Shown here: in pieces, positions 1-64,000 of the stretch
Numbering within the stretch: position 1 is the stretch's first letter
Layout of the letters: each line of letters starts with the position of its first letter
Source: Tetmemena sp. SeJ-2015
Taxonomy: Eukaryota; Ciliophora; Spirotrichea; Sporadotrichida; Oxytrichidae
Length of the DNA stretch: 64,000 nucleotides
Direction: 5' to 3'
Assembly (NCBI GenBank): GCA_027382625.1
Contig: JAJKFJ010022255.1
Coordinates: forward strand, 143,062 to 207,061
Notes under the pieces: model-generated
Database searches by the model: none
What the model was told of the DNA's origin: nothing
Seen by the model: the letters and a program-made list of their open reading frames with translations, nothing else
Translations under genes and position numbers: made by a program

Positions 1-100
1 AGGCGAAAGGCAGAGGACATCTTCTACGTGAGTGGGTTGAGTTAGTGGAGGTTGGCGGCGTATTATGAAGAACTAGCCATTGTTAAGGGATGGAATTTAA
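1..100 (+). CDS. orphan coding fragment at window edge
   Basis: Reading the frame that starts at base 3 gives about 30 residues with coding composition, including the stretch AEDIFYVSGLSQWRLAAYYEE, with one UAG read as Gln. Base composition is much richer in GC than the AT-rich leader that follows (about 105-205). I do not recognise the family. It is probably an internal or 3' block of a gene lying mostly to the left of the window. No pointer partner was found in the window, so its true ends are unknown. Confidence 0.4.
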
Positions 101-207
101 AATATATTATCTCCACCTATTTGAAATTTACTGTTAAACCAACTACCAACTTATCTATTGAGTGGCATTTGGAACGAGAAATAATAATTTGAAATAAATT
201 AAAGAGA

Positions 208-765
208 ATGGCCGACAACGAAAACGACGCAGCAGCTGCAGGTGAAGAGGGAGAAGACAAGACCGAGTACAAGATGCTGGACGAGGACATAAAGTACGAG
301 ATCAACGACTGCTTCGACATCTTCGATAAGGACAAGGACAACTAGATTTCGTATGTGGAGTTGGGCACCTTGCTCAGGTGGCTGAAGTTCAATCCAACTG
401 AGAAGGAGATGAAAGAGTTCGCTTAGGAGTTTGACTAGAACTCCTCCAACCTCATCAACAGGTTCAATAGAGTTGAATGAATATTTGTTTGCTTGTGTTT
501 AAGGAAGACAGTGATGAAGATTGTGGACAGGAAGCTGCAAGACACTGACACCATAGATGAACTGATTGAAGCCATGAAGCTGTTTGACAACGACAAGGAT
601 GGGAAGCTGTTAGTACCAGAGCTGAGGTGGGCTATGACCAAGCTGGGAGACCCCATGGACGAGGGCATGGTGGACGAGATGATAAAGGAAGTAGACGCTG
701 ATAACGATGGACTGGTAGACATAATTGAATTTGCTAAGGTGTGCTTCAACATCAAAGGAGAAATG
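208..765 (+). CDS. EF-hand (calmodulin-like) protein, 3' end unresolved
   Basis: The ATG at 208 follows an AT-rich leader. The protein begins with an acidic/Ala stretch and then has four EF-hand positions. Loop 1 is at residues 40-51 (D-x-D-x-D-N-x-I), loop 2 is degenerate around FDQNSSNL, and loops 3 (113-124, DNDKDGKLLVPE) and 4 (149-160, DADNDGLVDIIE) look canonical, so calcium binding is likely. A 42-nt GT..AG intron (462-503) restores the frame; two in-frame UAGs before it encode Gln. The spacing and the GTLLRWLKFNPTE stretch resemble calmodulin-like axonemal proteins of the EFCAB2/DRC8 type, but plain calmodulin-like protein is the safe call. After about 765 composition becomes AT-rich and the frame drifts on without a family-like end, so the last coding block is probably elsewhere in this germline locus. 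Confidence 0.8.
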
Positions 766-929
766 AATTTCTACCCCTCCTTCTTAAGAACAACTATGAT
801 AATTTTTAGGCTTATTTTGTGGAATGAAAGAGTATTATTCATCTTTAAGGAAGTAGTTGGTGTATTTTATAAATTCATAACTGACTAAATGTTTAGTGAT
901 GCTGCTATGGTATGGATGGATATTGTGTG

Positions 930-1036
930 AATAGGACTTTGAGCAAAACAAGAGACAGGTGATTAAGATGTTGTTGGACCAGATCTTGGTGGTCGACTTG
1001 TCAGTGCCCAAGGTGGTGAAGCAGCAGTACGATTGA
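930..1036 (+). CDS. V-ATPase subunit G, 3' block (MDS 2, scrambled)
   Basis: This block encodes the C-terminus of vacuolar ATPase subunit G: NKRQVIKMLLDQILVVDL, then SVPKVVKQQYD and a UGA stop at 1034-1036, matching the conserved MLL..V..V.L.VP end of the family. It starts with AATAGGACTT (930-939). The same 10 bases end the 5' block at 2337-2346. Joining the blocks at one copy gives 348 nt, 115 residues plus stop, in frame and of normal length for the family. The 3' block lies 1.06 kb upstream of the 5' block on the same strand, so the germline order is permuted. Confidence 0.92.
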
Positions 1037-1289
1037 GCTGCTGAGTTAACTTGCGTGTGGTAGAGAGGGAATGATATTGAATGTTTATAGGAATGCCATA
1101 GCATAAGTTAAAGGATTAAATATCTATAATTTATTTGTTCTCAAACTTAATATAGGATGAATACGAAAGGATGATCGTCGATTGTAAAAAAAAAGAGATT
1201 AAAATAACTTCTAAGACCTTATTAATTATTACTTTTCTTTAAATCTGATTATTAATACTATTTCTTTAATTTCGATTCTGTAATGGAGG

Positions 1290-1660
1290 TCTTACAGTTA
1301 TATTTGACGATCAGTCCTTTGACTTTTCCACCACCTCGGCGGGCGTCCGTTCTATCGATCCATGCCATTTTCATTCCCATTTCAGATTCCCATGTTCAAT
1401 TTAGTTTCGGGATAATTTAAGATTTTCGGGTATCTTATAGATGAATTTTAGGATATCGCACAGGACTTATTGGATTATTATCTAATTGCGTAATTTATTT
1501 TAATTTATGATTTCGAAGGGATTCGAACCCAATTCCGATTATTCTAATTCCCGACCGTTGCCAGTAGGCCACCCGGACTCCTCCAACGCCCTCCCTCTCC
1601 ACTTTATTTTATACTTCTTCCCCCCGATTTTCCATTCGTATTTTAGCCATAATAAAATTA
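1290..1660 (-). other. GC-rich island with tRNA-like segment
   Basis: This stretch of the 1.04-1.77 kb spacer is clearly richer in GC than its surroundings. On the minus strand, 1592-1511 contains a perfect pol III B-box-like GGTTCGAATCC and, about 40 nt before it, TGGCCTACTGG, one mismatch from an A box. Acceptor and anticodon stems do not pair convincingly, so it is not a functional tRNA as read; a tRNA-derived repeat or decayed tRNA is possible. The minus strand is also open in two frames here, so an unidentified coding block is an alternative. The flanks (1040-1290 and 1660-1770) show nothing I can support. Confidence 0.3.
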
Positions 1661-1773
1661 CAATATTTTATCTATCATTCCCACAACTCTCTCTTTTAAT
1701 CGCTTATTAAATTATCAATTATACTTATGCACAGATCTAATAATTAGTTTATCTCCTTGGATTATATGGGCAC

Positions 1774-1789
1774 TCACTGCACTTGAGTG
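1774..1789 (-). CDS. SF-assemblin, terminal block with stop (scrambled)
   Basis: On the minus strand CACTCAAGTGCA (1789-1778) is followed by G-TGA. The same 12 bases end the large SF-assemblin block at 2382-2393. Joining them gives ...STQVQ and a UGA stop at 1776-1774, the expected place for the protein to end. Only 41 bases separate this terminal block from the middle block (1830-1957), while the block that belongs between them lies more than 500 bp away. Confidence 0.8.
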
Positions 1790-1829
1790 TGTAAATAGAT
1801 AAATGAGATTTGTATGATATTTTTGTTTG

Positions 1830-1957
1830 ACTCTCAAATCTGTTGCGAGACTCTTTGAGCACATCCCCCTTGAGGCCTGCGAATCTGTCCTCCACAATTG
1901 CAATTAGTCTTTTCTCCATATCTCTCCTTGCTGCATTCTCCTGTTCAAATCTCTCCT
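1830..1957 (-). CDS. SF-assemblin, middle block (scrambled)
   Basis: The minus strand encodes a coiled-coil segment including ENAARRDMEKRLIAIVED and LKESRNRFES, with the alternating charged heptads of SF-assemblin/beta-giardin. The block ends in TTTGAGAGT (1838-1830); those 9 bases also begin the next coding block at 2713-2705. Joined at one copy, ...RNRFES reads directly into VEHLKQCLEND in frame. On the chromosome this block comes after the block it should precede. Its upstream end is near 1957; a UGA interrupts the frame just beyond. The preceding N-terminal block was not found in the window. Confidence 0.88.
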
Positions 1958-2095
1958 AGATCCTTCAAGGCAATAAAAGCACTTCAGATACACTCTCAGT
2001 AGGATATTGCATGTGGAGTGTCAGAATAAATTAATAAGAAAAGAGAGAGAGGTAAAGAGCGCATTAATATATTTACTATAAATTATTAGCAAGAA

Positions 2096-2346
2096 ATGGA
2101 AGGAAGCGTCAAGAATCTCCTCGAAGCCGAAAAGGAGTCCCAAGCTATCATTGAAGCTGCTATGAAGCAGAAGACCCAGAGAGTCGCAGACGCCAAACTC
2201 TACGCAGAACAAGAAATCAACAAACACAGAAAGGAATACGAAGAGAGATTCATCGTGGAGTCTGCTAGAAAGCAGGCTGAAAATGCTGCCCTCACTGAGT
2301 ACGATGAAAAGGCTGAGGAAGATATCAAATTGATTAAATAGGACTT
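2096..2346 (+). CDS. V-ATPase subunit G, 5' block (MDS 1, scrambled)
   Basis: The ATG at 2096 starts MEGSVKNLLEAEKESQAII, the typical subunit G N-terminus (L..AE..A..I...A), followed by a charged helix of Lys/Glu/Ala/Gln. Subunit G is part of the peripheral stalk that links V1 to Vo in the proton pump of acidic organelles and contractile vacuole membranes. Coding sense ends at 2346 within AATAGGACTT (2337-2346), which is repeated at 930-939 where the C-terminus begins; reading straight on past 2346 gives no family similarity. The block sits between two SF-assemblin blocks of the opposite strand, so two loci are interleaved. Confidence 0.93.
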
Positions 2347-2381
2347 ACCTACATTTCATTCTCAGTCGATCTATTGTTGCA

Positions 2382-2713
2382 TGCACTTGAGTGGAGTTAA
2401 GTTTATTGCAGGTATCTTCCAGAAGGGAGAGTAGGGTTTCTTCATTCTCCTCTCTGTCTCTCTTTTCAGTCTCGATTTCAGTCTTGATTTTATTGACCAT
2501 GTCCTTCAGCATTTCAAGAATTGCTTCTTCAGTTTCCTCTCTTGCCCTGCGTTCGTTGGCCACCAATTCCGAAAGTCTCTCCGCCTCTTCATCAATTTTA
2601 GCCTTGACCTAAACATCACTCTCTTCTCTCTCGACTGTCTCTGACTTAATCACATCTTGCAGTTTGGGGAAGTCATTTTCAAGGCATTATTTCAAGTGTT
2701 CCACACTCTCAAA
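2382..2713 (-). CDS. SF-assemblin C-terminal block (scrambled)
   Basis: The minus-strand frame reads VEHLKQCLENDFPKLQDVI, then an uninterrupted coiled coil with ANERRAREETEEAILEML and ENEETLLSLLEDTCNKLN, strongly matching the C-terminal half of SF-assemblin/beta-giardin. These proteins form striated fibres attached to basal bodies and fit the ciliate cortex. The block is bounded by pointers TTTGAGAGT (2713-2705) and CACTCAAGTGCA (2393-2382), partnered at 1838-1830 and 1789-1778. The 2347-2381 interval between this block and the V-ATPase G 5' block is short spacer. The N-terminal part (roughly 50-80 residues) is missing from the window. Confidence 0.9.
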
Positions 2714-2782
2714 CTCTACTTATAATAAGTGAATTAAAAGTATAAGTGAGGAGAGAGAAGTGATAGTGATAATTTATTAAAA

Positions 2783-5700
2783 ATGAGATACAGGCTTAAA
2801 CTTATGAAGAGTATAAAGAACAACTTCATCAATCTGCCCAAGCAGTCTCCATTACGTCAGTCAGTTTCAACTCGACTGTTCTCTCACGACACTAACAACT
2901 GTACTCCCATAAAAGTTCAAATCTTCTCCTCAGATTACTCTAATGTACTTACTTGTATTCTTTTTTAATTTATCTTAGGCCACATTTTACTTTGGATTTG
3001 CGAATGGTACGTCAGAAGACAACAACACAGTAGAAATAAGTGAAGAAGTAGGTAATCTGCTCAATCTCTAGGATGGAGATTTAGTGCAGTGCAGCATTGA
3101 GTACAGTTATTAGAAGCTGAAGGAGGTGGAGCTAGAGCCTCTAACGCCTGAAGACTTTGAAATAATAGAGAGGAACAGTGAGTGGGTGGAGGACTCACTT
3201 CTCAACCAAATAGGAGTGTTCTACCATAACTAACTATTCGTCATCTTCGTCACCTACTAGCCCAACTAGGTCACCACTATCAATCTCAGATGCAAGATTT
3301 AGAGTCAAGTCAGCCAAAGAAACCAGGACAGCAATGAATAAACTGACAGTGCTAAGTGCTTCTATCTCACTGTCGACAGTGAACTCCACATCTAGCCTAA
3401 AGTAAGGACTCCATAAAAGCTGGATGGAAAGGGGAAAGAAGAGGATAAAAAAGAAGAGGAGTTTGCAAAGTAGCAGAACAATAAATTGCCTTAATAAAGA
3501 GAGATTCTCTTATCAAGATTCAAGCATGATCCTACTATCAAGAACTTTGATGAGATATTTATAGACCAGAGCTATGTGCAGCATTTCAAAGAAGACCAAA
3601 TAGTTAAGGTAGAAATTCAAAGAGCAAGCAAAATTACAAGTCTAGAACTGTCTGACTATCAAGTCTTGAAGTAGCAGAAGCAAGCAGATATTCTTCGACA
3701 GACTTAATATTCAGAGCTATTCTTAAAAGTAAAGTTTAGAGAGAGTGAGAGTTCAGGCTTTTGCTCTATAAATCAAACCCTATTTGAGACTCAATACTAG
3801 GATTTTGGAAAAATGAAACTATAAATGGCTAATTCCTCAGCCTCATTGAATAATGATCAAGAAACTCTACTTGCAATAATCAAGACAAATATTGATATAC
3901 TTAAAAGTGGAATCAGACTTTATGGAGAAACTTAGAAAAATGCTACATTCAAACTTATGAAAGACCTAATCTGCAATTACCTAGCTGAGGAGTCACGGAA
4001 GAGAAAATTCTTATTGATTAACGATAACCAGACACTCCTTTTGAATGCAGCTAATCTCAGACAAGGATTGAAGATTGTTAAATCAGCGGGAGGATAGGAC
4101 GATGAAAATCTAGTTTATAATGACTTGTAAAGTAAGTTAACTTTCTTATAGTTTAAAGAAATTTTTAGACCAACTTAAGTAAATTTTGAAGAAAGACAGA
4201 AGTTTATATCTCCATGTCAAGTTCTAAATCGATAGAGCAAGTAGACAACTTATTCAGAATCTTAGAGCAGAGAAATATATCAAGATCCTTGAGAATTTAG
4301 ACTGCAGTACTAAGATTTAATTAGCATTAGATCCAATATAAAGTGATGAAAACTAAGTTGATTAAAGTTCAAATTTGGACTCTCTAGAAAAACTGATATC
4401 CAAGAAACTATTCTCATCAATCACTGAACAAATTGAAAATAGAATGTTCAGAGATAGAGGAGCCAACAAATCTTGCTTAATATATGGGCCATAGTCAGTT
4501 GGAAAGACTTATCTCTGCAAGAATCTACTTAAGGAATTTTCTAAGCTACTTTAAAATGTTCACGTCTAGTATATTGATTGCAATAAGCTTCAAGTAAATA
4601 TATCCTCAACAGAAGGAATCGATATAGCTCTGGAATTTCTAAAATTGAAGTTGAATTTCTCAAGTCAGTTGCAACCAAGCTTAGTAATCCTAGATAACTT
4701 AAACGCCATCTGCCAAGTAATTAGCAATGATGAATAGCAAAATCCTGTTGATTAAGTCAAATCCTTGAAGTTCAGCAAGCTCATTCTAGATTTCATTAAG
4801 CAGAGCTTAGGGGTTAAGGTAATTGGAATAGCAAGGCATTTCTCTTCTTTGAATAGCAAACTACTAGACGTTGGTTACTTTGATAATATGATAGAGATGA
4901 AGCCTCCCACCAAAGAGTAGAGATATTCCTTAATCTAGGAAGTTTTAGCTCCACCAGAATGCTAAACCAAGGAAATATTGCTACAAAAGCAAGCTTAAAT
5001 GACAGAATACTTTGTAGCCAAAGACATTTCACATGTCTTTGCACGAATAAGCCACCTCCTAATTGGAATAAATCATTAGGAGTACGAGAAAATATTTGAA
5101 GAGCAAGTTAATCAATACAAGAAAGCTTGTTTCCCGTAAACTTAGAGTATCTCTGAAGGTGTTCCAGATTGGGATTTAGAAATAGGAGGCTTGAAAGAAA
5201 TTAAAGAGCAAGTAGAGGAAATATTTGGAGTTACTCAAAGATACTCAATTTACTTTAAAGGTCAAAAGATAAATCAAGGGTTGCTGCTCTATGGCCCACC
5301 AGGCTGTGGAAAAACTTACTTAGCCGGAGCAATTGCTAAAAAATTCAACATTAACTTTATAAGTGTAAAGGGACCAGAGCTTTTGGATAAGTACATAGGA
5401 GCTAGTGAATAAAATGTGAGGGATTTATTTGACAGAGCGAATGCTTCAAAGCCTTCAATCTTGTTCTTTGACGAATTTGATTCACTCGTACCTAGAAGAG
5501 GTTCAGGAACTACTTCAGTCACTGACAGGATAGTAAATCAGTTTCTCTGCTATCTCGATGGAGTAGAAGGCAGAGATGGAATATTTGTTATGGCGGCAAC
5601 CTCTCGACCAGACTTAGTTGATGTGGCACTTTTGAGGCCAGGGAGAATAGATAAGTCAGTATATTTTTTAATATATTGTGGCTTCCCCAATTTTGAAGAA

Positions 5701-6137
5701 CGCTCGGAGATAATAAAAGTCTATCTGTCCAAATTCCAATTCAAATCCTTATACAGCGATAGGGCCTAGCATGAGGAATTTATTTCGACACTAGCCAGAA
5801 AGAGTGAAAATTTCACCTCCGCTGATATCAAAGGTCTCATTCAAAATGCTTTTTACTATATTTTTGAAAGCTTAACTTGCCAAAATGAGTAGGGTTCTTG
5901 ATGAGTGCCATAGTTCAAACACTGAACCTGACTTTAGCATAAATGAGGATGATATCATGGAGAATCTGAGACAAAAATATATTTGCTATAAATTATAAGG
6001 TTTCAATGAGACTATTTGTTAAAGGCATCAATGACTAGGAAAGAATGAGATTCGAATCGATATATAGGAAATATCAAGACAAGGGAGGTAATCCACAGAA
6101 AGAGGACTTAAAGAAATAAAAGCAAATACTTTAATGA
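2783..6137 (+). CDS. PEX1: PEX1, peroxisomal AAA+ ATPase
   Basis: PEX1 works with PEX6 to extract the ubiquitinated PTS1 receptor from the peroxisome membrane. The start at 2783 gives IKNNFINLP, the usual PEX1 opening, then the N-terminal double-psi barrel (LLNLQDGDLVQC). D1 has a Walker A (YGPQSVGKT, ~residue 542) and Walker B (LVILDNLN, ~610). D2 has a canonical Walker A (YGPPGCGKT, ~812), Walker B (ILFFDEFDS, ~868) and the PEX1 signature region with [18 protein letters not shown] and [17 protein letters not shown]. Introns at 2945-2978 (34 nt) and 4132-4168 (37 nt) are GT..AG. Near the 3' end two small insertions must be removed: 5891-5906 between ATGAGT repeats and 6010-6034 between TCAATGA repeats. 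The result is 1081 codons including the UGA at 6135-6137, close to other PEX1 proteins. Many UAA/UAG codons encode Gln. Confidence 0.93.
5885..5906 (+). other. candidate micro-IES in PEX1 (pointer ATGAGT)
   Basis: ATGAGT occurs at 5885-5890 and 5901-5906. Without excision the frame hits UGA at 5899. Removing one repeat plus the bases between (16 nt) lets the PEX1 frame continue into [16 protein letters not shown] 25-nt GT..AG excision starting at GTAGGG and ending at CATAG also restores frame, so a minimal intron is the alternative. Confidence 0.6.
6003..6034 (+). other. candidate micro-IES in PEX1 (pointer TCAATGA)
   Basis: TCAATGA occurs at 6003-6009 and 6028-6034. Removing 25 nt joins ...[18 protein letters not shown] in frame, matching the conserved PEX1 C-terminal S..ER.RFE.IY motif. 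A 25-nt GT..AG intron (starting GTTTCA, ending TAAAG) is almost coincident and gives the same frame, so the two explanations cannot be separated from one sequence. Confidence 0.6.
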
Positions 6138-6199
6138 ATACATACTTAATTTTTAATAAATAAAGCACGAAGCAGAATACTCGTTGGTAGAAATTAAAT

Positions 6200-7666
6200 T
6201 CATCTTGAAGTTTTTGCCTTTTTATTTGATGGAGTATGATTTTAGCTGTTTGTTTTGCTTTCTGAAGAGTAGTGGCCTTTATGAAGATCTTATGGGTCTT
6301 GATATAGATCATGCTTACTCTGTACCTTCCCTTCTACAAGCTATTTCTTTTCTGAGTAGTAAAAATAAAATTTAAAGTAGTCTTTACCCTGTGTATTCAA
6401 AGTAGCATGCTGCAGATTCTCAGTCGTTTGATGTTTGTTAACAGGCGAGTACTTCTTACTTTAACCCTTAGCTGAGTTGAGATACTTGGCTTCAGGATCA
6501 ATTTTACTTCCCTCCTTTCTCTCTTCATCATTCCGATGTGAGTTATTTTTAGACTTTCGTTTTCCTTTTTTGCCAGTTCTCTAAGGACCATTAGCTTCTT
6601 CTTCTTCCTCTTACTCATTTTCATCTTCAGGCGGCTCAAGAACGTACTTTCTAAGCCTTATCTGTTCTCTAAGTGCTTTTGCATCTTTATCTCTGAAACA
6701 CAAGCCGAATGAGCAGAACCAAGCGCAGAAAACAAAAGTACCGCAAGTTAAGAACACGTAGCCCATATTGCCCATGTCTCTCTCTAAGTCTTTGCTAATG
6801 TGGGATTGGCAAGATCTAAAATTAGGCCCTGATGTGAAGTCAGTGAACAAAAGCTAATAAATAATTAATAGCAGAGTTTGAGAGTTGCACAAGCCAGAGC
6901 AAGAGTAGGTTCTTTCAAGCTCACTCATATAGTTTATGAGATCATAGTCCCACTTGTAGGAGTAATCTTACGCCTGAAGACACCCGGTCAAGTTTAAATT
7001 CGTGCCTGTAAAGTTCTTACCAGTAAATTGATAGGAAGCGTACGCAGTTTTATTGTAAGAAGGACTGCAAGGGCAAATGTCTGTGCACATAAGCTGCTTG
7101 TAAAGTTCTACATAAGTATAAAGCTTATTATTTAAATAAAAATTTAATGTGAGTATCATCAATTGAGGTGACAAATTCATTGAGGGCGAATCCATTCCAA
7201 TAGTCAGTATTTTTAGATTAGCAGTGATCTGATAAAGCCTCAGACCCATAGAATCCAGCGGCTAAACAAAGTACTCCAAGTAGATAGTAAACCGCAAAAA
7301 TAGAGAAGGTCAGAACCCCAAACTATAAATACTTAGAAGATATCGCAAATTTTACATGACAAGATATTATGCAGTGCTTTATTCGGGTAACAAGGAGAAT
7401 TCCCAAGAAGCAAAGAAAGACAAGCAGCACTCCCATTACAATTCCAATATAGAAAGTCATCTCAGAGAGATTTTAAGGCAAGTATTTCCCGTAAGCAAGC
7501 CAAATATACTGCCTTTTAGCTTTGATAGCCCAGTAGAGAGATATAGCTCCACAGCCCTAAAATGATACTGATATGATGTAATTCTTACAATTAGTCCGAC
7601 GGAGAACAGCGCCACAAAAGCCTTGACTAACCTAAGTGGAAAATAACTTATAGTCAAACAACACAT
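6200..7666 (-). CDS. tetraspanin-family membrane protein
   Basis: Three exons give 461 residues. Start ATG is at 7666; introns are 7557-7588 (32 nt) and 7124-7172 (49 nt), both GT..AG, and the stop UGA is at 6202-6200. Membrane segments are predicted at about residues 14-37, 59-82, 104-126 and 275-297. The large loop between the third and fourth (about 127-274) holds Cys pairs in CTDICPCSP, NLTGC, CSGLC and FRSCQ and several NxT/S sites, a tetraspanin-type EC2 loop although the classic CCG is not present. After the fourth segment comes an unusually long (~160 residue) Lys/Glu/Asn-rich cytoplasmic tail. A further in-frame 36-nt GT..AG intron could exist in the tail without changing the frame. 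The gene is convergent with PEX1 (63 bp between stops). Role: probable plasma-membrane organiser; specific function unknown. Confidence 0.8.
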
Positions 7667-7792
7667 TTATAATCATTTTTAATTGGATAAAAAGTTCAAA
7701 TATTGAGAATAGATGATCGGGATTTTATTTTTAAAAGGAAATTAACATAAAGTTGATTAAAAACGAATTATCTAAATGAGTTATCTTATTCT

Positions 7793-10700
7793 TCAATCTT
7801 AATCTCCTTAGTGAGTTGACAATATTTCTTGAATCATTTTGTCTTCTTCTAAATCCTAATGGTCTTGATTTTGTTAATACTCATTTAAGATATCACTTTC
7901 GCTAAGTGCTTAGCTCTATTTACTTTTTCTCATCCTATCATCAACTGTTATCTTAAAATATGTAGTGAATTTATTTATCTCTGGATATATATTTTACTAA
8001 GTCCCTGTATTTTACCTGGTTATCACTTCCACTGCTGGTATCATATAAATAAAAATTTGATCTAGGTATATCCTTACTTTGTAATACTGAGGATTTCAAA
8101 GATTTCTTTTTGTTTAGGATGCTACTTGCTTTCGTGGCCACTTCTTTTAATAAAATTAAAGCAAGTTCTTAGTTACTTAAGCCTGTAAAATTACTTTTAG
8201 ATTGCCTTTTGCCATCTTTTGAGATAAAGAAGGCGGATTTAGTTTGGTGGCTATTTCCAATTTCATTTTAAGATTTTAAGTTTGCCTTATCAATCAGACT
8301 TTTGTGTGAGGTATCACTTGCTTGACTCATGTTTATCATATATCGAGGATTGGTGCTCACCACTTGGCTTAATAAAGAAATACATAAAGTGATATTTATA
8401 GCTCTGTAGGTTGTGGGTGATTAAGGTTTCTGGGGCTGGCATGTCATGATCTTGTTTTTCTAATTCGTGGATTAATTCCTGCAGGTATCTGCCTAGTTTC
8501 TAGTCCTTCTTGAGGTTGGATAAAATCTTCTACTGCTTGGTAGCATCCTCCTCATTAACACAAATAACTATTAGACATCTTCAGATTGAGTATTCTTATC
8601 ATTCATTTCATCTTATTCATCTTAAAGAAAGAGAATAATATTCAGCAACTGGCTCATCAATTGCCTTAGTAGGATGTATTTTTGCTTTTGGCTTCTTTTG
8701 AAGTTCTTGAGTTTAGTCTTCTTTATTAAAAAGTAAATACAATGCTTTCATGAAGTTGTGCTACCCATGCTCGCTCTCCTCACCTAAGTCTGTGTCCACC
8801 TTCAATTACACAAGCAGGTTTCTCTTAAAATTAAATGACACTTTGAATCTATCATACTATCATTCTCATTGAATTAAAAAGCAATTATACTTTTAGAAGT
8901 TAAATTATTTTTAGATTAAAAAAATTTCCTAAATTAAGTTCTATAAATTTCTTCCCTTCTTATTAAAAAAAGAGGGTCACGTATTTACTGCTTAAATATA
9001 AATAAAATTATTTTAAACTATTCTAATACTACTAGAAATTAAATTAATTGAACTTTAGTAAAATGGTTAACAATAAATTTTTTTGTAATTGAACATAATA
9101 TGAAAGAAATTTGTTCACCAACGCCTATAGTCCAATAAAGACTACTATAAAAATAGTATTGATTTAGAACTCTGAAATGACAGTTGTAGATCTCTATTTT
9201 GGCCCTTTTATTTGAGCATAATTATCAAATATAATTTTTTATAATATTTTAAGTTTGAATATCTTCCTAAAGAGTGTCTCTGATTTGGCTCTTGTTTTTC
9301 TGGAACCCTCTTTTTCTTTTTCATCTTGAGTTTACTCTTGAATTAAGTCTTTCTTCATGCCAGCTTGTCTGAGAATTTTATCTCTGCGCAGATAGAACTG
9401 CAGTTTCTCAACGTTCTTATTCCCTATTCTTCAAATTTATAACCTTTTTATAAGGATTAAATATACATTAGAAGAAATGCTAAACACTATACTTCAATAA
9501 ACCTTATTTAAGATTTTAAGATTTTTGTTGTTGATTTTGTTGGACAAAATTAATTAGTAGCAAACATTACTACGGAGAGTTGTAAGGCAAAAGAAATATT
9601 TTTTCTAATAATTCTATATCAAATTATGAATAGTTTTTAGAAGAGTAAGATTATCAAAAGAGCAAATCAATGAAAATTAGCTTAATTTAAAATTTTATAG
9701 AGTATAAAAATAGCTATTAAGTTTATTCAGATGATCATTTTAAGTCTTACTAAAAATAGTTTGTTCATTCATTTTCGTAACATTAAGAAAAATACCCATT
9801 AAAGAAAAATTGTCATCGAGAAGCTTTAAAATATGTTTCTTGCAAGCTCAAAAGTAAAACTTAAAAAATAAAGTTTTCAATTTAATTGTTTCTTATGCTT
9901 TAAATGCCAGGGGATTATTGAGAACAAGTTCCCCTTTGGAGCAAAGAACGTCTATCTGTCTCAAACTTTCCTACAACTTAATAAAGATTATTTATCTTTT
10001 CTCTGAGCATGTTATTGTCTTCATTGATTTCTGCCTCTTTAAGTAGGATCTCATACTTGTGACTGTTGCCACAGAGACATAGAGTAGTGTAGAGCTTAGG
10101 AATGGCTTTTATCAACACATTTTTCAGTTAAAAGTACATCTTAAATGCAAAAGTCGCAAAGAAAATTATGTTGCTCATCAGGATAATCACGAAAAGAAAG
10201 TTTTTAAAAGTCAAATTGATTTTATCTATCTGTAAAATGTTAAAATTGTATCCTAGTGGATTATAAGACTATTATATTAATTTAATATCATAGGGACTGG
10301 GCTTATTTTAAAAAAAATTACGTATTTTCTTAAAGCAAATAATTTTTAACTCTCATATAAATCTTTTGTTTTTAAAAGAAGGAATTTAGTATTTTCAGTT
10401 AGATCCACACCTGACGAATTTGAAGTAGTGCCAGATGATGTGTCTGTGGAGTCAACCGATACTATAAAGAAGATACCACAGAATATAGTCATCAAAGAAC
10501 ATATTATAGAAAGTGTCTCAAGCTAGTTTAGAGTTAATTAATTTAACATGATTATAATTTCTTTAGAGTGATTGTGATAAATGGGTTCTTTGTAACATTT
10601 ATACTCATGAAGAATATAAGCATAAGCAGCACCAAAAGAGCTTAAATAAAATAATAAATTCTCATAATAAGCTTAGGTGATGACTCCATATTAGACGAGG

Positions 10701-11620
10701 AACACTTGCACAAAGATAAGGAAGATCTTGCGATACATTATTACAGTTTCCCAGTAATAAAATCTCAGTTTGTAACCTCTAAACAAGAACCCATATTTCT
10801 GCTTAACGTCCAAAGTATCTAACTTTGTCTAGTTTCTCATCAGTAGTATGAAGGAGAAGAGTGGGATACCCATTCCCCAAACTATCAAGGCAGGTGCTCC
10901 TACTCCCAACGCCCACAAAGAGTGCTAACCTTAATAGCAAACTACTTCTAGGTCATTCTTGAGTCTCTTGTCTCCGTCTATATCCACACAGCTATAAAAT
11001 TTTAATAAACAACAAGAGATAATTTACTTGAAGGTGTTGAAGACATATTTCACTATATTTGGGTGGACTAGAAATAGAAGAATAACCACTGAGGATGTTG
11101 AACTTGCTTTGAAAGATGGACTTTTAATATTCTTTCTGTAAATGACTGCCCAAACCACGTAACTGATTATCGTTAATAAAAGTGGGAGGATTCCAAACAA
11201 GACAAGTTTGAAATAGAAGATCAAAATATTTATTAGATTCTGAAAGGGATAAGTGAATCCTTGCTTGTATCACTCGAACTAGATGAATCTACAAAGTCGT
11301 CAGTGTAGATACTTAATTTTATATTTATTTATTTAGCCTGGGTCTTTATTCAAAAAGCAATCTCTTTAACAATAAATTTCTTATTTTTGATCTACTGAGA
11401 ATATCTAGTTTGAAGCTTCTCCGACTGTTTGATTAGCTTGGAAGTATGATAGTACAATCTGAGGCCAATTAAAGTCGAAAGAAGCAGTCAGTACCACTAG
11501 TTGAATGTGATTTAGCAGAATCTTTTAGAACACACTTGTCACATTTTTAACGTTAGCGGCTCCTTTAAGCGTTGATCTAATCATCAAGCTCAATATCAAA
11601 ATAAAATATTAACATCATTA
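7793..11620 (-). other. gene A: multi-pass membrane domain and cytoplasmic tail
   Basis: Blocks around 11.55 kb encode an amphipathic entry ([23 protein letters not shown]), 11224-11024 a long hydrophobic stretch (FKLVLFGILPLLLTIISYVVW), 10.98-10.69 kb a segment with [17 protein letters not shown] plus flanking hydrophobic helices, and 10.6-9.9 kb further helices. The tail (about 9.0-7.8 kb) is hydrophilic and Ser/Lys/Asp-rich with INMSQASDTSHKS, ending in DILNEYQQNQDHQDLEED and a UGA. The exact helix number needs the processed sequence; a seven-helix count is plausible but not proven here. Confidence 0.65.
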
Positions 11621-14600
11621 AAATAGAATACTTAATACTGTTAAAGAAACATATTTAAGGCAGTGACAAATAGAATTTATTATTTTTCAATACAGAATTA
11701 AGATTTTTGTTTATTTCAGAAACTTCTTAATTTTTATGTTTGCTTATTAAATATTTGTACGATGTAAAAATTTTAAAGTTGTAATCTAATTTATTAAAAG
11801 TTTTAAGATATGTGTTATATTTAAAACATCTTTCATTTATAAATTGAAATACGACTATGGCTGCAACAAAGATAAATTAAGATTGCGGATATTCTGAAAA
11901 CATTGGTCGCAAATTCAGGGCATTTATTGCATTTAAACTAGGAGTTAGTAGAATAGCCTGGTCTACAGTCAGCGCATAGTATACCCTAGTAACCAGTCTA
12001 GCAGGTTCCTTATGGGTTATTGTATGGAGCAATCATTCCCCTAAAATTTTAATGATATCATAAGCTTACAAGCATGCTTGAGTATTTATGCACTTAATGA
12101 AAACTGAAGTTAGATTATTCTTCCTCCAGTAAAAAAGTAATCTAAATATATTTGTAGCCTGGCTGAGGTCCAATATTAGCACCACCGTTACACACTGCTT
12201 AAGTAGTAGGGCACTTTGTGCAATCTCCGGGTTGCGTCATTTTAACTAGAGAGTAAGTGCTTCCTTCAGTGCAAGGATCGCATCTACATTTATTTTAAGA
12301 CTTTTAAGTATTCTTACTATCCTGATTCAGTAAAACTCTCTCCTAATTCGCATTCTCTTAAACTGACATCCACAGTGAATTCACTAGTGCTAGTAGTCGA
12401 TACAGAAGAAGAGGATGATGAACCTGATGCAAGAGAAATGAAGCTATTCTTTAAAGAGAGAAATTCTTGATTAGCAGGCTTTGTGGTGTCTACTCCTTCA
12501 GATGTGTATGAAAGAGTATAGTTGAACCCTGGAGAAGCTGTGAAAGTCACTCCTTCTAACTTATAAACTCCACTGGCTGAGTAAAATGTGGTAGTGAACA
12601 TTAAATAAAAGAATAATGCCAGTCAAAATAGCTTGGTACTTTCCTGTAATCTTCTCATCAGTTTGCTTAGTCTTTATAGAGATGTCCAACTTTTAGCTAT
12701 TTGAGGTTCCCACAAATTAACCATATGTGTCTGCTAGGGCCAGGTACATAGTAGGTAAAGTGCCGCCGCTTCTCTGATCCTTAGTATTTGAGGAAGTCTG
12801 ATTAGAAGTATAGTCAGATGTATCACTTAGCTCTCTTTATTCTTATAGAACTCTCCTTTCTTAAACTGCATTGGTAGGGTTAGCTCTTTAAATTTGCTTT
12901 TCATAACTATAAAGCAATTTAAGTTGCTCATAATATCTTACATAGTCTACAATTTAGCTTATAATTTTTCAAAATTTTTATTTAAATAAGAGTCTAATTG
13001 ATGGCAACAATCATTTATGGGTAGCTGCCTATGTTATCTGCATATACGTTTGCTAAGTTATTTAAGAAATAATTTGTGAAACTGAACTTGTTAGAGGATA
13101 GCAGTATTGGCCTCTCATCATTCCAATAGATGGCTCCTCCAGACTTGTTAGCAAAATTATTGGTGAAGATGTTGGCTCCTGTATAGTTGAAGTAGCATTT
13201 GTATCCTGAATTACATGAGAGATACATTCCTCCTCCTGTCACTGCCCAATTATATTATAGAATGATGCGAAATTTAGAATTTTTAAAAACTAGTAGACCT
13301 TTATAAATAATCAAACTAAAATACCTTAGAAATATTCCTCAACTCCATTATTTTTTTAAAAAAGTTATTTCTTTCTTAATAATTAAATCCCATTATATAA
13401 ACACATAATGGAGTATAAATTATTTTAAAGTATTCATTTTATGGTTGAAGATAACTTCATAGCTACTCCAAAATTAATATCCTTGGCTGAAAATTTTTCA
13501 GGTTTACACTTATTTATTGTGATAATTAATTGTTGATGAATTTAAGATTTTAAAACAGATTTGTTACTACACTTTGAGATGCTAAAATAATTAATCTATT
13601 CCGCCTCCTTATCCGGTTTTCGCTATGCAATCTTGAAATGTGCTGTTTATCACCTTATACCAATTTTAAAATATCATATTTCCTTTTGTAGATATATTTT
13701 GAGAATAAAATCTATTATTTAAATTACAAAAATATTAAAAAAAACATATTTTTAAAATTATAATGAAGTTTCAGTACCATTTATTTAATAGGATACATTA
13801 GCTCTAAAAATATTGGCTCGAAGTTTTATAATTCTGAGATTTCTCTAAATTATCCAAAGATTATTAAGATAAAGAGCAGCACAATGATTTAATTGGTAAA
13901 AATAATTATAAACAAATTTAATACTTTTAAAAAAATTCAAATAAAGTCTCTTAATGTGTTTTTAAAATAATTTTGTTTCATAATTTATAAACCTTAAAGA
14001 TGTAGTAGTTAACTGATTAGAATGCTTCTTGAGTTTATGTAGAGAACAAAAATGCAATAGCTCCTCCCGAAAGTGCAGACGAATTCTTCACAGTGATGTT
14101 GTACAGCCACAAAATTCCACAGTCTTTAAATTTAATTATAAAGTCAAAGCAATATATTGCACCTCCTTTTCATTTTATTATTGTGAAAATCAGTGATAAA
14201 GACAATTAATTCAAAAAACATAAATTAACTACTGATAATTTAATAATTTCCTAATTAAAAATTGGGGTTTCTTTACTATCGCAACAATGGCAGATCTTGA
14301 ATAACAGTGCATTGAGCAGAGGTGGCTATTTATCGACAAGTTCTCGAAGCAGCAGCTATTCAAATGCGAGAAGGATCCCTCTAATAGATTCATGGCGATG
14401 AGGCATAAAGTACATGGACAATCATATTACAGAATCCATTCAGGATAAAGTTGGCTGCATGAATGGGAGCGCACGAATAAAATGTAGGGCTCATCGCATA
14501 ATCTTTTGAGCTTAGGTGAGAGAAATAGTTAAGCTCAAGAGGTAAAAACATTGGCATGGATTATAATGCATACTTCAAGCAAGGAATATCTAAGAGTCAG

Positions 14601-17600
14601 ATGAGACGTATATTTGGCAAGGGGAGATTCAAACTACTAGAGAAATGAGTAAGTATGCTAGAAGTTCAATTAGCTGGTGCGAATTGGGGTGGTCATTGGT
14701 GGTGCGAATTTGGGTGGTCATTGGTGCGAATTGGGGTGATCCAGGAATTTCTTTCTTGCTTATCATATTTCAGTCTCTTACATATTCTAGTCTAGAGATT
14801 ACAGAGAAAATTGTTAGAGAGAAGTCGCCAGCCTCTCAGACATTTCTTTATTGCATATGCGAAATTCCAAAAAGCATTTGCTTCCTTCTCCCAAAAACAA
14901 TGCGTACAAATTCAGAGTAAGATCTAAAAACTGAAGAAAGCAGGATAAAAATAGCAGATAGAGTCCTGTGCAGTTGAGAACTAATTGGCTATTAAAAATG
15001 AGTAATTATTACAACGTCTCAACTATTCAATTGTATTTTTAAAACGCTAAATCAAACCCCGATTACTAAAAGGGGTAATAATTGTCAGTTATTCTATGCA
15101 TTTTGAATTAATTGTCTTTATCACTGATTTTCACAATATCGATAAATTGAAATATCTTGAATTTATTTTAGATCATAAAACGAAAAGCATTTTTAATATT
15201 GTAATTTAATTATAATATTTCAGGGCATAATTGTTGATTCATTCAATAAAAGAAAGTTGAATTTACTAAAAGATAGTAGGCTATACATTTTTTTATTTCA
15301 GAAATGTGATTTGTTTGCATAGTAGATTAAAGTATAGTGATCAAACTTAATCATTAAATCAAGTAGATAAACATTTGAATTTAAGAACAAAAGAAGGAGA
15401 AGAATTAAGATGCGATATTTTAACTAAAAACTTAGAGATATTTGGAAAATTTTAAATGCAATGTATTTGTTCCATTAAAATTAAATAGCTTAAACAATGT
15501 ATATTTACTCCTTATTCTTAGTAAGAGCTTAATTTATTCTTTCCTATACCATAAATTAGGTTAAGGTATTTTCTTACTCTAAATGACAGTGTCTTTTGAG
15601 AAAAAGTTAACCTGATCGAGATATAGAGAGTTGGGTCCCACTAGATTATTTATCACTGAACTATTCAGGCTCACAGATAAACTACGAAAACGTAAAAATA
15701 TTGCAAAATAATATTTTAATTATTTAGTGAAGAATCTGAAGCATAAATATCTGAACCATATTTATAAAATATATTAGCCAGCATAGTTCTGCAACAAAGA
15801 GCAGTTCACAATATTTACACAATAATATATATAAAACGATTAAAAATATTGACTTATCTGAAGCTTTGAGAGTAAAGAGCACCTCCAATGAACGAAGCGT
15901 AGCTATACTGAATAGTAGAGGATAGTAAACTTAAAATTGATTCCCCTGAAAGATAGATCGCTCCTCCGAATCTTGCGTAGCCGTTAGAGAAAGTAGACAT
16001 ATTCACAGTCAGATTTTTAATTTTTTCAAATTTAAAAGATAGAGAAAAGATATTTTAAATCAGATTTTTAAATGGAGCTTAAAAGAATTAAATTAATTAT
16101 ATGTAAGATTCTTATATTTCTTTAGAAGAAAAAAAATTAATAAATTTGTCAAGTGAAACTATAAATACACTATTTTTTAAAGTCTCTTTGATAATCTTAA
16201 TTTTTTTAAATTAGCAGATTTGAGTTCATTATAAGATGAATGAAAGCACCTTTGTTCTAGTATAAAATAGATCATTTATAAATTCAGAAAAAATAATGTA
16301 AAGATTATCTATCTTACTTGAAATATTTTTAAAATCATTTATTTACAAAAGCTTTAATAAGTCATTTAAATCAAACCTCTTTCAAAATAGATTAATTTAA
16401 AAACTTACGCCTTATTAAAATTCAGGAGCTCAATTGGATTATGAATTTTTTAATTACCAATTGCTTAATTATACCAGATATTTTTTTTGGAAAAAAAATC
16501 TGTCAAATGTGATTTTAATTTTTAAACAAATGCATGCATTATTTAGCAGCTTCATTAGCTTAAGAGCCCACCCCTCTAAAAGTAAATCACATGAGAATTA
16601 TTATATTATTACCTAGTGTCATCAGTGAACTTGCAGTTTAAAATTAAAATTATTCAAGGTGATATTTGAAAATCCTATAAACAAGTTTTTGGACTCCTCA
16701 TTCGCAGTATTCATTTCAAATGAAGAGTTTTCAATCACGGCCGCAGATAAACTAAATAAAAAGCAACTCCAATTCTTTCACTTCATAAAATAGTCGAAGT
16801 TAAAATTTAAATACTTATACTATCATTTATTGAATATTTTATTAAAAAAAAGAATTTAAATAAATGTTGATCACTACTAAGTTTACATACATAAGTTGGA
16901 ATGCATTCTTTTGAGCAGAATTGTAAAGAATTCTAGTATTTTAAATGCTAATCGGATTAGCCTAAATATAGAAATGTCACAAACCATTAAATATCTTACT
17001 TGACTTGATTCCAAAACATTTTATTTTATTAAGTACCGAAACCTCGAATGCGCTGTTACTATTCTAGATAAGTTTCAAATTAAAATTTTATAAAAGAGTA
17101 TCTGAATTTGAGAATAGTAATGAGTGAATCTTGAATTTTAATTGAGGAGCTAGTGAGTGAATTGATGACTCCTGCTTTAGATGTTGCTACATTTTGTTAG
17201 AATGTAGTAGAATAGGCTTCAAGGAAAGCATAATTATCTATTAAAAATATTTAATAACAATACTTGTTTCTTACCTAATTGCATAACTCCAGCAGATAAC
17301 AATTATTTTTGAATTATTTTTTAGTGTTGGCATAGTTGTATTTCAGAATACTTCCTTTTAAAACCAAAGTGGAACCTGTTGCTTGGAATACACCTCCAAT
17401 TATAGCTGAGTTATCTAAACAATAATCTATAAGGAACAATCTCTTACATTGATAATTATTTAATAATTTGCCTAGTAATTAAATTGATAAGTAGAGCCTT
17501 CATCCCTCATCTTAGTTCCATAAAGGAAATAAACTCCACCTTGATAGGAGTTAGAACAATATTTGTAATCTTAAATTTAAGATTATTTTTGTTTTATTTG

Positions 17601-20600
17601 TAATCGTTTGATGTTGAGTTTAATTAAACAGCATTAAGGATATGAAAACCTGATTTAAAATAATAACTATTTCAACTAAATAGCTATGATTAAACAAACT
17701 TAATGGCTAGTATATAAGATCTCAAATTATGTATAGGTTAAATCTATTTTAATAAGAACTAAATAGCTAAAGTCTATAAAACAATTTTTTTTAGTTTTCT
17801 TGATCTTTACAGATAACTTCAGAATATAGAAAATAAAAATAAACTTAATAAATTAAAATACAAAATTTAGATTGAATTTAATACTTCATTAAGGAGAAAT
17901 TAAAAATATATAATGAAGTCGCTCAATTAAATATAAATTTAAATAATTTATTAAACGATTTATTTGATTAGTAGGTGAAGACCCAAGAATTAAGGTTGGT
18001 GACGATGTCAATTAAAAATACTTTCTATTTTGCTAAAAGAAAGCGAGCATTGAAACTTGTTATTGGATAATTAATTATGCCAATAATTAATTATATTGGT
18101 GAGAACGATTTAAACAGTGGAAGAAATTGAGGACATGATAGAGCCTATGGAGCTAGTTGAGTTAATTATGTTTGAATGTGTAAAAGTGAGTTTCTTGAGT
18201 GCGTTTATGTAAAATGTTCCACCCGAAGAATCTTTTTTACTCAAAGAACAACTTGACCCCTTAATTGTATATTAAATAATTCATATTATAATGATAAATA
18301 ACACAAAAAAATCAAATATCTTGCAAGAATAAATTACATTCTTTTTCAATAATTCATAAATTATACTTTGAGTATTTTACTAAAATCAACTATAAATGAT
18401 TTAAAATAAAATATATTGTAGCTTTATTGATGTCCAACAATAGATACTATTACAATATCAGAAAATTAAAAAACAACGTAAATTGGTTTTAAAATTTAAA
18501 TAATCATCGGCGTAAAACACTCCTCCCTTTTCTCCAGCGTAATTAATAAATTATTGGTGAACACACAGTTATTTATGGTGACCTGAGATAATGAAGCACT
18601 ACAATTATAATTAAATATAACACTAGTAGCTACTGTTCTAGTGAAATACATTACTCCTCCTCCTTGAAAATGAAATAAAACTTTTTGTCATATTTTATCT
18701 TGAAAAGCTTTGTTATTCTTGAAAGTGCAATTATCGAATGTGATCTCTGAGTCGTCTGATATTTAATAAGCTCCTCCGTTGTTTGCCACATTAAATTTAA
18801 AATATAGTTTCATTAGAGTCAAAGACTAAATTTGTTAGAGTTCCAGTACCAATTGTCATAAATTAATAAACACCTCCGTAAGTTGAAACTATGTTACTGT
18901 AGGAGGAATCACTGTCATAGAATTCGGTCACATACTTCAGATAAAACATTCCAAAATTAGAGATAATGAAGACAAATTTTAAAGGAAGGAAAATAATTTA
19001 ATTTAAATGTTTTAGAACATTCCGTTAAGATAAATAAATTTTAAGCATGTAGGCTAAATTCATAACTTTAATTCTTTCTACGGTAAACACAGGAATGTTT
19101 TAGAAATAGCCCAGACCGTAAAATGTGTACTGAGTAGAATACTGTGACTTTAAAAGCTTCAGGTCTGAAGTGATATTTAATTTTACCTTCAAAATTAATA
19201 ATTTTAGATAAATACGTATTTTATTATTTCTTAAAAACTTAATATTAATCATTTATTAATTAAGTTTATTAAGTTTGACGGATTTAATTATATTTTGGGT
19301 AGATGAACCGACAAAATTGTCATCAGTTATAGTAATCTCGTTGGCCCTGACAACATAAAATACGAGATAAAGATTGATGGTGCTATAAAAATACTTGAAG
19401 TAGTAATCTTGAATCGTATAATTGTTGCTCGATAAGGTCAGTGTCTTTAAGTAAGCTAAATTAAGAAGACCTCCTCTAGCTCCAGCCTCGCGAGCTAGCA
19501 AAGAAAAAATTCAAATTATATAATAATATGGAGGAAAATCCTTATGTAAAAACAATTTTAACAATTACAATAATAATTACTTATGTTAATGAGCTTGAAG
19601 AAAAACCTTTTAAATTATATAGTGCAGCTAGTATATTAAAAGCTAAAATAAAGCCTTAACTAGATGCTAGTATTCAATTTTATAGAATTAACAAGACAGT
19701 TAAAATAAGGTATTTTCATAAACTTAATTCTCATTGGCACTTTTAATTTAGAGTTGTTTAAATACTTTTTGAAACAAAGAAATTGAAGTGTAATCATTCA
19801 AGTCTGAATAAACTCTGGCATTGATGGTAATTTATGAATTGGTTATAGAGATAGTTGAAGAAATTGATTTAGTGAGGACTGCTGATATGAGAGATCCTGA
19901 TAATCCTGCTGTGCAATTTATGAAAGTAATTTGATCGATTTCTATTGATGAATACGAAGTAGTTCAAAAACTAATTGTATCATAATTTAATCATAAATTA
20001 TCATATAAAATCAGTTACACGTTTTCTAAATGTTCTTGAAGAGATCATTTTAATTCCTCATTTTAAAATTTAGAAAATAAAGATTTTAATTTTTTTGTGT
20101 AGTGTAAATGATGCATCCTTCTTGGCAGTAATTATTTATGTATTATGTCTATTTAAAGTATTTTACAATATATTCAATAAAGAAATAAAAGGATTATATT
20201 CTTTAAAAAATAAAAAAGAAGATTGATAATAAAATATATATTTTTTTAAATAAATAAATATATACTCACAAGAGAAAAACTTCGCATAGATTAATGTGGT
20301 CAGAAAAAGAAGTTTATTTTAGTGCGAGAATTATAAATTAATGATAATTCCTAAAATTTGCAGAAGTTTTATATTAGCTTTTATCTTTATTCCTGTATTT
20401 AGATTATGGATATAAGAAATATTTGATCAAACATGAATAAATTTTAATCTTTGATAACTTGATTGCACAGTTTTTGCAGTTATAAACTGCTCCATAATTT
20501 GCACCGACATTTGTGTATATGCTATTTTAATCTTAAATTACCATATTTCCTTCAGTGTAAAACACTCCTCCTCCAAGCATCTCATCTTTATTTAATATAT

Positions 20601-23600
20601 TGCTTCAGTGTTGTGTTTAATTCAAGATAAAATAAGTTTAAATGTAATAAGAAAGAGAAGAATAAACTATTGATTTAAGCTCATTGCAATTTAAAATAAT
20701 TATATTACGAGCATCTTATTGAGGGAAAATAAGTAAGTTTTTAATTATAATGATACTTAATAATTCTTAGAAATAAACGCAATGGCACTTTTCGAAGTCT
20801 GCGATATTTGATTTTCAGTTATATAATTCTCATGAAACAGTGGTAAATTTATCAATCGAAAAATAATTACGACTAAATAATGATGTTAATAGTTATTAAT
20901 TTAATGAAAACTTATTTTCTTCTTGTAAGTCAAAAAACAAGCAGATATTTTCAAATGTCTTCTAATTTGATATTTTATTCTTCCCAAAATTTAAAAAGTT
21001 CAAGAATTTTCAGTGACAAGTTTTATTTTTGCATTTTTTTATCTTTACACTCTAATTGTTGTAAAATTTGCGGAATATTTCAATTTATAATTTTCAAATG
21101 ATTTATAATCTGGTCGATAATAGTCTGTATTCGAACTGTAGAACTCAGGCACGCAGTTTTTTATGTTATCAATAAATATAATTATATTTTTATTAAACTT
21201 TTTTATGTTGTTTGAATCTAAAAATATTCCCTAAGGCGAACTCTAACCCACACCGCCAGTTACCATGTAAAAGTTATGTCTATATCATCCATATTATAAT
21301 TATTAATTCATATCTTAGGTCATAGATAATATATATAAAAAAAAGAATATATAGTCTGCTTTTAAAATTATAGTTACTTTATTTTTAAATTTGAGATGAG
21401 ATTAGTTATAATTGTTCAAATTAAAATGAATTTTAATTTAAACCCACTTAATTTCCCAATATTGTTTTTTCATTTAAAATATTCAAAAAATAATCATGAA
21501 TTTTTGTTTGAATTTGACTAATTTATTCATAGCAAGTAAATTAAATTTGAAGATGGAGATCAAAGATTTAATTATAGCATAATTCAAGAGATTTGCAATT
21601 TAAAAAAATAGAAAATACCTTAGTTTCTAAATTTTAACCATTATTTACAGTTTTAAAGTATGAAAGAATATATCTGGATATGTCCAAATTTTATTCGAAG
21701 CAATAGTATGATTTTTACCCTTTAATAGAAATTTTAATTTTAAAATGAGTTAAATCCTTCATATTTTAGGACATACAAATATTTCTTTGAGTTATATAAA
21801 TCTATATTTAATTTTATTTACTTTATTAAGGAATGTCAACGAAATATTTTAATGTCTGTTCTCTTGATCAATGAAATTTGGATAAAATTAATTTATCTAA
21901 TTCAAATTTAATAAATATTTTTATCAAAATTATTGCTAATTTAATTTTTTCATAAAAGAATTAGGATTAAAATAGAAATCATGCTTTAAATAAAATTGAA
22001 GACAAATTTATAGGCGGTTCTTATCATTAAAGTATTATAAACTATCAAAGATCAATAAAACAAAAGATTTTTTATCTAAAATATATCAAATTTCATTAAG
22101 GCTAAGATTAGATTTCATTTTTATTTTATTAAGATTTATTCGCATAAGAGGTACAAGAATTTTGAGAAAGTTTATTACTTCATAGGAATGAAATTATTAA
22201 TTTACTTAATCTGATTTAAAGTAGAGAATAAAAATATGATTGGAGAGTAGTAGAGGTATTCTTCTAGATTGGTTTCCTTCATTACAAAATTAATTTAACA
22301 GGAGGAGCTTCATCTGAAATGCAATCTATACAATTATAATTACAAATAATTATTGTTAAAGATGCTAATATGGTTGAAAAGATCAAATAAAAACTGTTTA
22401 AGCTAAATATATTTATTTTATATTTTAAATTAAGTTTAAGCTTAAGAATATTGCACAGTTTTTATTACTAAATAAAGTAAAGTAAAATATTAGGAATGTA
22501 AAATAAATAATCTTTTTTTCAAAACCAGCACTTATCGTACTAATTCAGAAAACGAATTACCATCCTATGTAAGTTTTTATTACTAAATGCTTCTCATTAA
22601 ATATTTTTGGGTGAAGGATATATATCTTCATAATTAAGAAAAATGATGAGATCTTATTTAAGCCAAATTTATCTTACAATTAAAGTATAGAGGCTATCCG
22701 AAAATGATTTATGACTAAACTTATAGAAAATTTAATGATTTTTAGAGTGGTTTATCATTATGATTGAATATAACTTAGTTATGGAAAGTCTTAATACACT
22801 TAATGAAATGCAGAATTCCCAATCCGATCATTAAAAGTTTATAATATTTATGAACAATCTACATTACAACTGGTAAGGTGGACCCTTAGTTCTCCATTTT
22901 GAGATATGAGATAAACAATGCTGCCTGCTGCTCCTCCAGAAATAATGTCAGTAAAGTTAGAAAAAGTGAAATCAATAGTCACGTCTTTTGTGCAGTCTAT
23001 TAAAAATGCTCCACCTTTGCCTTCAGTAGACACACCTGTGAAAAAATAAAAATCTAAATGAAACTACTGTTATCTGCTTTTATTACTTTATAAATATAGT
23101 GATTATATTTCATATTACAGTTTTTTAGCTAGAGATAGAAAATACACTTTTAACATTTAAGTGTGAAGTTTATTTTTGAACACCACCTCCTGAGTTTCCC
23201 TTTGTAGTGGAAAAATACCAATCATAGTCTGAAGTTTAGAAGCCAGCTGTGCCTGAGCTTATACTCTTAAAATCTGTGAGTTCAATAGTTAAATACAATG
23301 TGCAAGTGCTTCCAAGAAAGTACAGAAACCCTCCGTTGTCAAAAGATCTAATTAAAAATGAAATCAAGTTTAGATTTTAAAATAAATTTAAATAGGAATA
23401 ATCTGCTATATTTAAGTTGAAAATAAAAAACTAAATGATAATCTATGCTATTGGTTTATTGGCAAAAAAGAAAAAGTGTTAATTAAGACTAATTTTATAA
23501 ACAAAATAAATATCTATAAATTTATCTGGCTTTTAAAAAGAAGGTGATATATAAAAAAAACTCTATAATATTTTAATCTATAGTATTATTGTAGTATTCT

Positions 23601-26600
23601 TCATCAAAAAGTATATAATATTTGCTTTTTATAATCCTATGAGTAAAAATTATTGAAAATAATGACTACTTTAATTAAAAAGAGTGAATGTCTTAGATAG
23701 TGAATTTCTTGATATCTAGAGATAAGTCTTGTAGAGATGAAGAGCTGGTTGAAAGTTCTAAGTAAAAGACACCTCCTTAGAATGCTTGAGTGTTCATGAA
23801 TATTAAAATTATATTGGCATATCAAAGAGCAATGTCTTACAGTTTTTGCAATAGACTGCTCCTCCGAAATATGCGAAGTTCTTGTTGAATGTTGATAAGG
23901 ATTCGTTGAAAGTTGAAGTGCCAGCTACTGAGTTAATGTAGAATACACTTCCTTTTAATCCAAATCTGCATCCTATATATTACAAATAATAATTATAAGC
24001 TATACATTTAATTATTCGTTATCATAAGAGTCAACTTGTGCGTTTTCAGTCACAATTAGAACAATATAAAATTTGTAAGACTATCGCTGATCCAAAATTT
24101 GAGTATTCTGAGTACTCATCATTGTGCTCTGAGATACTTGAGACTTCCGATTCAACAATTATAAAAAGAAACATAGTTGCTATCAAAAATTGATATGTCA
24201 AAAGCAGTGCTTGGGTCAAGATATAAATAGCATATTTAAAATATAGAGGATTGTTTCCAGCTTATGTAATGTTGCTATTTTCAACTGCAATACGCAAATA
24301 CTTGAATTGATTTACAAAAACCAGATATCCTGAAGTAGTTTGATAGAATTATATTTAAAAAATTTTCAAAATTTATAACTAATTACCTTAGAAATTTTGT
24401 AAGAAGAATTTCATAAACAAAATTTTAAAGAAATATTATCCTATATTACATTAACCTTTCTTATTCATGAGTAATTTTATATAATGATAGAATGACTTGT
24501 CAATCCCAGTTTACGAATCAATTGATGGATAATCAATATAGTTTTTATAAAAGATTTAAGTTTGTTGTAAATATGCATTCCAAAATTTAAATCTCCGAAG
24601 CGTAAAATATAAAATAATGAATTAGAATTTTAAAAACAATATTTAGATTTAAGAGTCTTGAGATAATTTGGTTCTTGCATAGCTCCAAAAAGGGTTAACT
24701 GAGATTACTCCTCCGAGACCATAGTTTGAAGTGTTCGTAAATACCATCTTATTGAGTATGAGTGTAGCCCCATTTCCATAAATTAGATTTATAAGTCCTC
24801 CATTTAGAGAGACTGCATTCATAATAAATAATACTTCATTCTTTATCTCACTTTATTTGAACTAGAAGATATTTCATTTAAAATATTAAATAAGATGATC
24901 TGATAGGAGGCAATAAAATATTTATTCAGAGCAGGATATATTGAATAGAGCTCCTGCATTACCCACTATGTTGTCTACTTTTCCCTCTTATAAATCAATA
25001 ATACTTAATAATTAAATATATCTCAAAGCTATTTCTTTAGTATGATTAAAAATTTAAGAGTTAGATTTTATCTGATCTTTTTTAGAGATATTTAATTCAT
25101 GATAATCAATATTCTCCCAATTAAAAAAATAGCACAAACATTCTTTAATAAAAGAGTACTTTATCATTATCTAAATCAATTTAAAACAAACTTATATAAA
25201 ATTAATTTTGTACAATTCTTTTTTATCAGTATACATAAAATGCAGACTTAAATACATTTAAGCAGATTTAATAGTTTTTTAATTATATAAAATAAATTTT
25301 TATAATCTTGAAAAAAACCCCATAGAAGACCCCTTTTTGGATTTAGAATATTTGCCCATATAAAGTTGGATCGAAAAACTCTCTGTAAAATATTACTAAT
25401 ATGCTAAAAAAAAAATATCTTTTAATTTTTGGGTAACTTTAACTTATTTTTTCGTTAATATAAAATTTGCAAATTATTATATCCTTTTAACTTTGAAAAT
25501 AATTGCACTTAAAATAGGTTAGCATATAAATTATGAGTGGTATTTATGTTTATAATTCAATATATTTAAAGAGAAGTACATGTATGCATAATTTAGCACG
25601 TTGTAATTTCCAATTCGTGTGTTGATATTTGAGATTGCCATTCTCCAGGTTTTCATTTAAAATATTAGATTCATTTATTTAGCATTAATGGCTATCAGTG
25701 AGTGGTTTTAATTGCAAAGGCAGTCTATGTTCTTTAGTGTCAGAGAGTCAGAATAAAACAAACCAGTAGAATTATAAGATATTCACACATTTAAATTTAA
25801 AAGAGTTTTAATTTTTATTCATTTTACCAGATTATTATTTGATGTTAAACAAAATTCAATTTTACAATAATCAATACATAAAATTAATTAAAAATAATTT
25901 ATTAATAACAGCTTAAATATTTTTAGATTGAAACTGAACACTTTTTTCTGGCTAATTTATAAGCAAATTTAATTTATAATTTTCATTTATTAATAAAGAT
26001 TCATTTTAGCAAAACAAATCTACATTATTTTAACACAAAGAATCGCATATTTTATAAGTAGTGCTTCCACTAAGTAAAAATTAAAGCGACAAATTCTTAC
26101 ATATAATCGATAATCATACCAGCTCTATTATCTTTTACATTTGAAAAAATATAGACTTAAATTTTTTGAAAAATTTGTTTTTTTTGAGGAATTTTTTTTT
26201 TTGTAAAAAATTAAAAATACTTTGATCCTTCAATAAATTAATAGAATATAATCTAATTAAGATAAAATAAGATAAAATATCCCTCTTTAAATATACTTAT
26301 TATTTTATAAATTATGTAAATTAATAATCTTCTGCATTAGCAAATATAATTTCTTGAAATATGGTGCTTGTAAAGTTGATAGTCAAAATATAAGTTTATA
26401 TCTATGCATTAAATACTTCTTAAATTTATTAAAAACATTATCCTTAAATCTAAGAGTACTTGTTTAATTTTATCTTTTTTGAATCAAAATATATACTCTC
26501 CTTCTTTATTAAAACAAATTTTATACTCTGTTTATTTTTTAAAATTGGTATTTAACTAGCCAAAATTAAATCTTTTTATAAACTACAAATCTCATTTAAA

Positions 26601-29600
26601 TTTCTTTAAAAATAAAATGAATTATTTAGAAATAATTGCGAAGATAGTTCCTAAGACTTGGTTGGAATCATCTATACCTATAAGTGGGGCTCTCTCAAAT
26701 TAAAATCGTAAATCTGTCCACGAATCATTGGTAGAACCTTGGATGTTCAATTTCTTCATTAAAATTATAATCTTTCTGGGTTTTAAGTTTTTTGCAATTA
26801 TTTTCTAAAAAATTAATTTTATTTTTATTTTTAAATTAAAAAAATTTAGTAAAAATAGAGAGAATTTGAGGGTAATAAAAAGTTTAATCAATCCTCGCTC
26901 GTCTTATTATTTCTCAATTGAATTTATTATTTGATATTTAAAACATAAACTTTCGAAATTTACATCGCATGAACAAAGAAAAACAATCGACGATAGTACT
27001 TTAATGATGTAAGTTATCTATGAATACAATAACAATAAATAGGTTTCAAATAATATTTTGAAAAAGTATCTGCTCATCTATTTCTCATCTTCATATATAA
27101 ATAATTATTTCTTCTATTACTAACAATGTTAATTTTCAAGTACAAAGTACTTTCATTTCGTTTAATTTCATTTACCTTAATTGAAGTTAATAGTTTTTGA
27201 TATCAATAATTCTTTCGTTTTTTACTTCAAATATAAACTAAAATTACTTTGAGAGTTTTATATGATGATGAAGATGAGAAAAGGCTTAATAAATATTTTA
27301 TCTCAAAGTATCATTATTTTCAATATTTCTTACTTATATCCTAAAAGTAATATTTTAATCATTCATAAATTTCTTTAAGTTACCGCGCGGAAATTCCGCG
27401 CGCGCGGAATTTCCGCGCGGTAGGCTTTAATATTTTCAATTGCTTAAATCATGAATATAGAAATAATATTATTCTTTGGCTACAATGAAAATCATACTTA
27501 TGCTTTAAGTAGAAATGAAAACGAAATTTTTGTAAAATTTTTTATTTTTGATTTGCTTATTAGATCTACAAATTAGTTCAAACTAACCTTTGGTCATAGA
27601 ATGTATCATTACTCGAAGGTAGTGAAAAAGAAATTTACTACTTGCTCATAAGCTTTAGAGACATAGAAATTCTTTTTGAGTTTTTATAGCAGCTCTTGAA
27701 ATATTCAACATCAAAACTTTACCATACATACTAAGTTCAGAGTCCATCGTATCAAATGATAAAAGAAATTTTGCAAGAATGCCTTATGAATTTACATAAC
27801 TTGCACTGTCTTACTCCCAATCCTTTAGATTAGTTTAAATCTACTTCTCAATTAGCAAAATAAAAAAAGAGGAAAAAAGTAAGATCATCAGAATCGAACG
27901 AAAAATAAATCACAGAAACTTATCGCAAAATTATTTGCTAATGTTATTTATAAGAGAGTTATTATTAAGTGTGAATAAACTTATTAAGCTTGGATTATCT
28001 CTTAAGAGATTTTTAATCAAAAGTTAAAATTCATTCACAGTGATATTGTAGAAGTCATTCTTTGTTCGGAATTATGAGGATGCTAGCAGAGGTATCAATC
28101 ATAAGAACGTTTGATTGTGAAGGATGCTTCTGAGCTTAATCATGATTTTCAAACTTCGTGAATATATTTAGCGATGCAACTGGAGGAGGGTCCTGCTTCT
28201 GTCCTCTGAATTTGAGCTAATTAGCTGATAGCTTCATGAGGTTGAGGGCACCACAGTTTTCTCTCTGAAAATAAGTTTGAAAGAAATCACAAAATTTTTT
28301 ACTCGATATACAAATCTCTAAAGTTATTTGCTTGATTATATATTTGAGTGAAGTGTATGAAATGAACTTACTTGAACCTGAAGTGAAGAGAGAGATTTGA
28401 AGATTCCAATCTTTTTATACTCTTATCAATGCTGCCCTCATGTGAATGCTCGAAATTTGTTAACACCTTTTATAGAATTCCATTTCATTATTCTGAAGTC
28501 TATTAGTGGAAGGAAGTTATTAAAATTTTAACCCAGCTAAATTTCATATAGTAAATAGCTTTGATTTACTGAATTCCTAAATAGGGCTCATAGACTTTCA
28601 TTTACTAACTTGAAAATTAAGAAATTTGAGCTTGTGATTTTTTATTTGGGCTTTGTGATTTTTTTTTAGACTTTGTGATTTTTTTATCAAATTTTGTGAT
28701 TTTTTGTGATTATTTGTGATTTTTTGTGATTTTTTCTGATCTGGGAGGCATTTCTGTTCTCTATTTCTGATCTTGGAGAATTGATAAAATAGTCTCTGTG
28801 ATTATTTAATCATAGTTAATTTTTGGTTGTGATCATTTTATTTTTTGCAAGGAGGAAACCAAAAATGTTTTTTATTTGAGTCAATCGACTTTTCATAAAT
28901 ATAGAAGTGTTCTCACCCTTTTAGCATAGGACTACTGTCAATGACTACCAAACTTTATTTAGCATATAATCTAATCTTGGGGAACAGCATTTTCATTTTT
29001 TATTTTAAAGTCTAATTTGAGTCTTGTTGATACCTTAAGCAAAAATGAGTTCTCATAAATAACTTTCATTTTTTTATGATATGACTTTTTAATCGCCAAT
29101 CACATTTGTGATTTTCGTAGTCTTATGATTTTACTTCAGTTTCTTTAATTGCGAATCGGGAGAAAAACAGAATAAGTTTTAAAGAATTATTTTGATAAGC
29201 CCATGTGAGAGAAGAAAGTGATATGATATAATCTGTGAATTTTTTTATGGAATGATATCCGGTACTCAATTTAACTCATCCACATCATTTAAACAAAGTT
29301 TCTTGAGAAACTTTTGATTTACTTAATGTGAGATCATAAATTTATTTCTTGCAACAAAAAAGTGCTTGATCATAGTTTGAGAGAAAAATATCAAATTTAT
29401 GAATGAGTTCTGAAAGCACTTTTAAATAGTTGAAAAGGTTTTCTGAATTAATTGATATCAGTTTGTGAGTAAAAAAAAGAGAAGCTAATAAGAAAATATG
29501 CTCATTCATAAAAAGTGCTTTTTTAAAATTTTTTTTCACATCTATAAATTAGTTTACAGAAAAGAATTAGTCTAGTTTAAAAAGTTATAATGTCTTTTAA

Positions 29601-32600
29601 TTAAATTATTTTTGGAAGCGTATCGATAGTATTATCTTCCTTTGCTAATTATCTCATTTGAATATAAATATTAACACCGCGCGGAAATTCCGCGCGATGA
29701 TTACTAAAATTATTTCGATGCAATCATATAACTTTTCTTGGATTGAATAAATATTGAATTCAATAAAAAATTTTTATTTTGTTTTATATTCACTAAAGCA
29801 ACCTATTTTTGCTTTAATCTGTATTATCAATAAAATAGATCAGAACTCTTATTTAAAGTTGTTAATGACTAAGCATTATTTTCAGATTAAATTATATGAA
29901 AGAGTTTATTAAAATTTCTAGAAATAATATGTTCAGGTTGAATGAATTAAGAAGTTTGTATATGAAGCATTGATGCCTTAATGAATTTAGAAAATAAGCA
30001 AAAACTATTTAAAAACATATTACTTTAAGATAAATATTAAATTCAATTACTAAATTGCAGTCTTAGATTTCTTACTTGTTTACGGAAGATAGGATATATA
30101 GTTCCTTATTTCCTGCATGGTGCATCTCGTTAGTTTATGTTTTATAAATGAAATAATAGATTACTAATTGAGCAATAATAAGATCGAGCGAGGATTGATT
30201 AAACTTTATATTACCCTCCAAATTCTCTCTATTTTTACTAATTTAAATAGATGTGGTCTAAAATAAAAAGAGGTCTATAAAGGGTTGGCTGTTGACGTAA
30301 CTTTATAAATTAAATTTATTAACCTGACATGTTTGTGAATATGGAGTTGACAATCCCTAAAATAATTTAAACATTTTAAAATTTAAAATTTTAATCCCTA
30401 GATCGCCCTTGTGGTATTTGAGAGTCAAGATAGCTCCTCTGGTGATGTTAGGAGCATAGTCAAATATGAAATTGTTGTTGAAGTCAATCCATCAAGAGTC
30501 ACATTCACTGCACTTTCAGCATCAAATAATAATATATAGAACATAGATGCAGCCTAAAGAAAGCTAATCTAGCAATGGATCAAATTCATAGTCATAATCT
30601 TAAAACAAAAAGATGCTCATTTCAGTGTTCGCTAAGTAATCATCCCAACCAATACTGTAAAGCTAAATCTTCAAACCAGCTGTAGTTGTGTAATTTACAA
30701 TCTATAAATAGATCATCATGCTTTAATTGATTTTTAATAGATAAATAAAAATGAGCTTAAGAATTAAAGATATGGTATAATTATAATTTCTAAGATTCCA
30801 ATAAAACTCTCTAAGTGTCTCTCCGTTATTTGAGAAACTTTCCTCAACCAGATGAATGTATGATACTCCTCTTATATCTAGTATGCCTTCATTAAAATTA
30901 TGAATCAATATTTTAAATTGTTAGCACCAAAGTTATAGTCATACTAATTCTAACTGAACTCAATCTTGTTAGCACTTATTATCTTATCCTTGAATGTAAT
31001 GGCTCTTGCGAAACTTATTGGTACCTCCGAATCATAGGCTCCATCTGGTTGCGTCTAAGGCTAAGGTCTGTCAAGAGCATCTGAGTTAGGTTCCTTCTCA
31101 CAAGACATCTGAACAACACCACCTCCATAGAAAGGACATCCAAAATTACAATAAACTATTAATGTAACAACTTAATTATGGGAGAAGGTGTTTAGGGATA
31201 CAATAACTCCTCCACAAGGCACAAATGAAGTATCTGTGTTATAAGACCAATCGCCATAACTGCTGTAGTATCGTTTTATGTTAATGGCGCTACTCCCCAA
31301 ATAAGCAAAATTTTGATAGAATGTATTCAAATAATAGTGAGAAGATATCTAATTCAAAAGATAAAAGGATTTTTAATTGCCAGTAACTAAAATATTTTAA
31401 ACTAAGACTCCTGTTTTAACATAATCAGTGTACTCTTTCTTTCCTTCTATGTAGATAACTCCCTTGAATACTGAATTTCCCTTGAACCTATTGTTTTAGC
31501 AAATAATTAAAAGTTAATTTAAGTTTTTGATAGTTATAGTGTCTTTGTTATATTGAATGGATATTAAGTGCTTGTGCTAGACATATGATCTCGTTTTTCC
31601 ATCATTCGATTGGAAAATTAAATAAATTTCTTTATAAATAAAATCATAAAATCATTTGAAATAATTTGGTAGATTCTAATAATCAAATAAAAATTAGTAT
31701 TATTTACTCTTTGTAAATACAAATGAGAGAACTTTTGAATGATGATCATAAAAATAGAATTTAATTTATTGGTTATAATTTAACTTTTTAAATAAATTAA
31801 TTTCTAAAATGAGATACTCATCACTATCTTTGTCGTACTCAAACAAGTAATCTTTTTCGAAAAAGATGTTGCAACCAGTGTCAAATCCCAGTATGTTGAT
31901 AATTATACACATTTAATTTATTTATTTTTGCCCTCAAACAAACTATCCTGAATCACAAAATAAAATTACAACTGGGCCATTGAAATTTTGGAGCTGAACA
32001 ATTTTTCCATGATGATGCATCCCATAGAAGGGATTGACCATGGCTACTGAATTTTATTATCTTAAAAAGTAACCGAAGTTTAAGAAACTGCTAATAATAT
32101 TAATATGATAGATATTTGCTATCTTATATAGTAAGACTGAAGCAATCTGAGCTACAAGTTAGGGTAGCCTTGGTTTCATCGTCATAGATTCTATTATAGA
32201 CCGTCATCTACAACTAATTATAGACATTAAGCTTTCTCTATTTTAATAACAAAATGCGAAAATAAAAAAACAATTATTTTGGCCTTTAACAAATATTTTT
32301 GAGATCCAAATCAATATTTTTTACATTTTTTGAATAGATTGATGGTTAAATGTCTATAAGTCTGAACTGATAAAAATAACAGATAGTTTTCTTAAGGATT
32401 AGTCATATTTATTGCTTTAGGCTCAAATTAAATCTTAAATTTATATTAAATTTAATTAAAAATAATTAACCAAAAGTTTAATTTAAAAATTCCTTATATT
32501 TCAAGGAATTATTTTGAAATATTAAGAGCATTTAAGTTAATTAAAATTGAGTGTAGTAATTTCGAATAACAGATCCATCTATTAAATATATAATTATAGG

Positions 32601-35600
32601 TATATAAATGAGATCCACAAGTAGAGAACTTATCAAATAAGCTGTTCTTAAAATATTTAAATCAATGGCCTTAATTTTTTAATTTACTGAGTCCTTAATG
32701 ATTATATGGCTTCCATAGTCGTTTGTCTCTATCATAGAGCTGAAATCCAGCAAGAAGTTCCTGAATTCGCAACCCTATTAACTGTATAATAAATTAAAGA
32801 CCTACATCAATAGTTAGAGTTGCAGGAGCAGTCAACTTTGACTCTGAAGAATAAAATAAATATAGACCGAATAAGTTTAAGTGACATCAAAATCCGTATT
32901 TAAGATAAAATATCGTAGAGCCATTTAGCTTTATACCAAGATTGGTATCGTTTATTATTTCAAATAATTTTTCATTTAAGTTTATAAAGCTCCTTCTTAC
33001 ATAGAGAAACTATGGCTTTTGAAGATTAAAAGCATTTTACTGTTCCCTTTGTTCCATTAAATATATTTTTTCTTAAGAGAGAAGCAGATAGGCAAGCAAG
33101 TTTTTAAGTCAACTTAATTGCCTCGTTTAATTTTTATTCTATAAATTTGAATTGTAAAAGCTATTATAAATCTATATATTTCATAATAAGATAAGTCAAA
33201 CTTAATGAAGTAGCCGCCATCTGCAATGTTACATATCTCTGATCTACCAATTTATCAAATATGAGAAGAATAAACTATACGGCTGTTTATAGTCAAACAT
33301 GCAATAATTTTGATAAGTTTTTCCAAAGTCAACAAGAACAAAATTCATTCAAATATTATTCATTAAAATTAAACTACTATCGTAAAATGATAAAGAAATT
33401 TTTGATTAAATAACTTAAAGCTTAAATTGTAAATAGTAAAATTATTCTATGTAAAATTAAGAGTAAAAGTATCTTCTTTGATCTCACAGCATCTCGCAAA
33501 TGAAGTTAAGCACTCGGGAATACTGTCCTCAGCATTTGAATCTAATGAATAAGTAAAGCTAGAATACTTACAGACGACAGAATCTAGACTATCTATGATG
33601 AGATTTTTCATAGTAAGGCCAGCTCCTACTAGGATCTTAAACTTAGTTCCTATCTTATTATAGATAGTTAGCTTGTTTCCATCAGTTACGCAAAGACTGT
33701 CGGAGGAGTCTAATGAACAGAAGTATGGCTGAATATTGAGGACTATATTTTGGACGGGTATTGAAGTTCTGAATGGACTGAAAGTAATAGCATAGGATCT
33801 GAGAATGAAGTGATCTCCCTTCAGAAGGTAAATGTTCACTGAGCAAGTATTTATTACTTGAGCGCAAACTTCATTCACTCGAATCAAAGCATCCATTATT
33901 TAACTTAAATGTTAGAATAAAATGATAACAAAAATAGATTACATTTAATCTAAAGAAAATTTTAAAAAAAGATTTGTAATCATAAATTTTATGATCTTCA
34001 ATTTAGTAACTAGCTTTTAATCAATTTAATAATTCTGCCTTTATTTATGATTTAATTTGAAGTATTTATTCCTATTTTTAAAATTTATTGAGCTAAAGGG
34101 ATTTGCTCTGGATCCATCCTAACCGCTAACATCGTACTGTGGATCAGTTTCTGCTTTGACAAAGATATTTTATTGTTGACTATTGGTGTCTTTAGCATAA
34201 CATCTTCCAAATGTTTCAGCAATAGTATCAGTCTAAATTTACTTGTTAGAGTATATATTACCAGCAAGTAGAAGTCTCCTGGGCATTTAGTGCACTAATC
34301 TGCATCTGGACCCATACATTAAACCTAATTTATTCATTTTTGGATTTTTATATCCTTTTAATATATAGTGATATACATTTTAGGTAAAGCTAATTTCAAA
34401 GCTATTATCTATAATTTGTTCCTAATAGATCTGAAAGAATATTTTTTACTTTTTAAATGGACCTAATAATTCTCAAGTTCTATAAATCAAACTTTTGTAA
34501 AGATAGCAATTACATTTAAAGAATGACAACAGACATTAAATTTGATAATAAGTTATAGAGGAGCATTCAACAATTCTATTAAAAATAATTTTGTCTTATT
34601 AATCTACTATTAAAAAATAGCTTCACTTAAACGGTTTCCCAAAGTTAACTAAATGTTATTTATTACATTCTTCAGTAAAAGATTTAAAATTTAGCAATCG
34701 ACAAATTTAAATTTTAAAATTTAAAAAATTTTAAATTTAAAAAATTAAAAAAATTTTATATTTCTTTTAAAAGGGCCCATTAAAAATTAAATTTTTAAAA
34801 AACAAAAGTTTTAAAAAAAAAAAAAATTTTTCAATTTTTTAATTTTCTTTTTAAAAAAAATTTTGTTTTTTTTTTAAATCCAAAAATTTAAAAAATAAAA
34901 AAAAATTTAAAATTTAAAAAGAATTTAAAATTTAAAAAAAAAAATAAAGTTTTTTAAAATAAAGATAAAAACAAAATTCTTTTTAACAAAAATAAAATTT
35001 TTTAAAAATAACAAAATTTTTTTTAAAAAATTTACCTTTATTTTTTTTTAGGAGAGAGAAAATTTTTTTATTTAAGAATAAAAATATTTATAAATTTTTT
35101 AAATTTCAAAAATTTGATTTTTAAATCTTAAGAAATTTTTAAAATTTTAAAAAATAAAAATATTTTTTAAATTCAAATTCAATATTTTAATTAATTAAGT
35201 TTCCCTATGTTTAAATCCTTTTTGAGCATCCTATGCAATTTTAAATTAATTTTCTTTTTTTCCATACCTTTTGTGTTTCCAGCTTTGTTTTTAAAAAATT
35301 TTTTTTTCCAATTAATTTTGGAATTAAAAAAGCTTTTATTTTATTAATTTAAAAAAATTTGTTTTTAAATTTTTTAAAAAATTAAAAAAACTTTTTTTAT
35401 TTTAAAAAGAAAAACCATGTGTTTTTTATAAAATTAAAAAATTTGAAAAAGTTTTTAATTTTATCAAAATTAATTTCCCAAATTTATTTTTTTTTCCTAA
35501 TGCCCCTTTTTAAAAAATTTTTATATGTTACTTAAATATGTAGAAAAAGTTCCCAAACCCAATTTAAAATAAATAAATGTTGAAAAAAATAAAATTTTTA

Positions 35601-38600
35601 AATTTAACAAAAAATTTTTAAGCTGCGGGTGTTTTAAAGTATTTCAAGTCATTAGAAAACCCCAAAAAAAAAAACAAACAAAAAACCACAAAAAAAAACA
35701 AAACACACAAAAAACAAAAAAAAACCCCCAACCCAACCCACAAAAAAAAACAAAAAAAAAAAAAAAAACCCCAAACAAAAAAAAAAAAAAAACAACACCA
35801 AAACAAACAAAAAAAACCCAACCCAAAAAAACCAAAAAAAAAAAACAAAAAAAAAAACAAAACAAAAAAAAAAACACACAAAAAAACATTAAAAAATTTA
35901 GTTTTAAAATTTTTGAAAAGAAAGCACCCCTTTGTTTTTGCAAAATTTAATTAAAAAAAACTAAATTAATTAAAAATTTTCCAAAAATATAAAATTTTAA
36001 AAAGGAAAAAAAATTTTAATATTAAAAAAATTTTAAAAGAATTTTTAATAAATTACCCAAAGCATTTGTTGCTCCACCCCCAAAATCTTATAAAAATAAC
36101 TTTCAACGCACATTTTAAACCCTTAATAAATTATTTAAATCCTATAATAGATCATATTAAAGTTTGGATCAATATTATTAGATAAAGAAAGGCATATGAA
36201 GACGGATATATAAGTTTTTCAGAACTTTACTTTTACTATAAAATCCGCTTTTGATGTATTGTTGAATTTTTAAAAGATAGATTAATTTAGTGCTTCAATT
36301 TTTAAGAAGAAAAACTGAAATCATAAAGATTTTCATAAATCCTATAATCCGAGATGTTTGAGTAAGGTTACTTTAATAATTATCTTATCAATTATAAAAT
36401 ATAATTATTTCTCAATATAATTCTATGTTCTATATATATATAGTTCAAAATCGTGAAATAAGTTATTTAATTTAATTAAAATGATAATTATATAACAAGT
36501 TCTTATACTGATTTAATTAAGAATTAACCTCATTAAAAATTTAATCATAGATTACCCAAATGTTCAAATTAATTGTTTCCACTAATTTTAATTTTCCCTG
36601 CATAAGAATATTTCTTCTTTAGTTCTTTTCTTTATTTAATTGACTCGCATAGTTCTTTAAAAAAGGTAGTTTTTAATTTTAAAAAAAAATAAATAGTTTT
36701 GATTGAACATTGGAATTTGTTATCATTGCAAGTGAGACAATTATCTGCGGCACATTAAAAACTCTTCTTAACTTTAATTGAATGAATTATAATTCTAAAT
36801 TATTATTATTGATATATATTATAATCGAAGATTTGTAAAATATGGGTTTTGATTTAGTGCAATATCCGTTATTGCTAACTTTGTAGCCAATATCGCAAGC
36901 AGTGCAAGTGGAAGAGTCATCTACCTTTCCTTGCAAGCAATGATCCAATTCTGGGTCGATAGTATTTATCTTGCAAGTGAAGGAATAGTCAGCCGTTGGT
37001 TCACTATAGTCCCTAAATGGTTCTCCACAGTCGTAGCAAATGCTAGTATCTTAGTCGTTGCAAACATTACACGCACCCAAATTCTGACACTCTATTATAT
37101 TCAAAATTAATAGCAAATCAGTTGTTGGCTTAAAATAGATAGACAAAAATTTATTCGAAATTACCTTCGCAAACTTTTAAGAATGATCTCTTATAAAAGT
37201 ATATTATAAATTAATTTTGAAATTAATTTTAAAAAAATCTGATTATGATTTAATTTGCAAACCAAATCATTCTTCTTTTTAATGATTTTTGTTTTATTTC
37301 AAAGTTTGTAGCTCTATGAATAAAAGTTCTACTTATTTTTTATTATAAACTTAATAAAAATGCATTTATTATATTTTCTTTATAAATTGTACATTTAAAA
37401 AACTTTGAAGTTGTAGTCATAGTATTCTGCAAAAATTAATTAAGTTAATTCATAATTTGCTGGAGAATCTTTTTATTAATATATTTATTTTCTGGACTAA
37501 ATTTTTATCATAATTCTTGACTTAAATTTAACCTGATTTTTTTTAAGTTTTATTATTATTTATTAAAAAAAATCTCCATTATATATATTTCCAACATTTA
37601 TGATAGGTAAGCTCATTTCTACATCATAGAAATTATTTATAAATTAGATTAAATGCAACAAAATATTGAGAAAATTATATCATAATAGATGAATCAAATA
37701 AAAAACTAGTTAATTAATCATAGCTATAATTTTAGTTTTAATAATAAGAATAATTTTTATTTATTTTATTAATTCTGTGATTTAATTGACCCACCCTTGT
37801 GTGAAATTATTTGCAGCCACGCAAGATTCACAGCCCCAATTTAAATTGCAAGAGGTGCAATATTTTCCACAAGATTTGCATTTCCTTGAGACTGGATCAT
37901 TAATATATTAGTAGTTTGTTAAACTCATTTCAAATGAATTATCTCATAAGCAATTCAATTAAAGTATAGTGAACAATCAGGAACACAAAATATTCAATTA
38001 ACTTATTTATAAATTTAAAATGCTTTTGAATTTTAAGCATTTAATCATTATTTTTATTAAAGCCAAATTACAGCGAAGATATCCTGAAGAAGAATTATAT
38101 TAAGTCCTTAGATTTACAAAATCTATAACTATAATTAAACTTAAAATTAATATAACAAATTAAAAGTTATTGAAAATTTAAATTTTATGAAGTAGATAAA
38201 AATGTGTGAATTAGATAGCCTAAAATTAAAGTTTAAGTTAATCTTAAAGTTATCTCAACATAAATATTAAATCTCTGAAAAATTTAAATTTTCTGTATGC
38301 ATTTTAAGATAATTTCATATAAAATACCTATTGTAATTTATTTTGGAATTTAATTTTAAATAGAGCAAATTTAAAATGTGAGTTCAGAAGGATAATTTTC
38401 CTGGCCCACTTCTGTCTTGTTTTAAAGCAAGAAGAAATCCTCAGAGCACATTAAGCATTCATTTTTAAATCATATTTAATTTTTAAAGCACTTGATATAA
38501 GTGAGACCTCCATTTGCTTCTGCTTTACAAGCTGAGCATCCATAAACAGCTCCATCACAACCTAAAATATTTCCATTTCAATCAAAATTATTCCCCAAAA

Positions 38601-39011
38601 AAAGACCTTTTTCTCTCTAGTTTAATAAATAAGAAAACTTACTTCTACAGTTTCCATAATCATCTCTGTATCCCATGGGCTCGTTGCCTAAAAAGATTAA
38701 TGACATGCAAAATTTGGACTGATTATAAATGAATTCTATTTTCTATAATCTTTGAAAATAGTATGCTTATTTGCAACAACAATTTCCATTAATTTCTAAA
38801 CCCTTTTTTAATGTACTAAATATTCTAATAGAATACACCCCTCTAAAATGTGTTACAGCCTGTATCTAGAATCCACTCTAAGTAACCAAACACAGTTATT
38901 GCTTAGATAAATTTTATTTTACAAATCAAGATTTAAAGCAAATTTTAATACTCACATCACACTTAGGATGAATAAAATAGAAACCAAGAAGTTAAATCTG
39001 AAGTTCGACAT
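7793..39011 (-). CDS. giant surface protein A: beta-helix, Cys-rich, multi-pass membrane
   Basis: One minus-strand gene from the ATG at 39011 to the UGA at 7795-7793, broken into dozens of coding blocks. Order: signal peptide and Cys-rich segments (39.0-36.8 kb), beta-helix (34.3-13.0 kb) with repeated Asn-rich strands and GGAIY/GGGM motifs, a Ser/Thr linker and Cys-rich membrane-proximal part (12.9-11.9 kb), a multi-pass membrane domain (11.6-9.4 kb) and a Ser-rich tail. The architecture resembles the large Pmp-like transmembrane families annotated in ciliates; a cell-surface receptor or adhesin role is inference. Blocks are separated by AT-rich spacers. Those tested are IESs with pointers: 12944-12996 (AGTCTA), 22322-22861 (CAATCTA), 23032-23184 (ACACC). 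At least one true intron is present (12907-12941). I did not resolve every block, so the exact protein is not given. Gene B is a tandem paralogue. Confidence 0.75.
11880..12870 (-). other. gene A: Ser/Thr linker and membrane-proximal Cys-rich region
   Basis: The block 12601-12317 includes YKLEGVTFTASPGFNYTL, a Ser run and SLRECELGESFTESG. The next blocks (to 11880) read [21 protein letters not shown] and then [16 protein letters not shown], followed by GYYGALCADCKPGY. This PGxC..C..GG..I.P..GY pattern precedes the membrane domain in both paralogues. Confidence 0.7.
12907..12941 (-). other. true intron in gene A, conserved in gene B
   Basis: A 35-nt GT..AG intron (GTAAGATATT...TTTATAG on the minus strand). 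Gene B has a 35-nt GT..AG intron at the homologous position, 44831-44865. It lies next to an IES that gene B lacks, so intron and IES can be told apart here. Confidence 0.75.
12944..12996 (-). other. IES in gene A with pointer TAGACT
   Basis: AGTCTA (plus strand) occurs at 12944-12949 and 12991-12996. Deleting one copy plus the 41 bases between restores ...VAINQTI|YEKQIQRANP, aligning with gene B ...[17 protein letters not shown] where no IES exists. Confidence 0.75.
14287..14648 (+). CDS. small unknown gene inside the TIR element
   Basis: ATG at 14287 (context CAACAATGG), exon 14287-14515, a 26-nt GT..AG intron (14516-14541) and exon 14542-14648 ending UGA. This gives 111 residues beginning MADLEQQCIEQRWLFIDKF and ending SQMRRIFGKGRFKLLEK. 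The protein is basic and rich in Trp/His/Tyr in its middle (HKVHGQSYYRIHSGQSW). Three UAA/UAG codons are read as Gln. I do not recognise the family. It lies antisense to gene A within one of its IESs and could be the element's own gene or a host gene carried by it. GC content and the tidy intron argue for a real gene. Confidence 0.55.
14675..14742. repeat. three tandem copies of a ~22-bp GGTGCGAATTGGGGTGGTCA unit
   Basis: Units begin near 14676, 14701 and 14723, with the last ending in GGTGATCC. It lies just downstream of the small gene in the TIR element. Function unknown. Confidence 0.8.
14743..15050 (+). other. open coding-like stretch in TIR element
   Basis: One plus-strand frame stays free of UGA across this stretch and reads RHFFIAYAKFQKAFASF, then a Gln/Lys-rich probable coiled coil (QIQSKIQKLKKAGQKQQIE). 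No clear start. It may be a second exon set or a captured fragment. Confidence 0.35.
22322..22861 (-). other. IES in gene A with pointer TAGATTG
   Basis: CAATCTA (plus strand) occurs at 22322-22328 and 22855-22861. Joining at one copy converts LTSCNVDCS-UGA-bound sequence into LTSCNVDCISDEAPPVKLI without a frame change. The ~530 bp between is AT-rich with no coding sense. Confidence 0.75.
23032..23184 (-). other. IES in gene A with pointer GGTGT
   Basis: ACACC (plus strand) occurs at 23032-23036 and 23180-23184. Joining gives KGNSGGGVSTEGKGGAF in frame across the two blocks. The pointer is only 5 bp, but the join restores a GGG-V beta-helix motif exactly. Confidence 0.6.
27381..27422. repeat. 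perfect 42-bp GC palindrome
   Basis: TACCGCGCGGAAATTCCGCG plus C is followed immediately by its exact reverse complement. It is an island of CpG steps in DNA that is otherwise over 75% AT, and lies 28 bp before the ATG of the plus-strand gene of the element. A 21-bp half copy lies at 29676-29696. Confidence 0.95.
27451..27974 (+). CDS. unknown gene, plus strand of the 3.4-kb element
   Basis: Exon 1 27451-27531 starts MNIEIILFFGYNENHTYAL. A 32-nt GT..AG intron (27532-27563) joins in phase 0 to exon 2 (27564-27974), which reads EKEIYYLLISFRDIEILFEF and later MIKEILQECLMNLHNLHCL, ending in a Lys/Arg-rich stretch (AKQKKRKKVRSSESNEK) and UGA. Total 163 residues, with seven or so UAA/UAG Gln codons. 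It resembles no family I know; the basic C-terminus would suit nucleic-acid binding. It converges on the minus-strand gene of the element. The start is immediately after the GC palindrome. Confidence 0.5.
28045..29539 (-). CDS. unknown multi-exon gene, minus strand of the 3.4-kb element
   Basis: From an ATG at 29539 (MKKNFKKALFMNEHIFLLAS) coding sense can be followed through several short GT..AG introns (e.g. 30 nt ending near 29255, 34 nt near 28545-28580). Passages include TDYIISLSSLTWAYQNN, LLKVSTRLKLDFKIKNENA and FMKSRLTQIKNIFGFLLA, then a basic KSQ/NHK repeat region (28738-28627), then a last open stretch of about 200 codons (RAALIRVQKDWNLQISLF, NCGALNLMKLSANQLKF) to a UGA near 28050. 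In AT-rich DNA with one stop codon, chaining by small introns can arise by chance, so intermediate exons are uncertain; the last long exon, with raised GC, is best supported. Family unknown. Confidence 0.4.
28627..28738. repeat. TTTGTGATTTTT degenerate tandem repeat
   Basis: Seven or so copies of TTTGTGATTTTT-like units of 11-24 bp. On the minus strand they read as Lys-Ser-Gln and Asn-His-Lys repeats, so they may be a basic low-complexity part of the minus-strand gene of the element. Confidence 0.8.
29676..29696. repeat. 21-bp half copy of the GC palindrome
   Basis: ACCGCGCGGAAATTCCGCGC and a final G match one arm of the 42-bp palindrome at 27381-27422. It sits about 135 bp upstream of the start of the minus-strand gene of the same element. 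Confidence 0.95.
33447..34330 (-). other. gene A: start of beta-helix domain
   Basis: The block at 34330-34060 carries DADQCTKCPGDFYLL, a 29-nt GT..AG intron, and then a stretch ending in GQDGSRANPFSSI, the Gly-x-x-x-Asn-Pro-Phe turn that commonly opens parallel beta-helix domains. The block 33896-33447 is one of the longest uninterrupted coding pieces (about 150 codons) and includes DGNKLTIYNKIGTKFKIL and GLTMKNLIIDSLDSVVC, typical beta-helix rungs, followed by a Cys pair (ARCCEI). Confidence 0.7.
34690..36060. other. homopolymer-rich low-complexity region
   Basis: Long runs of A and T up to 17 bases, and from about 35655 to 35885 almost only A with scattered C runs. No coding sense, pointers or repeats of defined unit. 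It lies in a gene A spacer between the 36.8-kb and 34.3-kb blocks. It does not form regular C4A4 telomere repeats. Poor consensus quality is a real possibility; open frames of Phe/Leu/Val/Trp called here are meaningless. Confidence 0.8.
36845..39011 (-). other. gene A: signal peptide and N-terminal Cys-rich blocks
   Basis: Block 1 (39011-38956) encodes MSNFRFNFLVSILFILSV, a clear signal peptide, and ends at a 54-nt GT..AG intron (38902-38955). Later blocks are Cys-rich: around 38690-38490 (DDYGNC, then VYGCSACKAEANGG), 38470-38380 (NECLMCSEDFFLL), 37905-37785 (CKSCGKYCTSCNLNWGCESC) and 37100-36845 (ECQNLGACNVC, CTACDIGYKVSNNGYC). The CxxC spacing is of the furin-like/growth-factor-receptor type. 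The spaces between blocks (e.g. 37.1-37.78 and 37.95-38.35 kb) are AT-rich spacer with nothing else recognised. Confidence 0.75.
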
Positions 39012-39391
39012 TATTATAATAAAATTACTATTTAAAAAGGGTCTTCGCTCAAATTGCTCTAGGAAAATATAGGTGAACTTCAAATAGCTGAAAATTTAAT
39101 ATAAAACATTCATGAAACTGTATTTTAGTGATTTTACAAATAAATACTAAAAAATAACAGAAATATTAGCCACCATTAATTTTCCTAAGAAAAAATTCAT
39201 TAAAAAATCATGTCTTAAAATTAAACAAAATAAAATCAATATTATCAAATAAGCAGTAAATAATATCTTCTAGAAATGATCATGAAATTAATAAATATTA
39301 AAAATAGATATCTAGCTATTAAAGCAATTATTAGCTAAATAAAAGAGGCAAATATAAGAGATAAGAAATAAATGCTTTCCTTTTCATGATT

Positions 39392-42300
39392 TCATTAGTC
39401 TTGTGCTCCTTATTCTGTTGATAAAACTTACTATAGAATTTAGTCTTCTTCATCTAGCTGCATATCTTAATTTGGTTAGCCTTTCTCATACTCATTTAAG
39501 ATGTCAGTTTCTTTGATGGTGTCACTATTTTTACTTTTCCTAGTGATATCATTCTCATCAATCTAACAATATATTTAGGAGTATTAATCTGAGGGTAGAT
39601 TTTAGTATCCTTTCTAGTCTTCTACTTTTTGATTATATCAACTGCTGGTATTCATCAATTTATTATATTATAAAATATGTCCTTGCTTCGAAGCACAGAA
39701 GATTTAGATGATCTTTCTTTGTTCAAGATGCTGCTTTACTTTGTAGCCGTCTCTAAATTAATTTTTTTAATTCAAGAGAAAAATCGGTTACACAATTTAA
39801 TGAATGAGTATTAATATTCTCTTAATCCGTTTAAATTATAAAAATGAAGACAACTATGCTTTTATTATAATTTCTAAATACATATCCTTTTATTAATTCA
39901 TTGAATGAACTTCAAATTTATAAAACTCTTAATTGCTGCCAGCAGTATGTTTTTTAATTTTCAAAAAGCTTTTACTTTGTTAATCTAATATGGAGCCTGG
40001 AATGGTTTGACGGCTGCCGCTTACTTTCATTTACACCTAATCAATCATCTGATCTAGCAAGCTCTAATTTGGGTTGTCGCTTCCTTGACTCATATTTACG
40101 ATATAGTTTGGTGTGGTACTAATGCCTATACTTTAAAATTACTATCTCTAATTAATTTGAGGATGGTGAGTGAGTACTGTTTCTTGAGCTTAATTAGGAG
40201 GAACCTTGTTCTCGTCAGAATCGTTGCCGATAAGCTCTTCTAAATATTTCACTAAATTCTTATCCTTTTTCAAATGAGACAGGATTTATTTCTGCTAGGT
40301 AGACTCAATTTCGTCATCATCTTAAAAATATTGCTATTGGTTAATTCGCTGAATCTATAAAATTAACTTTAAAAAAATTTCGTTTTCACTTTTTTTTTTT
40401 AAAATTAATCCAGAAGAAAAATTTATAAGCCCTAAAAATGTTCCTAATCCGGGAAATATGAGTTCAATCTTCATGAATATCAGTTTATTTATGAAATTTG
40501 ATAAATTTTTTAAAAGAGACAGTTAATTAGAAAAAATTTTAAAATTTGGATTGGGATTAAAAATATTTTCGCCATTATTATTTTTTCTTACCTTCCATGA
40601 TATTATTAAATTCACTTTTTAGAATTAACTCTTCCATAAGGAAGCTAATCCTTGTTTGATATTTCGTAATAAATCTTCTTTCTATCACTAATAATGCTTA
40701 CTTTGCTTTAAAATTAATAGTCACCCATTTCTCAATTGATAATTTCATATTTAAATTATAGATTTTAATCTTAAAACAATTCTACTACATTTATCTGAAT
40801 ATTATAAATCATTCATTTTAAATATAAGTAAGCTTTTCAGAGATGTCAAAATTAGTTTTAAGCCTCAATATTATTCTAGGACAAAAATTATTTATTTCCT
40901 TTTTAAAATATAGCATTTATACAGATCAATTAATTTAGATTTTTATATAAAATATATCATTTAAGTTATATATAATGATATAACTTTTTAAAATTGTATA
41001 TATTTTGTAATAAAATAATCACATTCATAAATTATTATATTATAATGAATCATCCTCCGAGATAATATAGAAGAAAATTAAATAAGATATGTATTAAGAA
41101 AGAACATTTACTTAATTAATTCCATCAATTAGTTATTTCAGCTTCTACAATCTAAATTTCTTTTAGGAATCTTGAAGACCACTCATCATAAAAGTCCAAT
41201 GTAATTAAAGAACTTAATCTCTTTTTTTATATGACTAAGAAATAAAAGATACAAGAATTTGTAAGCATAATACTTTATTTATTATTACTCTCAAATATTG
41301 AAATTAATTTTGTTCAGCGGTGAAACGCTCATTTTAATTTTCCATAAATTTTATGCTATATCATTATCTCCCCTGTTCTTAGCTTTTTAAACACTATATT
41401 TTTTATAAATTGATTAATGATCTGCTTTATCTTATTGATTTTGAGGATGTATCTTCGCTTTTTTATTACCCTTTCTTTTCAGATCTTAGTTTCCATCATC
41501 TTCAATAATATATATTTTCTTTAAAATAGACATTAATGAATTTTATGATTATTGAATTAAAAATATAACTGAATATTTGTGAGTCAATAATATAAATTAT
41601 TTCTTCTTTGAATTTGCGTTGATCTACCTCACTATCTTCATCTCCATTAGTGACTTGTTTACTGTTTTTCTTTATTAGGATTCTCTTTTATTTAAAAAGA
41701 TACAATTAATTATTATCTTTGAATCAATCAAGGAATCATCATCCTCACCAATATACATTTAATATTTTTGTGCTTTTTAAAATGAAAAGCTTCCTGAAAT
41801 GTATTACAGACTTGGCCCTGTTCTTCCTAGGAAAGTCTTTATCTTCTTATTAGATTGTATGTTGCTTGTTGCTCCTGCTCAGTTTGATTGTTTTTCTTCT
41901 ACATACCAGCCTGTTTAAGAATTTTATTTGTATGGAGGTAGAACTGCAACTTCTCTACGTTTTTATTGTTTAGGATCAACTCCCCTTTATCACATAGCAA
42001 ATCCAGCTGTCTAAGAGTTTCCTAGTACTTAAAATATAGGAGTCATAAAATATATTAAATTCTTTTCTCTGAGCATAGTGTTGTCTTCCATGATTTCGGC
42101 TTCTTTTAGCAAAACTTAATACTTGTGCTGATTACCGCAGAGACAGATACAGTGTAGAGTCTTGGAAGAGACCTGATAAGCACGTTCTTCAGTTGGAAGT
42201 ACATTTTGTAGGCGAAGGTAGAAAAGAAAATTATGTTGCTCATCAGAATTATCAGGAAAAGAACAACAAATATTTACTATATTCTATAAATACATATTAC

Positions 42301-43740
42301 AAATTAAAAATACATTTAGAATTTATTGTTGAAAATATATTCTGAAAGATATGAAACGTCTTTAATGCTAAGGATTTTCCAATTTAGTATAAACAGTGAT
42401 CAAATTTTAACTCATATAAATAAATTTTATATTAAACATAAAACCGAAATTACTTTTAAAATAATCAGACTTTCAATTGCCTTTTAAAAAGAGTTTTATA
42501 TTTAATCTGTTTAACTAAAGAAGGAATTTAGTGGATTCAGTGAGTTCAACTCCAGCAGAGTTTTCAGTAGCCCCAGTTGATGTGTCAGTAGAGTCCACAG
42601 ATATAATGAAAAAGATGCCACAAAAGATAGTGAGTAAAGAGCAAATAATTGACAAGCTTTCTAGTTAGTTTAGAGTAAAATTTTCACTAAAATTTAAATT
42701 TTAAATCTGAATGAGTAATGGTTGCGAAAGGATTTTTAGTTACATTTATGCTCATGAAGAAAATAAGCATCAATAAAACCAACAGCGCTTATAATTTTAA
42801 TTTTTTTGCTTATGTGATGACTCCATATTAGACGAGGAAGACTTGCACAAAGATCAGGAAGATTTTGCGATACATGATGACAGTTTCCCAGTAATAGAAT
42901 CTCAATTTGTAACCTCTGAATAGGAAACCATACTTCTGCTTTACGACCAGAGTATCAAGTTTAGATTGATTTCTCATTAGCAATATAAGTGAAAAGAGAG
43001 GAATGCCCATACCCCACACTATAAGCACAGGGACTCCAACCGCTAAAGCCCAAAGTGTGTGCTGACCCTCATAGCAGGTTATTTCTAAGTCGTTCTTGAG
43101 TCTATTGTCACCATCAACATCAACGCAACTATAAATCTCAGTTAAAATTCTAATGCTTACTTGAATGTGTTGAAAACATATTTCACAATGTTAGGATGCA
43201 CCAGAAATAAAAGAATAACCACAGAGGATGTTGAACTCGCTTTGAAAGAAGGACTCGATATATTCTTTCGATATATGAAAGCCCAGACTATGTAACTGAC
43301 TACAGCCAATATTAGAGGAAGTATTCCAAATAAAGCAAGCTTGAAATAGAAGATTAGCTAAAATTACGATATGAATTTCAAAATTATAACAATTTAAGAT
43401 TCTGAAAGGAATGAGTGATTCTTATTCATCAGCTTTAGCTCGTGCTTATGCATCATCTGAGTAGAAAAATAATTACTATTTATTTTAGCCTGGGTCCTTA
43501 TTTAAGAAGCAATCATTTTTCCAAATGTCCCTACTTTTAATTTAAATCGACAGAGAAGATTTAATTAGAAGCCTCTCCAAGAGTTTGATTAGCTTAGAAG
43601 TATGAAAGAACAATCTAAGGCCAGTTAAAGTCGAAAGACGCAGTTAGGACTACAAGCTAAATATGGTTCAAGAGAATCTTTTAGAAGACACTGGTAAGAT
43701 TCTTAACATTAGCAGCACCCTTAAGGGTTGATCGTATCAT
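39392..43740 (-). other. gene B: membrane domain and cytoplasmic tail
   Basis: 43028-42828 reads [18 protein letters not shown] and then [16 protein letters not shown], followed by hydrophobic helices; 43.2-43.35 kb matches the FKLVLFGILP region of A and 43.55-43.7 kb the LNHIQL entry helix. The tail (40.3-39.4 kb) keeps the NMSQ.SD motif seen in A. The stretch 40.4-41.8 kb is mostly AT-rich spacer with short hydrophilic blocks around 41.85-42.2 kb. Confidence 0.65.
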
Positions 43741-46700
43741 GGCGCTTAATAAATAAAGTAATTAATACGATAACAGCAGCCACAAAGATTAATTTAAATT
43801 GCTGAAATCCTGAACACGTTAGTAGTAAATTCAGGGCATTTGTTGCACTTATAGGCAGAGTTAGTTGAGTATCCAGGCTCACAATCGGCGCATAATATTC
43901 CCTAATAGCCTACTAGGCAAGTTCCTTAGGGATCGTTGGTAGGAGCTATCATACCTCTAATAAAAATTAGTAGACAAAGTTTAAATTTACAAGCACGCGT
44001 AAGTATTTAAGCATTTTACGAAAACTGAAGTGGTATTGTCTTTTCTCCAGTAAAAATAAAATTTGATGCATCCTGGCTACGGACCTATATTAGCTCCTCC
44101 GTTGCAAACCGCCTTAGTTTAAGGACAAGTTTGACAACTGCCTGGCTGAGTCATTTTAACTAAGGAGAAAGAGCTTCCTTAATCACATGGATCGCATCTA
44201 AAAAATTAATTTATAAAATGAAATGACTTACGCTCCATCCTCTGTAAAACTTTCTCCTACCACACATTCTCTCAAGCTAACTTGCATTGTGAAATCACTA
44301 CTAGCACTTGTTGAATCAGAGGTAGATGTAGAGCTAGAACCAGAAGCAAGAGAAATGAAACTGTTCTTTTTAGATAGATACTCTTTATTGGCAGGTTTTG
44401 TTTCATCTATCCCCTCAGATGAGTATGAAAGAGTGTAATTTAACCCAGGTGATGCTGTAAATGTTATTCCTTCAAGCTTGTATACTCCATTGACAGAGTA
44501 AAAGGTAGTAGTGAAAAAAATTATGATAAAAATATAATGCCAGTCAAAGTAGCTTGATATTTGCCTGCCTTAGAAGGATCTGTTTAGTCTGACTTTAAGC
44601 TTATTTCTAGTTTTTAACTGTTTGAAATTCCCACGAATTATCCATATGTATCTGCCAAGGCAAAGTACATTGTTGGAAAAATCCCTCCACTTCTCTAATC
44701 TGTCATGTTAGTAGATGTTTTGTTTGATGTTAAATCGGAAGTAGTGCCAGCTAGATCTCTTAACATCCTCAGCATTTTATTGTCATTAGTTGTAACCTTC
44801 GGATTGGCTCTAGTGATCTGCAAATCATAGCTAAAATATATGAGCGAAGCAAAATTAATTCTTACAGAGTCTGATTGATGACTACGATATTTTAGGGATA
44901 ACTGCCTATGTTATCTGCATATACATTTGCTAAGTTATTATTTAAAAAGTTATTAGTGAAAGTGAACTTGTTGGAAGATTGAAGAATCGGTCTTTCATCA
45001 TTCCAGTATATAGCTCCACCTGATTTATTAGCGAAGTTATCTGTAAAGGAATTGCTTCCTGAATAGTTGAAAGAGCATTTGTACCCTGATGAGCACTCCA
45101 AGTACATACCTCCTCCAGTAATAGCCCAATTATTCACAAATTTCAAGTTTTAAAACAGGTTAGTGATAACACTATAGGAGGCTACAAATTTAAATTAAAG
45201 ACTAGTCCTCCTCCAACTCCTGAAGTAGCCATGCAATTCTGGAAAGTACTGTTAACAACCTCTAAATCAATATATTGAATTTTGTTTTATTTAAATATGA
45301 CCAAAATATAAGTTATTTGAAAATCAATAAAATAGTTTACAGTATAATAATTAAAATAAAAAGTAAGTAATCATTAATTAAATAGAATGAGCAAAAGGTC
45401 ATACTGCTTTATTGTTCTGACAGTTTAAATTACAAAATGTCTCTAATTTTAATAAATAAATTAAGCGAATAAATATAAAACCTTGAAGATGTAATAATTT
45501 GCTGATTATAATGCCAATTAACTTGAAGTTGGTAAAGAAAAAGCAATTGCTCCTCCTGAAAGAGCAGATAGAATTAAAAGAAACTAAAAACCCGAAGGGA
45601 ATAAATAAAACACAAGAATTTCTTCATTCTTAATGCACCTTATAAAAGCATAAAGTGTGAAAATAGACTTGAAAATAATGATTTTTTTGAACTCAATCCT
45701 CATAATTATTGGTTAGACTTAGAGGAAACAAATAATGAGTATGGTCTTCTTCGCTTGGATACTCCACCAAATTAGGTGACACCTTCGGTTGGCATTATTT
45801 TAAAGATGGATAGAGGTTAAATTTATCTAAACTCATCACAATTTTTACTCCACTATAATTTCGTATTAATCTTTCTCGTTCATCCATAACGATTAGTATA
45901 ACTACCATTTCTCCTTTTAGCCCTAAATAGAACAACTGCTCTATACTGCTTCAAGGTTCGCAATAATTCATTCATCATCTTTTAAATATTCACAACCATT
46001 GCTAATGTTTTAACAATCTAAAATGCCTTTAGTAATCTTGCTCATGGACTTAAATTAATGGCCTTCAAAACTCTGCTCCCAATTTAAGGCAATTTTTGTA
46101 AATTAGACCTTCTAAAATTTTAACTTTGCAATTTAAAAATAAGGATAGCAGATGAATTTTTGACAGTCATGTTATATATCCACATTAAACCACAGTCAAA
46201 ATTTAATAAGTTTTTTATTAAGTCTGAGCAATATATTGCTCCTCCTGATTCAGTATAGGTGCTTAATTAACTTTTTCCTAAAAGAATATTCATAGGTAAT
46301 AATTAAAACATAATTTTAAAGAAATTAGCTTATTTTAAAGAGGAAAGAAGTAAAAGATATTCAAACTATAGAAAACTATTTTTTTGCTTGTTAAGTAGAT
46401 TTTTTTCTCCCTAAAATTATATATAATTTCAGTTATATTAAATTGAGGATAAATACTTTATTCAACAATCTATTGTATTCTCGAGATATAAATGGGAAAA
46501 TGGAATGAGTTACTTACTTTAAATGATAGTATTTGTTGAGAAAAAGTTAACTTGAAGGAGGTAGATTATTTTTTATATAGTGAAATAATAATGCAATTAA
46601 GTAAAGATTGAGTTTGATCCTACTAAGTTGTTGATCACTGAATTGTTCAAGCTCATTGATAAATAAAATTCTCAACAGACTAATAAAATATACTCTATGA

Positions 46701-49700
46701 TTTAAAGTTTAAGGTGGAATCAGTAGCTTGAATATCAGATCCGTATATAAAATAATATTGCACTGCATAGTTTTGATTGAAAGTGCTGCTTAGAATATTC
46801 ATAAATTAAGTTATGCTTCATTTTATATATTGAGCAACTTGAAGCTTTGTGCATACAAGGCTCCTCCACTAAAAGCCGCATAGCTATTGGAAATGGTTGA
46901 AGAAATCAAGCTTAAAACAGACTCTCCTGAAAGGTAAGATGGCACCTCCGTATTTCGCATATCCATTCACAAAGGATGACTGATTGAATGTCAAATTTCT
47001 TTTAAATATAAAATTTGAGTTCATTATAATATGAACGAAAGCTCCTTTAGTTTGATATTTAATTATATATTATTTCATAACATAAATATATTTTTTAAAT
47101 TAAAAACAAAAAGCAATCAGTTTATAATATTTTCTTTGTCTTTTAAATAGTAAATGTACAACAACAGAATTAAGATATCCAATAAATTATTGTCTAAAGT
47201 TTTAATTATAAAAACGATAGCAATAATTTCCATTTAATTTTTACTTATTTAAGTGATAATTAAATGTTAACTATTTTTCTTTAATTGATCAATTCAATTA
47301 ATTATTAGTTCTCCTATATTATATTTATAAAAAACCTTTGCTCGAAATCTAGAATAAATTCAAATTAAGATAATTATTAAAAAAAATAAAAAATTGATTA
47401 AAAAATTTTTACTGATATTTAGCTGCTTCCTTGGCTTGAGATTGTATTCCCCTAAAAAGTATTTGAGTTTAAATTTGATATGTTTACTTTGCGTCGTCTG
47501 AGAATTTACAGTTAAGATAAAATAGTTATTGAAGGTTGCATTTGAAAATCCAATGAAGATATTTTTAGACTCCTCATTTGCTGTATTTAACTCGAAAAAA
47601 GGTGTTGGATATTAAGGCTGCAGCTAAACTGCAAATTAAGTCAAATTTTAATTATAAATTGTAAATTAATGTAAAAATGATTTTGATAATTTATTAGGAT
47701 TTATCAATTTTATTTTATTCACTTTTATAGATAGATTTACATACATGAACTGAATAGAGTTTTTCTCGGCAGAGTTTAAATATATTCTGGAATTAGTTAT
47801 GCTTATTGGAAGTGTCTATAAGAGATATAGTGTTTAAAAGTATTAAAATTAATTTAATTTACAAATAATTAAAGACATAAAATAATTGATTATCTAGCTA
47901 AAAATGTAATTATAAACTTAGTCAATAATATAATTAAGGTAAATAGGATATGTTAATGATTTATAAATAAATGATTAGAATTAATAAATTATTTTCTCAG
48001 AAAACATTCCTTAATTCATAGTGTTAAAATATCTTACTTGACTTGATTCCAAAACATAAAATTAAATAAGCATTAAGTACTGACACTTCATAAGCGCTGT
48101 TGCTATTTTAAATATTTGATACAATTTATTCTAATAAATTTATATAATTCTATATATAAAAAGTTAGCAGTCTTGAATAAGAAGCGTAGAACTAGTGAGT
48201 AGATTAATAACTCCTGCTTTTTGAATTGCAACATTTTAAGAAAATTTGGTATAATAAGCTTCCAACTTCGCATAGTTATCTAATAGTTAAGTGTTGATTA
48301 AATAAATAATTACCTAGTTAAATGACTCCTGCTATATTTTAGTTTTAAATATATTGGCATAGTTGTATCTAATGGTAGTTCCATTCAAAATCAGGGTGGA
48401 CCCTGTTACTTGGAATACACCACCTATCACTGCTGAATTGTCTAAATAAATGATATTAAGAAAGCAAATGAAGCTTTACAATTGTATGTTTAAAATATTT
48501 TAACTTCAATTTATTTGTTGATCCGATATCTCTCAAGACTGTTCCATAAAGATAATAGACTCCTCCTTGATGTGAGCTGATACAATACTTGTAAATTTAA
48601 TAAAATAAAGTAGGTATTAGAGGTTGAATTTATTATATCAGCATTCTGAATATAGAAGCCTGATTAAACACAAATAATTTAACTTATCGCAATTATTTAA
48701 GTTTAAATTAATTCTCATTAATTATAATGATACAAATTATTTTAAATTAGAGAACTTCTATTAGTGATTAAAATTTTAGCTTTATTAAAATGTCTTGGAT
48801 GGAGATTTATAATGTCATTAAAAACCCTAAAAAAATTAAAAAAAGCAAATCCAATAAAAATGTTAGCTCCTCTCATTTTCTAGGGACTACTCAAGAACAC
48901 TAAAAATAGAAGTTGAGCTTTTTAATTTTATTTAATTAAGCCAGAGAAAGCTGAAATTTACTATACCAAAAAAGACTAAATGTTAGCTATTAAATAGATC
49001 TGATCATGAATCGAATTTTATGATAAAATTATTTTAAAATTACTATATTTATGATATTATAAAGCCACATTGAAGGGATTTAATAAAAAAAATGTTAGAT
49101 TAGTCATTTCCAAATTCATTTAAGAATTTTCTTATATGATTAAATAAAATTATGAAGCAATAAATCCTTATTTCCATGGCTTTTTAGTTTTATTTATTGT
49201 TAAATGAATTTTTAAGGAAAATGAATATCAATGTCTAAATATTATTTTAAATCATCAGTTCGGCATGAGATTTTCAAAAAAATTTGAATTATATAATTTT
49301 TATGTTTTCTTATCTAATTTTTTATGAAAAGGTAAATTAGATAGCCAAAAAATGAATAAAGCTGATAAAATATTTTACAGCTTAAAAATAATGAACAATG
49401 AACAAATAAAAGTTTTAATGATTGATATTTGTACTGTTACAAACTTAAATCACTCTTGACATCAACTTTTAAATAACTTAGTTGAAAGTGGTAGAGCACT
49501 ACAGATCATTATTGGTAAATATTTTTTAATTAATTCGCATTATATATAAAATTAGAAAGTTATAATTTGCAACCCTTACAAAACTATCAATCTCATTACT
49601 TGAGGTTTGAGTGATAAATTATTGCTTATAATAAATAATCAATAAGCTATTGAGACTATAGTTTAAGAATTTATTTTATTTATATAATTTTAAACCCTTT

Positions 49701-52700
49701 ATAGTTTGAAATCTAAAAGAATAAAATTAATTAAGTATTTTGGTAAGCTTGATTTGAGCAGATGAGGAAACCGATGTCATGATGGAGCCTTAAAGACACG
49801 AGGAATTGTAAATGGAGGAACTTTTGAGACTTAGAGATTTCAATTAGCTAATATACATAGAACCTCCAGATGCATCTGCTTAAGTCATTGAACAGCGAGA
49901 ACCTTTTATTCTTAAAAAAAATACTTAAAATAATTCTTTCAAAAATCAATAAAACTATTTAATTATTTGTCTTTTTACCTTTTTTTAATCATTTAGACTC
50001 TTAGAATTAAAATGTCGTTATTAAAACATTTATTTTAAATATAGTGTTTATGAAAGAGATATAATTCTAAATGTCAACAGATCAAAAATTTTAATTGAAA
50101 ATTTAAATAGAGGAAAATATAATAATTCAAATAAGTTTAAATTATTATAATTTAAATTCATAAATTACATTCAATTTAAAAAATGAAACTTTTTTAAAAA
50201 AATATTATTGCTGATATATAAACTTTCCTAAAGCATAAGTAACTTAACACCTCAAAAATTATGAATAATTTAAAAATATTTTTATTGATGTTTGATTAAT
50301 GTCAAGTGTAAGATATTATTAAATTGCTATTGATTTTGCAAATTTCTAAATTAATCAATATCTATAATTGGCAAGAATCTGAATATTCAAGCATTTCAAT
50401 TTGGTGCGAGTTTTATAGTCTTACTTTATTACATAAGCAGTCATATATTTATTAATTCTACAAAATATCTGCGTTCACAAACTTAATCTGACTCGATTGT
50501 CATACACAATTCAACTATCGCTAGCCAAGCTATGAGTATCGAATGAGTGCCAAAATTTTATCTAGGACTTAGAAGAACCACGCTGAAAGAATTACCAACG
50601 AGAAAGGGGTTCATGAGTATACAGTGAGTCTCTTCAATGGCTTCTGAGCTTCTCCGCTTATCATGATGAAAGGAAGAAAGGAATTCTACCTTGTAGTAAC
50701 TCATTTGGAGACTTGATAGAAGTACTCACACAATTGCGCTACTGTTGGAGCATTCACTCTTTTCAAAATTCAGGAAATGTTGTGAAGGTTTCTTGAGGAT
50801 AATCACTCTATCCTTCTTTTCAAATGAGTGGATATTTACTCAAGCTTCAACTGCTTCAAGAGAGCGTAGCGCATATTTCAAGGAAATCTTACTACACTAC
50901 AGCAGCAGCCTTTATTTCACAAAGCTGCCTAACTTCATCTGTACCCAAAGCGATTTAGAATCATTCGAGCCTCCTCTTTATCTCTGATCGTAATCAGAAA
51001 CAATCCTGGTAACTCATTCATTTTTAATCCCTTTTTGTATTTTTTTTAAAGTTACACTTGAGAAAGCCAATGTAGATGAGCCTCAGAAACCAAATGCGGC
51101 CCTAACAATAACTCAAATAGAAGTGCGAAGCTCCACCCAAATAATATCCAGCAGGTATCTCTATCAAGGTGTGATAGACCACAAAAATCTATATTGCCAT
51201 CATACGAGATCGAATTTCCAACATCGATACATGCTTTAGAAATTATCGACCCCATCATCCTTGAAATATTAGTGATAAGGCAAAGGATGCCAAGTCAAAG
51301 TGGTTTATCAAAAATACACCATGTAATAGCACTCTTCTCTGAAAGATCTCAATGAGTGGACTTAAAGACTGCGAAAAGAAAATCCCAATCCGGAAAGTAC
51401 ATGCCTACTCATTAGATTAGCTTAAGAAATCTGTGAAGCGTCTATGCTTACCTTTAGCAAAGCGGTAATTGTCAAAGAGAGGAGAACATGACTCAGCAAT
51501 TCCATCCTTGGCAGTTTCGTGGTACAGGTGGCATCTTTTCAAATAATAATAATTATATTCTAAAATTCTTGAAACTTAATTATACTCTACTGTTATATTT
51601 AATCTATACTATTATCGGGGTACTCTACTCCGCATTTCATCTAATAAAATACAACTGACCTAATCTGATTATAAATTTTAAAAATGAGGATGCCTCAGAG
51701 GCGCAACTGCTCCGACAGCTTAGAGAGCTTCTTGGATTCTTTCCTTGAGCACACCAACTTCAACCTCGGTAGACCCTCCTACCTTAATGACTGCAACCCC
51801 ACCGGTAAGTCTTCCAAGTCTCTCCTAAAGCTTCTCCTTATCGTATTCTGAGGTGGCTCCTTCGATCTGATCCTTAATGCTCTCAACTTTCTCACCGATA
51901 TCATTCTTCTCTCAAGCAGCTCCCATGATGATTGTCTTGTCATTGACAGCAAAACTACTTGACGTTCAAGGTTGAAGTTGGTGTGCTCAAGGAAAGAATC
52001 CAAGAAGCTCTCTAAGCTGTCGGAGCAGTTGCGCCTCTGAGGCATCCTCATTTTTAAAATTTATAATCAGATTAGGTCAGTTGTATTTTATTAGATGAAA
52101 TGCGGAGTAGAGTACCCCGATAATAGTATAGATTAAATATAACAGTAGAGTATAATTAAGTTTCAAGAATTTTAGAATATAATTATTATTATTTGAAAAG
52201 ATGCCACCTGTACAACGAAACTGCCAAGGATGGAATCGCTGAGTCATGCTCTCCTCTCTTTGACAATTACCGCTTTGCTAAAGGTAAGCATAGACGCTTC
52301 ACAGATTTCTTAAGCTAATCTAATGAGTAGGCATGTACTTTCCGGATTGGGATTTTCTTTTCGCAGTCTTTAAGTCCACTCGTTGAGATGTTTCTGAGAA
52401 GAGTGCTCTTACATGGTGTATTATTGATAAACCACTTTGACTTGGCATCCTTTGCCTTATCACTAATATTTCAAGGATGATGGGGTCGATAATTTCTAAA
52501 GCATGTATCGATGTTGGAAATTCGATCTCGTATGATGGCAATATAGATTTTTGTGGTCTATCACACCTTGATAGAGATACCTGCTGGATATTATTTGGGT
52601 GGAGCTCCGCACTTCTATTTGAGTTATTCTTAGGGCTGCATTTGGTTTCTGAGGCTCATCTACATTGTCTTTCTCAAGTGCAACTTTTATAAAAATACAA

Positions 52701-55700
52701 AAAGGGATTAAAAATGAATGAGTTACCAGGATTGTATCTGATTACTATCAGATATAAAGAGGAGGCTCGAATGATTCTAAATCGCTTTGGGTACAGATGA
52801 AGTTAGGCAGCTTTGTGAAATAGAGGCTGCTGCTGTGGTGTAGTAAGATTTCCTTGAAATATGCGCTACGCTCTCTTGAAGCAGTTGAAGCTTGAGTAAA
52901 TATCCACTCATTTGAAAAGAAGGATAGAGTGATTATCCTCAAGAAACCTTCACAACATTTCCTGAATTTTGAAAAGAGTGAATGCTCCAACAGTAGCGCA
53001 ATTGTGTGAGTACTTCTATCAAGTCTCCAAATGAGTTACTACAAGGTAGAATTCCTTTCTTTCCCTTTTATCATGATAAGCGGAGAAGCTCAGAAGCCAT
53101 TGAAGAGACTCACTGTATACTCATGAACCCCTTTCTCGTTGGTAATTCTTTCAGCGTGGTTCTTCTAAGTCCTAGATAAAATTTTGGCACTCATTCGATA
53201 CTCATAGCTTGGCTAGCGATAGTTGAATTGTGTATGACAATCGAGTCAGATTAAGTTTGTGAACGCAGATATTTTGTAGAATTAATAAATATATGACTGC
53301 TTATGTAATAAAGTAAGACTATAAAACTCGCACCAAATTGAAATGCTTGAATATTCAGATTCTTGCCAATTATAGATATTGATTAATTTAGAAATTTGCA
53401 AAATCAATAGCAATTTAATAATACTATCATCAAATTAATATAAATAAAGAACTAAAGCTAAAAATTGAAATATAATATAATCGTCAAGATAAAATGCACC
53501 GCCCTTCAAGTCTGCATAATTTTTAATTTGAAGAGAAAGAACTAGACTGAAATGATATATTCTAAAAGGATGTACTTAAAAATATATAAATCTGTGCTCG
53601 ACTCAGTTGAACGAGAAATATAAACTGCTCCTCCAGACTGGAATCTAAATTATAAAGCACAAATTCTACTGCAAAATATTTTTTGATTGAATGCTTTGTT
53701 ATTCTTGAAGGTGCAATTATTAAAGATTACTTTTGAGTCATCCTTGATTTAAAGAGCTCCTCCATTGGCTGCAATATTTATTTAAATATTTATTAACTAT
53801 TTGAGTCGAAGACTAGATTAGTAAGTTCTCCACTGCTAATAGTCATAAAGTTATATATTCCTCCATTGGTTGACACGGCATTCAAATATTGAGAGTTACT
53901 ATCCTTATAAACTGCAACTTCCTGAATATAGAACATTCTTAACAAATAATTACAACATATCAATATATTCCGTTGAGCATATAGCAAATATTTTGGACCT
54001 TGATAGTAGAAATAGTAAAAGAGTTTATATTCTAAAAATATCCCAATCCATAAAAGGTAAAGGATTAGGAATAAGAAGATCTTAACAGCTTTAGAGCAGC
54101 TGAAATGTTAAAATTTATGTTCTAAGTGGATGCTAAATCATAATTATAATTTAATATTTGGAGTAAATAAGTTACATTTTAAAATAGAAGATTAAATTAA
54201 ACAGAATTTAGATTCATATAAATTATGTTTCAACTTATTTAAAATGCCCCTGTAAAGTTACTATCAGATATTGTAACTTCTGTAACTTTGAACACATAAA
54301 ACGCAAGATAGAGATCTGTGCTGCCATCGAAATCCGTAAAATAATAGTCCTACACAGTGAAAGTATTTCTTTATACTGTAAAAGATTAAGTAAAGGCAAC
54401 TTGAATTTATAATTTATAATTTATTAGGAATTAAGTATCCCTAATGGGCATATAATACTTAATCGATTTAAAGTAATTCACAGGCGTAACTCCTTGATCA
54501 GTTGTGCCACGTCACCGTGAAAGCCCAGACGTGCAACTTGAATTAATCCACCTCTTGCTCCAGCTTCTTATGCAAGAGTTGATCCTGAAGTGAACTTATA
54601 CTATTTTGGTTTTAATTATAAATTTTAAATAACCAAAATTTCATTATTGCGTTATTTGCAACAAAAATAATTATTAATATTATAGAATGCTCATCATTTA
54701 TTTTTTAATTTTACATTAGGATGAGTCTGCTTCTCGAATTAGTAGCTTAATAAGTGCTGCTTTTAGAAAATAATAGATTTACATTCTAAAATTTTATTCT
54801 TTGTTTTGAAATAAACAGTTTTACTGAAACTTTTACTTACTTTTTTTCAAATTTGTAATGATTTTCTTTACTTGTAATTATTTTAGCAAGGAAAATCTAA
54901 AATTTAGTTCTCCTCATCTCCTTAAAATAAATATTTTACATGTGAATTAAATGATCACACTTCATCATTCAATTATATTTAAGTTTAATTCCAAATCATT
55001 TTGTAAAATAAAACTATGAACAAATATCTTTAAATTGTTTTATTAACAATTATCTCTCTCCTAAATACTACTTATAATAATATGAAATAAAAGTGAACTC
55101 ATTGAGCTCAGAATATGCCTTTGCATTAATATTGATTGACGAGTCTGCAAGGAGGATTGATGAAGAATTTGTTTTTGTCATTACAGCAGATACTAAAGAT
55201 CCAGAGATGGCTGCAGTTGTGTTTGTCAAATTTATAAACTTGAAAGATAATTCTTGATACTGAGTTATATTTAATTCAAATTTAATTTTCACTAGATTTA
55301 AAGAACGTAGAATTTTTGTTCAATAGATTTATTAGTTATTTAATTTAAAAAATAGGAAATTAAATATGAGTAGTGTAAAAAATACATCCCTCTTAGCAAT
55401 AGCTGTTTTAATATGTTGTGTGTTCTATTTAATTAAATTTCCAAATATTTATTATCATTTATTATAACTCAAATAAGCTAGTTAAATTTGTTAAAATTTC
55501 AACTTATAATATTATAATTAATCTCTACTTAAATTTATCAATGATTGAGACTTTCTGAGAAAGTCTTTACCTAAATATGTGATTATATTTTATAAGACTT
55601 TCATTGTTTGTTTTTAAATCTAAAATTTTAAGTTTTAAAAAATTAATGAAGTAAATAAAATCATGAAATAAAAGATGGAAAAATTATTATTCTATATAGG

Positions 55701-58700
55701 CCCAACAATTTTTGCAGTTATAGACTGCACCTTTATTAGCTGCAATGTTGGTATATACGCTATTAGAATCTTCTAAATACATATATCCCTCTAGGAAAAA
55801 TACTCCTCCACCAAGCATTTAATCTATACTTAATTAATATTAAGCAAAATTTTTAATTAAAAAAAATGTAAAAAGTTTTATCAGCAATTTAAAATTACAT
55901 TTTAATAATTATATAAAAAATACTTATTCCCAACAAACAATTCTGATTTTAAGTTTAAATATTAAATTGAAATTAAAAATTAGATTGGTATTTAATAAAC
56001 CAATTATTTCTCTGTTAAAAATGGGTAGTGATTGCCACTTAAGCTTTTACCCTTCTTCAATACATCACTGATGCTCAATTCACTTGCCAAGAAGATCGGG
56101 TGTCGTTAAAAGGAGAGGTCTCAAGAGTTATTGGCAATGGCCTTGAAGCTCTGTGGTTCGAAACCTCCTTGCAGGGCGTAAGCTGCAGATCACTCAGGAG
56201 ACTCTTACAACATGTGGGCTAATCTGACTGGCAGAGAGTTTGGACTCTAAAATTGGCGTCAGATATTAAACACCTCAGAGAGGTGTGTTAGCCTCTTTAT
56301 TTATTAAAACCCAAACTCTTATTCCTAAAATTAAAATACTTATTTTAAATTAAGATTAAATTCTAAATAAATGAATTAAATTATAAATTTTGAGGAAATA
56401 TTATTGATAATCTGGCGCCTCATCTGGATTGGATCTTGAGAATTTAGGGACACAGTTTTATATGTTAATAAATGAAAATAGAAGGAAAAAATTGGTTGTT
56501 GGAATCCAATTATATATTTGAAAACGTACTTGCAGATGCTTTGGTTGATATGTAGAAGCTATGTTTAAATTTTTATTAAATATCTCTATTTTAGAGTGAT
56601 TAAATCTCAGTTTTTCATAACCAGTAGAACTTCAGATATTTTGTAAGTAGCCATTGTTGTTAATCTTTACTCCATTTAGAGAGTTCTACTCAATTCAAGA
56701 TTCTGAGAATACAGGGGAGCGTTTCAAATAGTTGCAAAAATTAATAAGAAAAACTATTTTTTAACAAAAAAATGATTTTAGAAATGCTTGGACGACAAGG
56801 ACTACTAATAGTTTAAACTTTAGCATAAAAGACTAGACATATCTCAAGGATCAGTGCAAAATTTGAGTAATGTGTTTTCAGAGCATCATAAAAATTGTGT
56901 AAAAAAGTTTTTTCCTCCGAAAAAATACAATATCAACCGTTTTTTAATTTTTTAATTCTAAAATTAAGTATTTAATTATTCATTCTTTATATCTAAATAT
57001 TTTTTTTAAAATAAGATATACAGGATTATAATTAATTTAAAAATATAAAATATCAATTAAGTATTAATTTGATATTCATAATTTTTGGTATGTTTGCTGT
57101 CTTAATCTATAAAACTTGCCGAAAATTTGTAAAAGTCTTTCTAGAATGTATCGTATGTGACAAAATATATTTAAAAATAATAATTACTAAACAGGCGGAA
57201 CTCCTCCAGTCACGCAATCACTTTAAAACTAGTTTTTTTATTTTTAAAATCTACATTTGATTCTTAAAGAAGCAAAAATACTCCTCCCGTTTGAGAAGTC
57301 ATATAAACAATTCCTCCAGCTGCTCCGTTAGAATTAATTTCTGAGAAATTTGAAGTTTTTATAAAAAGTTCTAAATTCTATGTGCAATCTATCAAGAAAG
57401 TCCCTCCTTTATTTAGGGTTGAGATTCCTGTGAAATAAATAATTATATATATATTTTGATGAAGCTGCAATCTTCTACATTTATAGTCATCTCTAAAATT
57501 AAATTTATTTTAAAAGATAAATAAGGAAAAAGGGAATTATAATAGCTCTTTATATCTTTTACAAGGGCTTGAATTCAAAAGTATTCTAAATTTGTTTTAT
57601 TTAGTAATTAATCGATTTCTCTTTAAGAAAATTTTATTAATGTATTGTATATTATATACTCAACTAATTATTTAAATTAAACTAATTAAAAAAATATAGT
57701 TACTTTTGTGCTAGATAATGAAAACACACCTTCATAAAATAAATATAATGGCACCTCCTCCTAGGTAACTATTTTGAGTGGAAGAGTACCAAGAGTAGCT
57801 ACTGGGATCAAAATTTAGAGTTCCAGAACTAATGCTAGTAAAAGCTGTGTTTGTGATTCTTAATATCAGCTAAGTTTTAGAGGCTTTCATATAGAAAAAC
57901 CCTCCATTGTCAAATGAGTTAAATATTTATAGATAGTTTTACAAATAAATTATTATCTTAATTATTCAATTCCAATTGAAGAAATTAATCACCATCACAA
58001 ATTTAGGTTATTTTTATAAATTAAATGAGTGAATGTTATAATAGCTGAGAATTGAAAAAAAAGAGAATTAAATTATAAATCCTTTCATAAATTATAAATC
58101 TGAGGCAGCTAAAGTGCGAGATGTTGGGCTGAAATTTTATCCATTAGATTAAGCATTAAATTATAATCTACTTTGATCCTTGCAACTACTTCGTAGTAGG
58201 CTTGTGTAGCGAGACGCAATGGTCATAAGTTTTTGAACTTGGCTAATTTCATTGGAGTTTGCGACATCAAAATCGCTTGATAGGCTACCTCTTATCATAA
58301 TAGCAATAGAGCAAACTATTCTTATAATTTAAGACGCTATCGAACAAACCTCATATTGATATACTTAGCTCGTAATTTAATGGCCAACAATTTAATATTC
58401 TTCATTTATTATTTTAACTTAATTCAGATTTTCATTTAAATTTTAACTATAATTAAACAAAAGGATAGGGAATTAAACTTATCTTAAGGTCTTTTTGGTT
58501 GCCAACTATTATAGAGAATTTTATTACAATATTGCTAGCTATGCTTTTTAATAAAAGAAGCAATTGCGGTGCATTGTTAAGGAAAGTTCGTCCTCCTTTG
58601 CCCCTGCTTTGAAATCTGAAAATAATTTTTAAAACGTTAAGACTGAAGGGATAATATTGATAAGTCCCAAATTAACTAATATTTGGTTTAACTCCAAACT

Positions 58701-61700
58701 CGGCAGAACATAAGTTATCTTTTTCAAAACTTTTTAAAGACTTTTTGAGTATTTTCTCTCAGTAGAAAATAAATATTTTTTCTAATAGGATAAATGTTTT
58801 GTATAATGAATTTGTCAATTTTAAGTGTGAGAGCATATAAATTTAATGCCTGGTCTACTGCAATTTCGAAGAAAAATACCCCACCTTGGAATGCCTGAGT
58901 ATTCTTGAAAGTGGGAGAAAAATATAAATGATGGGATTATCAAAGGTGAATTCATCACAATTTACAATATACATTACTCCTCCATAAAAGCCGTAGTTTT
59001 TGTCATAAACTGACTGGTTTCACTAAATGTCACAAGCCCAGCTGAAATGTAAAATACTCCTCCTTTATACCCATATCTACATCCTGTGAATTTAAACATC
59101 ATAAATTTATTAAAACTAATTTAATTCATTATAGGAGGAAACAACATCTGCTTCATAACCTGGAATAAGCACAAAATTAAAATACAACTATTGCTGTTCC
59201 GTAGCTAGGGTAGTCAGGGTAATAAGACAGGTGCTCCTAAACAATTGATACTTCTGAGGTTACGTACAAAGAATAATAAGATAATTAATTTGATACGTAT
59301 TCAGAATCAAAGCTTTACAATTGAGTCGTGGGATCTAGATTAGATAATTTATTTAAATGGAATTGAAATACAATTTTATTAAAATTTATTTAAGAATAGG
59401 ATACCATTTTGTTTATCAAGTTTGCTCTAGCCAATTCTTTATAACAAAAGATACATTTTTAATTTAAAATATATTTATCCAAAATAAATATTTTCTGCAA
59501 ATCCTTGGCTCAAAATTTCTAAGAAGCAGACTTACCTTGAGCATCATATTCCATTATTGGAAGTATGCCATTTAAGAATCTCAGATTATTTCTATTGCAT
59601 GAAGACCTAAGGTGAATATATTTCTAAATGATACTCTCTTTAAAGTCGAATATGAGGTTTGACCGTTCTAATAGATCTGTTAGAGAAATTGTTAATAATG
59701 GTTATTAATTATAGATTAGATCCAACTTGAGTAATAGTGCTATTTTATATCAGTATTTGCGCTAATTCAATTTGATTCACAAATATCAGATATCCTGCTG
59801 ACATAATACAAATAAAATTACCATTCTATAATTAAAATGTAATCATATTATGAGTAATTTAAATAGTCATTTTACTTAACTTAAGTGAATAATCAATTTA
59901 AATTAGCCATTTTAAACATATGATATGGGCTCATATGGTCATCTCTGGTGGAGCTAGATGCTAAATCGATATAGTTTATTATAAATAAAGTGAAGAGTTG
60001 TTGGTGAATAAGCATTTCGTAATGTTAATTACACTCACATAAATTACCAAATATTTTTTAAATAATTCTTAAAATAAAATACAGAATATATTTAATTAAG
60101 GTAATTAACTTAAAAATAATGATTAGAATTATAAGTTGAGAACTATTTTCTTATTTCATTTTTATTAGGTTTCCAATATAATTTTTATCTTAAAGAAACA
60201 AAATTGCATATATTTTTAATTAAGGATACTAAAATTATAACATCCTAAATTCATTTATGCTTAAATTAGTTAAAATAAGCACTTGTAATTCTTCTTCTAA
60301 AACCTCAATTTAGAAAAATAAAGAGCTCTTAGCTTCTTTTAAGTAACTTATTTTTATTAGTTTTGTATTTTTTAATAAGAGAATTTATTTAAGAGTATTA
60401 AATTAAGAAATAATATAAGAAGGTTTAGGATATTATTTTGGTAGATAGAGGAGTCCAAAATGGATTAACTGATATAATGCCACCATTTCCAAATGAAGAT
60501 GTATTTGAAATGTTCATTCCTAAAAGTTAAAGAGTAGGCCCATTTGAATTTATCAAATTTATTAGCCCTCCATTAATCGAAACAACGTTCAATAAAAAAA
60601 TAAATTTAATTCTTGATCACACTACCTTAGAAGTTCAAGAGAAAATATCATTCAATTTAATTAAAGTATGTCTTATGTTAAAATTAACTTTAAAGCATTG
60701 GAAAAAATTAGCTGTTAAAATATCCAATTGCCTCCTAAAAATAACTTGCTCATTACCCGAGTATAAATATAGATTTTTCCAAGAGAAGAACTTCTATTTT
60801 ACATAAATCTATTCTACTATAATTTTTTTTGCAGTTCAGGGAAGAATTCTCTCCCAAAATAAAGGATGCTATTTAGTTTTAAATAAAATTTTTATCATTT
60901 AATGGAATGATTTATTTAATTGATTTGAAGTAATTCTTAGATTTTAATCCACTTTATGTTAATTTAAATTTTTATTCTATTTTTCATCCATAATTGTATT
61001 TTATTTAAAAGAGGTTTCCCTTCTAAATGCTTAACATAATTTAAATAGTAAATTTTTAATTGCTATCATAAATTAAATAAGATGAATTTTGATTATATTA
61101 GAAATAAACTTAACGCTGATTTTTATTGTTTGTTATTCAATCTTTAAAAAAAAGTAATTCCTTTTAATGAAATTTTAAATTCTCAATAACAAAAGATTCA
61201 TAATTGAAATTTAAATTTTTTTGAGTAAAACAAAATAAAGATGGATAAATTAAGTTAATACGGAAAGTGAATTTATTTAAATAGGTGAAGAATCAATCTA
61301 AGAATAATTTTGTATTTGTTTCGAAATTTTTTTCCAATTATTTCCTCAAATTGCTTTAAATTTATTGTTAAAATATGTACTTTATTCTATTATCTAAATT
61401 ATTCTGTGTTAAATTGAAATTTATCAGCTGCCTAAAGACAAATCTTAATTTCCAATAAAAATTATATCAATATAAAGTTTGTAAACGTTAAATATGAAGT
61501 ACAAATTTTAATTTTTTTATGAATGCAAGATATATTGAAAAGGGAGCCTTTGTTTCCAACTATATCAGAGACATAGCTATCTCTAAAAAAGTTATCCAGA
61601 CTATCTGAGTTGGTATTGTTAATGACTATCTAGAATATTTAGTTGTATAAAGTGGTTTAGAATGTTCCATAGTTCGAAAATAATTTAATTTTTTGTGAGT

Positions 61701-64000
61701 TCGTAAAGTTGTAGGAGTCCTCATCATAATCATACATATCATTATTAATGATGGATATATTCATTCTCCAAGTCTCCATAAATTAAATTATACACATTTT
61801 AAAGGCATTTATTGCTATCAATGAATGGTTATAAGTACAAAAGCATTGAATATTATTCAAAGTCAAATTGTCTGAGTAAAACAAAGAAGTACACATTAAT
61901 ATTTCAAATTATGATGAAACTAATTCATTTTTAAAACTAAAAATTTAATAGTTGCTAAAAATAGTCAGAGATTTTAAATTATATCTTCAATTTAAAATAA
62001 AATTCTCCTTAGTTTTAATTTATATAAAGGATTTGATTAAAATAAGGAATTTGATAAAATAAAAATTGATATAGTCAGAAATCAGAAATGATAAAAAACA
62101 TGGTCAAGATATATGACAACTCACTAAAAATTAGCATTTTATTGGTAAATCTACAATAGATAATGACACTGTAAACCATTATAAATCCTATTTTACTTTT
62201 ATAATTCCTTATTTAATGATAATGAAAGTAAAATCTATTGGATTTATTTATACTGAATATTTAAAGTTCTTAGAAAAAAAATTTTAAAAAGAAGTTCAAT
62301 AAATTTTGACCCTGTACTACAGAGCTTTGAGTTAAATTAAAATGGAGCGCTCTATGAAGGCGTGGATTACTAGCACATTGTGAAGAGTAGTTACCGCTTT
62401 TATTTCAACTTAAAATGCCAACTTAAGGTATTAAAAGTGGCCTTAAATTTAACCTTACCTGGACAATTCCTTAAAATCTGCTATTAAAGTCTGCTGTTGT
62501 TGTTTCCATTAATTTTGTTAATTTTAATATATCATCATATTTTTTACATCTAAATGTTAATGATAAGTAGTGTTGTATCTATATAAACTATAAAGAAAGT
62601 AAGTGTTCTTACATATTGTCGATGATCATGCCTGCTCGCTACTCTTAATCATTTTTATATCTATCATCAAAATCATATTTCTAAATTTTGTTATTCATTC
62701 TCAAATACTATGTCTTTAAACATTGTAGAAGATAACTCTATAGTTATAAATAAAAAGCAGTAATTTTTTATAATAATTCAAAATTTTCAGACTTGCTACC
62801 AAATTTTTTAAATTAAATTCAATGAAAAAGAAAAATTTGGAAATTAAGAACTTACAATAAATTAGAAAGAGATTCAGAAAGATTCCTTAATCTGGAGTAT
62901 TATCTATCAACATTTCTTAATTGGGATGATATTTCAGACAATCAATTCTAGTTTAATGGTTTTAAATTTGAATAATTAGTGTCCATATAATCGATTATGG
63001 GCTGCTATCGTGGTATAAATTTTTTTTTCTCACTACTTTATATAAAACTGAATAAAATATATTTAAAATATTCCATTCTCTTTATGTAAAGTTATTATCA
63101 TATAATAAATGATATAGAAGATAAATTAGATAAGAAGTAAATTTTTAGCTCTAATTTAAGTCTTCACAAACTTTCTATAAAGTTTATTTTATAATTTAAC
63201 CGAATTTAGCATTGTTGAAGAATGCCTTATTACAAAAAATAAAGGATTAATTATTTTTAAAGCTTATGAATGCATTAAATTTAATAAAAGTTAAATAAAT
63301 GAAGTTCCATTGACTGAGTTTGTGGAGTCAATTCCTACAAGAGGAGACCTTTGATATAAGAGTTCATCCTATTCCCAAAGCATGTCTGTTTCAGGCATTA
63401 CGTAATGTATAAATTGTTTAAGTAAGTGACGAAGGCCTAACTGAACATTGCTCCTTTACTAATATAATATAAATCTCCTCCTATGTAATTGAAATAAGAG
63501 TTGATAATAATTAAATATGATATGGATTAAAATATAAGATAATCTTGAGATCCCCTTAGTGATACTTTAGCGTCAGATGGCTTCCCCTGGTCATATTGTA
63601 AGGAGGGTGCTCGAAGTTGAAATTATTTTCAAAATACAGACCATCAAGAATCACACTCACTGCACTTTCAGCATTAAATATTATACAAATAGTTAAAAAA
63701 TATAATAAAGAAATATCTAATAATTAAAAGGAAGTGAAGGATATCAAGCTACATATTTTAAAGAGCAATTTAAAATAAGAAAATCAAATAATCTGAATTT
63801 ATATAAAACTATTTTAAGGAAAGCAAAAATGTAGTAAATAAGAAGTCCAAAGGTAAATAATTATAGTTAAAAATCAAATATAGAATCCTTTAAAATATTA
63901 AACGGAGAGTTACAACTTCATGGCTGTTTAAATCACAGTATCACCCCTTCCTTGGTAGAAAGCCTATTTTAAGTTAATATGAGTTTCTTCTTTAGTCATC
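39392..64000 (-). CDS. giant surface protein B, tandem paralogue of A (5' end outside window)
   Basis: Minus-strand gene whose UGA stop is at 39394-39392, 380 bp from the start of gene A. It mirrors gene A block by block: tail ([16 protein letters not shown] versus A ESDILNEYQQNQDHQD), membrane domain (41.8-43.7 kb, with [16 protein letters not shown] shared), Cys-rich region (43.8-44.2 kb), linker (44.22-44.84 kb) and beta-helix (44.87 kb onward, [17 protein letters not shown] shared). The right edge at 63.5-64.0 kb corresponds to about 30.4-31.1 kb of gene A, so signal peptide and N-terminal Cys-rich blocks lie beyond the window. The C-terminal part is the best conserved, the beta-helix less so. 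It is interrupted by IESs, one proven at 45563-46153, and by foreign DNA. I did not resolve every block. Confidence 0.75.
43780..44870 (-). other. gene B: Cys-rich and linker region
   Basis: 44210-43790 encodes the same Cys framework as A (a C.PC start, [16 protein letters not shown]-type positions), and 44520-44223 the Ser/Thr linker with GVYKLEG-like opening. A 35-nt GT..AG intron is at 44831-44865. Confidence 0.65.
45563..46153 (-). other. IES in gene B with pointer ATCTGCT, absent from gene A
   Basis: AGCAGAT (plus strand) occurs at 45563-45569 and 46147-46153. Joining gives [16 protein letters not shown], and gene A at about 14.1 kb reads [16 protein letters not shown] without interruption. 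The 584-bp IES holds a plus-strand coding-like stretch. Confidence 0.85.
45590..46140 (+). other. coding-like stretch inside a gene B IES
   Basis: One plus-strand frame has no UGA over about 180 codons, with several UAA/UAG Gln codons. The first third looks most protein-like: [20 protein letters not shown], then [20 protein letters not shown]. No start codon in a convincing place and no recognised family. It may be a block of another gene nested in the IES. The last two thirds are hydrophobic and could be chance. Confidence 0.4.
50314..53423. repeat. 3.1-kb inverted repeat (palindrome) with 202-bp centre
   Basis: Left arm 50314-51766 and right arm 51969-53423 are reverse complements over about 1.45 kb each, with scattered substitutions and small indels, so they are old copies and not a read artefact. 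The centre is 51767-51968. GC is higher than in the flanking gene B spacer, and gene A lacks it (about 18.26-18.49 kb). The arms hold short protein-like pieces such as [19 protein letters not shown] before a GTAAG donor (left-arm minus, right-arm plus near 52.28 kb) and [20 protein letters not shown] (plus near 50.55 kb), but every frame is broken by UGA or frameshifts that differ between arms. No target duplication was obvious. Confidence 0.9.
51695..51947 (-). pseudogene. HSP60/GroEL-type chaperonin fragment
   Basis: The minus strand reads [10 protein letters not shown], a UGA (51914-51912), [40 protein letters not shown], then [20 protein letters not shown]. This matches the HSP60 apical/intermediate region (the [24 protein letters not shown] motif). 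About 85 of the usual ~550 residues are present. It spans the palindrome centre and the inner end of the left arm; only its last part is duplicated in the right arm. The in-frame UGA and lack of flanking HSP60 make it a pseudogene or captured fragment, though a stray germline block of a scrambled HSP60 gene cannot be excluded. Confidence 0.8.
56025..56390 (+). other. coding-like island in gene B spacer, plus strand
   Basis: About 45% GC against an AT-rich background. One plus-strand frame is open across the island and reads [38 protein letters not shown] and [18 protein letters not shown], with few UAA/UAG codons. Its flanks are AT-rich. I do not recognise the protein. It is antisense to gene B and absent from the matching gene A spacer (20.3-20.9 kb), so it is probably a block of another gene nested in an IES. 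Confidence 0.55.
58065..58420 (-). other. coding-like island in gene B spacer, minus strand
   Basis: A minus-strand frame stays open for about 115 codons and reads [40 protein letters not shown] and [20 protein letters not shown] is raised. There is no gene A counterpart (23.35-23.64 kb is plain AT-rich spacer). It does not show beta-helix motifs, so it is more likely a foreign block than part of gene B. Function unknown. Confidence 0.45.

Follow-up and report, generated by a model that had tools for sequence, protein, structure and literature searches.

The window we analysed, a 64,000-nucleotide stretch of DNA from Tetmemena sp., lies on a contig of 207 kb (C3057) and carries near its left end a gene for subunit G of the V-ATPase in two pieces. 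The 5' block, a macronuclear-destined segment, extends on the plus strand from the ATG to a short repeat, pointer a, at 2096-2346. The 3' block, also on the plus strand, extends from the other copy of this repeat to a TGA stop (1034-1036) at 930-1036. The initial annotation had described the gene as scrambled, the 3' block coming before the 5' block, and this is what we find: 930-1036 precedes 2096-2346 on the same strand. The two blocks had also been said to share AATAGGACTT. The window holds exactly two copies of this 10-bp sequence, one within the 3' block (930-939) and one at the end of the 5' block (2337-2346), and the match is exactly 10 bases long and can be extended in neither direction. 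We translated with ciliate code 6, in which TAA and TAG encode glutamine and TGA is the stop. Joining the blocks with a single copy of the repeat (2096-2346, then 940-1036) gives a subunit G of 115 residues that ends at TGA and aligns with its relatives without gaps, which bears out the product that had been proposed.

The joined protein matches the Pfam family V-ATPase_G (PF03179) with 63.8 bits over residues 3-101, the gathering score being 28.6; the 5' piece alone scores 43.8 bits, and the 3' piece alone has no Pfam match. The alignment with the Stylonychia lemnae protein covers 115 of 115 residues at 75% identity, has no gaps, and is continuous across the junction. A closer relative reads through the junction in a gapless alignment of 97 of 97 residues at 89% identity, and the protein of Halteria grandinella aligns over 115 of 115 residues, again gapless, at 49% identity. 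Gapless alignments extend over 115 of 115 residues for the relatives P0002, P0005 and P0009, and over 97 residues for P0001. The G proteins of the relatives P0003, P0004, P0006 and P0007 stop at ...KLIK or ...KIIK, which we infer to be the place where a reading in the standard code would stop at the TAG codon of pointer a. In S. lemnae the G protein is encoded on a contig of 621 bases, which suggests that the gene has a one-gene chromosome in that species. An 80-base stretch at 2025-2105, just upstream of and over the start of G, matches another contig (C2561:4140-4219) at 78%.

The presence of AATAGGACTT in both blocks means little by itself, because a 10-mer of this kind is common in the genome and in shuffled windows. 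It occurs at 727 places in the 146-Mb assembly, compared with 512 for the reversed control, and for this reason we dropped its uniqueness as evidence; 0.49 copies are expected per window, and two or more copies were present in 7 of 100 shuffled windows. The evidential weight is that the repeat sits at the junction, in the register fixed by the protein alignment. To put numbers on this, random pairs of 50-base stretches from the locus were compared in one fixed register and the run length was scored. The run observed for pointer a (at least 10) was reached in 13 of 98,814 trials. The corresponding counts for the three pointers of the second gene described below are 34 of 98,773 (pointer b), 1 of 98,788 (pointer c), and 0 of 98,820 (pointer d). 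Among the 100 places listed, AATAGGACTT also forms plus/minus pairs 434-583 bases apart on contigs C74, C142, C477, C597, C797, C851, C1159 and C1225; they look as if they belonged to the inverted ends of another repeat family, and are probably unrelated to the role of this sequence as pointer a.

The G locus is interleaved with an SF-assemblin gene on the minus strand, which was absent from the initial annotation. This gene is divided into four blocks. S0, the start of the gene, occupies window positions 1-20, with its ATG at 20-18, and runs left to -283 (C3057:142778), so that most of it lies outside the window. S1 is located at 1830-1965 and S2 at 2382-2713, whereas S3, not delimited at its 3' limit, consists at 1774-1789 of the end of the last codon and a TGA (1776-1774). 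S0 and S1 share pointer d (TCCTAGATCCTT, 12 bp), one copy of which is found outside the window at -283 to -272 and the other at 1954-1965; pointer b (ACTCTCAAA, 9 bp; 1830-1838 and 2705-2713) is common to S1 and S2, and pointer c (TGCACTTGAGTG, 12 bp; 1778-1789 and 2382-2393) to S2 and S3. As derived from the pointers, the sequence to be eliminated would include 40 bases between S3 and S1, in place of S2 (1790-1829), and 35 bases between the G 5' block and S2 (2347-2381).

S0 was located through the relative P0043, which has two matches that together span C3057:142759-143068 and one match each on contigs C635 and C4368. The joined SF-assemblin has 250 residues if translation begins at the ATG that lies closest to where P0043 begins; an alternative in-frame ATG of S0, 20 codons upstream, makes 270 residues possible. 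The four-block protein of 250 residues, scored with S0 from C4368 and the other blocks from C3057, reaches 33.6 bits against PF06705, a narrow margin over the gathering score of 30.6. Partial joins score 30.9 bits without S0 and 25.0 bits for S2 with S3, and S1 alone has no match to the SF-assemblin profile. Residues 2-172 align gapless to P0043 (171 residues, 66% identity) and residues 28-246 align gapless to P0021, in both cases across junctions d and b. The join at pointer c leads to an in-frame TGA after ...KLNSTQVQ at a length like that of the homologues; the register of this junction is based on the restored stop and on the protein length and similar end of the relatives, as the alignments end at residue 246. 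Some of the SF-assemblin protein queries used in the comparison with relatives carried a wrong N-terminus of seven residues, MQYPTES. A short intron near 1965, which goes with that N-terminus, was rejected because the relatives and S0 show a block boundary. The possibility that S1 and the G 5' block form one segment of a divergent SF-assemblin/G chromosome was dropped, since S0 lies to the left of the window and pointer d ends S1 at 1965. On C3057 the frame of S0 is broken by two 1-base insertions (window 6-8 and about -160) that are absent from C635 and C4368. These are probably errors of the long-read consensus, and other frames in the window need to be read with care.

Along the plus strand, the pointer copies start at -283 (d1), 930 (a1), 1778 (c1), 1830 (b1), 1954 (d2), 2337 (a2), 2382 (c2) and 2705 (b2). 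They spell the word d a c b d a c b, in which all repeats are direct and every pair alternates with each other pair. Read along its own strand, the SF-assemblin gene has its blocks in the order S2, S1, S3, S0, the gene order being S0 to S3. The G 3' block lies between S3 and S0, the G 5' block between S1 and S2, and the two G blocks enclose S1 and S3. Each locus thus has segments in a spacer of the other, as in the loci that Braun et al. (PMC5940158) call interleaved. Both genes show what defines a scrambled gene, namely blocks out of gene order, direct repeats whose 9-12 bp fall within the 2-20 bp of pointers, and frames that are restored when one copy is kept. The pointer lengths are consistent with the published average for scrambled pointers, 11 bp (PMC6765146).

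If all four pairs are recombined on paper, both genes come out intact on a single linear molecule, and no circle forms. The order on this molecule is the left flank, the G 5' block, the G 3' block with S3, then S2, S1, S0 with an EF-hand gene, two short spacers, and an AAA gene. Recombination of one pair or of any three pairs produces a circle with gene pieces, and recombination of any two produces none. A circle-free outcome is not rare, as it is obtained for 504 of the 2520 direct four-pointer words. Repeat words account for 24 of these 2520; with the SF-assemblin order fixed, pair a can be placed in 28 ways, 4 of which yield a repeat word.

The EF-hand gene extends on the plus strand from 208 to about 759 (PF13499, 79.7 bits with a 42-base GT..AG gap at 462-503 removed). 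It is arranged head to head with S0, the start codons being about 190 bases apart, and its frame meets no stop before the TGA at 928-930, which overlaps the first base of pointer a; coding beyond about 759 is putative. The AAA ATPase gene (2808-5901, plus strand) contains two AAA stretches, with 174 bits to PF00004 for 4129-5901. These are preceded by an open frame at 2808-4292 in another phase, and because of this change of phase there is probably an intron or an eliminated sequence near 4100. The space between the G 3' block and S3 harbors an insertion of about 0.5 kb (1153-1648), which is present on C3057 and C4368 and absent from C635. It belongs to a repeat family with at least 41 matches (40 of 134 candidates scored) at identities from 73%, has imperfect inverted ends as seen by eye, and is apparently a heterozygous insertion between the two scrambled genes. 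A tRNA in this repeat was considered and rejected: tRNA-like boxes were seen by eye only, ARAGORN returned none in the window, and Rfam returned none for 1100-1700 (E up to 1). Far to the right, at 50314-53423, the window contains an inverted repeat whose 1093-base arms (98% complementary, 202 bases apart) are flanked by arms of 360 bases (100%).

We searched the whole assembly (146.2 Mb in 5213 contigs) for other copies. With 7 of 7 candidates scored and a limit of E = 0.001, there are four matches to the G blocks: one to the 5' block, on C3057 itself, and three to the 3' block, on C3057, C4368 and C635. A second intact copy of subunit G, which the initial annotation had named as a possible refutation, was looked for, and none is present in the 146-Mb assembly; nor do the four matches just given, from all 7 candidates at that E limit, include a joined G copy. 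The protein of the G 3' block is identical on all three contigs, with two substitutions on C635, both synonymous, and none on C4368. S0, the left copies of pointers d and a, and the G 3' block are also found on C4368 and C635. These two contigs stop near window position 1773, short of the S3 coding end. C3057 is the single contig that supports this coding end, the G 5' block, S1 and S2. Among 348 variable substitution columns in about 7.1 kb, the odd one out is C3057 in 3, C4368 in 105 and C635 in 238, with all three differing in 2; among 62 gap columns it is C3057 in 7. Because C3057 is the odd one out in only these 3 substitution columns and 7 gap columns, it looks from the sequence comparison like a consensus in which two alleles, those of C4368 and C635, are mixed, and not like a third locus. 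The comparison of alleles does not mark the blocks out, because the spacer left of S0 (98.6 and 96.9% identity) is nearly as conserved as S0 (99.0 and 98.3%).

C635 and C4368 end in the same 127 bases. The germline genome of Tetmemena sp. was, according to the assembly description (PMC9797194), obtained by merging SPAdes contigs with k = 127 and PacBio contigs, and the shared ends are as would be expected of such SPAdes contigs. A search for a continuation of the two contigs found their 27-base end motif on those two contigs only, and on no third contig.

Taken as a whole, we are confident that the locus is micronuclear, i.e., germline DNA of a hypotrich-type ciliate with two interleaved scrambled genes, G and SF-assemblin. 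We read it as DNA awaiting rearrangement because the junction repeat is exact, the 5' block is single, and the match to relatives is gapless. Further support comes from the length of the contig (207 kb), from the absence of CCCCAAAACCCC from the window, in which three single CCCCAAAA are present, from the many matches to the DDE_3 transposase, and from the second scrambled gene within the same 3 kb. DDE_3, which we take to be of the Tc1/mariner type, the family that includes the TBE elements, has at least 150 matches in the genome (150 of 921 candidates scored), and 3 of 14 control genomes are positive as well. The G+C content in 2-kb steps is 34-39% at 1-8000 and 18-29% in the rest of the window, except for islands of 30-34% at 10-16, 42-46 and 50-54 kb, a pattern that fits sparse gene segments in germline-limited DNA. 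The initial annotation had regarded the scrambled G gene as direct evidence that the window is germline DNA needing rearrangement. The germline part of this statement is supported; the word direct is slightly too strong, even if none of the alternatives considered below accounts for the observations, and the description was incomplete, as the locus contains two interleaved genes and not one.

An alternative explanation is a misassembly, in which the assembler placed two pieces of an ordinary gene the wrong way round and the shared 10-mer marks where it joined them. C3057 does have small private insertions resembling those of a noisy long-read consensus, the region 1760-2760 is fully matched on no other contig, and no third contig carries the end motif of the allelic contigs. 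However, 10 overlapping bases are too few to bring about a join of long reads, and four exact pointer pairs are found at gene junctions on both strands. In addition, on two further contigs S0 ends at pointer d and the G 3' block starts at pointer a without the 5' block. We therefore consider a misassembly very improbable. It is slightly less probable still that the blocks are a duplicated and decayed pseudogene pair with the real genes located elsewhere. Scrambled loci are often tied to local paralogy (PMC9797194), and SF-assemblin paralogues exist in the genome; however, those listed are 31-54% identical, and the assembly contains no further G 5' block match or full G gene. The blocks are also complementary, overlapping in their pointers only, the joined frames are open (with S0 as on C4368 and C635), and both substitutions of C635 in the G 3' block are synonymous.

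Least credible of all, to the point of being negligible, is a reading of the window as intron-bearing macronuclear DNA, or as blocks that are transcribed one by one and joined by trans-splicing of their RNAs. Splicing does have a likely example next door, as the 42-base GT..AG gap of the EF-hand gene is most likely an ordinary intron. However, cis splicing cannot reverse the order of blocks, which supports the initial annotation in setting introns aside; the junction repeats of 9-12 bases, of which one copy is kept, are unlike splice sites, and a contig of 207 kb is not a gene-sized chromosome of a hypotrich.

If the locus is germline DNA with two scrambled genes, the blocks would be joined in the living cell at pointers a, b, c and d during macronuclear development, with one copy of each kept, and the DNA between the blocks would be discarded. 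By analogy with Oxytricha, where RNA-guided rearrangement is described (PMC5940158, PMC9797194), RNA templates may guide the joining. The G gene would presumably end up on a small chromosome of its own. As to the origin of the pointer order, it may have arisen when a segment with both genes was duplicated and alternate copies were then lost; duplication with loss of alternate copies is a published model for scrambling, as outlined in PMC9797194. A single duplication over G and SF-assemblin with loss of alternate copies, leading to d a c b d a c b and to a topologically coupled unscrambling of the two genes, is a possibility that we regard as rather doubtful. The pointer order does not follow from a plain tandem duplication into two copies; it takes either a permuted unit or a third, partial copy. 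Traces of decayed copies were sought in six comparisons of the supposed paralogous stretches, and 0 of 6 reached p < 0.05 (p 0.08 to 0.97). As proof of one duplication the repeat-word order is weak, because 4 of 28 placements of pair a give such a word once the SF-assemblin order is given.

Similar arrangements have been described in Oxytricha trifallax, where, in the account of interleaved macronuclear loci and 'Russian doll' genes by Braun et al. 2018 (PMC5940158), segments of one locus likewise lie inside the spacers of another, and the reverse. According to the counts reported there, scrambling affects most interleaved loci (272 of 387 'interleaved only' contigs), and pointer orders are classed as repeat and return words. 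The Tetmemena locus differs from the cases covered in that account in two respects: two small genes on opposite strands jointly form one four-pointer repeat word, whereas the words in O. trifallax are discussed there per macronuclear contig, and there are six blocks only, without the deep nesting of the 'Russian doll' genes. Another close comparison is with the work of Feng et al. 2022 (PMC9797194) on scrambling in Tetmemena sp., whose genome is of the same kind; the assembly analysed here shows traces of a similar recipe. The figures given in that study put the Tetmemena loci that need translocation or inversion at 13.6%; the study ties scrambling to local duplication and describes overlapping and nested loci. 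With respect to the duplication-decay model as presented there, no residual similarity was found here between the exchanged segments. The adjacent S1 and S3, with a 40-base spacer replacing S2, resemble the odd-even genes of the same source; however, in the present case S0 stands to one side of the S3-S1 pair and S2 to the other, with blocks of a second gene interspersed.

We found no paper on the scrambling of this gene pair, V-ATPase G and SF-assemblin, in the open-licence literature. Scrambling, interleaving and repeat-word orders are already known in Oxytricha, and scrambling together with nested loci in Tetmemena; what is new is the particular locus.

The raw sequence marks the window as germline DNA that requires rearrangement. 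With about 3 kb, six blocks, four pointers and two genes on opposite strands, the locus is a compact test case for the order of joining. Since its pointer pairs alternate, one or three joins would release distinctive circles and full joining none, which could separate a stepwise from a concerted RNA-templated assembly. The combined order of the two genes also bears on the question whether scrambling may begin with duplications that exceed one gene.
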